Positions 1 through 64,000 of a DNA stretch of 64,000 nt are shown piece by piece. The stretch is from Gluconobacter kanchanaburiensis NBRC 103587. Its GTDB lineage: Bacteria; Pseudomonadota; Alphaproteobacteria; Acetobacterales; Acetobacteraceae. The stretch is from the NCBI RefSeq assembly GCF_007988905.1, contig NZ_BJVA01000003.1, positions 62,001 through 126,000 on the forward strand. The letters run 5' to 3'. The position numbers and the translations under genes were made by a program. Below the pieces are notes generated by a model. It was given only the letters and a program-made list of their open reading frames with translations, was not told where the DNA came from and made no database searches. Numbering within the stretch: the stretch's first letter is position 1; each line of letters begins with the position of its first letter.

Positions 1-451
1 AGCCGTCTGCCGCCTTCAGGACGTAGTCGATGCCATCGCCAACGATGACCTCGGCCCGCGGATCGTTCCACGCATCACCGGCAATATTCGGCAGATACTG
101 CTTGGACAGTTCAATCACCGCGCCGTCGATCTCGACCATGACAGCCTTCTCGACCGTGTCATGCTGCAGGACGCGACGCAGAACACCGCCGTCACCCGCA
201 CCGATGATCAGCACGCGCTTTGCACAGGGATGCGCCAGAAGCGGCACATGCGTCAGCATTTCCTGATAGACGAACTCGTCACGTTCGGTGATCTGGATGA
301 CACCATCCAGCACCAGCACACGACCATGGCTGGAGCTTTCAAACACCACCACATCCTGGAAGTCGGATTTTACCCGTGCGAGCTCACGCGTAACGAGAAA
401 GCGCTGTCCCCAGTCCGGGTACAGGGTCTCGTTGAGCCATGTTTCAGCCAT
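1..451 (-). CDS. speE: Spermidine synthase (3' end outside window)
   Basis: Putrescine aminopropyltransferase, which moves the aminopropyl group of decarboxylated S-adenosylmethionine onto putrescine in the cytosol. Only the first 150 residues are in the window. Visible family signatures are the TERDEFVYQEMLTH block around residues 53-66 and the glycine-rich cosubstrate-binding segment GAGDGGVLRR near residue 80. The start is the ATG read leftwards from 451, giving the usual MAETWLNETLYPDW N-terminus. It lies 65 bases downstream of speD, which makes its cosubstrate, on the same strand. An intrinsic terminator separates the two, so speE may depend on read-through or a promoter of its own. Confidence 0.93.
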   Translation of the reverse strand, partial: MAETWLNETLYPDWGQRFLVTRELARVKSDFQDVVVFESSSHGRVLVLDGVIQITERDEFVYQEMLTHVPLLAHPCAKRVLIIGAGDGGVLRRVLQHDTVEKAVMVEIDGAVIELSKQYLPNIAGDAWNDPRAEVIVGDGIDYVLKAADG

Positions 452-481
452 GGATCATCGTTTCCTTGTCGGATTGTATTG

Positions 482-509
482 AAAAAGGGCCGGTTTCATC
501 CGGCCCTTT
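482..509 (-). terminator. Intrinsic terminator between speD and speE
   Basis: Perfect 10-base stem AAAGGGCCGG / CCGGCCCTTT (484-493 with 500-509) around a six-base loop. Read on the minus strand it is followed by a run of five T. It lies directly after the speD stop and before speE, so it should terminate or attenuate the speD transcript. Confidence 0.8.
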
Positions 510-516
510 GGTCAGT

Positions 517-996
517 TCAGGCAGCCTTGACGGCCTTGTCCTGCACACGGCCACGCCGTACGGCGTCAACCTCGATCCGGCCGGCCTGGAACAGGCGCTG
601 CATCACCGGGATCGACAGATTCGGATCACACACGCCGCACATGAACACGTCCACGGCTGCATAATTCCGTTCCGGCCACGTATGGATCGAGATGTGGCTT
701 TCCGCCAGCACGATCACGCCGGATACGCCACCATTGGGCGTGAAGTGATGGAAATGGCTGTGCAGGATCGTCGCACCAGCCGCCACGGCGGCTTCGCACA
801 GCGTCTCGTCGATCCGCATCGGATCATCGAGATTCCGAGCGTCCCAGAAATCGATCAGCAGGTGATTGCCAGCAAAACGCTCGCCATCACGCTCAATGAA
901 GTAATCCTTGCGCTCATCTTCAACAAAGTGAGCGTCGCTGTTCTGGATATCTCTCGGGAGTTCCGATACCATCCCCAGTTGAGCAAGTGCGTTCAT
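517..996 (-). CDS. speD: S-adenosylmethionine decarboxylase proenzyme
   Basis: Pyruvoyl-dependent enzyme that decarboxylates S-adenosylmethionine to the aminopropyl donor for spermidine synthesis. The self-cleavage site is visible: in AESHISIHTWPE the bond between E99 and S100 would be cut and S100 become the pyruvoyl group. The nearby HSHFHHF and CGVCDP segments (C120, C123) are also typical of bacterial class Ib enzymes. I place the start at the internal ATG (996), giving 159 residues beginning MNALAQLGMV. The frame stays open 57 bases upstream, but that extension matches nothing known. A GGGGG run 6-10 bases upstream may serve as ribosome binding site. Its partner speE follows. Confidence 0.92.
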   Translation of the reverse strand: MNALAQLGMVSELPRDIQNSDAHFVEDERKDYFIERDGERFAGNHLLIDFWDARNLDDPMRIDETLCEAAVAAGATILHSHFHHFTPNGGVSGVIVLAESHISIHTWPERNYAAVDVFMCGVCDPNLSIPVMQRLFQAGRIEVDAVRRGRVQDKAVKAA

Positions 997-1027
997 CACG
1001 TACCCCCAAACCAGTAGACAGCCTGTT

Positions 1028-1044
1028 GGGCAAAAAATGCCCCC
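1028..1044 (-). promoter_or_regulatory. Short hairpin in the speD leader
   Basis: GGGCA-loop-TGCCC inverted repeat about 40 bases upstream of the speD start, with an A/T-only loop. It could influence speD translation, but it is short and I do not recognise a known riboswitch. The wider 340-base gap between speD and ilvC otherwise holds only the two stronger hairpins listed near ilvC. Confidence 0.3.
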
Positions 1045-1230
1045 TTGGGCCAAGAAGCGCGCTAGTTACCGGCCCCTCCCCCCCGATGCAAGCACTTTAT
1101 GGGGCGATTCCCCAATATGTCATATATCTTCTCCGGCCCATGTCCCTATTGCATGAGAAAGAGGTTTTCCCTTTCCTAGACACAGGGCTGAGACCGAAAA
1201 TTTCATACCCCCCCAAGCCCCAGAAACAGT

Positions 1231-1279
1231 TCGGGCGTCGGGATCTGCGGGAAACGACTCCCCAAATCCCGACGCCCGA
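1231..1279. repeat. Perfect 14-base inverted repeat downstream of ilvC
   Basis: TCGGGCGTCGGGAT (1231-1244) is mirrored exactly by ATCCCGACGCCCGA (1266-1279) around a 21-base spacer. It lies in the gap between ilvC and speD and has no T-run beside it. It may be a second-stage terminator, an RNA stabiliser or a protein site; the sequence does not decide which. Confidence 0.6.
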
Positions 1280-1300
1280 CAGACGCTGATACATCCCGTT

Positions 1301-1328
1301 TTCGGGAGGCAGCATCCAGCCTCCCGAA
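1301..1328 (-). terminator. Strong hairpin directly after ilvC
   Basis: Perfect 10-base stem TTCGGGAGGC / GCCTCCCGAA with an eight-base loop, starting ten bases past the ilvC stop. It lacks a proper T-tract, so it may be a Rho-assisted terminator or a 3'-end protecting structure for the ilv mRNA. Confidence 0.55.
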
Positions 1329-1337
1329 CCTGCCTGA

Positions 1338-2883
<1,546 letters not shown>

Positions 2884-2884
<1 letters not shown>

Positions 2885-4677
2885 CAGACCAGCATCTTCC
2901 CTTCTTCGGTCAGTCCCGCCGCTTCGGAATCCTGATCCGGACCCAGCAGCATCTGGTTATGCGCCGCACCCGACGGGATCATCGGATAGCAATTCTCGCC
3001 CTCGGCCACGCAGATATCCGCCACGACCGGCCCGTCATGCTCCAGCATCCGGCGGATCACGTCATCAAGCTCACCCACATGCGTTGCCCGCATTCCAGTA
3101 GCGTGGAAGGCTTCGGCCAGCTTCACGAAGTCCGGCAGCGCTTCGCTGTAGGACTGCGAATAGCGTGACCCGTGAAGCAATTCCTGCCACTGACGAACCA
3201 TGCCCATATAGTGGTTGTTCAGGATGAAGATCTTCACCGGCAGGCGATACTGCGCGATCGTCCCCAGCTCCTGGATGTTCATGAGCGTGGACGCCTCACC
3301 GGCGATATCGATCACCAGCGCATCCGGATGCGCCACCTGTGCGCCCACAGCAGCCGGCAGACCATAGCCCATCGTCCCCAGACCACCGGATGTCAGCCAC
3401 CGGTTCGGCTTGTCGAACTGGAAGTGCTGGGCCGCCCACATCTGGTGCTGCCCAACTTCGGTGGACACGAACGTATCGCGGCCCGTTTCCTTCGCCAGCT
3501 CATACAGACGGCGAACCGCATGCTGCGGACGGATGACGGCAGACGGCGTCATATCTTGCGTGAAGCCGAACCCATCCACACTCCGCCAGGACGCAATCTG
3601 GTTCCACCAGGTCGACAGATCCGGCGCAGGCGTATCACCCCAGGCTTCCAGAAGCGCTTCGAGCGTATCACGCACATCGCCTTCGATCCGCACATCCACC
3701 GGCACGATCTTGTCGATCTGGCTCGGATCGATATCAGCATGAACCTTGAACGAATTGGGCGAGAACGCATCCACACGCCCCGTCACACGGTCATCGAAGC
3801 GCGATCCCAGAGCGATCAGCAGATCACAGCCATGCGTGGCCATGTTTGCCTCAACCGAACCGTGCATGCCCAGCATACCCAGAAACTGCGGATCGGGAGA
3901 CGGAAACGCCCCCAGCCCCATCAGCGTGGACGTCACCGGAAAGCCGGTCTTGCGCGCCAGACGACGCAGCAGGTCCGACGCTTCCGGCCCTGAATTGATG
4001 ATACCCCCGCCCGTATAGAAGAGCGGGCGCTTCGCCGTCTTCATGGCTTCGAGGGTCCGGGCGATCGCCTCCGCATCCGGACCGCCCTGATGACGCAGCC
4101 GCTGGAGGCGCGACAGTGCCGGCTTCGTCAGCGGCGCCTTGCCGACCGTGATGTCCTTGGGCAGATCCACCAGAACCGGCCCCGGACGGCCCGAACGCGC
4201 AACCTCGAACGCCTCACGCACGGTCTGTGCCAGCGTGCCCGGCTCGCGCACGAGATAGTTGTGCTTGGTCGCAGGGCGCGTGATGCCCGTCGTGTCGGCT
4301 TCCTGAAACGCATCATTGCCGATCAGCTTGGTCGGCACCTGACCCGACAGGCAAACGAGCGGGATGGAATCCATCAGTGCATCCACCAGCCCGGTCACGG
4401 CATTCGTCGCACCAGGCCCCGACGTCACCAGCACCACGCCCACCTTGCCCGTCGAACGCGCATAGGCTTCTGCCGCATGAACGGCAGCCTGCTCATGGCG
4501 GACAAGCACATGGCGAATTCGGTCCTGCTGGAAAAGAGCATCGTAAATCGGAAGGACAGCCCCACCCGGATATCCGAATATGACCTCCACACCCTCTTCG
4601 TCGAGAACGCGCAGAAGCACTTCCGCGCCATTCAGCGCCTCGTTGCCTGTTCCTGCGTCTCTTTCAGCAGCCGTCAC
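2884..4677 (-). CDS. ilvB: Acetolactate synthase, large catalytic subunit
   Basis: Thiamine-diphosphate enzyme that condenses pyruvate into acetolactate, or pyruvate with 2-oxobutyrate, at the first common step of branched-chain amino acid synthesis. It has 597 residues. The N-terminal TPP-binding domain includes FGYPGGAVLPIYDAL and the catalytic-glutamate block VRHEQAAVHAAEAYAR. A central FAD-type domain follows, then the C-terminal TPP domain with GLGTMGYGLPAAVGA and ILNNHYMGMVRQWQELLHG. Around residue 459 the usual metal-binding GD(G/A)S reads GEAS, a D-to-E change at a cofactor ligand. It is first in the ilv operon. The gap of about 30 bases to miaA means its promoter is probably further upstream or shared. 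Confidence 0.97.
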
Positions 4678-4707
4678 CGTTCCCTCCCAAGGTATGAGCC
4701 GCCGGAT

Positions 4708-5700
4708 TTAGGACGACACCGCGACGGCGTCAACTCGTTCCGATATAAAGTTCTCTATTTTTTCATAATGACTTTCCGAATCTTGCGCATAATGGGTATA
4801 TCTACGCAACGAAATCATCGCATCACCCTCTTTCCCCAATGCATGATGCCGGAACCACGTCGCCTGCCGCCGCGTATAGCGCCCGATCGAAAGAACTGCA
4901 GATTTCTGGGCCTCCTCAATCGATTCCTCCCCCCGCAAAACAGCAGTCAGTTCGGGCACACCATGCGCCCGCATGGCAGGCAGAACCGGATCGAGCCCCC
5001 GTTCCAGCAAAGAGGACACTTCTTCAAGAGCCCCGGCTTCCAGCATCTGTCCGAATCTGAAATCGATCGCCCGGCGCAACCCCTCACGCTCCGGATCAAG
5101 CTGCACGGACACGAACCGGCACGGCGCAGGTGGCAGACCCGGCTGCGACCGCCACCACGCCAGCCCATGCCCCGTCCCCGTCCAGACCTCCCAGGCCCGC
5201 GAAATCCGCTGCGTATCGTTCGGACGCAAACCAGACGCTGTTTCCGGATCAACTTCCGTGAGCCGCGCGTGCAGCGCCTCCGGCCCTATCTCTTCCGCCA
5301 GCCCCCGCGCTTCGGTCCGCGCAGCGTCTCCGGGATCCGGCACCTCCACCAGACCATCCGTCAGTGCCCGCAGATACATCCCCGTCCCACCACACAGGAT
5401 CGGTATACGCCCCACGGCCCACGCTTCTTCCATTTCCCGCAAGGCTTCGGACCGCCACCACGCCACACTGCCCGGCACAGCCGCATCCAGAACCCCGTAA
5501 AGCCGGTGCGGGGCGGCAGCCTCATCCGCGTCGTCAGGACGGGCCGTCAGAATCCGCAAATCGCGGTAAACCTGCATGGAATCCGCGTTGATGATCGTAC
5601 CGTTAAAGCGTCGGGCAAGGTCGAGCGCCAGTGCCGACTTGCCGGAGCACGTCGGTCCAGCCACAATGATCGCAGTTTTTATTGTCTTCGGGGCGTTCAT
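4708..5700 (-). CDS. miaA: tRNA dimethylallyltransferase
   Basis: Transfers a dimethylallyl group to A37 of tRNAs reading UNN codons, the first step of ms2i6A formation. It has 330 residues. The P-loop GPTCSGKSALALDLA is at the N-terminus, and the substrate-binding segments NADSMQVYRDL, DEAAAPHRLYGVLD and GGTGMYLRALTDGL follow in family order. The C-terminal QRISRAWEV and GRYTRRQATWFRH blocks are also present. I choose the ATG at 5700 because AGGAGGGG lies just before it; an earlier in-frame ATG (5718) would place that ribosome binding site inside the gene. It is divergent from serB with a 41-base gap. Confidence 0.95.
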   Translation of the reverse strand: MNAPKTIKTAIIVAGPTCSGKSALALDLARRFNGTIINADSMQVYRDLRILTARPDDADEAAAPHRLYGVLDAAVPGSVAWWRSEALREMEEAWAVGRIPILCGGTGMYLRALTDGLVEVPDPGDAARTEARGLAEEIGPEALHARLTEVDPETASGLRPNDTQRISRAWEVWTGTGHGLAWWRSQPGLPPAPCRFVSVQLDPEREGLRRAIDFRFGQMLEAGALEEVSSLLERGLDPVLPAMRAHGVPELTAVLRGEESIEEAQKSAVLSIGRYTRRQATWFRHHALGKEGDAMISLRRYTHYAQDSESHYEKIENFISERVDAVAVSS

Positions 5701-5741
5701 TCTCCCCTCCTGCCACACGTGCCGGACCGTTACGAGATCTC

Positions 5742-6635
5742 ATGTCCCTTCCTGCTGTCCTGACCCTCATCGCAGACCGGAAATCCGGTCCCCTCAAGCC
5801 AGAAGCGATCGACATCGCCCGCACGCTCGTCAAGGGCAATGCCCCGATCGTCCTGTCTCCGGGCGAAGCGGTAGATATTCCCTGCCCGCCGCCGCGTCCC
5901 GGCTCGGCCAGCATCGCCACAATCCGCGCAACCCTTGCGCCCTGTCGTGTCGATGCGCTGCTTCTCAAAACCCGTGGTCGCCGCCGGGCCGTCCTCGTCG
6001 CGGACATGGACAGCACCATCGTCACCGGCGAAACGCTGGACGAACTGGCGGACCTTCTGGGCTGCGGCGAAGAGGTCGCGGCCATCACCCGCGCCTCCAT
6101 GAACGGCGAGCTGGATTTCGACACTGCGCTCGAACAGCGCGTGGCCCTTCTGGCCGGAAAACCGGCATCAGTTCTCGAACAGGTCTGGGAGTCCGTCACA
6201 CTGACAGAAGGGGCCCGCGAACTCGTGCAGACCATGCGCAGGCATAATGGCCGGACGGCCCTCGTCTCGGGCGGCTTTACATGGTTCACCCAGCGCGTCG
6301 CCGAGCTTTGCGGATTCGACGAGAATTACGGCAATGAACTGGAAATCGCAGACGGCAAAATTACCGGCCGTCTCGCTGGCCCGATCCTCGGCCCCGACGC
6401 CAAGCGCGACCATCTCGAACGCCTGACCTCAGAACGCGGCGTTCAACTCCGTGCAGCCCTGACGACCGGCGACGGCGCCAATGACATTCCGATGCTCGCC
6501 AGCGCGGGACTTGGTCTAGCCTTCCACGCCAAACCCAATGTCCGCCGCATCATTCCCACTCAGATCAACTTCGCCAACCTGCGCGCGCATCTTTTCGCAC
6601 AGGGCTATCATGCGAAAGACTTCGTCACGGACTGA
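5742..6635 (+). CDS. serB: Phosphoserine phosphatase
   Basis: HAD-superfamily hydrolase that dephosphorylates O-phosphoserine in the last step of serine synthesis. It has 297 residues. An N-terminal regulatory-type extension of about 80 residues precedes the catalytic core, as in many alphaproteobacterial SerB proteins. HAD motif I is DMDSTIV (near residue 89), motif II the Ser of LVSGGFTWF, motif III the Lys of PDAKRDHL, and motif IV GDGANDIPML. The chosen ATG at 5742 begins MSLPAVLTLIADRK. An upstream in-frame ATG at 5682 overlaps miaA and has no family support. A bidirectional terminator follows. Confidence 0.95.
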   Translation: MSLPAVLTLIADRKSGPLKPEAIDIARTLVKGNAPIVLSPGEAVDIPCPPPRPGSASIATIRATLAPCRVDALLLKTRGRRRAVLVADMDSTIVTGETLDELADLLGCGEEVAAITRASMNGELDFDTALEQRVALLAGKPASVLEQVWESVTLTEGARELVQTMRRHNGRTALVSGGFTWFTQRVAELCGFDENYGNELEIADGKITGRLAGPILGPDAKRDHLERLTSERGVQLRAALTTGDGANDIPMLASAGLGLAFHAKPNVRRIIPTQINFANLRAHLFAQGYHAKDFVTD

Positions 6636-6659
6636 GCGGACCTCAAACCCGCAGAAACG

Positions 6660-6695
6660 AAAAAGCCGCCGGACACTCTCTCCAGCGGCTTTTTT
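6660..6695. terminator. Bidirectional terminator between serB and a convergent gene
   Basis: AAAAAGCCGC and GCGGCTTTTT form a 10-base stem with a 15-base loop, flanked by A and T runs on both sides. It can therefore serve serB on the plus strand and the Gly-rich gene on the minus strand. Confidence 0.85.
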
Positions 6696-6698
6696 CGA

Positions 6699-7373
6699 TC
6701 AGTATCCCCAGGTGTAAGGCGGCACACCCGAATAGGACGGCGCGGCGTAATAGCCAGGAGCATAGCCCGGCGCGTACCCATAGCCACCGCCATAACCTCC
6801 GTAACCGTATGGAGTGCTGCTTTCGATCGCCATGCCCGCAGCCATCCCGAGACCAACGCCAAGGCCCCAGCCACCCCAGCCCCAGCCGCCGCCCCAGCCC
6901 GGCATCCCCCAGCCGTAACCGAACCAGCCAGGACCGCCCCAGCCATTCCAGCCACCCCAGCCCGGATATCCCCAGCCAGCAAAGCGGGGGCCACCCCAGC
7001 CGCCGCCCCATGCATATCCCGGACGAAATCCCCAGCCCGGGCGTCCACCGCCCCAGCCACCGCGATATCCGCCGCCGGGTCCACCTCCGGGACCAAAGCC
7101 GGGACCGCCCCGGAAACCGCCACCTCCCATACCGCCGCGGACGCCTCCGCCCATGCCGCCGGGGCCCATGCCGCCTCCACGGAAACCGCCTCCCCCCGGC
7201 CCACCGCCACCATGAAAGCCCCCGCCGCCACCTGGTCCACCGCCACCTCCGCCATGCTGGGCCAGAGCGGAAGAGGAGAATGTGGAGGCCAGAAACGCCA
7301 TCGACAGGACCATCATCGGTCTGCGTACGCGAGAGACCACAGGCCACACGGCGAATGTTGAGGCGAGAGTCAT
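6699..7373 (-). CDS. Glycine/tryptophan/tyrosine-rich secreted protein
   Basis: Unrecognised 224-residue low-complexity protein. An N-terminal export segment (hydrophobic MMVLSMAFLASTF then SSALAQ, cleavage expected before HGGGG) is followed by almost uninterrupted Gly with Trp, Tyr, Pro, Phe and Arg. The first part is poly-Gly/Pro. The middle has GGW/PGW-type repeats, and the tail has GYGYAPGY-type repeats ending PPYTWGY. Composition like this is seen in surface or matrix proteins, but no enzymatic domain is visible. The start at 7373 is supported by AGGAGA upstream. Longer readings of the same frame run through a parS site and are unlikely. Expression context: monocistronic, with its own terminator. 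Confidence 0.7.
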   Translation of the reverse strand: MTLASTFAVWPVVSRVRRPMMVLSMAFLASTFSSSALAQHGGGGGGPGGGGGFHGGGGPGGGGFRGGGMGPGGMGGGVRGGMGGGGFRGGPGFGPGGGPGGGYRGGWGGGRPGWGFRPGYAWGGGWGGPRFAGWGYPGWGGWNGWGGPGWFGYGWGMPGWGGGWGWGGWGLGVGLGMAAGMAIESSTPYGYGGYGGGYGYAPGYAPGYYAAPSYSGVPPYTWGY

Positions 7374-7464
7374 GGGAAGTCTCCTGTAGGAAAGCCCGTT
7401 CATTCTATCCATATCGGCATTGCCTGATCGCGCGCAAAGGTGGCTTTCCGATGACGAAACAACT

Positions 7465-7480
7465 TGTTTCACGTGAAACA
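7465..7480. promoter_or_regulatory. parS centromere-like site 1
   Basis: TGTTTCACGTGAAACA is a perfect match to the widely conserved 16-base bacterial parS palindrome bound by ParB. It lies between the start of the Gly-rich gene and the 3' end of the dciA-like gene, about 27 kb from parAB in this window. Confidence 0.88.
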
Positions 7481-7486
7481 CTTCCG

Positions 7487-8029
7487 TCACCTTTTCTTGC
7501 GCCGCGCCCCCAGATGCCCCCCTAGACTTTCGAGCGCCAGCCGGAGTTCCTCGTCCTCAATATCCGGAACCTCGATCTGAAGCGGCCTGGGCCGTTTCGG
7601 GGATGGCCTTTCAAAGGCCACCAGATCCTGAACAATCTTGAGGCGCTCAATTCCGTATTCTCCCCGCAGGCCGCAAGCCACATTGATGCGCTCGATGATC
7701 TGCGGTGCCAGATGCTGAAGCTCCATGGCGATCGGCCCGGAACAGGCAAGCGTCAGTGTTCCCGCCGAAAGCCGTCGCGGTTCGGTCTGCTTACCCAGAC
7801 GTGGCCCCACGAAATCAACCCAATCCATCATCAGGCGCGCCAGAACCGGGGGTTTCTTCCTGAAAACAGGCTGCGTCAGACCGTGAACGAAAGATCCGAT
7901 CTGCTTCGCTCCCGACCGTCGCGGCGTCCAGTTCCGCTCCGATGGAATCCATCCATCCGGCTGGGGCAGCGCTTTCGCGCGGGAGGTCTTTCGTGTGGGC
8001 CGCTTGTCCGAAGCGTGATCCTTCGTCAT
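7487..8029 (-). CDS. DUF721 / DciA-like protein
   Basis: 180-residue member of the DUF721 family. Related DciA proteins recruit or load the replicative helicase DnaB in bacteria lacking DnaC/DnaI. The N-terminal 50 residues are basic and probably disordered (RPTRKTSRAK). The conserved core runs from about residue 52 to 140, including LMMDWVDFVGPRLGKQTEPRRL, GTLTLACSGPIAMELQHLAPQIIERIN and the REYGIERLKIVQ-like segment (here GEYGIERLKIVQD). It is divergent from mutY with only ten bases between start codons. The helicase-loader role is inferred from the family. A parS site lies just past its stop. Confidence 0.72.
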   Translation of the reverse strand: MTKDHASDKRPTRKTSRAKALPQPDGWIPSERNWTPRRSGAKQIGSFVHGLTQPVFRKKPPVLARLMMDWVDFVGPRLGKQTEPRRLSAGTLTLACSGPIAMELQHLAPQIIERINVACGLRGEYGIERLKIVQDLVAFERPSPKRPRPLQIEVPDIEDEELRLALESLGGHLGARRKKR

Positions 8030-8039
8030 ATCCGTCCCT

Positions 8040-9098
8040 GTGACTCCTGATGCATCCGCCCTGCTCCGCTGGTACGACCACCACCGCCGCGTCCTGCCCT
8101 GGCGCAGCCTCCCCGGCCATCGCCCGGATCCCTATGCCGTCTGGCTAAGCGAGATCATGCTCCAGCAAACGACCGTCAAGGCTGTCATAGCCTATTACGA
8201 GCGTTTTCTCACACATTACCCGACCGTGCAGGATCTTGCGGCGGCCCCGCTCGAAGACGTCCTGCATCTCTGGGCTGGCCTCGGGTATTATGCCCGTGCC
8301 CGCAATCTCCATGCCTGTGCGAAACGCGTCTCCGAACGCGGCGGTTTCCCAGACACTGTCGAAGAGCTTCTAACCCTTCCCGGAATCGGGGCCTACACAG
8401 CCCGCGCCATCGCCGCGATTGCTTTCGGGCGCCCCGTCGTCCCCGTTGACGGCAATGTCGAGCGCGTCACGGCCCGGCTCAACGCCACCGAAGAGCCACT
8501 GCCAGCCTCACGCCCACTCCTCGCCCGACAGGCCGCGCTCCTCAACGACGACCCTGTGGCCCAGGGCCGCCCGTCAGATTTCGCACAAGCCCTCTTCGAC
8601 CTTGGTGCAACGATCTGCACACCCCGCAATCCGGCCTGCCTGACCTGCCCCTGGCAGAGCAGCTGCATTGCCCATGCCCGTGGCATTGCGGCCCGGCTTC
8701 CCGCAAAGCAGCCAAAACAGGCACGCCCCGAACGCTATGGTGTCCATTTCCTCCTCCATGACGGCAATGGACAGATTCTCCTGCGCACCCGCCCTCCCAC
8801 AGGCCTGCTCGGCGGCATGGACGAACTTCCCGGCACTGAATGGCGAAGCGCACCGTGGACCGGGGATGAGGCCCTCCTGCATGCCCCTGTCCTGACGAAC
8901 TGGACCCACCGGGGACAGATCCGGCATGTCTTCACCCATTTCACCCTGCATCTGACGGTCTATGAAGCTTGCCTTCCAGAAGGCCATAATGCAGGGATCG
9001 ATTCCTCTTTCGGCACGTTTCGTCCAGCGCAACGCGCCGCACTGCCCGGCGTCATGAAGAAATGCCTGGCCCTTACCAAGCACCCTTCGGAGACATGA
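8040..9098 (+). CDS. mutY: A/G-specific adenine DNA glycosylase
   Basis: Removes adenine mispaired with 8-oxoguanine. It has 352 residues. The HhH-GPD core has the catalytic Glu in SEIMLQQTTV, the hairpin LPGIGAYTARAIAAIAFG and the catalytic Asp in VPVDGNVERV. The [4Fe-4S] ligands follow as CTPRNPACLTCPWQSSC (Cys-x6-Cys-x2-Cys-x5-Cys). The C-terminal third is the NUDIX-like oxoG-sensing domain (LLHDGNGQILLRTRPPTGLLGGMDELPG). Translation appears to begin at GTG 8040. Its stop overlaps the next start (ATGATGA), suggesting coupling with the downstream unknown gene. Confidence 0.95.
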   Translation: MTPDASALLRWYDHHRRVLPWRSLPGHRPDPYAVWLSEIMLQQTTVKAVIAYYERFLTHYPTVQDLAAAPLEDVLHLWAGLGYYARARNLHACAKRVSERGGFPDTVEELLTLPGIGAYTARAIAAIAFGRPVVPVDGNVERVTARLNATEEPLPASRPLLARQAALLNDDPVAQGRPSDFAQALFDLGATICTPRNPACLTCPWQSSCIAHARGIAARLPAKQPKQARPERYGVHFLLHDGNGQILLRTRPPTGLLGGMDELPGTEWRSAPWTGDEALLHAPVLTNWTHRGQIRHVFTHFTLHLTVYEACLPEGHNAGIDSSFGTFRPAQRAALPGVMKKCLALTKHPSET

Positions 9099-9718
9099 TG
9101 ACTGAATCTTCCCCGAATATCCGCCTGTGGTTCATGGACTGGTACGGCTGGATGCTCGACCACGATCCCCTGAAAGACACCCCGACCCGCACGCCGTTCC
9201 AACCCGGACGCCTGCCGGGACTTTCCGCAGTCGTTCCCGCGCCGCTTTCATTTCCATGCTCTCCTGTCATGGAAAAGCGGGTGTCCATGCCGCGTCCTTT
9301 TCCGGAACTCGAAATGCAGGAACTGTCCAACAATCGTGTTGCTTTTTTCGTCCCCCGGTCCGGGACCTATCTGAGAAGCGTTCCCGTGCCGACCCCTTAT
9401 GTCGATTACACAGGCTCGACTCCACTCGGATGGGAAAGTTTTCTGCCCCTGACCCTCAACATGCTGCGCGGCCTCTCTCTGATCATGACACCCGGGGCCC
9501 TCCGGATAGAAAACGGGACCGGCGACCTTCTCACCGCCCCCTCTTTCGAAGAGGAAATGACCCTTCGCTTCGGTGACCGGACCTTCCCGCTCTTCCTGAA
9601 TCCGGCGGCCCTTTCGCAACTCGGGCAGCTCGCCGCCGGGCAGAGCGCATCACTCTCCGTGACCTGGGAAAACGGCGCAGAACCCGACATCCTCAAGGCA
9701 CAACGCCAGACAGAGTAA
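9095..9718 (+). CDS. Conserved-looking protein of unknown function
   Basis: 207 residues, not recognised. It starts at the ATG overlapping the mutY stop, with a CGGAG-type ribosome binding site five to ten bases upstream; the second of the two tandem ATGs is also possible. It has no signal peptide, membrane segment or cysteine cluster. The N-terminal region is aromatic (RLWFMDWYGWMLDHDP). The middle has an LTLNMLRGLSLIMTPGALRIENGTGDLLTAP block, and the protein ends in a predicted beta-rich part (MTLRFGDRTFPLFLNPAALSQ, then SLSVTWENGAEPDILK). Its overlap with mutY suggests co-expression, but that alone does not assign it to DNA repair. Confidence 0.6.
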   Translation: MMTESSPNIRLWFMDWYGWMLDHDPLKDTPTRTPFQPGRLPGLSAVVPAPLSFPCSPVMEKRVSMPRPFPELEMQELSNNRVAFFVPRSGTYLRSVPVPTPYVDYTGSTPLGWESFLPLTLNMLRGLSLIMTPGALRIENGTGDLLTAPSFEEEMTLRFGDRTFPLFLNPAALSQLGQLAAGQSASLSVTWENGAEPDILKAQRQTE

Positions 9719-10371
9719 CGCCCAATCCCGCCATTGTCATGAAGGGGTCGTGTATCGGTAGGCAATCCGGTGCAATCTCATCCCCCTCATGAGAAAATTT
9801 TTTGAATTAATTGTAATATTTGATTGATGTCCTTCACAGACAGGATTTTTGTTTTAAACATTCCCGTGTCTGGAACAGGAAAATATTTCATACAAGGCCG
9901 GTCTTCTTTCCGGCTGTTATGGGAAGATATGTTACCATCAGGTTATTTTCTTGCCGAATGTGGAGACCTTCTTAAAAAATTGGTCTGTTTACTCGATTAT
10001 ACTCTCCGTTATTTAACGAAATACAATCGCTATCCCGAAAAATCCGGTCTTTCATGCCCCACTGACAGCGTGATTTTTCTCTCTCTCCTGTTCCAGACAT
10101 CCGTTCCCTTCATGCAGACCGCATCCCGCGTCTTTTCCGGCATGAGAACGGATCATTACTCCGTTTCACATCACAGATTTTCCTATTGGCCGCGAGGGTC
10201 CGAAAGACTCGCCGGCGACTTTGCGTCCGGATCCATCAGGCGCACGGCCCCGGTTCCGTATCCCCGTGACCTCCCACCCGCCTCCTCCGGTCGGATGACT
10301 GCATGGTCCTGTCAGCACGGCAGATCATCCAGTCATCCGATCGTTCCCATGGCTCCTGAGGTACTGAAATC
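9719..10371 (+). promoter_or_regulatory. Long AT-richer leader upstream of pdc
   Basis: About 650 bases without a gene I accept. The stretch 9781-10030 is markedly AT-rich (for example TTTTTTGAATTAATTGTAATATTTGATTG near 9788-9816), unlike the flanking coding DNA. It probably contains the pdc promoter and a long 5' leader. I cannot pick a convincing -35/-10 pair. An open frame from 9824 crosses it, but codon use and composition do not look coding. Confidence 0.45.
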
Positions 10372-12063
10372 ATGACTTACACTGTCGGACATTATCTTTC
10401 AGAACGACTTTCGCAGATCGGACTAAAGCATCACTTCGCCGTAGCGGGTGACTACAACCTCGTGCTGCTCGACCAGATGATCGAGCAGGGCGGCACCAAG
10501 CAGATCTATGACTGTAACGAGCTGAACTGCTCTTTCGCTGCCGAAGGCTACGCCCGCGCCAATGGTGCCGCTGCGGCGATCATCACCTTCAGCGTCGGCG
10601 CGATTTCCGCCATGAACGGTCTGGGCGGTGCTTACGCCGAAAACCTGCCAATTCTTGTGATTTCCGGCGCGCCGAACACCAACGATCACGGTTCGGGCCA
10701 TGTTCTGCACCACACGATCGGCACGACCGAATACAGCTACCAGATGGAAATGGCGAAGCACGTTACCTGTGCCGCCGAAAGCATCACCTCCGCCGAAACG
10801 GCCCCCGCGAAGATCGATCATGTCATCCGCACGATGCTGCGCGAAAAGAAGCCCGCCTATCTCGAAATCGCCTGCAACATCTCGGCCGCGCCCTGCGTCC
10901 GTCCGGGCCCCGTCTCGTCCCTTCACGCCCATCCACGTCCTGACGAAGCCAGCCTCAAGGCTGCTCTGGACGAGAGCCTGAGTTTCCTCGACAAGGCCAC
11001 CAAGGTTGCCATCCTCGTCGGCACCAAGCTCCGCGCTTCGGAAGCCCTCAAGGAAACGGTCGAACTGGCCGACAAGCTTGGCTGTCCCGTCACGGTCATG
11101 GCTGCTGCCAAGAGCTACTTCCCCGAGACGCATCCCGGCTTCCGTGGCGTCTACTGGGGCGATGTCAGCAGCCCGGGCGCCCAGGAGATCATCGAAGGCG
11201 CCGACGCCGTGATCTCTCTGGCTCCGGTCTGGAACGACTACTCGTCGGAAGGTTGGACGAGCGTTATCAAAGGCGAGAAGGTTCTCGAAGTCGATCCCGA
11301 CCGCGTCACCGTCAACGGCAAGACCTTCGACGGCTTCCGCCTGAAGGAATTCGTCAAGGCCCTGACCGAGAAGGCCCCGAAGAAGTCCGCAGCCCTGACC
11401 GGCGAATACAAGCCCGTCATCCTGCCCAAGGCCGATCCGGCAAAGCCGCTGACCAACGACGAAATGACCCGCCAGATCAACGATCTGATCGACGGCAACA
11501 CCACCCTTTTCGCCGAGACCGGCGACTCATGGTTCAACGCCATGCGCATGCATCTTCCCGAAGGTGCGAAGGTCGAGACGGAAATGCAGTGGGGCCATAT
11601 CGGCTGGTCCGTTCCGTCCATGTTCGGCAACGCCACCGGCTCGCCGGAGCGCAAGCATGTGCTGATGGTCGGTGACGGTTCTTTCCAGCTCACCGCGCAG
11701 GAAGTGGCTCAGATGGTCCGCTACGAACTGCCGGTCATCATCTTCCTGGTGAACAACCACGGCTATGTCATCGAAATCGCCATCCATGACGGCCCGTACA
11801 ACTACATCCAGAACTGGGATTACGCCGCTCTGATGCAGTGCTTTAACCAGGGCGTCCCCGGCAAGGAAAGCGGCAAATACGGTCTCGGCCTGCATGCCAC
11901 GACGGGTGAGGAACTGGCCGAAGCCATCGCCCAAGCCAAGAAGAATACCCGTGGCCCGACGCTTATCGAGTGCAAGCTCGACCGGGCGGACTGCACCAAG
12001 ACACTGGTCCAGTGGGGCAAAGCTGTTGCAGCTGCAAACTCCCGCAAGCCCCAGAACACTTGA
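10372..12063 (+). CDS. pdc: Pyruvate decarboxylase
   Basis: Thiamine-diphosphate and Mg-dependent non-oxidative decarboxylation of pyruvate to acetaldehyde in the cytosol. It has 563 residues. The N-terminus shows [27 protein letters not shown] and the catalytic-Glu block [19 protein letters not shown]. The paired active-site histidines are in GHVLHHTIG. The C-terminal TPP motif is [11 protein letters not shown] followed by [11 protein letters not shown]. Bacterial Pdc is rare but characteristic of acetic acid bacteria and Zymomonas. Its acetaldehyde would feed acetate production. It is a single-gene unit with a long leader and a textbook terminator. Confidence 0.97.
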
Positions 12064-12094
12064 TCAACGCCTGACCACAAACAGGTCTCCAAAG

Positions 12095-12125
12095 AAAAAC
12101 CCCCGTGTCAAACACGGGGGTTTTT
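12095..12125 (+). terminator. Intrinsic terminator of pdc
   Basis: AAAAACCCCCGTGT pairs perfectly with ACACGGGGGTTTTT around a CAA loop, followed by more T. It is also usable in reverse for the convergent CorA-family gene. Confidence 0.92.
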
Positions 12126-12155
12126 CTTTTGTCGCACATGAAAACCTGACGATCG

Positions 12156-13220
12156 TCAGAGCAGACGCGCGACCTTCATGAACAGAAACGTCACGCTCAT
12201 GAAGACGAAACAGACAATGCCTGCCTCCACGGTCCCCAGCGATCCCTGAGCCAGAAACATCCCGCCGGTATTCATGCCGAAGAACCCGGTTACGAATGTC
12301 GCGGGCAGCATCAACGTGGTCCCGACGGAAACGATATACAGCCGCCGGTTGGTCTCTTCCGCCTGATTGGACCCGAGTTCGTCCTGCAACGACCGCGCAC
12401 GGTCCTGAAGCGCGATCAGATCGTCCAGAGCCGCATGAACCTGCCGTTCCGCCCGGTCCCGCAGTTCATCTTCCGCCCAGTCCGGAAGGTCCAGGTCCTC
12501 GTCTTTCAGAACACGATCGATCGGCGTCACAACCCGGCGCAGCTCGGTCGCACGACGGCGCACCTTGCCCACGATACTACCCAGATGCCCCAGATCGGAG
12601 CGATGCTCGATCAGCAGAAGCACGTCCTCGGCCCTGTCCAGCTCGTCATCAAGATGTCCGAGCTGCCGACGCACGGTTCCCGTAAATTCCCGCAATGCCC
12701 GATCGATGATTCCCGCGGGCGTCCGGGGAATCTGATCCGGTCTGAGAGAGCGATAGGCCGCTCCCAGAACAGGAATGGGGTTGCGTCGTGTCGTGATCAA
12801 CAGATCCGGACGCATCGCAAACCGCCAGGCGCAGATCTCCCGGTCCTCTTCGGACAAAGCATCATCGAACGCTGGCAGCGCGCCCCAGATTAGATCGCCG
12901 AATGCTTCCAGAGCGATGCCGTATTCCGTCTCTGCCAGCATGGCGCAGACGTCCTCGGGCAGATCAGGCAGATGCGCGACATATCCGCGCGCCGAACTGT
13001 GGACCGTATCGAAATGCAGCCAGTACCAGCCATCATCCGAAACCGAACGCCCTGCCGCCAGAAGTGCTTCGACCTCGGCTGACCCAAGGGTGCGCAGCTC
13101 CTGCCCCGGAACGGCATGAACAGCCCAGACAAGACCATTCGCAAAAGCAGGAGCGCCGGTCTCCTGATGTTCGGGATCCAGAACCGTGAAAGGGAAGTTG
13201 TAGGCAGTGCTCTCTGACAC
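12156..13220 (-). CDS. CorA/ZntB-family divalent cation transporter
   Basis: 354-residue CorA-superfamily channel or transporter for divalent metals in the inner membrane. A large cytoplasmic alpha/beta plus helical domain (about residues 1-290) is rich in acidic and coiled helices (HLDDELDRAEDVLLLIEHRSDLG). It is followed by two C-terminal membrane segments, LYIVSVGTTLMLPATFVTGFFGMN and GTVEAGIVCFVFMSVTFLFM. The signature FFGMNTGG loop is intact. The N-terminal layout resembles the ZntB branch more than classical Mg-transporting CorA, so the ion (Mg, Zn or other) is undetermined. It is convergent with pdc and divergent from a small secreted protein. Confidence 0.85.
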   Translation of the reverse strand: MSESTAYNFPFTVLDPEHQETGAPAFANGLVWAVHAVPGQELRTLGSAEVEALLAAGRSVSDDGWYWLHFDTVHSSARGYVAHLPDLPEDVCAMLAETEYGIALEAFGDLIWGALPAFDDALSEEDREICAWRFAMRPDLLITTRRNPIPVLGAAYRSLRPDQIPRTPAGIIDRALREFTGTVRRQLGHLDDELDRAEDVLLLIEHRSDLGHLGSIVGKVRRRATELRRVVTPIDRVLKDEDLDLPDWAEDELRDRAERQVHAALDDLIALQDRARSLQDELGSNQAEETNRRLYIVSVGTTLMLPATFVTGFFGMNTGGMFLAQGSLGTVEAGIVCFVFMSVTFLFMKVARLL

Positions 13221-13465
13221 GACATCCTCCTGTTCTCAGGGGGTTCAGGACCGATAGGCGATTTTCACAGAAACAATCCGAAAAAGGACTGGGAACAAGC
13301 CCTGTCCGGCTTCTCGCATGCCCGGTGAAGGGACGCAATACACCTGTCCGGACCAAAAATGTGAGGCCCGGCAGATGCAACTCCCACCCATTGGGGCTGT
13401 TATGGTTCTGCTCCGCAATGAGTCAGCCCCTGACCTAAGAGGCTTCCCTCCGGAAAGGAATATTC

Positions 13466-13843
13466 ATGTCCCTCCGCACTTCTTTTTTCGTTGCCAGCCT
13501 TATGCTCGGCACCGCAGCACTTGCGCCTTCCGCAATGGCGCAGGCCGTTAGTGCTCCCAGCAATGATCAGACACAGACCTCCACATCAGCGATCCAGAAA
13601 GCCCAGAATTCTACGATCAGCCAGCCCAATAACGCTCTGCCGACCAATCCGCGTACGATCACGGAACAGCCTGACCAACCACCACCGAGTTCTCCGGGCG
13701 CCATGACCAGAAGCACGAGCGAAACTGGGCCCGTGCCGCCGAACCAGAAAAACCCCCGTAAGCTTGATCGCCGGCACACCCATTCTCACAAAAAGGCGTC
13801 GACGCCTGCCGAAACATCCCCACAGACCACGGCACCCCAATAA
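13466..13843 (+). CDS. Small secreted Pro/Thr/Ser-rich protein
   Basis: 125 residues, unrecognised. A clear signal peptide (MSLRTSFFVASLMLGTAALAPSAMAQA, cleaved about residue 26) is followed by a low-complexity mature part. That part is rich in Thr, Ser, Pro, Gln and Asn, with a basic stretch near the end (KNPRKLDRRHTHSHKK). GGAAAGGA upstream of the ATG supports the start. There are no cysteines or domains. Probably periplasmic or envelope-associated; function unknown. Confidence 0.65.
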   Translation: MSLRTSFFVASLMLGTAALAPSAMAQAVSAPSNDQTQTSTSAIQKAQNSTISQPNNALPTNPRTITEQPDQPPPSSPGAMTRSTSETGPVPPNQKNPRKLDRRHTHSHKKASTPAETSPQTTAPQ

Positions 13844-13886
13844 GGCTAGGCATCCAGACTGACGGTAAGACTGAAAAGTCCTGTCG

Positions 13887-13971
13887 GGGGAAGCCGCAGA
13901 CAGGGACCCGGTAAGGGCGCCCTTTGCGCGGCTTCCCCAAGCCTTTATACAGGCACCCATCCAAAGATGGG
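13887..13971 (+). promoter_or_regulatory. Structured 5' leader of ahcY
   Basis: GGGGAAGCCGC (13887-13897) pairs perfectly with GCGGCTTCCCC (13928-13938). The 30-base interior is itself capable of pairing (GGGCGCCC). A second hairpin, CCCATC-CAAA-GATGGG (13956-13971), sits just before the ahcY start at 13988. This could be a regulatory RNA sensing an S-adenosyl metabolite, but it does not match the SAH riboswitch consensus I know. Confidence 0.4.
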
Positions 13972-13987
13972 CAGCAAGGGCCATTTC

Positions 13988-15283
13988 ATGACGACGCAGG
14001 ATTACAAGGTTCGCGACATTACTCTGGCAGACTGGGGCCGCAAGGAAATCTCCATCGCCGAAGGCGAAATGCCGGGCCTGATGGCTCTTCGCGAAGAGTA
14101 CAAGGATACACAGCCGCTCAAGGGCGCCCGCATCGCAGGCTGCCTGCACATGACCATCCAGACCGCCGTTCTGATCGAGACGCTGATCGACCTCGGCGCC
14201 ACGGTCCGCTGGTCCTCATGCAACATCTTCTCCACGCAGGATCATGCCGCCGCCGCCATCGCAGCAGCGAACATCCCCGTCTTCGCCTGGAAGGGCCTGA
14301 CGGAAGAGGAGTTCAACTGGTGCATCGAACAGACCATCCACGGTCCCGATGGCTGGACGCCGAACATGATCCTCGATGATGGTGGTGATCTCACCATCAT
14401 GATGCACGACAAGTACCCCGAAATGCTCAAGGACGTGCGCGGCATCTCCGAAGAGACGACAACGGGCGTGCATCGTCTGTGGGAAATGTCAAAGAAGGGC
14501 ACGCTGAAGGTTCCGGCCATCAACGTGAACGACAGCGTCACGAAGTCGAAGTTCGACAACCTGTATGGCTGCCGTGAGAGCCTCGTGGACGCGATCCGTC
14601 GCGGCACGGACGTCATGATGGCGGGCAAGGTCGCCGTGGTTGCCGGTTATGGTGACGTGGGCAAGGGCTCCGCTGCTTCCCTGCGCAACGCAGGCTGCCG
14701 CGTTCTCGTGACCGAAGTCGATCCGATCTGCGCCCTTCAGGCCGCCATGGAAGGCTATGAAGTCGTCACGATGGAAAACGCAGCCCCGCGCGGCGATATT
14801 TTCGTCACCTGCACCGGCAACGTGGACATCATCACGATCGACCATGTACGCGAGATGAAGGACCGTGCGATCGTCTGCAACATCGGTCACTTCGACAGCG
14901 AAATCCAGGTCGAAGCCCTGCGCAACTACCGCTGGAACAACATCAAGCCGCAGGTTGACGAAATCGAGCTGGCTCCGAACCGCCGCATCATCCTTCTGTC
15001 CGAAGGCCGTCTGGTAAACCTTGGCAACGCAACGGGCCACCCGTCCTTCGTAATGTCTGCATCCTTCACCAACCAAACCCTGGCACAGATCGAACTGTGG
15101 ACGGCAAAGCCCGGCCAGTACGAAGTCAAAGTCTACACCCTGCCGAAATCTCTGGACGAGAAAGTCGCTGCCCTGCACCTCGCAAAGGTCGGTGCAGAAC
15201 TTTCCAAAATGTCACAGAAACAGGCGGACTATATCGACGTTCCAGTCAACGGTCCGTTCAAGCACGAAGAATACCGCTACTAA
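13988..15283 (+). CDS. ahcY: Adenosylhomocysteinase (SAH hydrolase)
   Basis: NAD-dependent cytosolic enzyme that reversibly splits S-adenosylhomocysteine into adenosine and homocysteine, relieving product inhibition of methyltransferases. It has 431 residues. Substrate-domain blocks are [33 protein letters not shown] and the catalytic [19 protein letters not shown]. The NAD-binding Rossmann motif is [11 protein letters not shown]. The family C-terminal PFKHEEYRY is complete. I start at ATG 13988 ([11 protein letters not shown]); an in-frame ATG at 13967 would extend it by seven residues within a leader hairpin. It is followed 74 bases later by a DUF3597 gene, possibly on the same transcript. 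Confidence 0.96.
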
Positions 15284-15357
15284 GACGAGGCGGATCAGGA
15301 AGGGCGGAATCCCGGTTGCACCCTTCCGGATTTCCTTAACCAACAGGAGTTACACTC

Positions 15358-15738
15358 ATGGGTCTTTTCAGCACGATCATGTCCAAGATCTTCGGACATG
15401 CAGAAGCCGCCACACCGTCCACCACAGCCGCTCCGGCTGAAGCAGCCGCAGCTCCAGCAGCAGCAGCCCCGGCCGCAGCGCCCGTGGATGTGGACGCCGT
15501 CCTGTCCGGTCTGGCCGCAAATGCAGGCCAGCCGCTGAACTACAAGACTTCCATCGTGGACCTCCTGAAGCTGCTCGGCCTCGACAGCTCGCTCCAGTCC
15601 CGCAAGGAACTGGCCGGCGAACTGCATTATTCGGGCAGCACGGACGACACCGCAACGATGAACGTCTGGCTCATCAAGCAGGTCTACGCCGAGCTGGCCA
15701 AGAATGGTGGCAAGGTTCCGGCTGACTGGACGCACTAA
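15358..15738 (+). CDS. DUF3597 family protein
   Basis: 126-residue protein of the DUF3597 family, function unknown. The N-terminal MGLFSTIMSKIFG is amphipathic. An Ala/Pro-rich linker follows (about residues 20-42). The conserved C-terminal domain begins at VDVDAVLSGLAANAGQPLNYK, continues with IVDLLKLLGLDSSLQSRKELAGELHY, and ends NGGKVPADWTH. The core resembles small helical domains also found near LysM proteins. CAGGAG upstream of the ATG supports the start. It is downstream of ahcY and ends at a strong terminator. Confidence 0.75.
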   Translation: MGLFSTIMSKIFGHAEAATPSTTAAPAEAAAAPAAAAPAAAPVDVDAVLSGLAANAGQPLNYKTSIVDLLKLLGLDSSLQSRKELAGELHYSGSTDDTATMNVWLIKQVYAELAKNGGKVPADWTH

Positions 15739-15766
15739 TCCGCGCCCCGTTCCTACGGACATCATG

Positions 15767-15800
15767 AAAAAAGCCTGGCTGTTACCAGCCAGGCTTTTTT
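15767..15800. terminator. Intrinsic terminator after the DUF3597 gene
   Basis: AAAAAAGCCTGGCT pairs perfectly with AGCCAGGCTTTTTT around a six-base centre. It works in both directions, so it also serves the convergent histidine phosphatase gene. Confidence 0.92.
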
Positions 15801-15825
15801 TACGTCTGATCGCGGAAACTGGCCC

Positions 15826-17013
15826 TCAAGGAAGAATGGGGTTATGCGGCTCCAGCGTCTGCATCGACGCCTCAACACCGGCCGCCTGCCCTGTCCGGAG
15901 TTCTTCAAGGGACTGATGGAAAACCCGGACTCTGACCTCCACATGCCGGTCAGGATAACGCCACCGCTCGAACGCCAGAACCGTATCCGGCGCGGTGCTG
16001 TCCGGCTGGTCATCGAACGTCCAGGACAATCCGAAAATTGCCGCCATGGCATCCTGGTTCGTATCATGTCCCGCCAGAACCAGAAGACGTGTGGAGGGCG
16101 TGACACCGGGAATATCCGCAACCGGACGATCCGCCAGAAAAGCACGGATACTCTGCGCCATCACACCATTTCGCGCCCGTGCCACGACAGGCAAACGACG
16201 CAACAGCAGACTTTCCGCCTCATGAACCGGCATCACGGTTTTCAGGAGCGCCGGAACATCCGCTTTCCCGGATCCGAAAACCTCCGCGGGAAAACCCTGC
16301 GCATAAAGAAGCAGCAGACTTTCCGCCGCCATGCCGCCCCGTGCCACGGCACCCGCAAGATGCGGTTCGGTTTTTTTCCATTCCAGAACCGGTTTATCGC
16401 GCAGACACCATGCTTTGCGGCCGGTCTCCTGACAGGCCTTCGGCGCCATCAGCGCCTGCAAAGCCTGTAATCCACGCTGCACCTCAAGCGTGCGGGCCAC
16501 GGGTTGCACGGAAGCAAATGCCTGTTCCGTCTCCTGTTTCTGCGGCGCTTCCCGCCCCGCGGCGATGGCATTGTACACAGGATCAGCCCCCTGCTCCTGC
16601 CATTGAGCCGAAACATGGCAGTCCGGAGCCAGACCCCGCGCCCAGACCTGTCCGGTCTGCTGCGTCCTGTGATCCGCGCCATCAGCCCAGATCCGGACCA
16701 TATTGGAACAGGACCCCAGCGGACTGAAACCAAGGTTCTGGTAATGCATGCGCACGACCTGAATCATGGCCCCCAGTGCCTCCGCGCCATGCGGCGTCAT
16801 CTCACCCGGCGCTACAGACCATTGAGGCCAGTCAAAGCCGGTCTTGTCCCGCAACGCCGCCGGGGACGCTGTCGGACTCCGGATGCCATGACGCGACAGA
16901 AGCACGACTTTTTCGAGTACAGGCCCGGACGAAACAATCCTGTCTTCCGAACAGCCTGTCAGGAACAGGGTCGGAGCCAGAGCAAGAATAAACGCATAGC
17001 CGCTTTTTTTCAT
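15826..17013 (-). CDS. Lipoprotein histidine acid phosphatase (phytase/glucose-1-phosphatase-like)
   Basis: 395-residue member of the branch-2 histidine phosphatases (AppA/Agp/phytase group), which hydrolyse phosphomonoesters in the periplasm. The signal sequence ends in the lipobox LTGC, so C20 would be lipidated. The catalytic phosphohistidine motif is RHGIRSP, and the C-terminal proton-donor HD is in GHDTNQDAM. Intervening Cys residues could form disulfides. Its ATG overlaps the stop of the upstream TonB receptor by four bases (ATGA), so the two are co-translated. A role in freeing phosphate from an imported or surface-bound ligand is inferred. The substrate is unknown. Confidence 0.85.
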   Translation of the reverse strand: MKKSGYAFILALAPTLFLTGCSEDRIVSSGPVLEKVVLLSRHGIRSPTASPAALRDKTGFDWPQWSVAPGEMTPHGAEALGAMIQVVRMHYQNLGFSPLGSCSNMVRIWADGADHRTQQTGQVWARGLAPDCHVSAQWQEQGADPVYNAIAAGREAPQKQETEQAFASVQPVARTLEVQRGLQALQALMAPKACQETGRKAWCLRDKPVLEWKKTEPHLAGAVARGGMAAESLLLLYAQGFPAEVFGSGKADVPALLKTVMPVHEAESLLLRRLPVVARARNGVMAQSIRAFLADRPVADIPGVTPSTRLLVLAGHDTNQDAMAAIFGLSWTFDDQPDSTAPDTVLAFERWRYPDRHVEVRVRVFHQSLEELRTGQAAGVEASMQTLEPHNPILP

Positions 17014-19274
17014 GGGAATGTCGCCGTCATGTTGAAGAAGACGCTCCGACCTGCGAGCCGCCAGTAAAGCGGCGCATCACCATAAGACTGGTTACCCGCG
17101 AAATCGCTGATGGAGCGGTTGTTGAAAAGGTTGGAAATCTTGAGGCTCGGCGTCACGTCACGCATAAAACCGCCGATATTGTGAATGCGCCACCCCAGTG
17201 CCAGATCCGCCGTCACATTGCTGTGGATTTTGTACTGGTTTTCAAACACCGTATTTCCGGCCGCGTTCGTGGTGCTATCCAGCCCCCAGTGATGCCCGAC
17301 ATATTTCCCCATCAGCGAGAAATACGGCCCCTTCGGATTTTCATAAAGCAGACCGAACGACGCCAGTGAATCCGGCGTCGTCGCAACGCGCACGGTGCTA
17401 TGTTTGTAGCGCGCATCATTCACGCTGTAATTGCCGTAAAGCGAGAAGCCATATCCAATGACATACTGCCCCTCAAGCTCGATTCCCTTATAAATCGCGC
17501 CGCCACTGTTCACATAAGTGGATGTCGTCCCGATCCCATCGACCTTGATCTGTGCGGATGCGATATAATTGGAAAAATCGATGTAATATCCATCCAGTGA
17601 CAGCATCCAGTTCTTGCCGTGATAAACCGATCCAACCTGATAATTCAGCGTCGTTTCGGGCTTCACGTTCCCAACCGATTTTACCTGAAAAACCGACATT
17701 GGAGGCGCCAGAAAACCACGTGCGATCTGCGCATAAGCGCTCCAGTTTTTCATAATTCGTTGGTTAATCGCAATAGAAGGCTGCCACGAACTATAATGCT
17801 GGGTATCCTTCAGCGGTACTTTCGTGGACTTATTGATGGCCGCATCATAATCCCTCGTGAACATTGAATATTTCACACCCGGTTTGATAACGGCACCTTT
17901 CCAGGGATGAATATCAAACTCAAGATAGGGCTGGATCGTCGTGTTCAGATCGGAAATATCATAGCTGTAAGCCGACCCGGTTTTGGACGGAACCGAAACG
18001 GAGTTTTTACTCAGATCCAGCGCATAGGTATAGCGACGATCCTTCTGTACATCGGCCCATACACCAAACAGAATATCAGCATAGGACATATGCGCCTTGA
18101 ATCGTAACGTATCGCCATAAGAACGGAATTTGGCGTCCGCATATTTCCCGGGAATATCATTGGCATAGGTCGCCACCTTCTTTCCGGCCGTATTATAGAA
18201 CGTCACCCCGTTCGCAGCCGTGCTCGTCTGGCTGGCATCCGTGCTTTCCGTATAATCATGCTCAAACCCGCTCGTATAAAGCTGGTTCTCCATCGTCAGC
18301 CACGACGCAAGACGGCTTTTCAGACTGACGTAATCAAAATCCGACGTGTAGGTGCTGGGATTATATCCATAATAACACTGCGCGGCCGGGTCGTTGCACA
18401 GACCATAATTTTTGCCGTATTTCGCATATTCTGCGAGCGTCGCACCCTGCGTCGTAAACTGCCATTCCTTGTTATACGTCGTCTCGAATGTCAGCGTTGT
18501 CTCTGGCGCAAGATCGACCACGTCCTTGAACATCAGATTGCTCCGGCGCTCCGCCGAATTGGTCAGATACCCATTTGTCTCTTCATGCTGCATATCAAGA
18601 AATGCACGACCAAACCGCGTCTTTCCACTGTCAAATTCGACACCGCCCGCGCGCGTATTGAAACTTCCATAAGTCCCGTACAGCGACACACCGCTCCTGG
18701 CCGATGGTATTTTGGATATGAATCCCATCGTTCCACCGAACGTCGCATTTCCAATCGTAGAGCCCGTTCCGGGACCGCGATCAATCTGCGCCTCACCCAG
18801 AAAATGCGAAATAAACAGCGATGATGTTGTGTGGTGCAGGTCACTGGCATCACCAAACGGAATGCCATCGAATGTCATGTTGTATTGCCCGTCCTGAAAG
18901 CCACGAAGACTCATCGCCTCAGCCTTACCCATTCCGGGACCGTTTGGATTTTGCGAATAAACACTCGGCTGAAATCGGATAATATCGTCAACGCTGGCAA
19001 GCGGAATAATGTTGTTACTCAGAAAGCCGGACTGAATTTTTGATGTCGGCTCCGTAATATCCAGTGGTACCGTCGCCGGCGCAATCCGCGCGGCATGCCC
19101 CAGAACGGTCAGGTTTTCCACACTGGGTGTGGTGTCTTTTATTTTTTTGGCTTTATGCTCTTCATGTTTTTTCTGTTTTGAATCAGGAACATCAGCCTGC
19201 GCGCCTCCTCCCAGAAACAGGGCGCCAGCAAAGCACCCAGAAAGCAGGATATGGTTACGCATTTTAAACGTCAT
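17010..19274 (-). CDS. TonB-dependent outer-membrane receptor
   Basis: 754-residue outer-membrane transporter. A signal peptide (ILLSGCFAGALFLGGGAQA) is followed by a charged Lys/His/Glu linker (KQKKHEEHKAKK) and a TonB-box-like ENLTVLG. The plug domain comes next (ASVDDIIRFQPSVYSQNP, AMSLRGFQDGQYNMTFDGIPFG, IDRGPGTGS) and then a beta-barrel ending in the aromatic-terminated VFFNMTATFP. The start at 19274 is chosen for the GGAG ten bases upstream. Composition is visibly AT-richer than neighbours, hinting at transfer. It is coupled to a lipoprotein phosphatase, so its ligand may be a phosphorylated compound or a metal complex. I cannot name the ligand. Confidence 0.88.
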   Translation of the reverse strand: MTFKMRNHILLSGCFAGALFLGGGAQADVPDSKQKKHEEHKAKKIKDTTPSVENLTVLGHAARIAPATVPLDITEPTSKIQSGFLSNNIIPLASVDDIIRFQPSVYSQNPNGPGMGKAEAMSLRGFQDGQYNMTFDGIPFGDASDLHHTTSSLFISHFLGEAQIDRGPGTGSTIGNATFGGTMGFISKIPSARSGVSLYGTYGSFNTRAGGVEFDSGKTRFGRAFLDMQHEETNGYLTNSAERRSNLMFKDVVDLAPETTLTFETTYNKEWQFTTQGATLAEYAKYGKNYGLCNDPAAQCYYGYNPSTYTSDFDYVSLKSRLASWLTMENQLYTSGFEHDYTESTDASQTSTAANGVTFYNTAGKKVATYANDIPGKYADAKFRSYGDTLRFKAHMSYADILFGVWADVQKDRRYTYALDLSKNSVSVPSKTGSAYSYDISDLNTTIQPYLEFDIHPWKGAVIKPGVKYSMFTRDYDAAINKSTKVPLKDTQHYSSWQPSIAINQRIMKNWSAYAQIARGFLAPPMSVFQVKSVGNVKPETTLNYQVGSVYHGKNWMLSLDGYYIDFSNYIASAQIKVDGIGTTSTYVNSGGAIYKGIELEGQYVIGYGFSLYGNYSVNDARYKHSTVRVATTPDSLASFGLLYENPKGPYFSLMGKYVGHHWGLDSTTNAAGNTVFENQYKIHSNVTADLALGWRIHNIGGFMRDVTPSLKISNLFNNRSISDFAGNQSYGDAPLYWRLAGRSVFFNMTATFP

Positions 19275-19417
19275 GGGGAGTGGGCTCCAGTGAATGGCGC
19301 GCACTCCATACGGAAAGCTTCAGGTCAGGAAAACTGCTTTACCGTTCCTGAAATAAAACATTCACAAGTATTACCTCAAACCTTCATACTTATTTTGAAA
19401 TATTTTCAATTCTTTAC

Positions 19418-20428
19418 CTATGGCAACGGTCTTTTATCCGCAATTGGATCAATCCTGGGTTCCGTCAATGGTCCAGAATCGACCACAACGACCAGATCGC
19501 CCGCGATCCGCGTCGGCTGCCGATCTTTCGGCAGGAGTGCCTGAAAACGCGGATCGTAGCTCGCCGCCTGTTCATACAGCGCATCAATTAGCCCGTAATG
19601 GTCCATGAATTTGTTCATGGTCGCCGGAATACGAATGCACCCTTCCGAAGCCGGATGCCCCAGCCGCCATTCCAGAAACTGCGGGTCTGTCGCATGGATC
19701 TCCAGCCGGATCTGGCCGGTCTCATGACGCGGCAGCCAGCCTTTCATCGCAGTCTGCCAGCCCATGTCCCACACACGCGATCCCTTGGCTCCGATTCCGC
19801 GGATCCCGTATTTGTTCTTCGTGCCTTCCGCCCGATACCCCAGACGGTCCGCCGTATTCTGAAAAACCCCGGTTGGCGTGATGTAATAATATTTACGTCC
19901 CGTCGTTCCGGTCGAAACCGGCGTTCCACCCAGAGATTCCCAAGGAGCATCCGGCAGCGCCAGCACGTAGTCCAGATGCTGGACATGCTCATTGCGATCC
20001 ACAACCATAATCAACTGAGGCCGTGAAACAGGCATGGCAGCCTGCGTCACCTGGTCTTTCGCAAGTGTAAGAAAGGCCTTGCGACGTTCAGGTGTGTAGG
20101 TCGTAAATCCCTTGACCGTGTGTTTCATCAGGACCACGAGGCGAGACGCTTCTTCCCGCGCTTCATCATCAGGAACGACTGGAAGATCCGGAATGACGAG
20201 GGCTGGCGGTACCAGATCCGGACGTGGCGGCGTATCGGTCGGCGGATTGCTGGCAGGAGGAGGCACGGACGCGCCCAGCGACGGTATCGTATCCGGCTGA
20301 TGCGTGGACAGTTCCGGCGTAGCCCCGTCCGGCCTTGCGCAGGCCGCCAGCGGCGCCACGCCTGCGATCATCGCCGTGGACGCACATAAGAAAGCGGCAA
20401 ACCGCGTCAATCTGGAAACATCACGCAT
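19418..20428 (-). CDS. L,D-transpeptidase (YkuD domain)
   Basis: 336-residue periplasmic enzyme that would form 3-3 peptidoglycan crosslinks or attach proteins to peptidoglycan. An N-terminal export segment (FAAFLCASTAMIAGVAPLAACA) contains a possible lipobox. A long Pro-rich linker follows (about 32-85), then a helical region. The catalytic YkuD domain has the conserved His of IRLEIHATD and the nucleophile motif GHPASEGCIRIP. The C-terminal 60 residues are an extension. It stands alone between the TonB receptor and sucB, with about 115 bases free on the sucB side. Confidence 0.88.
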   Translation of the reverse strand: MRDVSRLTRFAAFLCASTAMIAGVAPLAACARPDGATPELSTHQPDTIPSLGASVPPPASNPPTDTPPRPDLVPPALVIPDLPVVPDDEAREEASRLVVLMKHTVKGFTTYTPERRKAFLTLAKDQVTQAAMPVSRPQLIMVVDRNEHVQHLDYVLALPDAPWESLGGTPVSTGTTGRKYYYITPTGVFQNTADRLGYRAEGTKNKYGIRGIGAKGSRVWDMGWQTAMKGWLPRHETGQIRLEIHATDPQFLEWRLGHPASEGCIRIPATMNKFMDHYGLIDALYEQAASYDPRFQALLPKDRQPTRIAGDLVVVVDSGPLTEPRIDPIADKRPLP

Positions 20429-20543
20429 ATTCTACGACACCATCCCCGAGCTCAGAACAACACATGGAACGCGAGGAAACAGAAGCCTGTCCGGCGTTCG
20501 GCATGACTGGAATGTCTACAACGCACCAGCCACGCAAAAGGCA

Positions 20544-21644
20544 TCACAGATCCAGAAGCAAACGCCTCGGATCTTCCACAAGCTGCTTGATCCGGACTAG
20601 AAAGCTCACCGCTTCCCGCCCGTCCACGATCCGGTGATCGTAAGACAGCGCAACATACATCATCGGCCGGATCACGATCTGCCCATCCCGCACGACCGGA
20701 CGATCCTGAATGGCATGCATCCCCAAAATGCCCGACTGCGGCGTATTCAGGATCGGCGTGGAGAGCAGAGATCCAAAAATCCCACCATTCGTGATGGAGA
20801 ACGTCCCGTGCGACAGTTCCTCCAGCTTCAGACCGCCCGTCCGCGCCCGCTTGCCGTAATCGGCGATGCGACGCTCCAGCTCGGCAAAGCTCATCTGATC
20901 GGCATCATGCAGCACCGGCACCACCAGCCCGCGCTCCGTGCCCACCGCAATGCCCAGATTGACGAAATCGCGATAGACGATCTCATCACCCTCGATCTGC
21001 GCGTTGATCGCCGGATAATCCTTCAGCGCACCAACGACTGCGCGCGCAAAGAACGACATGAATCCCAGACGCGCACCATCATGCTTCTTCTCGAACTCGT
21101 CCTTGTATTCCGCCCGCAGCGCCTTGGCGGCGGACATGTCAATTTCGTTAAACGTCGTCAGAATGGCCGCCGTGTTTTGTGCCGCCTTCAGATTCCGCGC
21201 GATCGTCTGACGCAGACGGCTCATGGGAACCCGGCGCTCCCGCACCTCATGCGCAGACAGCTTGGGGACCGGTGCGGCAGAAACGGGCTTCGGCGCTTCC
21301 GGAGCGGGAGGCGTGACGCGCGCGGGGGATGTAACAGATTCCAGAGCCGCAGTCTTGAGAGCAGGAGCCGGTTCAGCCGCGACAGGTTCAGGCGCAGCCG
21401 GTGCCTCCGCCGTCTCGTCCACAGCCCCGAGCAACCCACCAATCTCGACTTCTGTGCCCACCGCCACACAGCCTTCCAGACGCCCGGCGGACGGCGCGGT
21501 CACTTCAACGCTGACCTTATCCGTCTCCAGTTCCACGATGGTCTCGTCGTGCTGCACATAGTCGCCGGAGTTTTTAAGCCACCGCGCGACAATCGCAGTC
21601 GTCAGGCTTTCTCCAAGCGCCGGAACCCTGATTTCGACCGTCAT
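20544..21644 (-). CDS. sucB: 2-oxoglutarate dehydrogenase-type E2 acyltransferase lacking a subunit-binding domain
   Basis: Dihydrolipoamide succinyltransferase (E2) that carries the acyl group on lipoyl-lysine and passes it to CoA. It has 366 residues, about 40 short of typical bacterial SucB. The lipoyl domain with ETDKVSVEV (about 36-44) is followed by an Ala/Pro linker (about 80-130). The catalytic domain then starts at [16 protein letters not shown] and carries [13 protein letters not shown]. The usual E1/E3-binding module between linker and catalytic domain is not visible. The start at 21644 gives [14 protein letters not shown]. No E1 (sucA) or E3 gene is adjacent. Acetic acid bacteria of the Gluconobacter type are thought to have an incomplete TCA cycle. 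Confidence 0.85.
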
Positions 21645-21811
21645 GCTGCTTCCCTGTCTTGCGTCCCGCCGCGAAGCGGGGAAATGTCTGTGCCGTACCC
21701 GGCACTCTGTCCGGAAAAGGTTAAGAATGCAGAATACTGCATCTTCGTTCCCAGCGGGAGGCGGAACCCTCCCCGTCGCCGGACTTTGAAACCAAAACAC
21801 AGGAGGCCGCA

Positions 21812-22459
21812 ATGTCCCGCCCGCCCGACCGTCCTGAAATTCTGGACTCCGACCACCTCTCTGCCCGCACCCGCGAGATCCTGACGTCTCGGCTTTTGAT
21901 TCCCACCGTACAGCCGCACACCCTATCGCTTCAGGCTTATGCCGTCCTCGACGCACTGCTGCCCGTCCTTCTCCCGCTGGACGAGATCCTGCCTCCCGGC
22001 ACTGACATTGCCATCACAGCCCGGATCGATTCCGCGCTTTCCGGCCCACGCGACGGCTGGCGATTTGCGGACCTTCCGCCCGATGCCCAAGCGTGGGAAT
22101 CCGCCCTCCTGACGCTCGACGACGTGACATTCGAGCAGCACGGACTCCGCTTTATCCATCTAGCTCACGACCTGCGCGGCACCCTGCTCGACGCCGTCAT
22201 GGAGGGACAGATCGGTCTCGAGCGCGAAGGCCGGCTCACGGCATCCCAGATGAAACGCTGGTCCGGAGACCTGCGTGGCGAGGTCGTAGACTGCATCATG
22301 AGTGACCCGCGCATCCAACAGGCACTCGGCATTTCCTCCAGCCTCACCGGCGGCGACACGGTCTTTCAGGGCTTTACACAGGTCGGCTCCGACAGCCGCG
22401 AAGACTTCGAACCCAAAGCCACCGCCCCCCTTCTCCAGATGGCAGAGTCCAGCGAATGA
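21812..22459 (+). CDS. Putative small subunit of a GMC-type dehydrogenase
   Basis: 215 residues. Position and overlap (ATGA) with a GMC flavoprotein suggest an accessory subunit like the gluconate 2-dehydrogenase subunit 3 family. The weak internal pattern of a helical protein ending in a Gly/Phe-rich turn ([15 protein letters not shown]) fits but does not prove it. Unlike most such subunits it has no twin-arginine or other signal peptide: the N-terminus [24 protein letters not shown] is polar. GGAGG five bases before the ATG supports the start. It is divergent from sucB (167 bases). The annotation is an inference from context. Confidence 0.55.
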
Positions 22460-24003
22460 GCAGCAGCACCCTCATGAAAACATTCGCCGAAACGGACATC
22501 GTCGATACCCTCATCGTCGGCAGCGGTGCCGGTGGCGCGCCCCTGGCCGCAGAACTCGCCCGCAACGGCAAAACCGTCGTCGTGCTCGAAGCCGGCCCCG
22601 CCTTCCCCGCCACGGGACATACGCCTGACGAAATAGCCGCCCGCGAACTGTACTGGCTGCACGAACGCCTCTCAGCAGGCACAAACCCGCAGGCTTTCGG
22701 CGGCAACAACAGCGGCACCGGCCTTGGCGGCTCCATGCTTCATTACGGCGCCTTCATGCCGCGCATGGACGCCCGCGACTTCCACCTGCACACCGAAACC
22801 GGCAAGGGCGTGGACTGGCCCTTCGGCCTGGACGAACTGCTCCCCTATATCGAGCGCGTAGAATCCTTTATCGGCGTCTCCGGCCCCGCCCATTACCCGT
22901 GGGACCCGGACCGCCGCTACGCCTACGCGCCCCCGCCGGCCAACTCCGCCGCGCTGAAAATGCGTGAAGGCTGTGACGCGCTCGGCCTGCGCCACGCAGA
23001 CGGCCCCGCCGCCCTCATCACCCGCGATATCGAACAGCCACATTTCGGCACCCGCCATGCCTGCGCCAACTGTGGGGCCTGCCATCAGGGCTGCCGCAAT
23101 GGCGCCAAGTCGGGCACGGACAACACATGGCTCCCCATGGCCGTCGCCTATGGCGCGGAACTCCGCCCCGGCTGCTTCGCCCACACGATCGAACGCGACA
23201 GTTCAGGCCGCGTGACCGGCGTGGTCTATCGCCAGAACGGCGTCGAACACCGCCAGAAATGCGCGACCCTCGTCCTCGCCGCCGGTGCCGTCGAAACCCC
23301 GCGCCTGCTCTTGACCAATGGTCTTGCCAACAGCTCCGGTCAGGTCGGCCAGAACTACATGACCCATGTCTCCACCCAGGTCTGGGGCGAGTTCGACGAA
23401 GACATCCGCCCCAATCGCGGCTACCCGTCCCTGACCATCACCGAAGACATGATGCGCCCAAAAGATGCGGATTTCGTCGGCGGCTACCTCGTGCAATCGC
23501 TAGGCATGATGCCCGCAACCTGGGGCCAGAACCTCGCCCGCAGCACCACGACACGCGGTCCGGCCTTCGCCCGCGCGCTCGCCGGATATAACCGCTCCGC
23601 AGGCATGGGCATCAACGGCGAATGCCTGCCCCGCCCCGAAAACCGCGTGACACTTTCAGACGAGAAGGACGCCTTCGGCATCCCCAAGCCCCTGATCGAA
23701 CATTCCTATGGTCCCAATGAATGGGCCATGCATCATCACGCCGCGCGCCTGATGACACAGATGTGGGAAACCGTCGGTGCAAAGGACATCCGCGTCATCG
23801 ACCGCGCTGCCCACATGATCGGCACCTGTCGCATGGGCGCCGATGCCGGAAGCAATGTCGTCAATCCGGTCGGCCGCAGTTTTGATATCGACAATCTGTG
23901 GGTCTCCGACCACTCAATCTTCCCCAGCGCCGCCGCCGCCAACCCGGCTCTGGCCATCATGGCCCTCTCCCTCCGCACAGCAGAAGCCATGCTGAGGACC
24001 TGA
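22456..24003 (+). CDS. GMC family FAD-dependent dehydrogenase with Fe-S cysteine cluster
   Basis: 515-residue glucose-methanol-choline oxidoreductase. The N-terminal FAD-binding motif is VGSGAGGAPLAAELARNGKTVVVLEAG, followed by the family signature GLGGSMLHYGAFMPR. A cysteine motif CANCGACHQGC (about residues 199-209) resembles the [3Fe-4S]-binding segment of membrane-bound FAD glucose, fructose and gluconate dehydrogenases. The C-terminal active-site region has HMIGTCRMGADAGSNVVNP and NLWVSDHSIFPSAAAANPALAIMAL. No signal peptide is visible and no cytochrome c subunit follows. The substrate is probably a sugar, polyol or sugar acid. Confidence 0.85.
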   Translation: MSSSTLMKTFAETDIVDTLIVGSGAGGAPLAAELARNGKTVVVLEAGPAFPATGHTPDEIAARELYWLHERLSAGTNPQAFGGNNSGTGLGGSMLHYGAFMPRMDARDFHLHTETGKGVDWPFGLDELLPYIERVESFIGVSGPAHYPWDPDRRYAYAPPPANSAALKMREGCDALGLRHADGPAALITRDIEQPHFGTRHACANCGACHQGCRNGAKSGTDNTWLPMAVAYGAELRPGCFAHTIERDSSGRVTGVVYRQNGVEHRQKCATLVLAAGAVETPRLLLTNGLANSSGQVGQNYMTHVSTQVWGEFDEDIRPNRGYPSLTITEDMMRPKDADFVGGYLVQSLGMMPATWGQNLARSTTTRGPAFARALAGYNRSAGMGINGECLPRPENRVTLSDEKDAFGIPKPLIEHSYGPNEWAMHHHAARLMTQMWETVGAKDIRVIDRAAHMIGTCRMGADAGSNVVNPVGRSFDIDNLWVSDHSIFPSAAAANPALAIMALSLRTAEAMLRT

Positions 24004-24282
24004 CCTAAAAGAAACTGACATAGATCAAAGTGATCCGGAGCCTGCGCAGGAGTCTTGACACTGCTTCGCGCGCTCCGGTAAGCGATGGACGACTTTCCGG
24101 TGGCGTCCTGTCACCCGGTCTCCCTTTCCTTACGGATGCTTCCTGCTTCCCCCGTCCTGCGAAATCCTCACAGATAACCGCCTGACACAAGCAGTTCCCG
24201 TTCAGTAGCTCCGCCTTCTGTACGGTCGCGCATCCCTCCCCTATCAGGTCTGCCACTACCGGCACATCAAGGCGCGTCTTTC
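24004..24282 (+). promoter_or_regulatory. Leader/promoter region of rho
   Basis: Non-coding 279 bases before rho. A TTGACA hexamer at about 24055-24060 could be a -35 box, but I find no good -10 at the right spacing. Rho leaders are often long and autoregulated; nothing here proves that. Confidence 0.35.
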
Positions 24283-25584
24283 ATGCATCTTGCCGAACTC
24301 AAGAAAAAATCCCCAGCCGACCTTCTGGATTACGCAGAGGAACTGGAGATCGAGAACGTCTCGTCCATGCGCAAGCAGGACATCATGTTCGCCATTCTCA
24401 AGACCCTTGCCGAACGCGATCAGGCGATCTACGGCGAAGGCACGCTCGAAATCCTGCCAGACGGCTTCGGTTTCCTGCGGAGCCCGGAAGCCAACTACCT
24501 TCCCGGCCCCGACGACATTTACATCTCCCCCACGCAGGTCCGCCGTTTCGGCCTGCGCCCGGGCGACACAGTTGAAGGCCAGATCCGCGCCCCGCGCGAC
24601 GGCGAGCGCTATTTTGCGCTGCTGAAGGTCAACACCATCAATTTCGAGGCCCCGGAAACCGTCCGGACCCGCATCAACTTCGATAACCTCACGCCGCTCT
24701 ACCCCGAGCGTCGCCTGAAGATGGAAGTCGAACAGTCCGAACCCGCCGTCACGGAATCCTCTCCGCGCGGCCGGGGCAAGAAAGACCAGCGCGACTACAC
24801 CCCGCGCGTGATCGATCTCGTGACGCCGATCGGCATGGGCCAGCGCGCCCTGATCGTCGCCCCCCCCCGCACCGGCAAGACCGTGATGCTCCAGAGCATC
24901 GCAGCCTCCATCTCCGCCAACCACCCCGAAGTGTTCCTGATCGTCCTTCTGATCGACGAACGCCCGGAAGAAGTGACAGACATGGCCCGCTCAGTCCGTG
25001 GCGAAGTCGTCTCCTCCACCTTCGACGAACCAGCGACCCGCCACGTCCAGGTGACGGAAATGGTGCTGGAAAAGGCCAAAAGGCTCGTCGAGCACAAACG
25101 CGACGTGGTCATCCTGCTGGATTCCATCACCCGTCTCGCCCGCGCCTACAACACTGTCGTTCCCTCCTCGGGCAAGGTGCTAACCGGCGGTGTGGACGCC
25201 AACGCCCTGCAGCGCCCCAAGCGCTTCTTCGGCGCCGCGCGTAACATCGAGGAAGGCGGCTCGCTGACAATCATCGCAACCGCCCTGATCGACACGGGCT
25301 CGCGCATGGACGAAGTCATCTTCGAAGAGTTCAAAGGCACCGGTAATGCCGAACTCATTCTGGACCGCAAGCTGGCCGACAAGCGCACCTTCCCTGCCAT
25401 CGACATCACCAAGTCGGGCACGCGTAAGGAGGAACTGCTGGTCGATCGCGCCGAACTGTCCAAGATGTGGGTTCTGCGCCGCATCCTCGCCCCGATGGGC
25501 ACGATGGACGCCATGGACTTCCTGCTGGACAAGCTCAAGTACAGCAAATCCAATCAGGACTTCTTCGACGCCATGAACAACTGA
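24283..25584 (+). CDS. rho: Transcription termination factor Rho
   Basis: Hexameric RNA-dependent ATPase/translocase that terminates transcription. It has 433 residues. The N-terminal helical part ([20 protein letters not shown]) leads into the cold-shock-like RNA-binding domain ([23 protein letters not shown]). The ATPase core has Walker [12 protein letters not shown], Walker [17 protein letters not shown], the Q-loop [29 protein letters not shown] and the R-loop region [10 protein letters not shown]. In many alphaproteobacteria rho lies near mnmE-mnmG-rsmG-parAB, as here. A tetraloop terminator follows. Confidence 0.98.
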
Positions 25585-25601
25585 TCCCGGATCAGCACAC
25601 G

Positions 25602-25631
25602 AAAAAGGGGAGCTTCGGCTCTCCTTTTTTT
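25602..25631 (+). terminator. Intrinsic terminator of rho
   Basis: Stem AAAGGGGAGC / GCTCTCCTTT with a TTCG tetraloop, followed by a T run. One G-T wobble is present. The convergent ogt gene ends 36 bases further on. Confidence 0.85.
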
Positions 25632-25666
25632 GGCCTTCACCCGCAGACGAGGGGGAAGTGGGGCCC

Positions 25667-26113
25667 CTAGAGAACGCCTTCCAGATGCAGCATGGCATGC
25701 TTGTCCGCGATGCCACCGAGCCCCGAATACCCGCCAAGTCCCGCCCGGCCAACAACCCGGTGACAAGGGATCAGGATCGGAATCGGATTCGCCCCAACTG
25801 CTCCACCGACCGATCTCGCAGACCCGCCGACCTCAGCCGCGATATCCGCGTAAGTCCGGGTCTTGCCATAGGGAATCCGCCGCAGCGCATCCCAGACCTT
25901 CTGGCGATACGGAGTCCCGTAGGGGCGATAGGGTAGCGTGTCGAAGTCGACTGATTCCCCGTCAAAATAGCGCTCCAGAAGATCGCGAGCCTTCAGAAGG
26001 AGTGGAGTCTCCTCCTGATCGCGTCCCCACCCCCAGTCGAGAGCGACAATCTCGCCCTCGTCTTCACTGATGGTAAGGGCCCCGAAAGGTGAGTGGCAGG
26101 ATAGCTGTGGCAT
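25667..26113 (-). CDS. ogt: Methylated-DNA--protein-cysteine methyltransferase
   Basis: Suicide repair protein that takes the alkyl group from O6-alkylguanine onto its active-site cysteine. It has 148 residues from the ATG at 26113. The active-site motif PCHRVVG is intact, preceded by the helix-turn-helix region YGKTRTYADIAAEVGGSARSVGGAVGANP. A short N-terminal domain is retained. No good ribosome binding site precedes the ATG, and GTG or TTG codons up to 26149 keep the frame open, so the exact start is uncertain. It is convergent with rho. No ada-type regulator is seen nearby. Confidence 0.88.
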   Translation of the reverse strand: MPQLSCHSPFGALTISEDEGEIVALDWGWGRDQEETPLLLKARDLLERYFDGESVDFDTLPYRPYGTPYRQKVWDALRRIPYGKTRTYADIAAEVGGSARSVGGAVGANPIPILIPCHRVVGRAGLGGYSGLGGIADKHAMLHLEGVL

Positions 26114-26576
26114 GAACAACACGGTGCCCGAGTGGCTCAAAACCGTCAATCCGGCGAAACTGCATCATACCGAGACTTTTTAGCCATGCGATATTCGCAT
26201 ACCGGCACATAGAAATATACCGAAAACACATATGGTACCGCTTATGTAGGCTTTCCAGCAATGTTCTGTAATGTGTTGGAAAACTGCCATTTTTCGTATC
26301 GAAAATGCCATACCAGGTTTTCCGAAACGCGAGTGTAATCATTTGGTGAAGCCTGTCACAGGCACTCTATCCCTCTCCTGCACAACTTCCTCACGGAAAC
26401 GTCAGAAGCCGTGTTTGTCTTAGGTAATAAAATAGGGGCAGTAAGTTCTCATGCTGCGGGTGTCCGGTACTAATTGTCGGCTTGAGGGGACAGGGATTTT
26501 CATCTCGACCTTTCAAGACTTCACGGGTCCAGAATATCACAGCGGAAACAGTCTTTACAAAAAGGACAGTTGGATC
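26114..26576 (+). promoter_or_regulatory. Long AT-richer regulatory region upstream of adhA
   Basis: About 460 bases of non-coding DNA between divergent ogt and adhA, probably holding the strong adh promoter. Noted elements are the perfect palindrome ATGCGA-TAT-TCGCAT (26186-26200), an imperfect palindrome around TTTTTCGTATCGAAAAT (about 26292-26308), and an AT-rich TAATAAAATA at about 26425-26434 that could serve as a -10 region. Frames that cross it on either strand have poor starts and no family match. Confidence 0.5.
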
Positions 26577-28850
26577 ATGACTTCTGGTCTACTGACGCCG
26601 ATCAAGGTTACGAAAAAGCGCCTCCTCAGCTGCGCCGCCGCACTGGCGTTCTCGGCAGCTGTGCCCGTCGCTTTCGCCCAGGAAGATACCGGCGCAGCAA
26701 TCACAAGCGCCGATAATGGCGGCCATGCCGGGGACTGGATGTCCTATGGCCGTTCCTATTCCGAGCAGCGTTACAGCCCGCTCGATCAGATCAACACGGA
26801 CAATGTCGGCAAGCTGAAGCTCGCCTGGCACTATGATCTGGACACGAACCGCGGCCAGGAAGGCACCCCCCTGATCGTCAATGGCGTCATGTACGCCACG
26901 ACCAACTGGAGCAAGATGAAGGCGCTGGATGCAGCGACCGGCAAGCTACTGTGGTCCTACGATCCGAAGGTTCCGGGCAACATCGCCGACCGTGGCTGCT
27001 GTGACACGGTCAGCCGTGGTGCTGCCTACTGGAACGGCAAGGTTTATTTCGGCACGTTCGACGGCCGTCTGATCGCGCTCGACGCCAAGACCGGCAAGCT
27101 GGTCTGGAGCGTCTACACGATCCCCAAGGAGGCCCAGCTCGGCCACCAGCGCTCCTACACGGTTGACGGTGCTCCCCGTATCGCCAAAGGCAAAGTCCTG
27201 ATCGGCAACGGTGGTGCAGAATTCGGTGCCCGTGGCTTCGTCTCTGCCTTCGACGCAGAAACCGGCAAGCTCGACTGGCGCTTCTTCACTGTTCCGAACC
27301 CCGAGAACAAGCCTGACGGCGCAGCCTCCGACGACATCCTAATGTCCAAGGCTTACCCGACCTGGGGCAAGAACGGCGCCTGGAAGCAGCAGGGCGGCGG
27401 CGGTACCGTCTGGGATTCGCTCGTCTATGACCCGGTGACGGACCTCGTCTATCTGGCCGTCGGCAACGGTTCGCCTTGGAACTACAAGTTCCGTTCCGAA
27501 GGCAAGGGCGACAACCTCTTCCTCGGCAGCATTGTCGCGATCAATCCTGATACCGGCAAGTACGTCTGGCATTTCCAGGAAACGCCGATGGACCAGTGGG
27601 ATTACACTTCGGTCCAGCAGATCATGACGCTCGACATGCCGGTCAACGGCGAAATGCGCCATGTGATCGTTCATGCTCCGAAGAACGGCTTCTTCTACAT
27701 CATCGATGCCAAGACGGGTAAGTTCATCACCGGCAAGCCCTACACCTACGAGAACTGGGCCAACGGTCTGGATCCTGTTACGGGTCGTCCGAACTACGTG
27801 CCTGATGCTCTGTGGACGCTGACGGGCAAGCCCTGGCTCGGCCTTCCGGGTGAGCTGGGTGGCCATAACTTCGCCGCCATGGCCTACAGCCCGAAGACGA
27901 AGCTGGTCTACATCCCGGCACAGCAGATCCCGCTCCTGTACGATGGCCAGAAAGGCGGCTTCAAGGCGTATCATGACGCCTGGAACCTCGGCCTCGACAT
28001 GAACAAGATCGGCCTCTTCGACGACAAAGATCCAGCACACGTCGCCGCCAAGCAGGACTTCCTGAAGGTTCTCAAGGGCTGGACGCTGGCCTGGGATCCC
28101 GTGAAGATGGCACCGGCCTTCACGATCAACCACAAGGGTCCGTGGAACGGTGGTATCGTTGCCACGGCCGGTAACGTGATCTTCCAGGGTCTGGCAAACG
28201 GCGAATTCCACGCCTACGACGCTACGAACGGCAACGATCTCTATTCCTTCCCCGCACAGAGCGCGATCATTGCTCCGCCCGTGACCTATATGGCCAACGG
28301 CAAGCAGTATGTCGCAGTTGAAGTGGGCTGGGGCGGCATTTATCCGTTCCTGTATGGCGGCGTTGCCCGCACTTCAGGCTGGACGGTCAACCACTCCCGC
28401 GTGATCGCCTTCTCGCTCGACGGCAAGGACAACCTGCCTGCGAAGAACGAACTGGGCTTCACCCCGGTCAAGCCGGTTCCGACCTATGACGAAGCCCGTC
28501 AGAAGAACGGATACTTCCTGTATCAGACGTTCTGCTCGGCCTGCCATGGCGACAACGGAATCTCCGGTGGCGTTCTGCCTGACCTCCGCTGGTCCGGCGC
28601 GCCGCGCGGCAAGGAAAGCTTCTACAAGCTCGTTGGTCGCGGTGCTCTGACAGCCTACGGCATGGACCGCTTCGATACGTCCCTGACGCCTGACCAGATC
28701 GAGGACATCCGCAACTTCATCGTGAAGCGTGCAAACGAATCCTATGATGAGGAAGTCAAGGCACGTCAGAACTCAACAGGCGTTCCGAACGATCAGTTCC
28801 TGAATGTCCCGCAGTCCACGGCCGATATCCCGACCGCGGATCACCCCTGA
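26577..28850 (+). CDS. adhA: PQQ-dependent alcohol dehydrogenase, quinohaemoprotein subunit I
   Basis: Periplasmic face of the membrane-bound ethanol oxidase of acetic acid bacteria; oxidises ethanol to acetaldehyde and passes electrons to ubiquinone through subunit II. It has 757 residues, the length known for Gluconobacter AdhA. A signal peptide ends at VAFAQ. The eight-bladed PQQ propeller carries W-motifs (GKLVWSVYTI, TGKYVWHFQETPMDQWDY) and the vicinal disulfide GCCDTV. The C-terminal cytochrome c domain has FCSACHGD. The start at 26577 has AGGACA nine bases upstream; a longer frame from 26451 adds a non-signal-like extension. It is followed 29 bases later by adhB. Confidence 0.97.
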   Translation: MTSGLLTPIKVTKKRLLSCAAALAFSAAVPVAFAQEDTGAAITSADNGGHAGDWMSYGRSYSEQRYSPLDQINTDNVGKLKLAWHYDLDTNRGQEGTPLIVNGVMYATTNWSKMKALDAATGKLLWSYDPKVPGNIADRGCCDTVSRGAAYWNGKVYFGTFDGRLIALDAKTGKLVWSVYTIPKEAQLGHQRSYTVDGAPRIAKGKVLIGNGGAEFGARGFVSAFDAETGKLDWRFFTVPNPENKPDGAASDDILMSKAYPTWGKNGAWKQQGGGGTVWDSLVYDPVTDLVYLAVGNGSPWNYKFRSEGKGDNLFLGSIVAINPDTGKYVWHFQETPMDQWDYTSVQQIMTLDMPVNGEMRHVIVHAPKNGFFYIIDAKTGKFITGKPYTYENWANGLDPVTGRPNYVPDALWTLTGKPWLGLPGELGGHNFAAMAYSPKTKLVYIPAQQIPLLYDGQKGGFKAYHDAWNLGLDMNKIGLFDDKDPAHVAAKQDFLKVLKGWTLAWDPVKMAPAFTINHKGPWNGGIVATAGNVIFQGLANGEFHAYDATNGNDLYSFPAQSAIIAPPVTYMANGKQYVAVEVGWGGIYPFLYGGVARTSGWTVNHSRVIAFSLDGKDNLPAKNELGFTPVKPVPTYDEARQKNGYFLYQTFCSACHGDNGISGGVLPDLRWSGAPRGKESFYKLVGRGALTAYGMDRFDTSLTPDQIEDIRNFIVKRANESYDEEVKARQNSTGVPNDQFLNVPQSTADIPTADHP

Positions 28851-28879
28851 GGCAGCGGTTTGCATAAGGAACACGTGAC

Positions 28880-30316
28880 ATGCTGAACGCATTAACTCGG
28901 GACAGGCTGGTATCTGAGATGAAACAGGGATGGAAATTCGCGGCCGCTATCGGCCTCATGGCGGTGTCTTTTGGCGCCGCCCATGCCCAGGACGCCGATG
29001 ACGCCCTGATCAAGCGCGGCGAATACGTCGCCCGCTTGTCGGACTGCATTGCCTGCCATACGGCCCTGCACGGACAGCCCTATGCGGGCGGTCTGGAGAT
29101 CAAGAGCCCGATCGGCACGATCTATTCGACCAACATCACACCCGACCCGGAACACGGCATCGGCAACTACACCCTTGAGGACTTCACGAAAGCCCTCCGC
29201 AAGGGCATCCGTAAGGATGGTGCAACGGTCTATCCGGCCATGCCCTATCCGGAATTCGCACGTCTGTCCGATGACGACATTCGCGCGATGTATGCCTTCT
29301 TCATGCACGGCGTGAAGCCGGTCGCCCAGCAGAACAAGGCTCCGGATATCAGCTGGCCTCTGTCCATGCGCTGGCCGCTGGCCATCTGGCGCGCCATGTT
29401 CGTCCCGAGCATGACGCCGGGCGTAGACAAGAGCATCAGTGATCCGGAAGTCGCCCGCGGCGAATACCTCGTCGACGGCCCTGGCCATTGCGGCGAATGC
29501 CACACGCCCCGCGGTTTCGGAATGCAGGTCAAGGCCTACGGTACAGCTGGCGGCAACGCCTATCTGTCCGGTGGTGCTCCGATCGACAACTGGATTGCGC
29601 CGAGCCTTCGCAGCAACGCCGATACGGGTTTGGGTCGCTGGTCTGAAGATGACATCGTTACGTTCCTCAAGAGCGGCCGCATCGACCACTCCGCCGTCTT
29701 CGGTGGCATGGCTGACGTGGTGGCCTACAGCACGCAGCACTGGTCCGACGATGATCTGCGCGCCACAGCCAAGTACCTCAAGAGCATGCCGGCCGTACCG
29801 GAAGGCAAGAACCTTGGCCAGGATGACGGCCAGACGGTCGCTCTGCTGAACAAGGGTGGTCAGGGCAACGCCGGTGCGGAAGTCTATCTGCACAACTGCG
29901 CCATCTGCCACATGAATGATGGTTCGGGCGTCAATCGCATGTTCCCGCCGCTGGCAGGCAACCCGGTCGTCATTACCGACGATCCGACGTCGCTCGCCAA
30001 TGTCGTGGCCTTCGGTGGCATCCTGCCCCCAACCAACACGGCACCGTCCGCAGTTGCCATGCCCGGCTTCAAGAATCACCTCTCCGACCAGCAAATGGCC
30101 GATGTCGTGAACTTCATGCGCAAGGGCTGGGGCAACAACGCACCAGGCACCGTGTCCGCTGCTGATATCCAGAAGCTGCGTACGACGGGCGCTCCGGTCT
30201 CCACAGCTGGCTGGAACGTCTCCAGTCAGGGTTGGATGGCCTATATGCCGCAGCCTTATGGCACAGGCTGGACCTTCTCCCCGCAGACCCACACCGGCGT
30301 GGACGACGCACAGTAA
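28880..30316 (+). CDS. adhB: Alcohol dehydrogenase triple-haem cytochrome c subunit II
   Basis: Membrane-anchored cytochrome c that accepts electrons from AdhA and reduces ubiquinone. It has 478 residues. Three haem-binding motifs are seen: CIACH, CGECH and CAICH. The signal peptide core is KFAAAIGLMAVSFGAAHAQ; the true start may be the first ATG (28880) or the ATG at 28919. Axial methionines are plausible in MPYPEF and MPGF segments. It is downstream of adhA in one operon and ends before a strong terminator. The small third subunit (adhS) is not present in this window. Confidence 0.96.
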   Translation: MLNALTRDRLVSEMKQGWKFAAAIGLMAVSFGAAHAQDADDALIKRGEYVARLSDCIACHTALHGQPYAGGLEIKSPIGTIYSTNITPDPEHGIGNYTLEDFTKALRKGIRKDGATVYPAMPYPEFARLSDDDIRAMYAFFMHGVKPVAQQNKAPDISWPLSMRWPLAIWRAMFVPSMTPGVDKSISDPEVARGEYLVDGPGHCGECHTPRGFGMQVKAYGTAGGNAYLSGGAPIDNWIAPSLRSNADTGLGRWSEDDIVTFLKSGRIDHSAVFGGMADVVAYSTQHWSDDDLRATAKYLKSMPAVPEGKNLGQDDGQTVALLNKGGQGNAGAEVYLHNCAICHMNDGSGVNRMFPPLAGNPVVITDDPTSLANVVAFGGILPPTNTAPSAVAMPGFKNHLSDQQMADVVNFMRKGWGNNAPGTVSAADIQKLRTTGAPVSTAGWNVSSQGWMAYMPQPYGTGWTFSPQTHTGVDDAQ

Positions 30317-30343
30317 GCGTCCCCACTCCTGTCAGTCTGAGAG

Positions 30344-30376
30344 AAAGGGCGGATCGGAAACGGTCCGCCCTTTTTT
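30344..30376 (+). terminator. Intrinsic terminator of adhAB
   Basis: AAGGGCGGA pairs with TCCGCCCTT around a 14-base partly paired loop, followed by TTTT. It ends the adh operon 28 bases past the adhB stop. Confidence 0.88.
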
Positions 30377-30431
30377 CGTGCCTGCGCGCGGGGCATTTCA
30401 CTGCGGAGCCACCTGCACTACATAGAAACCT

Positions 30432-31745
30432 ATGATGCGCTCATCCCTTCCGGACGTCCCTGACAATACGCCACAGGTCATTTTTGCCCTAGCCACAGGT
30501 CCCTCCCGCGCTGCCATCGCGATCATGCGCGCCAGCGGTCCAGGCTGTGATACGATCCTGAAGACGCTCTGTAACGGACGCCTGCCCGAACCACGGCGCA
30601 TCAGCCTGCGCACCCTGCGCCATAACGGAGAGGTGCTCGATCACGCCGTCGCCCTCTGGCTTCCCGGCCCCAATTCCTACACCGGGGAAGACGGCTTCGA
30701 GCTGCACCTCCATGCTGGCCCCGCCATCATCGCCCGCGTAGCCGACGCCCTCACCGATCTAGGAGCCCGCCCCGCCGAACCCGGCGAATTCACACGTCGC
30801 GCCGTGCAGAAAGGAAGACTGGATCTCCTTCAGGCCGAAGCCATTGCCGACCTCGTGGACGCTGAAACCGAAAGCCAGCGCAAACAGGCCCTGCGTCAGG
30901 CCGACGGTGCCCTGAGCCGCCTGTATGATGACTGGGCACAGCGCCTGCGTCTCGTCCTTGCCCATCAGGAAGCCCTGATTGACTTCCCGGACGAAGACCT
31001 TCCGCAGGACGTGGAAGACGGGCTGGTCGAGGAACTCTCGAAACTCCAGACCGAAATGTCCGCCCATCTTCAGGACAATCGCGGCGAACTCATGCGGCAG
31101 GGCCTGACCGTGGTGATCGCAGGCTCGCCCAATGTCGGAAAATCCAGCCTTCTCAATACGTTATCCGGAACAGACTCTGCTATCGTCACCCATCGCGCAG
31201 GCACCACACGGGACGCCATAGCAATAGACTGGACTCTGGACGGCGTCCGCCTGCGTCTGATCGACACGGCAGGCCTGCGCGAGACGGAAGACGAAATCGA
31301 GGCCGAAGGCATCCGCCGCGCGCTGTTTCACGTGAAACAGGCAGATGTCCTCCTCCATCTGATCGGCCCGGACGAGAGCCTCGACACCCTTTCCGGACAG
31401 GAAATTTCCATCCGGACGAAAATCGACATCGCACCAGCCCCGCCCGGCATGTTAGGGATCAGCACGCAGTCGGGCGAAGGACTGGATGCGCTGCGTCAGG
31501 TCCTATCCGAACGGGTATCCGAACTCATGGCCGGTTCTGCCGCACCCCCGCTGACCCGCGCCAGACACCGCGCCGGAATCCAGGAGGCCGCAACCCATCT
31601 GGACCGTGCCCAAACTGCGACATGGCCAGAACTGCGGGGCGAAGAACTCCGGCTGTCCATGCTGGCTCTCGGGCGTCTGACCGGACGTGTTGATGTTGAA
31701 TCCCTGCTCGATGCGATTTTCGGGCAGTTCTGTATCGGGAAGTAG
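30432..31745 (+). CDS. mnmE: tRNA modification GTPase MnmE
   Basis: With MnmG, adds the 5-carboxymethylaminomethyl (or aminomethyl) group to wobble uridine 34 of certain tRNAs. It has 437 residues. The N-terminal folate-binding domain ([47 protein letters not shown]) is followed by a helical domain. The inserted G domain has [22 protein letters not shown] and [13 protein letters not shown]. The C-terminal FCIGK with its catalytic Cys is intact. A perfect parS palindrome lies inside the gene near codon 298 without disturbing the frame. It is followed by mnmG with only three bases between. Confidence 0.97.
31324..31339. promoter_or_regulatory. parS centromere-like site 2 (inside mnmE)
   Basis: TGTTTCACGTGAAACA, a perfect 16-base parS palindrome embedded in the mnmE coding sequence (encoding FHVK). 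It lies about 3 kb upstream of parAB, the usual neighbourhood for ParB-loading sites. Confidence 0.9.
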
Positions 31746-31748
31746 GTT

Positions 31749-33605
31749 GTGAGCGATTTCGACGTCATCGTGATCGGCGGCGGTCATGCCGGATGTGAAG
31801 CTGCAGCGGCATCGGCCCGTTTCGGCGCGCGCACCCTGCTGCTCACCCATCGGCTTGAGACGATCGGCGCCATGTCCTGCAACCCTGCTATCGGCGGGAT
31901 CGGCAAAGGCCATCTCGTGCGCGAAATTGACGCGCTCGATGGCCTGATGGGCAAAGCCGCAGACCGCGCAGGCATCCACTTCAAACTGCTCAACCGCTCC
32001 AAGGGTCCGGCTGTTCACGGCCCCCGCGCGCAAGCCGACCGCTCCCTCTACCGCGCGGCCATCCAGGATCTGCTCGCCGCCACACCCAATCTGACGATCC
32101 TCGAAGGCGCCGCCGGAGACCTGATCGAAGAGAACGGCCACATCACAGGCGTCATCTGCGAAGACGGCCGCACCTTCCGCTGCGGCGCTGTCGTCCTGAC
32201 CGCCGGAACCTTCCTGCGCGGCGTCATTCATGTCGGCCACACCCAGACAGACGCCGGACGCATCGGCGAGGCTCCAGCCAAACGTCTGGGCGAACGGCTC
32301 TATGCGCTTGGCCTCCAAATGGGCCGCCTCAAGACCGGCACGCCCCCCCGTCTGGCCAAAGACAGCATCGACTGGGAAAACCTCCCGGCCGACCCCGGCG
32401 ATGCCGAGCCTGAAGCCTTCAGCCCCATGACAACGGCCATCACTAATCCGCAGGTCGTCTGCCGCATTACCCAGACCACCGCCGAGACCCACAGGATCAT
32501 CAACGAAAACCTGCACCGCTCGGCCATGTATGGCGGCGCCATCGCCGGTCGTGGCCCGCGCTACTGCCCGTCCATCGAAGACAAGGTCGTCCGTTTCGCC
32601 GACCGCAGTTCGCATCAGGTCTTTCTCGAACCCGAAGCCCTGCCCGGCAATCCGGGCGGCGATCTGGTCTATCCCAACGGTATCAGCACCAGCCTGCCTG
32701 CCGACGTGCAGGCCGCCATGATCACGACCATGCCCGGTCTGGAAAACGCCCGCATCGTCACCGCAGGCTATGCTGTCGAATATGATTACGTGGACCCTCG
32801 CGAGCTTCTGCCGTCCCTGCAACTGCGTCGCCTGCCGGGCCTATATCTGGCCGGACAGATCAACGGCACGACCGGCTATGAAGAAGCAGGCGCACAGGGC
32901 CTCCTCGCAGGACTGAACGCCGCCCGCGCCACGGCTGGCAACGAGGCCCTCACGCTGGATCGCAGCGACGCCTATCTCGGCGTCATGATCGACGACCTGA
33001 CACTGCACGGCATCAGCGAACCCTATCGCATGTTCACGTCCCGCGCCGAGTATCGTCTCACCCTGCGCGCCGATAACGCCGACCTGCGCCTGACGCCCAA
33101 AGGCATCGCCGCAGGCTGCGTCCTGTCCGAACGCGAAACTGCTTTCACCGCCCAGAAGGCCGAACTCGACGCCGCCATGGCCCGCGCCGCCGGAACAACC
33201 TTCCTGCCGCAGGCCCTCCGCGACGTGGGTTTCGAAGTCTCTCTGGACGGTCGTCGGCGCACGGTTCTGGACGTCCTCGCCAGCAACGGCGACCACACGA
33301 TCCTGAACGCTCTGGCGCCGTGGTTCGCCGAACTCCCCCTGCGTGTTCGCCGCCACGTCGAGACGGAAGCCCGCTATGGCGGATACCTTCACCGGCAGGA
33401 TCGTGAAATTCGACAGCTTGCATCGGAAAGTGCCATCGCCCTTCCGGCCGATCTGGATTACACTACCATCGGCGGCCTGAGCAGCGAAATGCGCGAGCGT
33501 TTTTCCCAGGCCCGCCCCACCAGTTTCGCCGCAGCACAGCGCGTGCGCGGGGTTACACCCGCCGCGCTGGTCGCCCTGCTGGCCCATGTAAGGACCCTGT
33601 CATGA
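31749..33605 (+). CDS. mnmG: tRNA uridine-34 modification enzyme MnmG
   Basis: FAD-dependent partner of MnmE in wobble-uridine modification. It has 618 residues. The FAD-binding motif [10 protein letters not shown] is at residues 9-18. The family blocks [47 protein letters not shown] and the C-terminal [20 protein letters not shown] are all present. Translation seems to start at GTG 31749, immediately after the mnmE stop. The stop overlaps the rsmG ATG by four bases. The mnmE-mnmG-rsmG-parA-parB order is a classical origin-proximal cluster. Confidence 0.97.
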
Positions 33606-34183
33606 CCACCGTTTCACGTGAAACACACGAAAGGCTGGAGCGCTTCGCCGACCTGCTCGTGCAGTGGAACGCAAAGATCAATCTCGTCAGCCCGCGGGAC
33701 ATCGCACAACTCTGGCCGCGCCATATCGAGGACAGCCTCCAGCTTGCCGAGCTGATCCCCGAAGGTGCCACCATCACCGATTTGGGGTCGGGCGGCGGTT
33801 TTCCAGGCATCATTCTGGCCATCGCCACAGGCAACCCCGTCACCCTGATCGAATCGGACCAGCGCAAATGCGCCTTCCTGCGGGAAGCCGGGCGCATCTG
33901 CGAGGCAAAGGTCACGGTCATCGCCAAACGTATCGAAGCCGCCAGCCCCCCTCCGGCCGACATCATCACGGCCCGAGCGCTGGCCCCCCTTAACAGGCTC
34001 CTGGACTGGGCACGGCCATTGCTGAAAGAAGACGGGTTCTGCCTGTTCCTGAAGGGTCAAAAAGCACAGGCCGAGTTGACCGAGGCAAGCAGCGACTGGC
34101 ACATGAGCCACAGCATTATTTCCAGCCGCACCGACCCCGGCGGAGCCATCATCAAGGTCAGTGATTTCAAGCGTGTCGTCTAA
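33602..34183 (+). CDS. rsmG: 16S rRNA m7G527 methyltransferase
   Basis: SAM-dependent methyltransferase for G527 of 16S rRNA. It has 193 residues. The SAM-binding motif is [16 protein letters not shown] (about residues 60-75). Upstream is the family block [15 protein letters not shown], and downstream [19 protein letters not shown]. The first codons overlap both the mnmG stop and a parS-type palindrome (codons 3-8 encode VSRET). The 3' end overlaps the start of parA. Confidence 0.95.
33610..33625. promoter_or_regulatory. parS centromere-like site 3 (inside rsmG)
   Basis: CGTTTCACGTGAAACA matches the parS consensus at 15 of 16 positions, the first T being C. It sits in the first codons of rsmG, 550 bases upstream of parA. 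Confidence 0.85.
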
Positions 34184-34976
34184 AACCGAATCCCCCACCA
34201 CCCGGATCATTGCCGTCACCAACCAGAAGGGAGGCGTCGGCAAGACCACCACCACCATCAATCTGGCAGCCGGTCTGGCCCGGCAGGGGCAGCGCGTCCT
34301 GCTCGTGGATCTGGACCCGCAAGGCAACGCCTCCACCGGACTTGGCATCGACTACGACCAGCGCAATACCGGCACCTATGCCGCGCTGATGGTCGAAGCC
34401 GAACCCCATGCCCTGCCCCAGCCGACCGCGTTCGACAATCTCGCGATCATCACGGCCAATAACGAACTGGCCGGCGCAGAGCTTGAAATGATCGGGGACG
34501 AGCGCCGCGAATACCGTCTGCGCGACGCCCTGCACGCGCTGCAAGGCGATTACGACACGATCCTGATCGACTGTCCGCCGAGCCTCGGCCTGCTAACGCT
34601 TAACGCACTGGTCGCGTCCGACAGCGTCATCGTGCCGCTGCAATGCGAGTTCTTTGCGCTCGAAGGCATCAGCCAGCTCGTCCGCACCATCGACCGCGTC
34701 CGCCGCGCCTTCAACGCAGACCTGCATCTCGAAGGCATTATCCTGACGATGTATGACCGGCGCAACAACCTGTCCGAACTCGTGGCGCAGGATGCGCGCG
34801 GCTTCTTCGGCGATCAGGTGTTCGAGACGATCATTCCGCGCAACATCCGCATTTCCGAAGCCCAGAGCCATGGCTCTCCGGTGCTGGATTACGACGCCCG
34901 CTCCACAGGCGCCATCGCCTATCTGGCGCTGGCGGACGAGCTGATCAAACGCAACAAGAACAAAACAAAGGCGTAA
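34161..34976 (+). CDS. parA: Chromosome partitioning ATPase ParA
   Basis: Walker-type ATPase that moves ParB-parS complexes during chromosome segregation. It has 271 residues from GTG 34161, or 267 from GTG 34173; neither has an ideally spaced ribosome binding site. The deviant Walker A is NQKGGVGKTTTTINLA, A' is LLVDLDPQGNASTG, and Walker B is DTILIDCPPSLGLLTLNAL. The start overlaps the end of rsmG by about 20 bases. parB follows after six bases. The lack of an N-terminal DNA-binding domain fits chromosomal type Ib ParA (Soj). Confidence 0.95.
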   Translation: MISSVSSKTESPTTRIIAVTNQKGGVGKTTTTINLAAGLARQGQRVLLVDLDPQGNASTGLGIDYDQRNTGTYAALMVEAEPHALPQPTAFDNLAIITANNELAGAELEMIGDERREYRLRDALHALQGDYDTILIDCPPSLGLLTLNALVASDSVIVPLQCEFFALEGISQLVRTIDRVRRAFNADLHLEGIILTMYDRRNNLSELVAQDARGFFGDQVFETIIPRNIRISEAQSHGSPVLDYDARSTGAIAYLALADELIKRNKNKTKA

Positions 34977-34982
34977 CCGGCG

Positions 34983-35858
34983 ATGGCCAAAAAGGACAGT
35001 TCCCCGCGTCTTGGTCGCGGCCTCGCAGCCCTTCTGGGCGATCAGGCGCCGCAACTGGCCCGCGCCACACGCACAAATGCCCAACCGCAGCAGCTTTCGT
35101 CCCTTTCGGTGGATGTTCTGGCCCCAAGCCTCTTCCAGCCGCGACAGGACATGAACCCCGAGCGCCTGTCCGAACTGGCCGACTCCATTCGCTCACGGGG
35201 CGTCCTGCAACCCCTGCTCGTCCGTCCCGATCCTGAAAAATCGGGCCATTACCAGATCATCGCCGGTGAACGTCGCTGGCGCGCCTCACAACTCGCAGGC
35301 CTGCACAGCGTCCCCGTTCATATCCGCGAACTGGATGACACGGACGCGATGGCCGCAGCCCTGGTCGAGAACCTCCAGCGCGCAGATCTCAACCCGATCG
35401 AAGAAGCCGAAGGCCTGCAACGCCTCGTCACGGACTACACTCTGACACAGGAAGAACTGGCCGGTGCCGTCGGCAAGTCCCGCCCGCACATCACCAACAC
35501 CATGCGCCTGCTGAACCTGCCGCCGGAAGTCCGCTCGCATGTCCGCAACGGCGACCTCACAGCCGGTCACGCCCGCGCCCTGCTCACACATCCCGATCCG
35601 ATCGCTGCCGCCAAACTCGTCATCGCCCGCGGCCTGAATGTCCGCCAGACGGAAGCCCTCACCAGCGGCAAAGAAACCACGACCCCGGCTAAAAAAGCGC
35701 GAGACGCTGAAATTCTCCAGATCGAAAACGACCTCTCTTCCCGCCTCGGCCTGAAAGTCCATATTTCCTATAACGGCAAAAAAGGCGGCTCCCTGAAGAT
35801 CGACTATACGTCACTGGAGCAGTTCGAGAGCGTCATGCGCCTCCTCAACCGTAAATAA
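34983..35858 (+). CDS. parB: Chromosome partitioning protein ParB
   Basis: CTP-dependent DNA-sliding clamp that loads at parS and spreads. It has 291 residues. The N-terminal CTPase domain has LFQPRQDMNPERLSELADSI and the GERRWRA motif, plus ALVENLQRADLNPIEEAEG. The central helix-turn-helix region is TQEELAGAVGKSRPHITNTMRLLNLPP. The C-terminal dimerisation segment ends KIDYTSLEQFESVMRLLNRK. Three parS-like palindromes lie in the window. It is the last gene of the mnmE-parB cluster. Confidence 0.96.
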   Translation: MAKKDSSPRLGRGLAALLGDQAPQLARATRTNAQPQQLSSLSVDVLAPSLFQPRQDMNPERLSELADSIRSRGVLQPLLVRPDPEKSGHYQIIAGERRWRASQLAGLHSVPVHIRELDDTDAMAAALVENLQRADLNPIEEAEGLQRLVTDYTLTQEELAGAVGKSRPHITNTMRLLNLPPEVRSHVRNGDLTAGHARALLTHPDPIAAAKLVIARGLNVRQTEALTSGKETTTPAKKARDAEILQIENDLSSRLGLKVHISYNGKKGGSLKIDYTSLEQFESVMRLLNRK

Positions 35859-35976
35859 CACGCTCAAAAACAAGGTTTTTCTTCTTTTTGAGACCAGACA
35901 GGAAGAAAAGAAGAAAAACCGCTTGCAGCCTCCCGACGAATCCCGCTATAAGCCGCTCCACCGGTAGACGGGCCAT

Positions 35977-36052
<76 letters not shown>

Positions 36053-36345
36053 TGCCCGTCTCCGGTTATTTCCATAAAATTTATTTCCTGTCTTTTCTGA
36101 CAGACGTTTTAATTCTTTGCTTCTTTTAGAGCTGCAAACAGAGCTGCCTCCTGCCGTTTTACTGAAAATCTGGCAACCAGGTCGGCGGAACCGATCATCC
36201 GTTTCTCCTTGATCGAAACGGGATGAATTATTTCTGACACTTGTTCCGAACAAGACACGTTTCAGAGCGCCATCCCCGAAATTAAACTTGCTTTTCCATA
36301 TTTCAATTTTTACAAAAAGAAACATAGAATGAAATAGATGAAATC
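36053..36345 (+). other. AT-rich spacer between tRNA-Lys and the CHASE2 cassette
   Basis: About 290 non-coding bases, clearly AT-richer than average (TTTCAATTTTTACAAAAAGAAACATAGAATGAAAT near the end). It probably holds the promoter for the downstream three-gene cassette. I see no copy of the tRNA 3' end that would mark an integration site. Confidence 0.4.
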
Positions 36346-38115
36346 GTGCGTAAAAATCTTTTTTCCCGCCAGTCTCCACGTCTTATTAACAAGACCTTAA
36401 AATATCGGTCGGCCCTCTACGTCGTCATGATGCTGGTGTTTTGGATCGTTTATAAATTTTTTGACCCTCTCTCTTTGGAGAGTGCAACAAAAAATTCATC
36501 TGCACAGTTTTTCTCAGCCATTACCGCACCATTCTACGGAATGTCTTCTCCACGATCGCATCAGAAGGTCGCGGTCGTTACGATCAATGATCTTACACTT
36601 AAACGCTTCGATGCTGACCTGCCACTGTCCTACCAGAGACAGGTTTTCGTTCTCCGGCAGATCCTGGAAGCCGATCCGGCTGCCATCTATGTCGATTTCC
36701 GTATGGCCTATGAGCATACGGATGAATCCCTGACGCAGTTCCAGAGCATTCTGGACGAGGCGAAATCGAAACATATTCCAATTTTCTTTGCCCGGGGCGA
36801 GGAAGGTCACGACCAAATCGATCTTCCTGCTCCGCTGACGGGCGTAGAGAGCTATAGCAACGCTCTGGAAACGTCCTCCGCCTATCCCCTTATGTTCGAA
36901 GAAGAGGGAGGCGAAAAAACGGAAAAGAGTCAGGCAAATGCTGCTTTTGATGTCTATCGCAGCCTGTGCACTTCCACCTGGTCAGGTCAGTGCGGGGTCT
37001 TTCGGGAAGATGATTTCCATAGCCCCATGATCATCCAATGGGGGCTACATGTGGACCCAGACCAGACACAGGTCACTTCGCTGGATAATTCGCCCCGCAA
37101 TACATGCGCCGTACCGTTCACCGGTGGTATTTTGTGCAGAAGTATCGTTCAGTCCTTCACTCTGGGCTTCCGGGCATTCTGGGGAAGCTCGCGCGACTAT
37201 GAAGTCGGACATGCCTACTATCCTCTGACCATCGGTGCGCAACAGCTTAACGAGCGTGGACGGGGCACGCCGCCGGGCAGCCCCCCTCTGTCCCATCTAC
37301 TGAAAGGCCGGGCGGTCTTTTACGGAACCGACATCCGTGACCAGCATGACGACACTGTCATTCCCTTTCTCGGCCGCGTTCCGAACGTCGTGCTTCATGC
37401 CATGGCCTTCGACAATCTCGTTACCTATGGCAGCCGTTATTTTCAGGAACCCCCTGAACACGAGCTTGGCCGAGGGTTCAGTTTCGGCACGGCAGAGGTT
37501 TGTGAACTCGCCCTGTGGCTCATCTTCACCGGATGGATGGCCTTCAAGTTCTATTACAGCCACCCTCAGATTCCCGCCGGTCACGGAACAAGACTTCAGC
37601 GTGGTCTCCTGCGTAAAAGCCGGGACTTCCTCTCCCTGCCGCTGTTCGTCAGCGCCATTATCCCCGCCTGTTTCTGTGTCGCTCTCGCAGTCTTTGACCT
37701 CTCGCATCTGCCTTCTCTGCGTAACGGCATCGACGAAACGCTCCTGTATGTCTGCCTTTTTCTCCTCCTGCTGGGCACGCTGAGCCTGTTGCGCCTCTCG
37801 GCACGGCGGGCGGAAGCAGAGGAAACTGCTCCCGAAGATGACGAGTCCGAAGCCGAGAAAGCCGAGAAACTCCGGTTGGGCTTCTGGGCCCATCTTGCTC
37901 TGCTCACAAGCCTGACCGGCATCGTGTTCGCCCTGAACGAACTCTTCCTACATTGGCCAAACGCTGACTGGGTCGGATTCATCCTGCTCTGGCTGGCCGT
38001 TGGGGAGTCCTGTGAGTCAACTGGATTCGTTCTGACTTTCGTCAATTTTTTCAGCCGTCGGTCACAAGACCACACCAGAAAACATACGCCAAACCCAGAA
38101 AGCCTCTCTCAATGA
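36346..38115 (+). CDS. CHASE2-domain membrane sensor without output domain
   Basis: 589-residue membrane protein. One N-terminal membrane helix (about 22-40) precedes a large extracytoplasmic CHASE2-like region (about 70-380). The CHASE2 features are VAVVTINDLTL, LRQILEADPAAIYVDFRM, LKGRAVFYGTDIRDQHDDTVIPFLGRVPNVVLHAMAFDNLV. Five or so C-terminal helices follow (about 385-405, 428-450, 464-484, 510-530, 540-565), separated by an acidic loop (EETAPEDDESEAEKAEK). Unlike most CHASE2 proteins it carries no kinase, cyclase or diguanylate domain. The start is GTG 36346, of moderate certainty. The next gene overlaps by four bases. Confidence 0.75.
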   Translation: MRKNLFSRQSPRLINKTLKYRSALYVVMMLVFWIVYKFFDPLSLESATKNSSAQFFSAITAPFYGMSSPRSHQKVAVVTINDLTLKRFDADLPLSYQRQVFVLRQILEADPAAIYVDFRMAYEHTDESLTQFQSILDEAKSKHIPIFFARGEEGHDQIDLPAPLTGVESYSNALETSSAYPLMFEEEGGEKTEKSQANAAFDVYRSLCTSTWSGQCGVFREDDFHSPMIIQWGLHVDPDQTQVTSLDNSPRNTCAVPFTGGILCRSIVQSFTLGFRAFWGSSRDYEVGHAYYPLTIGAQQLNERGRGTPPGSPPLSHLLKGRAVFYGTDIRDQHDDTVIPFLGRVPNVVLHAMAFDNLVTYGSRYFQEPPEHELGRGFSFGTAEVCELALWLIFTGWMAFKFYYSHPQIPAGHGTRLQRGLLRKSRDFLSLPLFVSAIIPACFCVALAVFDLSHLPSLRNGIDETLLYVCLFLLLLGTLSLLRLSARRAEAEETAPEDDESEAEKAEKLRLGFWAHLALLTSLTGIVFALNELFLHWPNADWVGFILLWLAVGESCESTGFVLTFVNFFSRRSQDHTRKHTPNPESLSQ

Positions 38116-38486
38116 AAAAGATCCTGTCTCTTGGCCTCCTATGTGGTCTCATCCTGGCTTCCCCGATCCGGGCGGCCACCACAACCACGATCAACGGCGT
38201 CTTCGAAAAAACGGTCCACGCCTTTTCCGAAACCTATGCGCCGCTCGGCCAGATTCCAGCTTCTGAACTGATGAACCAGCCTGTAGTTGGCATAGACGAA
38301 AATAGAGGACTCCTGAAGGTCCAGACCGCACGAGGCATCGTGCTGATCGCAGGTGCGGCTGTCACCACGACAAAGGCTGCCGCCGCCCCCCGCGAAACGG
38401 CGTGCAGTTATATTGCAACGCTGTCCGCTTCCAGCACAGGGTCCTCGGCCGGCTTCGCCGATAACTGCAAGCCGAGTGGACACTGA
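38112..38486 (+). CDS. Small secreted protein of CHASE2/M48 cassette
   Basis: 124 residues, unrecognised. A signal peptide (MKKILSLGLLCGLILASPIRA) is followed by a mature part beginning ATTTTINGVFEKTVHAF. The ATG overlaps the CHASE2 stop by four bases, and the following lipoprotein begins two bases after its stop, so all three are surely one transcript. In function it can only be linked to its neighbours. The mature part has two cysteines (in ETACSYI and DNCKPSG) that could form a disulfide. Confidence 0.65.
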   Translation: MKKILSLGLLCGLILASPIRAATTTTINGVFEKTVHAFSETYAPLGQIPASELMNQPVVGIDENRGLLKVQTARGIVLIAGAAVTTTKAAAAPRETACSYIATLSASSTGSSAGFADNCKPSGH

Positions 38487-38487
38487 C

Positions 38488-39972
38488 ATGAAGAAACTTC
38501 TGGCACTGGCGGGAACCCTCTCCCTTCTTGGATGCAGCAGCACGAATCCCGGCATCCCGGCACAAGGCACCTATATTTCCCACATCACGCCGCTCGCCTC
38601 ATATCCGCCGCGACCTCCACTGCAAAAGCTAATCTTTCCGGTTAATACCGGGATTGAAGGCATTGTCGTCGATCCAGCCGTCACCTCCTATATGGAGCAG
38701 ATCCGCGACCGGCTTCTGGCCCAGTGGAGCGGCGTGCGCCCCGATGCACCCATCTTCCTGAGCGTTGATGAACATTTTTCATCGGATGTCTCGCCAGCAG
38801 GCGCGATGTTCATCAATGCGGGTATGATCCAGTATTTTTCTGATAATCCGGAAACACAGTCCGAGGACGCGTTCGCTTTCGTCATCGCTCACGAACTGTC
38901 CCATATCCTGCTGGGGCATGCCGCCAACAAGGCCGCAAATACGAAGCTCGAGCAAAGGTTTGCAGGTATTGGCGAGATCGGCACGATGGTCGCCGCAGCC
39001 GCGGGCGGAGGCGCCGTCGCCGGAAGTGCCAAGACAGCGCTTCTTGCGCTGTATGGCGCCCATGCCGTCGGTGAGTACGGTGGCTTTCCGAGCTGGAGCC
39101 GAAGCCAGGAAGAAGAAGCAGACACGCTTGCCGTCGATCTGATGGCAAAAGCGGGATATTCGGTTTCGATGGCGGAGACATCCCTGAATGCGCTCGATAC
39201 CGCCGACAAACGCGATGCCGCTGAGGCTGCCCTGAAGCAGAAAGCAGTTCAGGAAAAAGCTCAGCAGGAAGCAGAAAAAACGCAGCAGAACAATCTCGCG
39301 ACAGCGGTTCTGAATCCCCTTCTAACACCGGGCTTCTCGCTGCTCGGCACGGGCCTGGGCTATGTCGGAAAAGGCGTCACCTACGTCCATCTTGATCATC
39401 CGCACGCAGCGGAGCGTAGGGAAGAGCTATCCCATTACATCGATCGCAATTACGCCGATCTAATCCCAAGCCTGCACAAGGCTCCCTTCCAGAACTGGAT
39501 CAGAAGCCACGACGTGCAGAAATTCCTGCAACAAAGTCAGGCCATCAACGATGTCAGCGCTGTCGCCCCAAAGAAGAACTGGCAGAAAACCCGGCAGCTT
39601 CTATCCAAGATTGGCGAGCCGGTCCGCTCAAGCCAGATCTGGCTTTATTTCAACATCCAGACGGAAGCGGGCCTGGGCCAAAACAAACAGGCCCTTGCGG
39701 ACCTTACGACGGCCGCGCAGCGTGACGACGTCATCCTGAAAATCGTCACCATCTGGGCGAATTATCTCAACAGCCAGGGCAAAACGGATGATGCCCTTGC
39801 CTATCTGGCTCAGCAACAGAAACTGTTTGATGATCCGAGTACGCTTCCGCAGCAGATCATGATTGCGAAAAAGGCCAAGAAAACCGGCACGGTCGATGGA
39901 CTGGTGATGGAGTGCCAGATGACGGGTATCGACAGCCTGCAACAGGCCTGTTCGGCCGCGTCCAAGTCCTGA
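38488..39972 (+). CDS. M48-family metalloprotease lipoprotein
   Basis: 494 residues. The signal peptide ends in lipobox LLGCSS, so it is probably an outer- or inner-membrane-anchored lipoprotein. The zinc motif is HELSH (in FAFVIAHELSHILLGH), and the third ligand is the Glu in SRSQEEEADTLAVDLMAKAGY, as in M48 peptidases (BepA/LoiP type). The C-terminal half is helical with repeat-like segments (VAPKKNWQKTRQLLSKIGEPVRSSQIW and QAKTDDALAYLAQQQ-like) reminiscent of TPR. I use the ATG at 38488. Likely an envelope quality-control protease working with the CHASE2 protein. Confidence 0.82.
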   Translation: MKKLLALAGTLSLLGCSSTNPGIPAQGTYISHITPLASYPPRPPLQKLIFPVNTGIEGIVVDPAVTSYMEQIRDRLLAQWSGVRPDAPIFLSVDEHFSSDVSPAGAMFINAGMIQYFSDNPETQSEDAFAFVIAHELSHILLGHAANKAANTKLEQRFAGIGEIGTMVAAAAGGGAVAGSAKTALLALYGAHAVGEYGGFPSWSRSQEEEADTLAVDLMAKAGYSVSMAETSLNALDTADKRDAAEAALKQKAVQEKAQQEAEKTQQNNLATAVLNPLLTPGFSLLGTGLGYVGKGVTYVHLDHPHAAERREELSHYIDRNYADLIPSLHKAPFQNWIRSHDVQKFLQQSQAINDVSAVAPKKNWQKTRQLLSKIGEPVRSSQIWLYFNIQTEAGLGQNKQALADLTTAAQRDDVILKIVTIWANYLNSQGKTDDALAYLAQQQKLFDDPSTLPQQIMIAKKAKKTGTVDGLVMECQMTGIDSLQQACSAASKS

Positions 39973-39980
39973 AACCCGTC

Positions 39981-40017
39981 AGGGGGGGGAGAGACCAGAA
40001 GCGTCTCCCCCTCTTTT
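39981..40017 (+). terminator. Terminator of the CHASE2/M48 cassette
   Basis: GGGG-A-GAGAC pairs with GTCTCCCC (one bulged A) around a seven-base loop, followed by CTCTTTTT. It lies just past the M48 stop and before the convergent histidine phosphatase. Confidence 0.75.
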
Positions 40018-40704
40018 TCATCCCCGGAAATCCGGCAGTTCGTTAACCGTCACGACACGCCACAGACAGTCAATGCGTTCAAGAATCGTGATGGACAGGT
40101 TCTGGATTGAAAACCGCAGGGCCGTGTCCGGATGCACGCCCAGCGCATGCGCCAACGCCGCCCGAATGGCACCGCCATGACTGACGACAATCATGTCCTG
40201 CCCTTCATGAGCATTAGCCAGATCGTCAAGTCCGTGCGCCACCCGCGCGCAGACATCCAGCATGCTTTCTCCACCCGGTGGAAGTTCGCAGGCAGAAATG
40301 GACCAGAACGGATTGGGCGGCAGACGCAACAGGGACATGAACTCCGTATGCGGTGTGCCATGCCAGTCACCGATCGACTGTTCGATGAAACGCGCGTCAA
40401 TCGTCACATCCCGCGAAAACGCGCCTGCCCTGCGGATCTCGGAGGCGGTATCCTGCGCCCGCTGCAACGGCGAACTATACCACAGGGCATCCTTGGGAAG
40501 ACGCCGCGCCAGCGTGGCATAGCCTCCCTGCTGGTTCGCCATCGCTTCGCGGCACAATGGCACGTCGAGCGCGCCATACATCGTCTTGCGCGCACTGGCT
40601 TCCACAACGGCGTGGCGGATCAGCCAGAACCGCGTAACACCCGTCGGCAGCTCCGGCGTATCGAGAAAATGCCCGTGCGGGACCGCTTTATCTGTCTGGG
40701 TCAT
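40018..40704 (-). CDS. Histidine phosphatase (phosphoglycerate mutase-like)
   Basis: 228-residue branch-1 histidine phosphatase. The phosphohistidine motif is LIRHAVVE (RH conserved, G of RHG replaced by A). Partner residues are in WYSSPLQRAQDTASEI (Arg), the FIEQSIGDWHG acid/base block and the C-terminal VVSHGGAIRAALAHALG. The start at 40704 overlaps the upstream gene's stop by four bases (ATGA), so it is translationally coupled to the large PLP-fold protein. CobC-like alpha-ribazole phosphatases look similar, but no cobalamin genes are here. Substrate unknown. Confidence 0.75.
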   Translation of the reverse strand: MTQTDKAVPHGHFLDTPELPTGVTRFWLIRHAVVEASARKTMYGALDVPLCREAMANQQGGYATLARRLPKDALWYSSPLQRAQDTASEIRRAGAFSRDVTIDARFIEQSIGDWHGTPHTEFMSLLRLPPNPFWSISACELPPGGESMLDVCARVAHGLDDLANAHEGQDMIVVSHGGAIRAALAHALGVHPDTALRFSIQNLSITILERIDCLWRVVTVNELPDFRG

Positions 40705-42749
40705 GACAACGGGGCGTAACGGGGGACGGGGTTCGCGTCCAGCAGAACATCCCAGTGCTTCAGGATCAGTTCCAGTTTTCCAAGCACCCGACGCGCATCC
40801 ATGCATTCGCGCTGCAACCGGCGCTCTTCGTCCAGCCCTTCATGAGACGGCTCCCCGGAAACGAGCCGCGCACCCGCACACAGACGCAAGGCCCCTGCAG
40901 GCCCCTCGAGCAGAGGATGTGGCACCGGTACGGGCTGTCCCAGAACACACAGAAGACTGCCCTCCCCCTCCGCAACCCAAGGGGAGAGATCCGCATTCAG
41001 CCAGCGATGCAGGCGCCGCGCATCTTCGAGCGCAAGCGGGCGGCCCGGCGCATGGGGGGCATCAACCAGAAAGGAGAGAATGGTCGGAACCGCGTCCCAG
41101 CGCCCGTCATCGAAAGGCGTGCCCATCGGCAGCATGGTCAGCGCCGGACGCGCCTTCACCATAGCGACGGCTTCCGTCATGAACCGGGTCAGACGACTGC
41201 GAATGACAGGATCGGAGAGGGCGAACAGGGCATCCATTTCAGCCAGGGCAGCGTACCAGCGCAGCGCCAGACCGATATTGTGACCATCATTTAGGGCTGA
41301 GGCATCTGCGCCGTCAGGCCACTCATCCCGGTTGCCATAGGCCCGCAGTCCCCGAGGAAGAGACAGAAATGGAAGACGGCGACGGATTTCGGGGGGAAGC
41401 AGAATGGCCCCGCAGAAAGGGGGCCCGGTAAAGAACTTGGAGCCGGTAATCATGACGATGATTCCCCGCCCGACCCATTCCGCCACACGCGAAGGACTCA
41501 GCCGCGCCTGACAGACATCCACGACAATGCTGAGCTGATCGCCCAGCCGGCTACACAATTCTCCGACAAGATCCATGTCCGGCGCGGCCAGCCCCGTCTT
41601 TGACTGATCAAGCCGGTGCAGCAGAACATGACGTCCTTCAGCAACCTCACGTTCAGCGAGATCCCGACACTGCGCATTGATGGCCGCCACCGGACGCGCC
41701 GTACCGTCCGGTTCACGGATATCAACGCCGATCAGTCTGGTCTCAGGAGAAAACCCTTCGATCACCTCGCCTTTGCCCACAAGCGTCGCACACGCACTGT
41801 CTGTCGCGAAATGACGGCCACAGGCCGCGAGAGGAACACCGCTTCCGGTTTCATCCGGGGCCAGAAGAATGGACGTAACCGGACGGTCTGTTCCGGCGGC
41901 CACAAGCGCCAGCACCGCCAGTTCACAATCCGTGCCGGAGGCGGACAGCAACACCGCATCCTCCGGCAAGCCATAATGAGCCCCGATCGCTGCGCGCGCA
42001 CGGCGCACGACCCCTTCCTGAACCAGATCCGGGTCCTGCTTGGCCAGCAGCGCATTCATCATCCCGCGCCTGGCGGCTTCCGCTCCGCCGAACCCACGCT
42101 CCGACAGGGAAGATGCTGTCGATGACCCAAATGTGATCGCCCAGGGACGGGGACGGTGCGAGCTGGAATACCGGTTCAGTCCCGTGCGGGGGTCCACCGC
42201 CAGCCGGGAATCCCCTCCACCGCTCATAAGGGTTTCGGCAGGGGCAAGAACAGGCCAGAGGCGGGCCAGAACCCCTTGCAGGCGCTCGGCTTCTTGAGAG
42301 GTGAATTCAGGAAGCTCGGGTAGGAACGCACTCAGCACCGTCCAGCAGGCGCAAAGGTCCGAGGCCTGTGGCACCTCATCGCTAAAAAGACCAAGCCACG
42401 CCGGAAGAGGCACGACCTCGTCTGTATCAAGGGCATGAAACAGGGCTGCCACCCGTGCGGCGGCGAAACTGGCCAGATAGGGGTTGGCCCCCGGCTCCAG
42501 AAGCCGCATCAGCTCGATCGCATGCCGGAGGAACGTCGGCGCGAGACGAGGGGCTTCAAGACACGGACCGCCCAGAGTCAGGGTTGCGGTCTGCATGGAA
42601 AAAGGAAGCCCGGGCTTCAGGGAACCCGTAATGCGGAACGGCAGGGACAGTGACACATCCAGAACGGGAACCACCCCGTCTGCAATTACCCGTAAGTCGG
42701 GCCGCTCCAGAACATCCGTCAGGGAACGTGTCAAAGTATCAGCCAGCAT
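40701..42749 (-). CDS. Large PLP-dependent (fold type I) protein of unknown function
   Basis: 682 residues, not assigned to a named enzyme. An N-terminal domain of about 200 residues (VLDVSLSLPFRITGSLKPG, TFLRHAIELMRLL) is followed by a PLP fold-type-I domain. The latter has AIGAHYGLPEDAVLLSASGTDCELAVLALVAAG, the cofactor-Asp-like IVVDVCQARLSPSRV, and a lysine in MITGSKFFTGPPFCGAILLP that would bind PLP. The C-terminus carries a small domain ending in a charged helix. I start at 42749 because AGGAGAGG lies just upstream; an ATG at 42824 has no such site. Coupled to a histidine phosphatase, it may act on a phosphorylated amino compound (inference). Confidence 0.65.
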   Translation of the reverse strand: MLADTLTRSLTDVLERPDLRVIADGVVPVLDVSLSLPFRITGSLKPGLPFSMQTATLTLGGPCLEAPRLAPTFLRHAIELMRLLEPGANPYLASFAAARVAALFHALDTDEVVPLPAWLGLFSDEVPQASDLCACWTVLSAFLPELPEFTSQEAERLQGVLARLWPVLAPAETLMSGGGDSRLAVDPRTGLNRYSSSHRPRPWAITFGSSTASSLSERGFGGAEAARRGMMNALLAKQDPDLVQEGVVRRARAAIGAHYGLPEDAVLLSASGTDCELAVLALVAAGTDRPVTSILLAPDETGSGVPLAACGRHFATDSACATLVGKGEVIEGFSPETRLIGVDIREPDGTARPVAAINAQCRDLAEREVAEGRHVLLHRLDQSKTGLAAPDMDLVGELCSRLGDQLSIVVDVCQARLSPSRVAEWVGRGIIVMITGSKFFTGPPFCGAILLPPEIRRRLPFLSLPRGLRAYGNRDEWPDGADASALNDGHNIGLALRWYAALAEMDALFALSDPVIRSRLTRFMTEAVAMVKARPALTMLPMGTPFDDGRWDAVPTILSFLVDAPHAPGRPLALEDARRLHRWLNADLSPWVAEGEGSLLCVLGQPVPVPHPLLEGPAGALRLCAGARLVSGEPSHEGLDEERRLQRECMDARRVLGKLELILKHWDVLLDANPVPRYAPLS

Positions 42750-42936
42750 CCTGCCTCTCCTGTCTCCGCACGACAGTGGGATTAGCCCATCGGTCCGAAC
42801 GGGGAAAGTGTCCGCTGAAGTCATATATCTTGCGTTTCGGGAAACGGGTGGACGTTATTTGCGCTGTTTCAACAACGCTGTAAGATAAAATGGCTCCATC
42901 GGGGTCAGACTCCTGACCTAATATCATGAGGTTCAA

Positions 42937-43992
42937 ATGCGGATTTTGCTGACAGGCGGCTGTGGTTTCATAGGATCGGCAGTTGTACGCCATCTGATCC
43001 GGAACACCGAACATTCGGTTCTGAACGTCGACTGCATGACCTATGCAGCCTCGGAAGACACTGTCAGCGAGGTCGCGAACGATCCCCGATATTCCCATGC
43101 CCGTGCGAATATCGTGAACGGCGTGGAAATGCAGCGGCTGTTCGAGGAATACCGCCCGGACGCCGTCATGCATCTCGCGGCTGAAAGCCACGTGGACCGC
43201 TCGATCGACGGCCCCGGCGTCTTCATCCAGACGAACGTCGTCGGCACCTATTCGCTGCTCGAGGCCGCCCGGAAATACTGGAACACGCTGGGAGAGGCCG
43301 AAAAGAAGGCCTTCCGCTTCCATCACATTTCCACTGACGAGGTCTTCGGTCATCTGGAGCCGAACGACCCGCCATTCACCGAAACCACGCCCTACGATCC
43401 GCGCAGCCCGTATTCAGCCTCCAAGGCCTCGTCTGACCATCTGGTCCGTGCCTGGTTCCACACTTACGGCCTGCCGACCTTCGTCACCAACACCACCAAC
43501 AACTACGGCATCTGGCATTTCCCCGAGAAGCTGATCCCGCTGGTCACGATCAACGCCATCGAAGGCCGCGAACTGCCGGTTTACGGCAAGGGCGAGAACG
43601 TCCGCGACTGGCTGTTCGTCGAAGACCATGCCGAAGCTCTGGTCAAGGCCGTCGAGACCGGAAAGCCCGGCGAAACATACGCCATCGGCGCCCGCCAGCC
43701 CCGCACCAACCTTGAAGTCGTCAAGAAGATCTGCGCTGTCCTCGACGAGCTTCAGCCGGACCCGGCTGGCCCGCGCGAGCGCCTGATCCGCTTCGTGACC
43801 GACCGCCCCGGCCATGATTTCCGCTACGAGATCGATCCGTCCCACGCCGAGAAAGAACTCGACTGGAAAGCGACGCATGATTTCGAAAGCGGCCTCCGCA
43901 AGACCGTTCAGTGGTATCTCGACAATCGCGCCTGGTGGGAAGGAATCCGCTCCAAGCGCTATACCGGCCAGAGACTGGGAGCCAGCAAGTGA
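42937..43992 (+). CDS. rmlB: dTDP-glucose 4,6-dehydratase
   Basis: NAD-containing short-chain dehydratase that makes dTDP-4-keto-6-deoxyglucose, second step to dTDP-L-rhamnose. It has 351 residues. The Rossmann motif is [16 protein letters not shown], and catalytic residues are in HISTDEVFG and [15 protein letters not shown] (YxxxK). The sugar-binding segment [18 protein letters not shown] is intact. It is the first of four rml genes in order B-A-C-D. Its stop overlaps the GTG start of rmlA. Confidence 0.97.
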
Positions 43993-44879
43993 GCACCATC
44001 GAAACCAAGCCCATGAAGGGCATCATCCTCGCCGGCGGGTCGGGCACACGCCTGTATCCTATGACGATGGCAGCCTCCAAGCAGCTGCTGCCCGTCTATG
44101 ACAAGCCGATGATCTACTATCCCCTTTCCACGCTGATGCTGGCGGGAATCCGGGACATCATGATCATCACGACGCCCCATGACATGCCCCAGTTCCAGCG
44201 TCTTCTGGGCGATGGCTCGCAGTTTGGTGTGAGGTTCGAATACCGCGTTCAGCCTTCACCGGATGGTCTAGCACAGGCCTTCCTGATCGCAGAAGACTGG
44301 ATTCAGGGCGCACCCTGTGCTCTGGCACTAGGCGACAACCTGATCTTCTCCGAGCATCTGGGCGTTCTGCTGCGTGCAGCCTCAAACCGTCCCGAAGGAG
44401 CGACCGTCTTCGCTTACCAGGTCCGCGATCCGGAGCGTTACGGTGTTGTTTCCTTCGATGAGAACGGTATAGCCCTCACCGTTGAAGAAAAGCCGGCCAA
44501 CCCTGAGTCCCACTGGGCCATCACAGGGCTGTATTTCTACGATCACCGCGTCGTGGACTTCGCCAAGAAGGTAAAGCCCAGCCCCCGCGGCGAACTGGAG
44601 ATCACCGATCTCAACCGCATGTATCTTGAAGAAGGCACCCTTCAGGTGGACCGTCTGGGCCGTGGCTGCGCCTGGCTCGACGCCGGAATGCCCGACAGCC
44701 TGATGCAGGCCGGAACGTTCGTGCAGACCATCCAGTCCCGTCAGGGCATGCTGGTCGGCTCCCCCGCAGAAGTGGCTTTCCGCAACAAGTTCATCACGGC
44801 CGACCAGCTTCGCGAGCATGCGAAGAAAATGGGCAAGACCGAACTTGGCCGTCTCCTTCTGGAACTGGCTGACAGCTGA
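43989..44879 (+). CDS. rmlA: Glucose-1-phosphate thymidylyltransferase
   Basis: Forms dTDP-glucose from dTTP and glucose-1-phosphate, first step to dTDP-rhamnose. It has 296 residues. The nucleotide-binding motif is [16 protein letters not shown], and the family block [29 protein letters not shown] follows. [19 protein letters not shown] is typical. I start at GTG 43989, because GGAG sits seven bases upstream and it overlaps the rmlB stop (GTGA). ATG 44013 is the alternative and would remove eight residues. Feedback inhibition by dTDP-rhamnose is known for the family. Confidence 0.96.
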
Positions 44880-44982
44880 TTTTTTTCCAGCGGTTCCAGT
44901 TTTCTGCATCCCTTTGCAGCCGGAGCCGTTTTTTCCATGAGACATTTTCACGCCCCAACATTCAGGACAGGGATTTCAGAGC

Positions 44983-45546
44983 ATGAAGGTCGAACGTCTT
45001 TCCATTCCAGAGGTCATTCTCGTCACGCCTCCCCGTTTTGGTGACAATCGCGGCTTCTTCTCCGAAACCTACAATGTGGACCGCATGGGCGAAGCCGGCA
45101 TCAACCTGCCTTTCGTTCAGGACAACCAGAGCCTGTCCCGCCAGAAAGGCGTCGTCCGTGGCCTGCACTGCCAGCTCGCCCCTTACGAGCAGGGTAAACT
45201 CGTCCGCGTCACACGCGGCGCCATCTGGGATGTAGCTGTCGATGCCCGCACCGGATCACCGACCTACGGCAAGTGGTGCGCAGCCGAACTTTCGGCTGAA
45301 AACTGGTCGCAGCTCTGGATCCCGCCCGGCTTCCTGCACGGCTTCGTCACGCTCGAAGAAAACACCGAAGTACAGTACAAATGTACCTCGCTCTACAGTA
45401 AGGTTTCCGAGCGCGCGGTCATCTGGAACTGCCCCGAACTGAAGATCGACTGGCCCGTTTCCGAAGCTGACGCCGTTCTGTCCGACAAGGATCTGATCGC
45501 ACCGCATTTCTCGGAAGCCAAAGGCTGGTTCCAGTACGAAAAGTGA
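44983..45546 (+). CDS. rmlC: dTDP-4-dehydrorhamnose 3,5-epimerase
   Basis: Cupin-fold epimerase for dTDP-4-keto-6-deoxyglucose. It has 187 residues. Signature segments are DNRGFFSETYN, FVQDNQSLSRQKGVVRGLHCQ (catalytic His in RGLH), GAIWDVAVDAR and IPPGFLHGFVTLEENTEVQYKCT. About 100 bases separate it from rmlA, containing a small imperfect hairpin (GGTTCC...GGAGCC region) and T-rich DNA. Its stop overlaps the GTG start of rmlD. Confidence 0.96.
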   Translation: MKVERLSIPEVILVTPPRFGDNRGFFSETYNVDRMGEAGINLPFVQDNQSLSRQKGVVRGLHCQLAPYEQGKLVRVTRGAIWDVAVDARTGSPTYGKWCAAELSAENWSQLWIPPGFLHGFVTLEENTEVQYKCTSLYSKVSERAVIWNCPELKIDWPVSEADAVLSDKDLIAPHFSEAKGWFQYEK

Positions 45547-46460
45547 GCATGACGATGTCCAGCACCCCAACGAGCAGCACAGGTCCCATTCTCGTCACGG
45601 GCGGCAACGGCCAGCTTGCGACGTCCCTCCAGAACCTCGGAACCGAACGCATCATCCGCGTCGGACGTCCGGAATTCGACTTCGACCACCCGGAGACGAT
45701 TGCCGCGACGGTTGAGAAATACAAACCATCGGTCGTCGTGAACGCAGCGGCCTGGACGGCTGTCGATCTCGCCGAAACGGAAAAGGACGGTGCGGAACGC
45801 GCCAACAATTCCGGCCCGGCAACGCTCGCCGCAGCCTGCGCGAAGGCAGACATTCCGTTCATCCACGTCTCGACCGACTATGTCTTCTCCGGCGACAAGG
45901 GCACGCCCTATACCGAAGACGATGCCACCTCTCCCGAGACGGTGTATGGCAGCACCAAGGCCGACGGCGAACAGGCCGTCCTGACCGCCAACATCAAGAG
46001 CATCATCCTGCGTACGGCCTGGGTCTATTCGGCCCACGGCAAAAACTTCGTGCGTACGATGATCAATGCGGGCGCGAAAAATCCCGTGCTCAAGGTCGTG
46101 GGGGACCAGAAAGGCAATCCGACCAGTTCGGACGATCTGGCCGAAGCCATTCTTGCCATCATCGTCCTGATCGAGCGCGATGGCTGGAAGCCGGAATATC
46201 GCGGCATCTTCCATGCCAGCGGAACCGGCGAAACCACGTGGCACGGTCTGGCCGTCGCCGCGCTGGAAGAAGCTGCGAAACATGGCCAGGCCATGCCGCA
46301 AGTCAACGCTATCCGTACTGAGGACTGGCCCACGCCTGCCAAGCGTCCACAGGATTCCCGGATGGACAATTCAAAGCTGCATCGCGTTTTCGGCGTAAAG
46401 ATGCCAGACTGGCGTCACAGCGTGACGACTATCGTTCACAGGCTGTTTTCCGAAGCCTGA
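45543..46460 (+). CDS. rmlD: dTDP-4-dehydrorhamnose reductase
   Basis: NAD(P)H-dependent SDR reductase completing dTDP-L-rhamnose. It has about 305 residues. The Rossmann motif is VTGGNGQLATSL, and the family blocks are VVNAAAWTAVDLAE, HVSTDYVFSGDKGTPYTE, YGSTKADGEQAV (YxxxK) and LRTAWVYSAHGKNFVRTM. The start is one of GTG 45543 (overlapping rmlC), ATG 45549 or ATG 45555; none has a clear ribosome binding site, which fits coupled translation. An inverted repeat follows the gene. Confidence 0.95.
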   Translation: MSMTMSSTPTSSTGPILVTGGNGQLATSLQNLGTERIIRVGRPEFDFDHPETIAATVEKYKPSVVVNAAAWTAVDLAETEKDGAERANNSGPATLAAACAKADIPFIHVSTDYVFSGDKGTPYTEDDATSPETVYGSTKADGEQAVLTANIKSIILRTAWVYSAHGKNFVRTMINAGAKNPVLKVVGDQKGNPTSSDDLAEAILAIIVLIERDGWKPEYRGIFHASGTGETTWHGLAVAALEEAAKHGQAMPQVNAIRTEDWPTPAKRPQDSRMDNSKLHRVFGVKMPDWRHSVTTIVHRLFSEA

Positions 46461-46466
46461 TCTTCT

Positions 46467-46493
46467 GCTGCCCTTCTCAAGCGAGAGGGCAGC
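46467..46493 (+). terminator. Hairpin after rmlD
   Basis: GCTGCCC..CTC pairs with GAG..GGGCAGC, with one bulge and an AAGC-type loop. There is no T-run, so it may be a Rho-assisted end or mRNA-stabilising structure for the rml operon. Confidence 0.5.
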
Positions 46494-46571
46494 CGACTGT
46501 CACCCTCTCTTTCGTTGCGTCCGAATGATCCCCTTTTCCCCTCTTTCGGCCTCAAGCCCCGGTGCCGAAAC

Positions 46572-47510
46572 ATGACACAGAAAAGGGCATCCTCTTCGCG
46601 TCAGGTCGCCATCCTCCTCTCCCTCTATAATGGTGAGAGCTATCTGGACGCGCAGCTTTCAAGCATTCTGACGCAGACCCATCAGGACTGGACTCTCTAC
46701 TGGCGCGATGACGACTCCTCGGATGCATCCCGTGAGCGGATGCACGCTTTTGCAGGCGGCGCCGGCGCGGGCCGATGTGTCGAAATTACGAGCGCTAACG
46801 GACGGCTCGGGGTCGCGGGATCCTATGCCCACCTGCTTGATGCCGTGCCGGACACCCCCTATGTGGCCTTCGCGGATCAGGACGATATCTGGGAGCCGCA
46901 GAAACTGGAATGGGCCGTCGATATGCTCAGCCGTCATCCGGCCGATATCCCTGCCCTTTACTGCGCACGACAATATCTGACGGATGAGGATCTGGTCGTC
47001 TTTCAGGAATCTTCCGTTCTGCGCCGGAAGCCCGGCTTCCCGGCTTCCCTGACACAGAACATCGCAACGGGTCACACCGTTCTCCTGAACGCCGCCACCC
47101 ACCGCCTCATGCAGAATAATCTGCCCCCGCCCTCAGTGCTGCATGACTGGTGGGCATATCTCCTGACCGCCGCGGCAGACGGATCCGTTATGTTCGACGA
47201 CCGCTGCGTCAGCTATTACCGCCAGCATGCCCATAACACGGTCGGGGCTAGTGGTTCGTTCATCAAGCGCGGCTGGGCCGCCCTTCGTCGCGGCCCGCAT
47301 GTGTTCATGACGATTTTCCATTCGAACGTGACCCATCTTCTGGCCCAGCCGGAGCATGTCTCCCCCTCAGCCCTGCGTCTTCTAAAGGAGATCGCAGCCG
47401 CCCGGACATTTGCCACCCGACTGCGCACACTCGTCATGCACCGCGATCTCAGGCGGCAGAGGTTCTCCGAAACAACGGTATTCCGGATCTGGTATCTATT
47501 TTCACGCTAG
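46572..47510 (+). CDS. Glycosyltransferase family 2 (rhamnosyltransferase-like)
   Basis: 312-residue GT-A fold glycosyltransferase. The N-terminal nucleotide-sugar domain starts VAILLSLYNGESYLDAQLSSIL. The acidic motifs are WRDDDSSDAS and AFADQDDIWEPQK (DxD-like). The acceptor-side block is LHDWWAYLLTAA, followed by YYRQHAHNTVGAS. Immediate proximity to rmlBACD suggests it transfers rhamnose into a surface polysaccharide, an inference. The start at ATG 46572 is likely but without a clear ribosome binding site. Its 3' end overlaps the convergent HIT gene by nine bases. Confidence 0.82.
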   Translation: MTQKRASSSRQVAILLSLYNGESYLDAQLSSILTQTHQDWTLYWRDDDSSDASRERMHAFAGGAGAGRCVEITSANGRLGVAGSYAHLLDAVPDTPYVAFADQDDIWEPQKLEWAVDMLSRHPADIPALYCARQYLTDEDLVVFQESSVLRRKPGFPASLTQNIATGHTVLLNAATHRLMQNNLPPPSVLHDWWAYLLTAAADGSVMFDDRCVSYYRQHAHNTVGASGSFIKRGWAALRRGPHVFMTIFHSNVTHLLAQPEHVSPSALRLLKEIAAARTFATRLRTLVMHRDLRRQRFSETTVFRIWYLFSR

Positions 47511-47942
47511 ATTCAGGGCGCGCCGCATAGCCTGCATGAATGTTCCGTCCTGCTCCGCGCTGGATCGACGAGCCATATCATAATCATAGACCGTTCCCGC
47601 CGGGCGCGTGGCTTTTTCCGGATCTTCAGACGCATAGCGCGGCACGATATGAGTATGTAGGGACGGTGCCAGATTGCACCACGTCTCATAATTGATCCGC
47701 ACTGCGTCAGTGACCGCCAGCAGCGCATCCCCGACCGCCGCCATATCGGCCAGATACTGCGCCCGCGCCTCGCCCTGAAGATCATTGATCGTCGGCACGA
47801 CCGGATCGGCCAGGAGCTGACAGTATCCTGGCAGAGGCTGCGTCTCCCCGATCACCAGCCAGCCCGATTTCATCCGCCCGATAACAGAAGGGTTGCTGCC
47901 ACATCGTGCGGCAGCAACCCTCTGTGCGATAACATCCGTCAT
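47502..47942 (-). CDS. HIT-family protein with altered histidine triad
   Basis: 146 residues. The HIT core is seen in GWLVIGETQPLPGYCQLLADP and INDLQGEARAQYLADM, typical of Ap4A-hydrolase-like HIT proteins. The active-site triad, normally HxHxH, reads H96-T-H98-I-V, so the last triad histidine is replaced by Val. It may hydrolyse a dinucleotide or nucleoside phosphoramidate, or be inactive. I start at ATG 47942; an earlier ATG at 47981 would extend into the sugar porter stop region. It lies downstream of the MFS gene on the same strand. Confidence 0.72.
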   Translation of the reverse strand: MTDVIAQRVAAARCGSNPSVIGRMKSGWLVIGETQPLPGYCQLLADPVVPTINDLQGEARAQYLADMAAVGDALLAVTDAVRINYETWCNLAPSLHTHIVPRYASEDPEKATRPAGTVYDYDMARRSSAEQDGTFMQAMRRALNLA

Positions 47943-47977
47943 GGTCGGTTCCCCTTCTGCGTGAAGGGGAAAGCGTA

Positions 47978-49462
47978 TCATGCAGCGGCTTCGACGTCCT
48001 CGTCTTCGCTCTGCACGATCCGCGTATTCCCGCGCGTGGGGCGGAAACGCTTTTCAACCAGCGCCTCTTCAATATCTTCCAGAGACGCACCGGCCGTTTC
48101 CGGCACGAAGAAGAACACAAAGATGACAGACGCCAGATTGATGAACGCATAGAACCACATCGTCCAGCTCAACCCTATTGCTTCAGCCATGCTCAGCGCC
48201 GTGCTGGTCACCAGAAGATCAGCCCCCCACAGCGTCGCGGCATGAAGCGACGTCGCCTGTCCGCGCATCGAAAGCGGGAACATCTCGGCCCCCAAAAGCC
48301 AGCCACAAACCTGGATACCGCCGGAATTGAACATCATGAACAGCAGCAGGAACACCACAATCAGATAGGCCCCCGTGCTGCCCGGAGCCGGATGGCTCAG
48401 GAACATCACGCCAAGCCCTACGAGCGACAGCGCAGCCCCCGGCCCCATGATAAGCATCAGACGACGACGGCCGATCCGGTCTACGAACATGCAGCCCAGA
48501 AACGTCATGATGCAGTAAATCACCGCCACACCCAGCGACGCCAGAAGGGCGGAGGACGTGCCGAAACCCGCATCATTCAGGAAGGTCGGCGTATAGTAGA
48601 TCATCATCTCCAGCCCGCCGCACTGCGTAAAGAACGCAACGCCGAGCGCCGCCACGAGCGCAGGCCGCACCCAAGGCTGGAACAGACCACGCCAGCCACG
48701 GTTCTGCGGTTCGATCCCTTCCGCATTCTCACGAATGGTCTGGACTTCCCGACGGATGGCGCGCTTGGTCGTGCGGATACGCCCAAGCTGGATGATGGCA
48801 CTCTTCATGCCCTCGTTCTCAGCCACCCAGCGCGGGCTCTTGGGCATGAAGAACATGGAAACGAATACGATAGCAGCCGGAATGGCAGCAATCCCGACCA
48901 TCGGACGCCAGCCCCAGTTCACACGCTCGGTGAAACCAATGATATTGGCAATCAAGATGCCAAGGCCGATGGCCACATTGAACATCGTGACCAGCGTGCC
49001 ACGGCGCTCCTGCGGAGCCAGTTCGGAAATATACATCGGCACAACCTGCGTCGAACCACCAACAGCCAGCCCCAGAACGAAGCGCGCCGCGATCAGGCTC
49101 CAGACATCCGGCGCCAGAGAACAGGCAGTCGCCCCCGCCACGAACACACCGCTGACCAGACAGGTCGTGTTTCGCCGCCCGAATTTCTCCGACAGGCTGC
49201 CAGCCCCGAAAGCACCGAAGATGGCTCCCAGTAGAATAGCCGAAGCAACCCATTCTTTCATGGCCGCATTCAGGTGAAAATCATCACCAATCAGAGGCAG
49301 TGTGCCGGAGATGATGCCGGTATCATAACCGTAAAGACCGCCACAAATCGCAGCAACCACGGCAGCCAGAATCAGCATCAGCTTGGCATTGGGAGAAACT
49401 TCGATGGAAGCGGGATCAACTGACTCCCGTCCGGTTCGGACTGTTTTCGTATCGTTTTCCAT
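47978..49462 (-). CDS. Sugar porter family MFS transporter
   Basis: 494-residue twelve-helix major facilitator of the sugar porter family, inner membrane, probably sugar-H+ symport. Family marks are YGYDTGIISGTLPLI in TM1, GRR motifs (SEKFGRRNT, DRIGRRRLML), RFVLGLAVGG with the sugar-porter YISELAPQERRG, PKSPRWVAENEG, and the C-terminal PETAGASLEDIE. An N-terminal cytosolic tail of about 30 residues and a C-terminal acidic tail (QSEDEDVEAAA) flank the core. I start at ATG 49462. It resembles galactose/xylose-type porters, but the substrate cannot be read from sequence. Confidence 0.9.
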   Translation of the reverse strand: MENDTKTVRTGRESVDPASIEVSPNAKLMLILAAVVAAICGGLYGYDTGIISGTLPLIGDDFHLNAAMKEWVASAILLGAIFGAFGAGSLSEKFGRRNTTCLVSGVFVAGATACSLAPDVWSLIAARFVLGLAVGGSTQVVPMYISELAPQERRGTLVTMFNVAIGLGILIANIIGFTERVNWGWRPMVGIAAIPAAIVFVSMFFMPKSPRWVAENEGMKSAIIQLGRIRTTKRAIRREVQTIRENAEGIEPQNRGWRGLFQPWVRPALVAALGVAFFTQCGGLEMMIYYTPTFLNDAGFGTSSALLASLGVAVIYCIMTFLGCMFVDRIGRRRLMLIMGPGAALSLVGLGVMFLSHPAPGSTGAYLIVVFLLLFMMFNSGGIQVCGWLLGAEMFPLSMRGQATSLHAATLWGADLLVTSTALSMAEAIGLSWTMWFYAFINLASVIFVFFFVPETAGASLEDIEEALVEKRFRPTRGNTRIVQSEDEDVEAAA

Positions 49463-49580
49463 GACGACATAACATATCACGAAACAGATGGTTTTTCAGC
49501 TGCACCGGAAAACCTTACAAAATGATCCGGGGATACGATCAGGATTGACGCAGCCACCCCAAGCCCGTCAGGATAAGCTC

Positions 49581-49709
49581 ATGCAAACACCCGATACCAC
49601 CAACGATGTTCCGGTCATTGGCACCAAGACCCTGATCATCATACATGTGATGCTGGTCGCCTTTATCCTGCTGGTACATTTCAAGCTGGCACATCTTACG
49701 CAGTTCTGA
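49581..49709 (+). CDS. Small single-span membrane protein
   Basis: 42 residues. A short polar N-terminus (MQTPDTTNDVPVIGTK) is followed by one hydrophobic helix (TLIIIHVMLVAFILLVHFKLAHL). AGGA seven bases before the ATG gives it a believable ribosome binding site. It overlaps the 3' end of the convergent znuB by 14 bases. The function is unknown; the size resembles regulators or accessory subunits of membrane complexes. Confidence 0.5.
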   Translation: MQTPDTTNDVPVIGTKTLIIIHVMLVAFILLVHFKLAHLTQF

Positions 49710-50502
49710 ACCGGCCCCACAGATCGGCCAGAGCGTAGGACAGAGCGGCTCCAAGCCCGATCCAGAACGGAACAGGTGCGTCCGTTACCCAGGACAACAT
49801 CAGTCCGCCCCATGACAGACCCAGCGCCAGCCCCACCGAAACAGTAATCCCGGAGAGCGGCCCAAGCCCGAGCTTCAGCGCCGTCGCGGCAGGCCCGATC
49901 ATCAGGCTGAACGCCAGAAGCGCCCCAGCCACTTCCGCACAGGCCGCACAGGCCAGCGCCGCCACGGCCATGAACACCACCGACACCAGCCGCGCCGGAA
50001 CACCCCGCGCCCGCGCCACTTCCGGCGCCAGACTGGCAAACAGCAGCCGACGCCCCAGAAACGCCAGCAGCCCCAGACACAGCACGGCCACTCCGCACAG
50101 CGCCTCCAGCGTCGGCATATCAATGCCCAGAACATCCCCGAACAGCAGCGTGGTCGCAAGGCTAGAGCCCCGGTTACTCATATGCAGAAACCACGCCCCA
50201 AGCCCCAGACTAGCCGCGAGCACAAGCCCGATCGTGCTGTCCCGCTGGGCGGGAACGCCACGCTCCCCCTCGCGCTCGGCCCCGATGACAAACCCCGCCA
50301 TCAGACTGAACACCACCATCCCGGAAAGCGGCGGAAAGCCGAGCCAGACTGCTCCGGCCGCCCCACTGAACCCGATATGCGACAGCGCATGGGCCGCGAA
50401 CGCCTGACGCCGCAGCATCAGGAACCAGCCCACCGTCCCTGCCAGAACCGACACAACCGCCGCACCCACAAAGGCATGGCGCATGAAATCAAACTCGAAC
50501 AT
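49696..50502 (-). CDS. znuB: Zinc ABC transporter permease
   Basis: 268-residue ABC-3 family inner-membrane permease. Seven or eight hydrophobic helices are visible (VGAAVVSVLAGTVGWFLMLRR, PPLSGMVVFSLMAGFVIG, TLLFGDVLGID, GALLAFSLMIGPAATALKLG). FGDVLGI and the LLAFSLMIGPAATA block are typical of ZnuB/TroC-like permeases. I start at ATG 50502 (MFEFDFMRHAFVG). It overlaps znuC by 14 bases, so the whole operon is translationally linked. Zinc specificity comes from the Zur-like operator and the operon type. Confidence 0.9.
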   Translation of the reverse strand: MFEFDFMRHAFVGAAVVSVLAGTVGWFLMLRRQAFAAHALSHIGFSGAAGAVWLGFPPLSGMVVFSLMAGFVIGAEREGERGVPAQRDSTIGLVLAASLGLGAWFLHMSNRGSSLATTLLFGDVLGIDMPTLEALCGVAVLCLGLLAFLGRRLLFASLAPEVARARGVPARLVSVVFMAVAALACAACAEVAGALLAFSLMIGPAATALKLGLGPLSGITVSVGLALGLSWGGLMLSWVTDAPVPFWIGLGAALSYALADLWGRFRTA

Positions 50503-51178
50503 GCAGCCCCCCGTCCGCAAGCTGCACAACCCGCGTCACGGCCCCAGACAGAGCTTCAGTTTCATGAGACGTCAGAACAATCCCGATCCCCAGATTCTCC
50601 GTCAGATCCCGCAACAGACGCACCGTCCGCTCCTGCCCCGCCTGATCAAGCGCCGCCAGCGGCTCATCCAGCAACAGCAGATCCGGCTTCCCCGCCAAAG
50701 CCTGTGCCAGCCCGACCCGCTGCCGCTCCCCACCGGACAGCAGCCCCAGCGGGCGATACGCAAACGCCGAAGCCCCCGTCAGCGCCAGAAGCCGGTCCGC
50801 CTCTTCCCGCCTAGACCGCAGACGCAGCGGCAGCCCCCAGCGCACGCCGTCCACCGCCACCCGCACATGACTGACCGCCGGAAGCAGCAATGCTGCATCC
50901 GTCACACTCTGGGGCATGTAACCGATATGCTGCCGGGCCTGCGCCGGTGACAGACCATGCGTGAGAATTTCGCCCGCCTGAAGCGGGATCAAACCCAGCA
51001 TGGCCCGCAGCAGCGTGGACTTCCCCGCCCCGTTCCGCCCCGACAGAAGCGTCATACCCGAAAGCGGCACCGTCAGCGAGGCCCCCCACAGCACGCAGGT
51101 CGAGCCCGCCATAAGCGTCACGTCCCGCAGGACCAGCCCGCGCTCCGGCTGACAGCAGACCCGTTTATTGTCGGCCAT
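50489..51178 (-). CDS. znuC: Zinc ABC transporter ATPase
   Basis: 229-residue ATP-binding subunit. Walker A is LSGRNGAGKSTLLRAML, the Q-loop is IGYMPQSV, the signature is LLSGGERQRVGLAQAL, Walker B is LLLLDEPLAALD and the switch His is in VLTSHETEAL. The extended C-terminal region present in E. coli ZnuC is missing. I start at ATG 51178 (MADNKRVCCQPERG). It overlaps znuA upstream and znuB downstream by 14 bases each, an unusually tight arrangement that implies coupling. Confidence 0.92.
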   Translation of the reverse strand: MADNKRVCCQPERGLVLRDVTLMAGSTCVLWGASLTVPLSGMTLLSGRNGAGKSTLLRAMLGLIPLQAGEILTHGLSPAQARQHIGYMPQSVTDAALLLPAVSHVRVAVDGVRWGLPLRLRSRREEADRLLALTGASAFAYRPLGLLSGGERQRVGLAQALAGKPDLLLLDEPLAALDQAGQERTVRLLRDLTENLGIGIVLTSHETEALSGAVTRVVQLADGGLHVRV

Positions 51179-52037
51179 CACCCAGCGCCTGCTCCACCGT
51201 CTGAAGAATGCCATGAACCCAGCCCTGCCAGGATTGACCCGGTGGCAAAGTCTCCCCAATCGCCACGACCGGCAAGCCCACAGCCTGCGCCCGGTCCACC
51301 AGCCGATCGATCTGCGGGGAATGAATAGCGGGATTGGTAATCAGCATCCGGACCCGCCGTCCGTCGATCAGGGTATCGACTTCCGCCACATCCCGGGGCG
51401 AAGGTTCGGCATGGTTCATGATCGCCAGTGCAAAACTTTCATCCACAATATCCAGCCCTGCATCCCCCAGCAACGTCTGTCCGACCGGCTCCACGGCGGC
51501 GACGGAAACGACATCGTGACGCGCCTTCATCGCAGCCAATCCGGCCTTCACGCCGTCCAGCTCCTTCAGAAAGGCATTCAGCCGCCCGTCTACAGCAGAA
51601 GCGGAAACGCCGGGCTGATGCGAAAGCTTGTCCGCAAGAACCCGGGCAACCTTCTCTACCGCAGCCGGATCAAGAAAGAGATGGGGGTTGTCGCCCGGAT
51701 GCCATCCGGCGATGGAGGCCACCACGATCCTGTCCGAAGCCGACGCTGCGAACGGAAGCGCCCAGTCATCGTAAGTCGCGCCATTCACCACCGCGAGACC
51801 TGATCCGGCCATGGCCCGGGCCATCGAAGGCGAAGGCGTCAGATCATGCGGGTCAATCCCCGGCGTCGAAAGCAGCGCCTGTGTCCGGACATCCGGCCCC
51901 CCGATCTGCGCCGCCACATCACACCATGCGGCTTCCGCACAGACGATATTCACAGGGATACGGGAGGATTCGGCCCGGACGACAGCAGGAATGCCCGAAA
52001 TCAGGCCAGCCAGCAGAAGAGCCGGAAAGCAGCGCAT
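51165..52037 (-). CDS. znuA: Zinc ABC transporter substrate-binding protein
   Basis: 290-residue periplasmic cluster A-I metal-binding protein. The signal peptide MRCFPALLLAGLISGIPAVVRA is followed by IPVNIVCAEAAWCDVAAQIGG. Candidate ligands are the His of IDPHDLTPSPS, the His of DNPHLFLDPAAVEKV and the His of IMNHAEPSPRD. The long His-rich loop of many ZnuA proteins is absent. I start at ATG 52037. A Zur-like operator lies 30 bases upstream. The surrounding genes are znuC and znuB. Confidence 0.88.
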   Translation of the reverse strand: MRCFPALLLAGLISGIPAVVRAESSRIPVNIVCAEAAWCDVAAQIGGPDVRTQALLSTPGIDPHDLTPSPSMARAMAGSGLAVVNGATYDDWALPFAASASDRIVVASIAGWHPGDNPHLFLDPAAVEKVARVLADKLSHQPGVSASAVDGRLNAFLKELDGVKAGLAAMKARHDVVSVAAVEPVGQTLLGDAGLDIVDESFALAIMNHAEPSPRDVAEVDTLIDGRRVRMLITNPAIHSPQIDRLVDRAQAVGLPVVAIGETLPPGQSWQGWVHGILQTVEQALGDGRQ

Positions 52038-52066
52038 CAGTGTCCTCGGGATCAACTCAGGGGAGG

Positions 52067-52083
52067 ATGTTATAAAGTAACAT
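52067..52083. promoter_or_regulatory. Zur-like operator upstream of znuA
   Basis: ATGTTA-TAAAG-TAACAT is a 17-base inverted repeat with perfect 6-base arms. It closely resembles the alphaproteobacterial Zur box (ATGTTATANTATAACAT type). Its position just before znuA suggests zinc-dependent repression of znuACB. Confidence 0.75.
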
Positions 52084-52137
52084 TCCGCATCTGACCATCC
52101 CAGGATGGCCCTTAATTCCCCGCCCTGTTTTTGGGCC

Positions 52138-52539
52138 CTATCCTCGGCGCAGCAAAAGCGCGGCCGCCACGACCTTGCGCTGATACTCCAGATTGAGCGG
52201 CAACGTCCGGGAATGATAATCCCCAATAGCCCTCATCAGATTGCCATGCTCGTCATCGAGCGCCCTACGCAGGATCATGGCCGCCGCAGCGATATTGAAA
52301 CACGGATCCAGCGCGAGCCGTGCCGCAACCTGCGAAACCGGCTGGTGCGTCATGGAGGCGATCGGCAGAATCCAGCGCGAATTGATCTGCATGAGCCCGA
52401 TATCAACCGAGCCGTCCGCATTGGTGCTGACATGCCCCATCGTCCCGCCCTCGACCCGCTGGATCGCAGGAAGGATGCGCGGCGGCAGATGGTAATGCAA
52501 AGCCGAAGCCAGCATGCAGGCCAGCAGACCGCCAGCCAT
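52138..52539 (-). CDS. Small lytic transglycosylase (SLT domain)
   Basis: 133 residues. The N-terminal hydrophobic stretch (MAGGLLACMLASALHYHLP) could be a signal. The SLT domain has the catalytic Glu in AIQRVEGG, then SVDIGLMQINSRWI, DPCFNIAAAAMIL and AIGDYHSRT. The Gly-Leu-Met-Gln-Ile-Asn block is diagnostic. The small size resembles VirB1-type or IagB-like transglycosylases, which open peptidoglycan locally for secretion machines. No such system is encoded in this window. It is read towards znuA, with about 100 bases between. Confidence 0.8.
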   Translation of the reverse strand: MAGGLLACMLASALHYHLPPRILPAIQRVEGGTMGHVSTNADGSVDIGLMQINSRWILPIASMTHQPVSQVAARLALDPCFNIAAAAMILRRALDDEHGNLMRAIGDYHSRTLPLNLEYQRKVVAAALLLRRG

Positions 52540-52647
52540 GATTATGAACGGACCACAGGGTGAATCATGCCCCGGACCCTAGCATCGGACGCACCTGCCT
52601 GCCATCCTGAACCCCTCGTGATGACCGCAAAGGACAGGAGGACAAGC

Positions 52648-53124
52648 GTGCAGGACACATCCGCGACCCTGACACTGGACGCGCTCGGCATTTCCTATGA
52701 ACGCCACGTCTATGAGTATGATCCCTCAGCGGGGAAACTGGGCGTGGCTGCCGCCGCAGCGCTGGGCCTGTCGCCGGACCATGTCCTCAAGACCCTGATG
52801 GTCCAGATCGACGGACGCCCCGCCTGTGTGGTGTTGCCCGCGGATCGGGAACTGGATTTTGCCCGCGTGGCACAGGCTTTCGGAGGCCGCAAAGCCAAGA
52901 TGCTCTCCCGCCCCGACGCCGAACAGCGCACCGGCTACCGCATCGGCGGCGTGAGCCCCTTCGGACAACGCAGCGCCGTCCCTACGGCTTTCGAACAGTC
53001 AGGCATGGACGGCCCACCCGTCGTCATCAACGGGGGCAGTCAGGGGCTGCTGATCGAACTTTCACCTGACGATGCCCTGACCGCCACCGGCGGCCTCGTA
53101 GCCGATCTGGTCAAACCGCTCTAA
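52648..53124 (+). CDS. ybaK: Cys-tRNA(Pro)/aminoacyl-tRNA deacylase, YbaK/EbsC family
   Basis: 158-residue trans-editing protein that hydrolyses mischarged Cys-tRNA(Pro). Family residues are seen in LGISYERHVYEYDPSAGKLGVAAAAALG, HVLKTLMVQIDG, CVVLPADRELDF (with the conserved Lys-Met block KAKMLS) and IGGVSPFGQR. I take GTG 52648 as start because AGGAGG lies seven bases upstream; an ATG at 52621 is possible but without such a site. Its stop overlaps the convergent galE by four bases. Confidence 0.88.
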   Translation: MQDTSATLTLDALGISYERHVYEYDPSAGKLGVAAAAALGLSPDHVLKTLMVQIDGRPACVVLPADRELDFARVAQAFGGRKAKMLSRPDAEQRTGYRIGGVSPFGQRSAVPTAFEQSGMDGPPVVINGGSQGLLIELSPDDALTATGGLVADLVKPL

Positions 53125-54110
53125 CAGGATCCATAACCGTTCGGATGGTCCACACGCCAGCGCAGGGCCGTCTCGACAATATCGTCCAGACGGCTGAAAC
53201 GCGGGCTCCATCCCGTTTCCCGACAGATTTCCAGGGAATCTGCGACCAGAACAGCCGGATCTCCCCCGCGACGTGGCGCCCATTCCCAGGGCACCTTCCG
53301 ACCGCTCACACGCTCGACGCTCTGGATGACCTCCAGATTGGAAAACCCGACTCCGTTTCCGAGATTATAGGTCACCGAGCGTTCATCAAGCTGGCTCATG
53401 ACACGGATATGGGCATCAGCCAGATCGCTGACATGCACATAGTCACGCACACAGGTGCCGTCCCGCGTGGGATAGTCGTTTCCGAACAGCTTCAGTCCGG
53501 GTCTGCGCCCGAGCGCCGCATCAATCGTGAGCGGTATCAGATGCGTCTCGGGACGGTGATCCTCGCCCAGTCGCCCGAGCGCATCCGCCCCGGCCGCGTT
53601 GAAATACCGCAGACAGGCACTCTTCATCCCGCAGATACGATCGGCCCAGACAAGAGCCCGTTCGATCAGATACTTGCTTTCACCATAAGGCGATCCCGGC
53701 TCGATCCGCGCTTCTGCCGGAATCCGGGGAAGTTGGCCTTCGCCACCGAACAGTGCTGCCGTCGACGGGAAAACAAAGCGCTTTACCCCATGTCGGGCGC
53801 AGGCCTCGATCAGGTTGAGGGACGTGATGAAGTTGCGCCGCAGATAGAGAAACGGCTCACGCATGCTCTCTGCGACGAGCGACACGGCGGCAAAATGCAG
53901 AACCGCATCCCACACCCCCGCCGCCACCGCCCGGTCCGTCACATCAGCATCCGACAGATCGGCGTGCACAAACCGCGCCCCCTCCGGGACGGCCGCACGG
54001 TGTCCCGTGCTCAGATTGTCCAGAACAACAACATCATGCCCGGCATCCACCAGAGCCTGCGCCAGATGACTGCCAACGAAACCGGCGCCACCCGTAACAA
54101 GATACTTCAC
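53121..54110 (-). CDS. galE: UDP-glucose 4-epimerase
   Basis: NAD-dependent epimerase interconverting UDP-glucose and UDP-galactose. It has 329 residues. The Rossmann motif is LVTGGAGFVGSHLAQAL. The catalytic set is PSTAALFG (Ser-Thr) and YGESKYLIE (Tyr-x3-Lys). The sugar-binding blocks LRYFNAAGADALGRLGEDH and YPTRDGTCVRDYVHVSDLADAH are typical. I use GTG 54110, with AAGGA about ten bases upstream; GTG 54119 is nearly equivalent. With rml genes nearby it serves envelope polysaccharide synthesis. Confidence 0.95.
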   Translation of the reverse strand: MKYLVTGGAGFVGSHLAQALVDAGHDVVVLDNLSTGHRAAVPEGARFVHADLSDADVTDRAVAAGVWDAVLHFAAVSLVAESMREPFLYLRRNFITSLNLIEACARHGVKRFVFPSTAALFGGEGQLPRIPAEARIEPGSPYGESKYLIERALVWADRICGMKSACLRYFNAAGADALGRLGEDHRPETHLIPLTIDAALGRRPGLKLFGNDYPTRDGTCVRDYVHVSDLADAHIRVMSQLDERSVTYNLGNGVGFSNLEVIQSVERVSGRKVPWEWAPRRGGDPAVLVADSLEICRETGWSPRFSRLDDIVETALRWRVDHPNGYGSC

Positions 54111-54179
54111 TGACCCCACGGTCCTTTTGCAAAAGCATTGCAGCCACCCGTAACGAGCGGCCGCAATGCGAGCGTCAGA

Positions 54180-54629
54180 TCAGAGCAGATTCTGCGCGCG
54201 ATTAAGAATCATGTTGCAGACCTTCTGCTTCATCTGCCCCTTCAGGCTCGACAGCGAAAGCGAATTGGTGCCACCCGTCAGAAGCTGCCCCTGTTGCCCG
54301 GCCTTAAAGTCATTCGAAGATGTTACATCCTGTTTGCCTGTCAGGCTGCTCAGGGCCGAGGTGGCACCGCTGCCACTCAGATAGTTGTTCTGCACACAGT
54401 AGCCCAGAACACCAGCCACGTTGCCTGTGCTGGCCGAAGCCACATTCGGCACCATGCGGCTCATGATATTTCCAGCGCCCGTCATCCCGGTCATGCCCGA
54501 CATGCCGCTCATTGCATCGCCAGTGCTGCCAACACCAGGAATGGACTGTGCCTGTGCCGGAATATGTGCCGCGGACATCACAAGACCGACCGCCGCAAGA
54601 ACCGCGAATACACCGTTTGAATAACGCAT
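54180..54629 (-). CDS. DUF2501 family secreted protein
   Basis: 149 residues, DUF2501 (E. coli YjjA-like), of unknown function. The signal peptide (VFAVLAAVGLVMSAAHIPAQAQ) is followed by a Met/Gly-rich repeat (SGMSGMTGMTGAG). The family domain has VAGVLGYCVQNNYLSG, the GQQGQLLTGG block, and LKGQMKQKVCNMILNRAQNLL. Two cysteines, in GYCVQ and KVCNM, are the conserved pair. CTGAAGGAGC upstream of the ATG supports the start. It stands alone between galE and the AGE-family gene. Confidence 0.8.
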   Translation of the reverse strand: MRYSNGVFAVLAAVGLVMSAAHIPAQAQSIPGVGSTGDAMSGMSGMTGMTGAGNIMSRMVPNVASASTGNVAGVLGYCVQNNYLSGSGATSALSSLTGKQDVTSSNDFKAGQQGQLLTGGTNSLSLSSLKGQMKQKVCNMILNRAQNLL

Positions 54630-54723
54630 CGTATTGCTCCTTCAGAGAACGTTCAGGACAGGACCAGACCAACCCCGTATGAGGACGCTACCATAGCCCG
54701 ACCTCAGGTTCACCCTCACCGTT

Positions 54724-55890
54724 TCAGCGAAACTCCCGGGCGGCCCCGTAAATATGATAGAGCGAACTGGCTGGCACGTCGGTCACAGTAGCGTTTCCGG
54801 AGGCATCAAACCGGTCGATCCACAGGGCCGCGCCAGCCACGGCGTTCGGACCGGACATGAAGGTCGCGAAAAAATTGTCGCTCACCTGCCGCAACACCTC
54901 AGGCCGCTCGTTGCGACAGACCAGCAAACGACACAGTTCGGTCTGCGGCCAGATCCGCGTCCCATTCTCAAGCGGCCGCCCGTCATCCAGCACGGCATCA
55001 CACACCGCAGAACCGGTCATTCCATGACGCATCCCGAACCCGAACAGCGCATCAGCCGATCGCAAAACGGCCTCGCCATCCCTCGCGGAAGGATTAAGCC
55101 GCAGATATTCTCCCAGCAGCCAGGACCATTCGAAAAGATGCCCCGGCTCCACCCGGTTTTTCCCGAACGCTTCAGCACTGCGCCAGTCAGCTTCAAATGT
55201 TTCGGGAAGTACACCCGTATCAGGCTGGATCAGCTTTTCCATCGCCAGACGCACTAAGGCGGTCGCCTCGTCCAGATAGAAACTGTCCCCGGAGACTTCG
55301 AACAGGAAAAGACATGCCTCAAGGAGATGCATGTGAGGATTCTGGTGACGAAACGCGCCGGAACGCGGCACTTCATCCGCGAACCCACCATGATCTGCCC
55401 GGAAAATCCGTCGGATCTCCAGCATCGTCTGCCGTGCGGTCTCCAGAAAAGCGGAACTGCCACTCAGACGATAGGCACAGCCATGAGCATAGAGAATGAA
55501 AGCATGGGCATAGAGATCCCGCTGCGTGCCGGATGGAGATCCATCCGGAGCAACAGAAAAGATCCACCCCGGCTGCCCGTCCGTATGCCGGTAGAGACGG
55601 GTCACTTCCTCCAGACAGATCAGGGCCTGCGCAGAAGCATCGTGCAGCCCGTCCAGCGCAGCCCGGCAGAAAGTCGCAATCTGCCGGGCCTGCACCATCA
55701 GCCGTGATGCTGGAAGAATAAGGGGTCTACCGTGGAAATCCAGCTTCTCATGATACAGACGCCGCCCGCTATCAAAACCGGCGCTACTCCACATCGGAAG
55801 AACTGACTGTTTCATCCAGCCGGCCCAGCGCGCACGCAGGTCAGCATCCATAATCAGCGACGAGGAAGCGGGTGGCATTACAGTCTGCAT
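54724..55890 (-). CDS. AGE-family sugar epimerase/isomerase
   Basis: 388-residue (alpha/alpha)6-barrel protein of the N-acylglucosamine 2-epimerase / mannose isomerase family. Recognisable are RLYHEKLDFHGRPLILPASRLMVQARQI, GWIFSVAPDGSPSGTQRDLYAHAFILYA (family Arg/His region), GAFRHQNPHMHLLEACLFLFE (conserved NPHMHL) and VEPGHLFEWSWLL (EPGHxFEW). The active-site histidines in these two blocks are intact. The start at ATG 55890 is one of several in-frame options between 55851 and 55947. Near galE and rml it may supply a sugar for surface polysaccharides, or act on mannose/fructose. Confidence 0.85.
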   Translation of the reverse strand: MQTVMPPASSSLIMDADLRARWAGWMKQSVLPMWSSAGFDSGRRLYHEKLDFHGRPLILPASRLMVQARQIATFCRAALDGLHDASAQALICLEEVTRLYRHTDGQPGWIFSVAPDGSPSGTQRDLYAHAFILYAHGCAYRLSGSSAFLETARQTMLEIRRIFRADHGGFADEVPRSGAFRHQNPHMHLLEACLFLFEVSGDSFYLDEATALVRLAMEKLIQPDTGVLPETFEADWRSAEAFGKNRVEPGHLFEWSWLLGEYLRLNPSARDGEAVLRSADALFGFGMRHGMTGSAVCDAVLDDGRPLENGTRIWPQTELCRLLVCRNERPEVLRQVSDNFFATFMSGPNAVAGAALWIDRFDASGNATVTDVPASSLYHIYGAAREFR

Positions 55891-55989
55891 TCTGACTGCC
55901 GTATGAGAGCTGAACGCGCGCGTCAACAGAGACACATGCGTCAGCACTGAAGCTAAACCAGAATTTTGTTTTTCAGGAAATTAGAAAAC

Positions 55990-56065
55990 TGGTGGAGCCA
56001 ATCGGGATCGAACCGACGACCTCCTGAATGCCATTCAGGCGCTCTCCCAACTGAGCTATGGCCCC
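55990..56065 (-). tRNA. tRNA-Ala (anticodon GGC)
   Basis: 76-base cloverleaf on the minus strand. Acceptor GGGGCCA pairs with TGGCTCC (one G-T), followed by discriminator A and encoded CCA. The anticodon stem CCTGA / TCAGG encloses ATGGCAT with anticodon GGC. The T-arm has GGTTCGATCCC. Confidence 0.95.
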
Positions 56066-56167
56066 ACATGTTTCAATCGGCCCCTTTGGGACGGAGCCGG
56101 ATGAGGGCGGTATATCGTCATGATTTCGCCCTGACAAGTCTGAAAAACAGATTTTGACAGCAGTTTT

Positions 56168-56779
56168 TCACACAAAAATCGCCTTCAGCCTCCTCAGTTC
56201 CTCCAGTAGTGGAAGAAGCGGAAGCCCCAGAACGGCGTCCTGCGTCCCTTCGACAGCCGAAAAAAGTTGGATCCCGGGGCCTTCCAGCCGATACGCCCCT
56301 ACACAGGACAAGATCGCAGCCCCTTCCCGCTCCAGATAGGCCTGAAGGAACGCCTCCGAAAACGCCCGCATCGTCAGACGCGGCGACGCCAGATGCTCCC
56401 AGACCTTCTCGCCTCCTTTATAGAGAACAACCGCCGTGCGCAGAACATGCGTCCGCCCCCGCAACCGACGCAGATGCTCTGCTGCTTCAGCAACAGAACC
56501 CGGCTTGGCAAAGGCCACCCCATCCAGATCGAGAATCTGGTCCGCTGCCACCGTCAAATCATCGAAGCTCACATCCCGTGTCGCGAGATTAGCCTTTGCA
56601 TCTGCCAGAACGATCGCCGTTTTTGAAAGCGTATGCCCCTGCGCCTCGCAGGAGCGACGAAGCGCCTCCTCGTCAAGATCGACCGGTCTGGCCAGTACCG
56701 TAAGACCCGCATTTTCGAGCAGCATGCGCCGGGCTGATGAGCCGCTGGCAAGAATCAGGGAAGTACTGAAAGACATCAT
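56168..56779 (-). CDS. maf: Maf-type nucleoside triphosphate pyrophosphatase
   Basis: 203-residue Maf/HAM1-like protein that hydrolyses non-canonical or regular NTPs, linked to septum inhibition. Family marks are LILASGSSARRMLLENAGL, LADAKANLATRD, TVAADQILDLDG, RTHVLRTAVVLY and ILSCVGAYRLEGPGIQLF. It is divergent from hemE across a 353-base gap that I propose as the replication origin. A Maf-like gene next to hemE at the origin is typical of alphaproteobacteria. The GTAC array of that gap extends into the first codons of this gene. Confidence 0.92.
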   Translation of the reverse strand: MMSFSTSLILASGSSARRMLLENAGLTVLARPVDLDEEALRRSCEAQGHTLSKTAIVLADAKANLATRDVSFDDLTVAADQILDLDGVAFAKPGSVAEAAEHLRRLRGRTHVLRTAVVLYKGGEKVWEHLASPRLTMRAFSEAFLQAYLEREGAAILSCVGAYRLEGPGIQLFSAVEGTQDAVLGLPLLPLLEELRRLKAIFV

Positions 56780-57062
56780 GATGTACGACTCCGTACTATC
56801 GACTGCGAAAAGAAGGACGAGTACTGCAAGAAACCCTGTGAAGGCATTGCGTCAGTACTGGGGTACATGGGGATAGTACCAGCTCTTCCGAAAGGAGTAC
56901 CGAGTACCGTGGATTGTACGGTACACCAGCCGGAACTGGGGGTTGTACACAGCCTCTCTGTGGGCAATTCGGGATTGAATCCGCGACTCCCATGCAGACT
57001 GCGGCCTCCAGAGTTGTACACAGTGTGAACAAGATGGGGTACATTTTCAGAAAGCCGGGTAC
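56763..57062. repeat. Array of fifteen GTAC tetranucleotides
   Basis: GTAC occurs at 56763, 56783, 56793, 56821, 56855, 56863, 56876, 56897, 56904, 56916, 56921, 56945, 57016, 57039 and 57059. About one would be expected by chance in 300 bases of this composition. Contexts vary (GAGTACCG, TTGTACAC, GGGTACAT), so it is not a simple tandem repeat; it looks like many copies of a short binding motif. Confidence 0.85.
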
Positions 57063-57132
57063 CCCGGTATCCACAGGGATCATCTTAACCTCCAGCATTT
57101 CTTTCTTTTTTCTTTTATGATTAGTGGGCGGC
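56780..57132. other. Candidate chromosomal replication origin (oriC)
   Basis: Non-coding region between divergent maf and hemE, the gene pair that flanks the origin in Caulobacter- and Rickettsia-type alphaproteobacteria. DnaA-box-like sites are TTGTACACA at 56943-56951 and 57014-57022, inverted TTGTTCACA at 57024-57032, inverted TTGCCCACA at 56959-56967, and GTATCCACA at 57067-57075. A pyrimidine-rich, AT-rich tract (about 57090-57120) could be the unwinding element. Three GANTC sites (56787, 56977, 56985) could be CcrM targets. Fifteen GTAC tetranucleotides crowd 56763-57062. parAB/parS lie 21-50 kb away. Confidence 0.7.
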
Positions 57133-58194
57133 ATGATTTCGGAAAACGCACCTTCCTCACCCTCATCAAAACCGCTTTTGCGGGCCCTCCGTGGTGAGGC
57201 CGTCTGGCCGCCTCCGGTCTGGCTCATGCGTCAGGCAGGCCGTTATCTCCCCGAATTCCGCGCCATGCGTGACAGGGCCGACTTTCTGACCAGGTGCATG
57301 ACCCCGGACATGGCCACCGAGCTGACGATCCAGCCGATCCGCCGCTACGGCATGGACGGTGCGATCCTGTTTTCCGACATCCTGATCCTGCCCTGGGCCA
57401 TGGGTCAGTCCCTTGAATTCATTGAGGGTCGCGGTCCCGTGCTTAGCGCCATCCGCTCCGAAGCCGACCTCGCCCGGCTCGATCCAAAACGCGTACAGGA
57501 CGCCGTCGCACCAGTGCGCGAGACCTTGTCCCGCCTCGCCAAAGAGCTTCCCGACGTTACCACGCTTCTGGGCTTCGCAGGCAGCCCGTTCACGGTCGCC
57601 TGCTACATGGTCGAGGGCGGTGGATCGCGGGATTTCGCCGAAACCCGTCGCATGATGCAGACCAACCCAGGCCTGTTTGATCGCCTGATCGACACCCTGA
57701 CCTCGAGTACCGCCGAGATGCTCTGCGGCCAGATCGAAGCCGGGGCGGAAGCTGTGATGCTATTCGATTCCTGGGCAGGGATTCTGCCGCCTTCCGCTTT
57801 CCGCCGCTACGTGATCGAGCCGACACGCCAGATCGTCGCGTACATCCGCGCCCGTCATCCCAAGACTCCGATCATCGGTTTCCCACGCCTCGGTGGCATC
57901 ATGGTCCGTGAATACGCGCAGAAAACCGGCATCAACACGCTGGCGCTCGACACAGTCGCCGACCCGGCCCAGATTTCCGAACTCCTGTCCGAAGCCGTTC
58001 CGGGCCTCACCCTTCAGGGCAACATGGACCCGATGATCCTATTCTCCGGCGGTGAGACAATGATCCGCGAAGCTCAGGCCATCCGCGACGCAATGCGCGG
58101 AAAACCCCATGTTTTCAACCTCGGACACGGTGTCATGCAACATACGCCTCCTGAAAACGTGGCGGCCCTCGTCGAAGCGGTACGCGCGGTATGA
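57133..58194 (+). CDS. hemE: Uroporphyrinogen decarboxylase
   Basis: Cytosolic haem-pathway enzyme converting uroporphyrinogen III to coproporphyrinogen III. It has 353 residues. The family N-terminal block is PPVWLMRQAGRYLPEFR, followed by ILFSDILILPWAMG, FAGSPFTVACYMVEGGGS, MLFDSWAGILPP and FNLGHGVMQHTPPENV near the end. ATG 57133 is preferred; GTG 57124 would add three residues. The next gene starts inside its stop (ATGA). It borders the proposed origin and forms a possible operon with a HAD phosphatase and hemJ. Confidence 0.96.
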   Translation: MISENAPSSPSSKPLLRALRGEAVWPPPVWLMRQAGRYLPEFRAMRDRADFLTRCMTPDMATELTIQPIRRYGMDGAILFSDILILPWAMGQSLEFIEGRGPVLSAIRSEADLARLDPKRVQDAVAPVRETLSRLAKELPDVTTLLGFAGSPFTVACYMVEGGGSRDFAETRRMMQTNPGLFDRLIDTLTSSTAEMLCGQIEAGAEAVMLFDSWAGILPPSAFRRYVIEPTRQIVAYIRARHPKTPIIGFPRLGGIMVREYAQKTGINTLALDTVADPAQISELLSEAVPGLTLQGNMDPMILFSGGETMIREAQAIRDAMRGKPHVFNLGHGVMQHTPPENVAALVEAVRAV

Positions 58195-58907
58195 CAGGCC
58201 GTATGACAAAAGCCCTGGATCCGGCAGGCCAGTTGAAACTGGTTATTTTCGACTGTGATGGGGTTCTCGTGGATAGCGAAGGCCCCTCCTGCCGGGCCAC
58301 GGCGGAATTCGCCCGATCCAAAGGGCTGTCCATGACGGACGAAGAGGCACATAGGCGTTTCGCAGGCATGGCGCTCCCTCAGGTTGTCAGCGAACTTGAA
58401 GCCGAACTGGGTCATTCCCTACCTGACGAAACGGCATTCATTCTGCGTGAAAATCTCGTACAGATGATGAAAAAAAGCGCAGAACCCGTAAGCGGAGCGC
58501 CTGAAATGCTGTCAGGAATCCGGTCCTTGGGACTGCCGGTTCGTGTCGGGTCGAATTCTTCCCTCCGGGAGATGGACGCCAAGTTCGAGCGAACCGGAAT
58601 GACGCAGTTTTTTCCCGAAAACCGCATCCATTCCGCCAATGACATGGGCTGTCCCAAACCTGCTCCAGACGTGTATCTGTACGCAGCGAAGGCAGAGGGC
58701 GTTCTGCCAGAAAACTGTGTTGTGATCGAAGACAGCGATACTGGAGCAGAAGCCGCCTGGAAGGCTGGCATGGCCTGTGTGCTTCTTCGCTCTGAAGACA
58801 TGCCTGCCCCGCCCTTCTGGCCCGTCGAAGGTTCGGTCCGTATCGCCCATCTGGACGAGCTGGTACCGCTGCTCCGCCGGACGCTGGAAAGCCAGAAACC
58901 CGCATGA
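58191..58907 (+). CDS. HAD-family phosphatase (beta-phosphoglucomutase-like subgroup)
   Basis: 238-residue haloacid-dehalogenase hydrolase. Motif I is VIFDCDGVLVDSE, followed by a helical cap (RATAEFARSKGLSMTDEEAHRRFAG). Motif II is RVGSNSS, motif III lies near CPKPAPDVYLYAAKAEG, and motif IV is VIEDSDTGAEAAWKAGM. The closest families are beta-phosphoglucomutase-like and sugar-phosphate or 6-phosphogluconate phosphatases (YieH-like). Overlaps of four bases with hemE upstream and hemJ downstream show tight coupling, though a haem role is not implied by the family. Confidence 0.85.
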   Translation: MTGRMTKALDPAGQLKLVIFDCDGVLVDSEGPSCRATAEFARSKGLSMTDEEAHRRFAGMALPQVVSELEAELGHSLPDETAFILRENLVQMMKKSAEPVSGAPEMLSGIRSLGLPVRVGSNSSLREMDAKFERTGMTQFFPENRIHSANDMGCPKPAPDVYLYAAKAEGVLPENCVVIEDSDTGAEAAWKAGMACVLLRSEDMPAPPFWPVEGSVRIAHLDELVPLLRRTLESQKPA

Positions 58908-59350
58908 CTGACTTTCTCGCGACGTATCAGAGCTGGATCCTGTCCCTGCACATCATGGCGTTCATCGCCTGGATGGCCGGGACATTTTATCTCCCGCGTC
59001 TATATGTCTATCACTGTCAGGTGGTACCGGGTTCTGACGAGAGCGAGCGGTTCAAGGTCATGGAGCGCAAGCTTCTGCGCCAGATCATGACGCCCGCCAT
59101 GATCGTGACATTCCTCGCAGGCGGTGCCCTGGCCTCCATTCCTGGTCTGATCGACTGGAATGCGGGCTGGTGGTGGGCAAAGCTGATCTGCGTCTTCGGT
59201 CTCGCAGGATTTCACGGTGCCTGCGGAACATGGCGTCGTGGTTTCGCCGAAGACCGCAACCAGCACCCGGAAAAATTCTACCGGATTGCCAACGAAGTCC
59301 CCACAATCCTGATGATGATCATCGTCATCATGATCATCGTCCGCCCCTGA
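58904..59350 (+). CDS. hemJ: Protoporphyrinogen IX oxidase HemJ
   Basis: 148-residue membrane protein of the HemJ family, which oxidises protoporphyrinogen IX to protoporphyrin IX in bacteria lacking HemG/HemY. Four membrane helices are visible, starting SWILSLHIMAFIAWMAGTFYLPRLYVYH (with the conserved His of the first helix). Next come RQIMTPAMIVTFLAGGAL, AGWWWAKLICVFGLAGFHG and the C-terminal VPTILMMIIVIMIIVRP. RIANEVPT is typical. It is coupled by ATGA overlap to the HAD gene and shares the hemE transcript, making a haem mini-cluster beside the origin. Confidence 0.9.
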   Translation: MTDFLATYQSWILSLHIMAFIAWMAGTFYLPRLYVYHCQVVPGSDESERFKVMERKLLRQIMTPAMIVTFLAGGALASIPGLIDWNAGWWWAKLICVFGLAGFHGACGTWRRGFAEDRNQHPEKFYRIANEVPTILMMIIVIMIIVRP

Positions 59351-59364
59351 AAGAACTCTTTGAT

Positions 59365-59444
59365 AAAAGTTTTTGGGTGTCGCCTTTTTTCAAAAAGGTG
59401 ACAGTCTTCGAAGCTTTTTGAAAAAAGCTTCACCAAAAACTTTT
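59365..59444. repeat. Nested palindromic element (cruciform-like) downstream of hemJ
   Basis: Outer arms AAAAGTTTTTGG(G)TG (59365-59379) and CACCAAAAACTTTT (59431-59444) enclose two inner hairpins. These are GCCTTTTTT/CAAAAAGGTG (59382-59400) and GAAGCTTTTT/AAAAAAGCTTC (59410-59431). The three-stem layout suggests a mobile-type intergenic repeat. It also serves as a bidirectional terminator between hemJ and the SDR gene. Confidence 0.7.
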
Positions 59445-59451
59445 ATGACTT

Positions 59452-60423
59452 TCAGATCAGGCCGTATTTTACGCCGGTCATCTGTTCCGAGACGGTCCAC
59501 AGACGCGCGGCCAGTTCGGGTACATGCGCCAGAGCCGGCAGCCCCGCGATCCCCGGCACACCACGGCGTTCCCCCGGCCCCTGCGGACCATAATAGCTGC
59601 CGTCATGCGCCTGTGGACTGGCAAGAGCATAGAGCAGCGGCCACGCCCCCTCCTCGACCGTCTGCCCCATGGCATGAAACACCGGCCCGACGACACTGCG
59701 CGCCAGACCGCGCATGAACCGCGCGGCTTTGTTGGCGGACTGATCCAGATTGCCATTATTTGCGATGATATCACTCGCCGCCCAACCGGGATGCGCTGCA
59801 CGGGAATGGATGGGCCAGGGCGCTTTCGTGGCCCGGCGGTTCAGTTCGAGTGCAAACAGCAGGTTGGACAGCTTGCTCTGACGATACCGCACCATCGGAT
59901 TGTAGGAATGCCGCGCATTCAGATCGCCAAATGGGATCTCCCCTGTCAGCGCCGCCAGAGACGCCACCGTCATGACTGTCGCATTCCCCGCCGCCAGCAA
60001 TGGCAGCAGCCGTCCCGTCAGAGCGAAATGCCCGAGATGGTTGGTGCCGAACTGCAATTCGAACCCGTCTTTCGTCGTCAGACGTGTCGCAGGCCCCATG
60101 ACTCCGGCATTGTTCGCCAGAAGATGAATTGGCTCGCCCCGGCTGCGCATTGCGGATGCGAATGCCTCGATCCCGGCCAGAGATGCCAGATCCAGCAGTT
60201 CGAACCGCGCCTTGACGAACGGCACGCGCTCATGAAGCCGTGCCAGCGCCGCCTGTCCCTTGTCATGACTGCGACCGCTCAGCACGATTGCAGCGCCCTG
60301 TTTCGCCAGCCCGCAGGCGACCTCAAACCCCAGCCCCCCGGTTGATCCGGTGATGAGCGCCGTCTTTCCGTCCAGACGTTCAAGAGAGTCCGTGGACCAT
60401 TCGGGAGCGGAGGGCTGTGTCAT
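59452..60423 (-). CDS. Short-chain dehydrogenase/reductase
   Basis: 323-residue classical/extended SDR resembling retinol dehydrogenase or WW-domain-oxidoreductase-like enzymes. The cofactor motif is TGSTGGLGFEVA, with the Arg of VLSGRSHDK suggesting NADP(H). NNAGVMG and the catalytic Ser in MTVASLAA with YRQSK (YxxxK) complete the set. The start at ATG 60423 gives MTQPSAPEWSTDSL. The substrate is unknown. The gene lies between the cruciform repeat and a DedA gene on the same strand. Confidence 0.85.
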   Translation of the reverse strand: MTQPSAPEWSTDSLERLDGKTALITGSTGGLGFEVACGLAKQGAAIVLSGRSHDKGQAALARLHERVPFVKARFELLDLASLAGIEAFASAMRSRGEPIHLLANNAGVMGPATRLTTKDGFELQFGTNHLGHFALTGRLLPLLAAGNATVMTVASLAALTGEIPFGDLNARHSYNPMVRYRQSKLSNLLFALELNRRATKAPWPIHSRAAHPGWAASDIIANNGNLDQSANKAARFMRGLARSVVGPVFHAMGQTVEEGAWPLLYALASPQAHDGSYYGPQGPGERRGVPGIAGLPALAHVPELAARLWTVSEQMTGVKYGLI

Positions 60424-60446
60424 GAGGTCTGTCCTTCCAGTCTGTG

Positions 60447-61088
60447 TCAGCTCGTTTTTTTGTCCACACGCGATTCCTCGCGCTTTTCGTCTTCCTTGGC
60501 CTGCCGGAGTGCCTCATCCGTCAGGCGTTTCTCGTTTTTCTTGAGAAAAACGAGCGCCCCGACCAGACAGCAGACCCCCACGACCGCCATGGCGATTCCG
60601 ACTGGCCCGGTGATTTTCTCGATCTGCTTGCCAAGCTCATAGGTCACAAAGGCATAGCCACCGGCCCAGCAGATGCCACCGAGTGCATTGAAAAATAGGA
60701 ACGAATGCCAGGGCATCCGGTTGGCTCCTGCCAGCAATGCCACGAACACGCGCAGCACCGCGACGAAACGCCCCAGAAACACGACGATCCCGCCATGCCT
60801 GCGGAACAGATACCGCCCCAGCATCAGCCGCTCTTCGGTCAGACCGACTTTCTGGCCGTGCTTTTTCAGAATGCCGTAACCAAAGTGATGGCCAATCAGA
60901 TAGCCGATATTGTCGCCCATGATGGCGCCAAGGACGGCCGCGAGCGCGATCCAGCGGATTTCCAGATGATGGGTGCTACCCGCGTAGAGCGAAGCGGCGA
61001 TGATGACGCTTTCTGCCGGAAGAGGAAGGCCCATGCTCTCGAACATGACGGTGATGCCGACGACGCCATAGCCATACTGCACCAGCAT
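60447..61088 (-). CDS. DedA-family membrane protein
   Basis: 213-residue SNARE-associated/DedA-type inner-membrane protein, a family linked to lipid carrier flipping and membrane homeostasis. Marks are VMFESMGLPLPAESVIIAASLYAG (family Glu/Pro motif), GAIMGDNIGYLIGHHFGYGIL, the FLGRFVAVLRVFVALLAGANRMPWHSFLFFNALGG block (conserved R-x3-P/R region) and C-terminal helices. A charged C-terminal tail ends RVDKKTS. The start is uncertain: ATG 61088 lacks a ribosome binding site and the frame is open further upstream. It is divergent from the S9 peptidase. Confidence 0.82.
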   Translation of the reverse strand: MLVQYGYGVVGITVMFESMGLPLPAESVIIAASLYAGSTHHLEIRWIALAAVLGAIMGDNIGYLIGHHFGYGILKKHGQKVGLTEERLMLGRYLFRRHGGIVVFLGRFVAVLRVFVALLAGANRMPWHSFLFFNALGGICWAGGYAFVTYELGKQIEKITGPVGIAMAVVGVCCLVGALVFLKKNEKRLTDEALRQAKEDEKREESRVDKKTS

Positions 61089-61196
61089 GTGATCGAGAAA
61101 ATGACTGAGATGAAACAGTGTCCTGGTCCTGTTCAAGCTGTGGCGGAAGAGAGTGCCACCGGCTACGATACTACGGCATCGGAGACAGGATGAGAA

Positions 61197-63107
61197 ATGA
61201 CGACATCGCCTTCCCCCATAGCCAACCCTTCTGTATCGGGAAACTGGCCGTCCTGGGTGACGCCCGAACTGGTGGCGGGTCGCACGCTGTCTTTCTCCGA
61301 ACTCCGCACTGCTGGGAACTGGACCTTCTGGCTCGAAAGCCGCCCGGATGAACAGGGCCGCTCCGTCATCACGGGCCGTAATCCGGACGGAAAGATCCAC
61401 GACCTGATCCCGCCTGGCTACTCGGTCGGCACCCGCGTGCATGAATATGGCGGCGGCGCATGGGATGTGCGCCTGAAGAAGGGTGTCCCGCAGGTCGTTT
61501 TCAGTGATCGCAAACGCGGTGGGGTCTGGTTCAGCGATGGCACCACCGCCACGCAATGGGCCGAAGCTGGCGAAATCCCTGAACATCGCTACGCTGATCT
61601 CACCTTCGATCTCACATCCGACGCCGTATTCTGCGTCCGTGAAACTCATGGTGAGGGCGTGCCCGTCGCAGCTCTCGTCCATGTTCATTCTGACGGACGC
61701 GAAACCGTTCTGGTGGAAGGGGCGGATTTCTACGCCGCCCCCCGCCCCTCACCCGACGGCTGTTTCCTCGCATGGTTCAGCTGGAACGACCCGGCCATGC
61801 CCTGGACCGTCACGACCCTCTGCGTCGCCCCCTTGGATCGCACAACCGGCACGCTCGGCCCCGTGACAAACCTTTCAGGCCCCGAACCATGCAGCATCAT
61901 CGAACCCTGCTGGTCCCCTGACTGCACGCTCTACGCAACGTCCGACGCCTCGGGCCGCTGGACCCCCATCCGCTTTTCCCATGACGATACAGATTGGCAC
62001 CCCCACTCCCTCAACGGCGCCAACGCAGAAATCGGTCTGCCGCACTGGGTCTTCGGTCAACGCAGTATGGTCCCGCTGCCCGGAAACAGATTGCTGGCCC
62101 TTGGTATCCGTCATGGCCTCAACCACGTCCTGCTGGAAGACAACGGACGGTGGACGGATGTCTCCCTCGGCACCCCCGTCAACGTCCCGCAACCGCTCGA
62201 AGACGGACGTTTCGCCTGGATCGACTCCCCCGCCGATGCCCCAGCCGCCATTGCTACAGGCCGCATTGGCGAGCCCTGCGACCGTTTCCGCAACAGCGTC
62301 ACACTCCCGCCCGGCGTTACGAAAGCCGATATCGCAACTCCCACACCCCTGACCTTTCCGACCACCAACGGAGCAGAAGCCCACGCCCTGTTCTACGCCC
62401 CAGCCAGCAGCACCAGCGCGTTGCGGGAAGGAGAAAAACCCCCACTCGTCGTCATGGCGCATGGCGGCCCGACCGGCCGCGCCAATCCGTCCTTCGCCTT
62501 CAAGGTGCAGTGGTGGACCTCGCGCGGTTTCGCCGTCCTCGACGTCAATTATCGCGGCTCAACCGGCTTCGGCCGCGCTTATCGCGAAGCATTGGACAGG
62601 CAGTGGGGCGTCGCGGATATCGAAGACTGTCTCGCCGGCGTGAAGGCCGTTCTCGACCGCGGCCTCGCTGACCCAGCCCGCTGCGTCATCCGCGGTAGCA
62701 GCGCCGGCGGCCTGACTGTCCTGGGGGCTCTTGCACAGTCAGACCTCTTCGCTGCCGGAACGTCCCTCTATGGCGTCACGGATCTGCGCGCTCTCGCCGA
62801 AGAAACCCATAAATTCGAAGCCCGCTATCTGGACGGCCTGATCGGCCCCTATCCCGAAGACGAGGCGGTGTATCTGAAACGTTCTCCCATCACGCAGGCA
62901 GGCGGAATTTCCGTTCCCGTCCTGTTCCTGCATGGCGGCGCAGATAAGGTCGTCCCCCTGTCACAGGCGGAATCCATGCGCACAAAACTCGAACATTCCG
63001 CCCTGCACGTCTATCCGGAGGAAGCCCATGGCTTCCGCGCCCGCGAAACCATAGAAGACGCCCTGCAACGGGAACTCGCCTTCTATCAGCAGGTTTTCAA
63101 TTCATAG
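61197..63107 (+). CDS. S9-family prolyl oligopeptidase-like peptidase
   Basis: 636-residue serine peptidase. An N-terminal beta-propeller-like region (about 1-380) has repeats such as VHEYGGGAWDVR and PRPSPDGCFLAWFSWNDPAMPW. The alpha/beta-hydrolase domain has the oxyanion block MAHGGPTGRANPSFAFKVQWW, GFAVLDVNYRGSTGFGRAYRE, the nucleophile RGSSAGGLTVLG, the Asp in HGGADKVVPLSQ and the His in PEEAHGFRA. No signal peptide is visible, so it is probably cytosolic. This resembles acylaminoacyl-peptidase or dipeptidyl peptidase-type S9 enzymes. Confidence 0.9.
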   Translation: MTTSPSPIANPSVSGNWPSWVTPELVAGRTLSFSELRTAGNWTFWLESRPDEQGRSVITGRNPDGKIHDLIPPGYSVGTRVHEYGGGAWDVRLKKGVPQVVFSDRKRGGVWFSDGTTATQWAEAGEIPEHRYADLTFDLTSDAVFCVRETHGEGVPVAALVHVHSDGRETVLVEGADFYAAPRPSPDGCFLAWFSWNDPAMPWTVTTLCVAPLDRTTGTLGPVTNLSGPEPCSIIEPCWSPDCTLYATSDASGRWTPIRFSHDDTDWHPHSLNGANAEIGLPHWVFGQRSMVPLPGNRLLALGIRHGLNHVLLEDNGRWTDVSLGTPVNVPQPLEDGRFAWIDSPADAPAAIATGRIGEPCDRFRNSVTLPPGVTKADIATPTPLTFPTTNGAEAHALFYAPASSTSALREGEKPPLVVMAHGGPTGRANPSFAFKVQWWTSRGFAVLDVNYRGSTGFGRAYREALDRQWGVADIEDCLAGVKAVLDRGLADPARCVIRGSSAGGLTVLGALAQSDLFAAGTSLYGVTDLRALAEETHKFEARYLDGLIGPYPEDEAVYLKRSPITQAGGISVPVLFLHGGADKVVPLSQAESMRTKLEHSALHVYPEEAHGFRARETIEDALQRELAFYQQVFNS

Positions 63108-63117
63108 ATCCTCGGTC

Positions 63118-63501
63118 TCAGTCGTCGGAAAGTCCGAACTGGCTGGGATAGGGCATGGCGTTGCGGCTGAGCTTCTTCTTTTTCCAGTCTGCCAGCGCCC
63201 TGTCATATTCGACATGGCGCAGGGCGAACTGCAAAGCTTCCACATGCCGCTCGTCGGCCGGGTCCATCATGTTCTTGCGCCAACCCGCCGCAATCAGCCA
63301 GTATTCCCCGGCCAGCCGCCACTCCCCGGCTTCATGATGCTGCAGCGCCAGCCGCTCAAGCCCATGATATTTATTCTTCGGATTGGCGAGCGCGTCGGGC
63401 GTGAGGATGAAATCATCCCCTTTCCAGAGGAATGTCGATTTCATGTAGGGAAACTGCCGGGTCATCACACCCGGATCTCCGAAATGCTCCTTGATCAGCA
63501 T
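63118..63501 (-). CDS. Unknown protein with ANR-like helical segment
   Basis: 127 residues from ATG 63501; the frame stays open to GTG 63636, so up to 172 are possible. A helical segment (about residues 45-96: YHGLERLALQHHEAGEWRLA, then EYWLIAAGWRKN) resembles the pattern of ANR-family regulators. That match is only by eye. No signal or membrane segments. A basic patch (WKKKKLSR) lies near the C-terminus. It faces an AT-rich promoter-like region and the DMT permease. Function unassigned. Confidence 0.45.
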   Translation of the reverse strand: MLIKEHFGDPGVMTRQFPYMKSTFLWKGDDFILTPDALANPKNKYHGLERLALQHHEAGEWRLAGEYWLIAAGWRKNMMDPADERHVEALQFALRHVEYDRALADWKKKKLSRNAMPYPSQFGLSDD

Positions 63502-63636
63502 CGGAACCAGCCTGTCGTAAGACCTACGCCATTCGCACTGCACAGACCGTTCCCCTGAAAAGCCGTATTGAAGAATGCCGCTTCTATAACGGGCGCTTCC
63601 ATCAGAGTCGATTTCTGCACCTGAGCCAGAACCCAC

Positions 63637-63856
63637 GCAAAGCAGAATCGAATGTCAATCAATAACATTTTTAGTGTTATATATAAATAAATAAATGTTA
63701 CATTGAAGTGCGTAATAAATTAGGGAAGAAAATGTCCGCTATTCTGTAAACGGGTTTGAATTCCCATAATACTTCTTCTAAGAAGCCTCACCGAAATTAC
63801 TGGTGCCCTGTTTCAGGCCTGCCTATTTCCTCTTCTCTTTAGAATCCCAGAGTCTC
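63637..63856. other. AT-rich intergenic region
   Basis: About 220 bases, very AT-rich between 63650 and 63725 (TTAGTGTTATATATAAATAAATAAATG core). It probably contains divergent promoters for the unknown gene and the downstream permease. I see no repeat or recognisable operator. Confidence 0.4.
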
Positions 63857-64000
63857 ATGGACACCAAAACCCTCTTCTCCGGAATGGCGCTGGCCTTCGG
63901 AGCCTATTCCGCATTTGCCGTCAGCGACGCCTTCTCCAAACTGCTGGACGGGAGTCTCGATCCTTTCGAGGTTGCGTTTTTTGGCGGGGTGTTCGGGTTC
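63857..64000 (+). CDS. DMT/EamA-type permease (5' end only)
   Basis: First 48 residues only, running off the window edge. MALAFGAYSAFAVSDAFSKLLDG and DPFEVAFFGGVFGF are the first helix and start of the second of an EamA/DMT superfamily transporter, which exports metabolites or drugs. The ATG at 63857 is plausible. Identity rests on the hydrophobic pattern and AFAVSDAFSKLL, a common EamA start. Confidence 0.65.
   Translation, partial: MDTKTLFSGMALAFGAYSAFAVSDAFSKLLDGSLDPFEVAFFGGVFGF

Follow-up and report, generated by a model that had tools for sequence, protein, structure and literature searches.

The stretch between maf and hemE in Gluconobacter kanchanaburiensis NBRC 103587 is crowded with the palindrome GTAC, which raises two questions: whether the region is the origin of chromosome replication, oriC, and what the repeated word is for. 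We examined both in the window, a 64,000-nucleotide stretch of the organism's own assembly (G000:C3:62001-126000; 2.92 Mb in 46 contigs), and in samples of genomes from its family and class.

A GTAC array between maf and hemE

The earlier note on this DNA reported fifteen GTACs in 300 bases, and our exact count is likewise 15, with starts running from 56763 to 57059 (Table 1). The site at 56763 lies within the maf frame, and the remaining 14 occupy the maf-hemE gap. The note also put the density at fifteen times chance; the enrichment stands, but its size was set too low. Dinucleotide shuffling of the window (75.3 GTACs expected per 64 kb) predicts 0.353 per 300 bp, so the array represents a 42-fold excess (Poisson P ~9e-20, not corrected for the choice of 300-bp interval). 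GTAC occurs 67 times in the rest of the 64-kb window, which is the chance level.

The array is not repeated at unrelated loci, which the earlier note had named as an observation that would count against it. A plus-strand scan of the 2.92-Mb genome for GTAC-N(0-30)-GTAC-N(0-30)-GTAC returned 23 matches, 11 of them the array itself; the other 12 comprise ten isolated matches and two that form one overlapping pair, and this triple-pattern scan found no comparable GTAC cluster elsewhere. Clustering by chance or composition, for which we found nothing in favour, is refuted by the P value, by this uniqueness in the genome and by the conservation described below, and its likelihood is negligible.

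Two smaller groups of GTACs were seen. Three lie within 17 bp at window positions 45370-45386, without any sign of function. Three more stand in a direct repeat (GTACCTTCACCCACG / GTACCTTTACCCACG) that flanks a DnaA-box-like CTGTGGATTAG at G000:C6:5996-6057, which is possibly the origin of a plasmid or second replicon.

Table 1 Features of the GTAC region and its surroundings, in window positions
Feature	Position	Strand	Remark
parS, further copies	7465-7480; 33610-33625		perfect; 1 mismatch
mnmE-gidA-gidB-parA-parB	30432..35858	+	21 kb from array
parS	31324..31339	.	perfect TGTTTCACGTGAAACA
maf, left flank of origin	56168..56779	-	PF02545
Four GANTC (CcrM-type) sites	56752..56989	.	at 56752, 56787, 56977, 56985
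GTAC array	56763..57062	.	15 GTAC sites
GTAC starts, first eight	56763, 56783, 56793, 56821, 56855, 56863, 56876, 56897
GTAC starts, last seven	56904, 56916, 56921, 56945, 57016, 57039, 57059
DnaA-like box TTGTACACA	56943..56951	+	1 mismatch to TTATNCACA; GTAC inside
69-bp core	57011..57079	+	TTGTACACA ... GGGGTACATTT ... GGGTACCCC ... TCCACAGG
DnaA-like box TTGTACACA	57014..57022	+	GTAC inside
DnaA-like box TTGTTCACA	57024..57032	-
DnaA-like box GTATCCACA	57067..57075	+	beside last GTAC (GGGTACCCC)
A+T-rich polypyrimidine tract	57097..57124	+	similar tracts in the same place in aligned relatives
hemE, right flank of origin	57124..58194	+	PF01208

Conservation of the array and apparent selection on its word

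The case made in the earlier note would have failed had related species lacked the array, and they do not lack it. Among 80 hemE loci of acetic-acid bacteria fetched from named genomes, 66 carry 9-15 GTACs per 300 bp upstream of hemE, two (L076 and L065) have intermediate counts of 6 or 7, and 12 have only 0-2. The loci nearest to our own, 97-98% identical, belong to Gluconobacter albidus and G. cadivus. An alignment of 18 sequences displays the recurring elements TGGGGTACATGGGGATaGTAC, GTACCGAGTACCG, TTGTACACAG (twice), GGGTACATTTT, GGGTACCCC and TCCACAGG, together with a polypyrimidine tract ahead of hemE, and contains a core of 69 columns that is free of gaps in all 18. A strict pattern for this core overlooked some loci. 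A sequence-only model built on the 69 bp (R1), run under strict filters with only the 20 best candidates per genome scored, found a single match per genome in 65 of 249 family genomes. Of 289 genomes in the class sample, 5 gave a match, four of the same family and one, weakly, elsewhere (G455, E 3.5e-4).

Eight GTAC columns are common to 17-18 of the 18 aligned sequences, and the GTAC in the column of the DnaA-like box at 56943..56951 is present in all 18. A further 51 GTACs are spread over 23 columns, each common to at most a third of the sequences. In columns with identity below 0.7 (3445 bases) we counted 61 GTACs against 9.3 expected from dinucleotide composition, the largest excess of any tetramer; the P value of this excess is optimistic because related sequences share some of the sites. 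By raw count in the columns common to at most a third of the sequences, GTAC leads all palindromes and comes third among tetramers, behind GAGT and AAAA. Its flanks vary, with AGTACT, GGTACA, TGTACA, AGTACC and GGTACC all common. GTAC itself therefore looks to be under selection.

Part of this pattern would suit another explanation, in which an unknown origin protein, an initiator accessory or an architectural factor, binds at sites centred on GTAC, with methylation irrelevant or secondary. The eight fixed columns fit it, as do the recurring spacings of 7, 13, 20 and 23 bp between neighbouring sites and the fact that the hexamers AGTACT, GGTACA and TGTACA are the most frequent (CGTACG occurs once); the 51 GTACs in poorly shared columns, with their varied flanks, do not. 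Weighed together with the enzyme distribution reported below, we regard this explanation as unlikely.

Around the array, Gluconobacter genomes hold 2-7 GTACs per kb over the 2 kb toward hemE (window 57493-59027, covering hemE and the next genes). Other genera have 2.0 per kb beside the core on the hemE side and 0.3-1.3 thereafter, mostly without a density like that of Gluconobacter. A gradient of GTAC around the origin was considered and rejected, the profile being read as gene history instead. Single-strand folding of the array gave z -2.6, which is uninformative because palindromes fold by nature.

The array marks the likely origin of replication

Whether the array belongs to hemE or to an origin can be judged from genomes in which array and hemE have parted. 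The 12 hemE gaps without an array come from Bombella, Parasaccharibacter, Saccharibacter and the Acetobacteraceae loci L022 and L033, and in all seven genomes searched among these 12 the module was found at another place; its neighbours in Bombella L093 are a Gluconate_2-dh3 ORF on one side and a GMC oxidoreductase ORF on the other. In each of the three genomes examined for skew, less than 0.4 kb separates the relocated array from the local minimum of cumulative GC skew. Measured from the core, the distance is 366 bp for G001 (over 60 kb read; hemE 21 kb off), 200 bp for G004 (over 38 kb; hemE 20 kb off) and 173 bp for G005 (over 20 kb; hemE 24 kb off). In G004 the skew drops again beyond 60 kb, near hemE. 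The array leaves hemE and stays at the skew minimum, and therefore behaves as oriC and not as a hemE promoter.

Where the family sample has a relocated array, it stands 20-26 kb from hemE, and the separation probably arose by a rearrangement that had the origin as one of its endpoints. The same spacing of roughly 20-26 kb is seen on G005:C6, G001:C1 and G004:C12, which represent Bombella, Saccharibacter and a related metagenome-assembled genome.

Promoters of alphaproteobacterial hemE genes overlap oriC. This background, and the position of the array between two divergent genes, would favour a cluster of transcription factor sites that regulates hemE or maf, and no origin at all. Such a region is hard to reconcile with modules that stand away from both genes in Bombella and Saccharibacter, including the L093 copy between two unrelated ORFs at a local skew minimum, and we consider it very improbable; a hemE promoter array in particular is ruled out by the relocated copies. 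Scans of the array region for sigma-70-like promoters and for terminators found neither, and an Rfam scan of 56500-57300 returned no family at E<=1.

Other features of the locus point the same way. The 430 bp around the array hold four DnaA-like boxes that differ from TTATNCACA at no more than 1 position, where mononucleotide shuffles give 0.32. The polypyrimidine tract at its hemE end is a candidate unwinding element, a role inferred from its composition and place. The gene cluster mnmE-gidA-gidB-parA-parB is usually origin-proximal, and here this cluster and three parS sites, identified by what we take to be the parS motif, lie 21-49 kb from the array (three sites found in the window, 0.14 expected). 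In G033 and G001 a ParA motif was likewise seen, at 36 kb and 11 kb from the array respectively.

The GC skew of genomes that retain the hemE linkage is less clear. Of the 63 usable hemE loci (those of the 80 with the strict core and enough flank), 60 show skew climbing across the array. The minimum in our own genome is 13.6 kb from the array (104 kb joined). Of five further hemE-linked genomes, four have their local minimum at 2.9, 7.8, 14.3 and 16.2 kb from the array, the skew being weak in two (G054 and G134), and the fifth (G030) has none within 40 kb. In G033 the skew flips 24-35 kb from the array, and in G223 it is too noisy for use. The skew check proposed in the earlier note thus comes out in favour of the array in the three relocated relatives, at 0.4 kb or less, and not in the organism itself.

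Taken together, the conserved module, the DnaA-like boxes, the parAB-parS neighbourhood and the relocation with the skew minimum bear out the hemE-adjacent origin that the note had suspected. The identification of 56763 to ~57124 as oriC is well supported, in the absence of a replication assay. A point on the other side is that, for Acetobacter pasteurianus, Ori-Finder placed oriC near dnaA, according to the part of the genome report available to us (PMC3751514). A likely oriC for the industrial genera Gluconobacter, Acetobacter and Komagataeibacter would be of use for replicating vectors and chromosome engineering.

A second methyltransferase co-occurs with the array

Methyltransferases of the PF01555 type are present in 110 of 110 family genomes, among the matches listed. 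Many family genomes encode a second such protein, of ~280 aa and with the motif TSPPYN, which we call MtB; in our own genome it lies at G000:C1:321520-322326. A full-length orthologue occurs in 54 of the 110 genomes at 51-100% identity to the MtB of G069, and these calls are separated by a clear gap from paralogues, which score at most 71 bits. In the larger sample MtB is found in 111 of 249 family genomes (G191 as a partial match), and in the class sample in 4 of 289, all of the same family.

MtB tracks the core closely. It is present in 63 of the 65 core-positive genomes, and the two exceptions, G090 (E 7.0e-4) and G158 (E 5.6e-4), are among the weakest core matches. A strong core (E<=1.5e-8) occurs in 60 of 111 MtB-positive genomes versus 0 of 138 MtB-negative genomes, without correction for phylogeny. 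The converse does not hold, as 51 of the 111 MtB-positive genomes have no strong core, and six of the first 20 second-type methyltransferases came from core-less genomes.

A census of the 520 bp before hemE in 77 core-negative genomes of the 110-genome sample bears on these carriers. It left out G049 and G039, one MtB-positive and one MtB-negative, which gave no hemE match. Core-negative genomes with MtB carry a mean of 2.14 GTACs upstream of hemE (22 genomes, every one with 1-6), and those without MtB a mean of 0.69 (55 genomes, 24 with at least one); the difference has p=6.5e-6, again uncorrected for phylogeny. For 15 other palindromes only GGCC fell below 0.1 (0.014), and in the opposite direction. 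Because of this census, the six core-less MtB genomes no longer count as evidence against a link. An unknown origin protein would not predict GTAC counts that track MtB, even in genera without the core.

The co-occurrence could also reflect nothing more than shared ancestry, the array and MtB both being old traits of the Acetobacteraceae and the enzyme serving an unrelated role such as mismatch repair or gene regulation. Many array carriers are indeed closely related, and our presence and absence counts were made without a tree. Shared ancestry does not readily account for a link that persists where genera lack the core and that singles out GTAC from 16 palindromes. Nor does it account for the counts in genera that are mixed for MtB, of which the 110-genome sample has three; in each, the carrier has at least as many GTACs as the non-carrier (2 v 2, 5 v 3 and 4 v 3). 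In G074, whose HemE is 65% identical, as in acetic-acid bacteria, array and MtB are absent together, a further point against mere inheritance. On balance we hold shared ancestry to be improbable.

The 1 kb around the hemE start of G074 contains no GTAC and 14 DnaA-like boxes instead, so that the array seems to have been replaced by DnaA boxes. Upstream of hemE in the same genome (L202), many of the DnaA-like boxes take the form of TGTGGATAAC repeats.

Two genomes keep the array and have an MtB match with one internal TAG (G223:C1:315903-316697 and G255:C3:2110374-2111168). The stop may be a recent loss or a sequencing matter. An array that outlasts its enzyme would fit the unknown origin protein considered above.

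MtB as a predicted GTAC methyltransferase

The MtB gene of our genome follows Tim44 and mltA, and no endonuclease was found among the six neighbouring ORFs tested. The order mltA-MtB is the same in G117, from a basal genus, and MtB lies ~4-8 kb from hemE in G018, G117, G072, G113 and G075, although these were chance finds and not a systematic survey. Of 110 family genomes, 4 have an RsaI-like endonuclease match (E from 7.4e-7 to 9.6e-4), our own not among them; some such enzymes could have been missed because the phage query is divergent. The weakest match, in G049 (E 9.6e-4), lies ~70 bp from an MtB homologue, and for those in G013, G041 and G116 a methyltransferase neighbour was not established.

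Among plasmids and phages, the best relatives of MtB in the collections searched are a methyltransferase of a Paracoccus plasmid (49.6% identity), an unannotated phage protein (47%) and cyanophage methyltransferases (43-46%). In two of the cyanophages, Syn19 and ACG-2014j, the methyltransferase gene, whose product is 43-44% identical to MtB, overlaps a gene annotated as the R.RsaI endonuclease. The other three of five neighbourhoods, ACG-2014f and two Paracoccus plasmids, have no annotated RsaI endonuclease beside the MtB relative. The two phage R.RsaI ORFs are 36% identical to one another. Pfam, NCBIfam and PHROGs give them no name, but both match a type II endonuclease model of PADLOC, with E 1.6e-11 and 0.0014. 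Overlapping genes for an RsaI-like endonuclease and a methyltransferase were seen at L331 2508-3786 and L333 2474-3774, both from Synechococcus phages. The company that relatives keep with RsaI-like endonucleases, in two phages and less convincingly in G049, is a last point against shared ancestry with an unrelated role for MtB.

MtB is ~25% identical to the CcrM-like protein of its own genome, and its motif IV, TSPPY, is presumably of the type that makes N4-methylcytosine (m4C). It resembles the methyltransferases of RsaI systems over its full length, with TSPPY in both, M.RsaI itself being outside the comparison. In the strain that is the source of RsaI, M.RsaI makes m4C at GTAC, with 87.65% of motifs detected (PMC6256690). 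Given the RsaI-paired relatives, the chemistry of M.RsaI and the lack of an endonuclease neighbour, MtB is most likely a solitary GTA(m4C) methyltransferase, its specificity and chemistry being inferred from those relatives.

A model for methylation at the origin

We propose, with a probability of about two in three, that the locus is an oriC whose GTACs are targets of MtB and in which hemimethylation times re-initiation. What was demonstrated is the array, its conservation, the tetramer excess, the joint relocation of array and skew minimum, and co-occurrence with MtB; methylation in vivo is predicted from the relatives of MtB, and an effect on initiation and a reader are supposed by analogy with Dam and SeqA. 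The earlier note had left open whether an initiator, a remodelling protein or a methylase acts at GTAC. The last option is favoured because an apparently orphan methyltransferase related to those of RsaI systems tracks the array genome by genome, and methylation itself remains an inference.

MtB, as a predicted maker of N4-methylcytosine, would mark the GTACs of the array on both strands (GTA-m4C). Replication would then leave the 15 full sites hemimethylated on both daughters, and re-methylation would not be immediate. The hemimethylated state is inferred to alter binding by DnaA, or by a reader yet to be named, at the interleaved DnaA boxes; two of the four boxes are TTGTACACA with an internal GTAC, so that DnaA might read the mark directly. 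The next initiation could thereby be gated, with re-initiation timed or limited, by analogy with Dam and SeqA at E. coli oriC.

A more specific version of the model is about an even bet at best. It supposes that acetic-acid bacteria have independently evolved an m4C-based origin licensing, written by MtB at ~9-15 sites, in which DnaA or another reader sensitive to hemimethylation blocks re-initiation. To the general model it adds the CcrM-like enzyme that stands alongside MtB, the lack of any SeqA relative found and the joint loss of array and MtB in G074. If true, the acetic-acid bacteria would supply a further case of a methylated origin, with another motif, another type of enzyme and a predicted cytosine mark, which would imply that origins recruit orphan methyltransferases repeatedly. 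A comparative set is already at hand: some lineages have both array and enzyme, some have the enzyme but only one to six sites, and others lack both.

Comparison with known systems

Among methylation clocks at bacterial origins, that of Dam and SeqA has been worked out best. The acetic-acid array resembles that system in the clustering of one short palindrome at the origin, in both cases the target of a solitary methyltransferase, here a predicted one. DnaA boxes lie among the GATC sites of E. coli oriC, as they do among the GTACs of our array. The differences are that the word is GTAC and not GATC, and that MtB is a PF01555 enzyme with what we take to be an m4C-type motif. In both systems the presence of the cluster tracks that of the enzyme, as far as the part of the source available to us describes the Dam case (PMC4752239). 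A SeqA-like reader was sought and rejected as a candidate, no homologue being found in any of 60 family genomes by a search that did find the E. coli control.

CcrM is an orphan methyltransferase of the cell cycle, and a CcrM-like class of PF01555 proteins (E<=2.1e-59) is present in 107 of 110 family genomes, among the matches listed. CcrM is nonetheless ruled out as the owner of the array, whose motif is GTAC and not GANTC (four GANTCs lie nearby), and MtB has only the distant relation to the organism's own CcrM-like protein given above. RsaI restriction-modification offers a resemblance in protein, through the 43-44% identity and shared TSPPY of the methyltransferases adjoining annotated R.RsaI in two cyanophages; it differs in that MtB is apparently solitary, with an RsaI-like match in 4 of 110 genomes and only one, in G049, beside MtB.

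Methylation of CACAG and GTWWAC in and around origins, near DnaA boxes, is described for Burkholderia cenocepacia in the portion of the report available to us (PMC7364216); those motifs differ from ours and carry adenine methylation. GTAC has been termed a widely distributed methylation motif (PMC5390034), and related work, like these sources accessible only in part, is found in PMC6471742, PMC13209655 and PMC4686929. A literature search on GTAC with Acetobacteraceae, methylome, oriC and m4C returned no report, most subscription journals and REBASE being outside its scope.

A precedent in kind is the survey of Blow et al. (2016), the accessible part of which describes motif clusters of orphan methyltransferases at origins for Dam, for TTAA in Arthrobacter and for CTCGAG in Nocardia, as well as an m4C motif cluster at origins of Haloarchaea (PMC4752239). 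The terms 'GTAC' and 'Acetobacter' do not occur in its main text, so far as that was accessible. The earlier note knew of no described origin with such an array; for GTAC this holds in the literature searched, but clusters of orphan-methyltransferase motifs had, on the evidence of the accessible part of that survey, already been described (PMC4752239). The acetic-acid array meets criteria of the same kind, namely an orthologous non-coding motif cluster in many species, a methyltransferase without a partner endonuclease, and co-occurrence of the two. As far as the available text allows comparison, it shares with the surveyed clusters the conserved orphan enzyme, the non-coding origin setting and the co-occurrence, and differs in motif, clade and enzyme (PMC4752239), while its relocation with the skew minimum is additional evidence in the present case. 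Within the limits of that partial source, the kind of arrangement was already known from Blow et al., and its motif, enzyme and clade are new as far as the literature searched extends.
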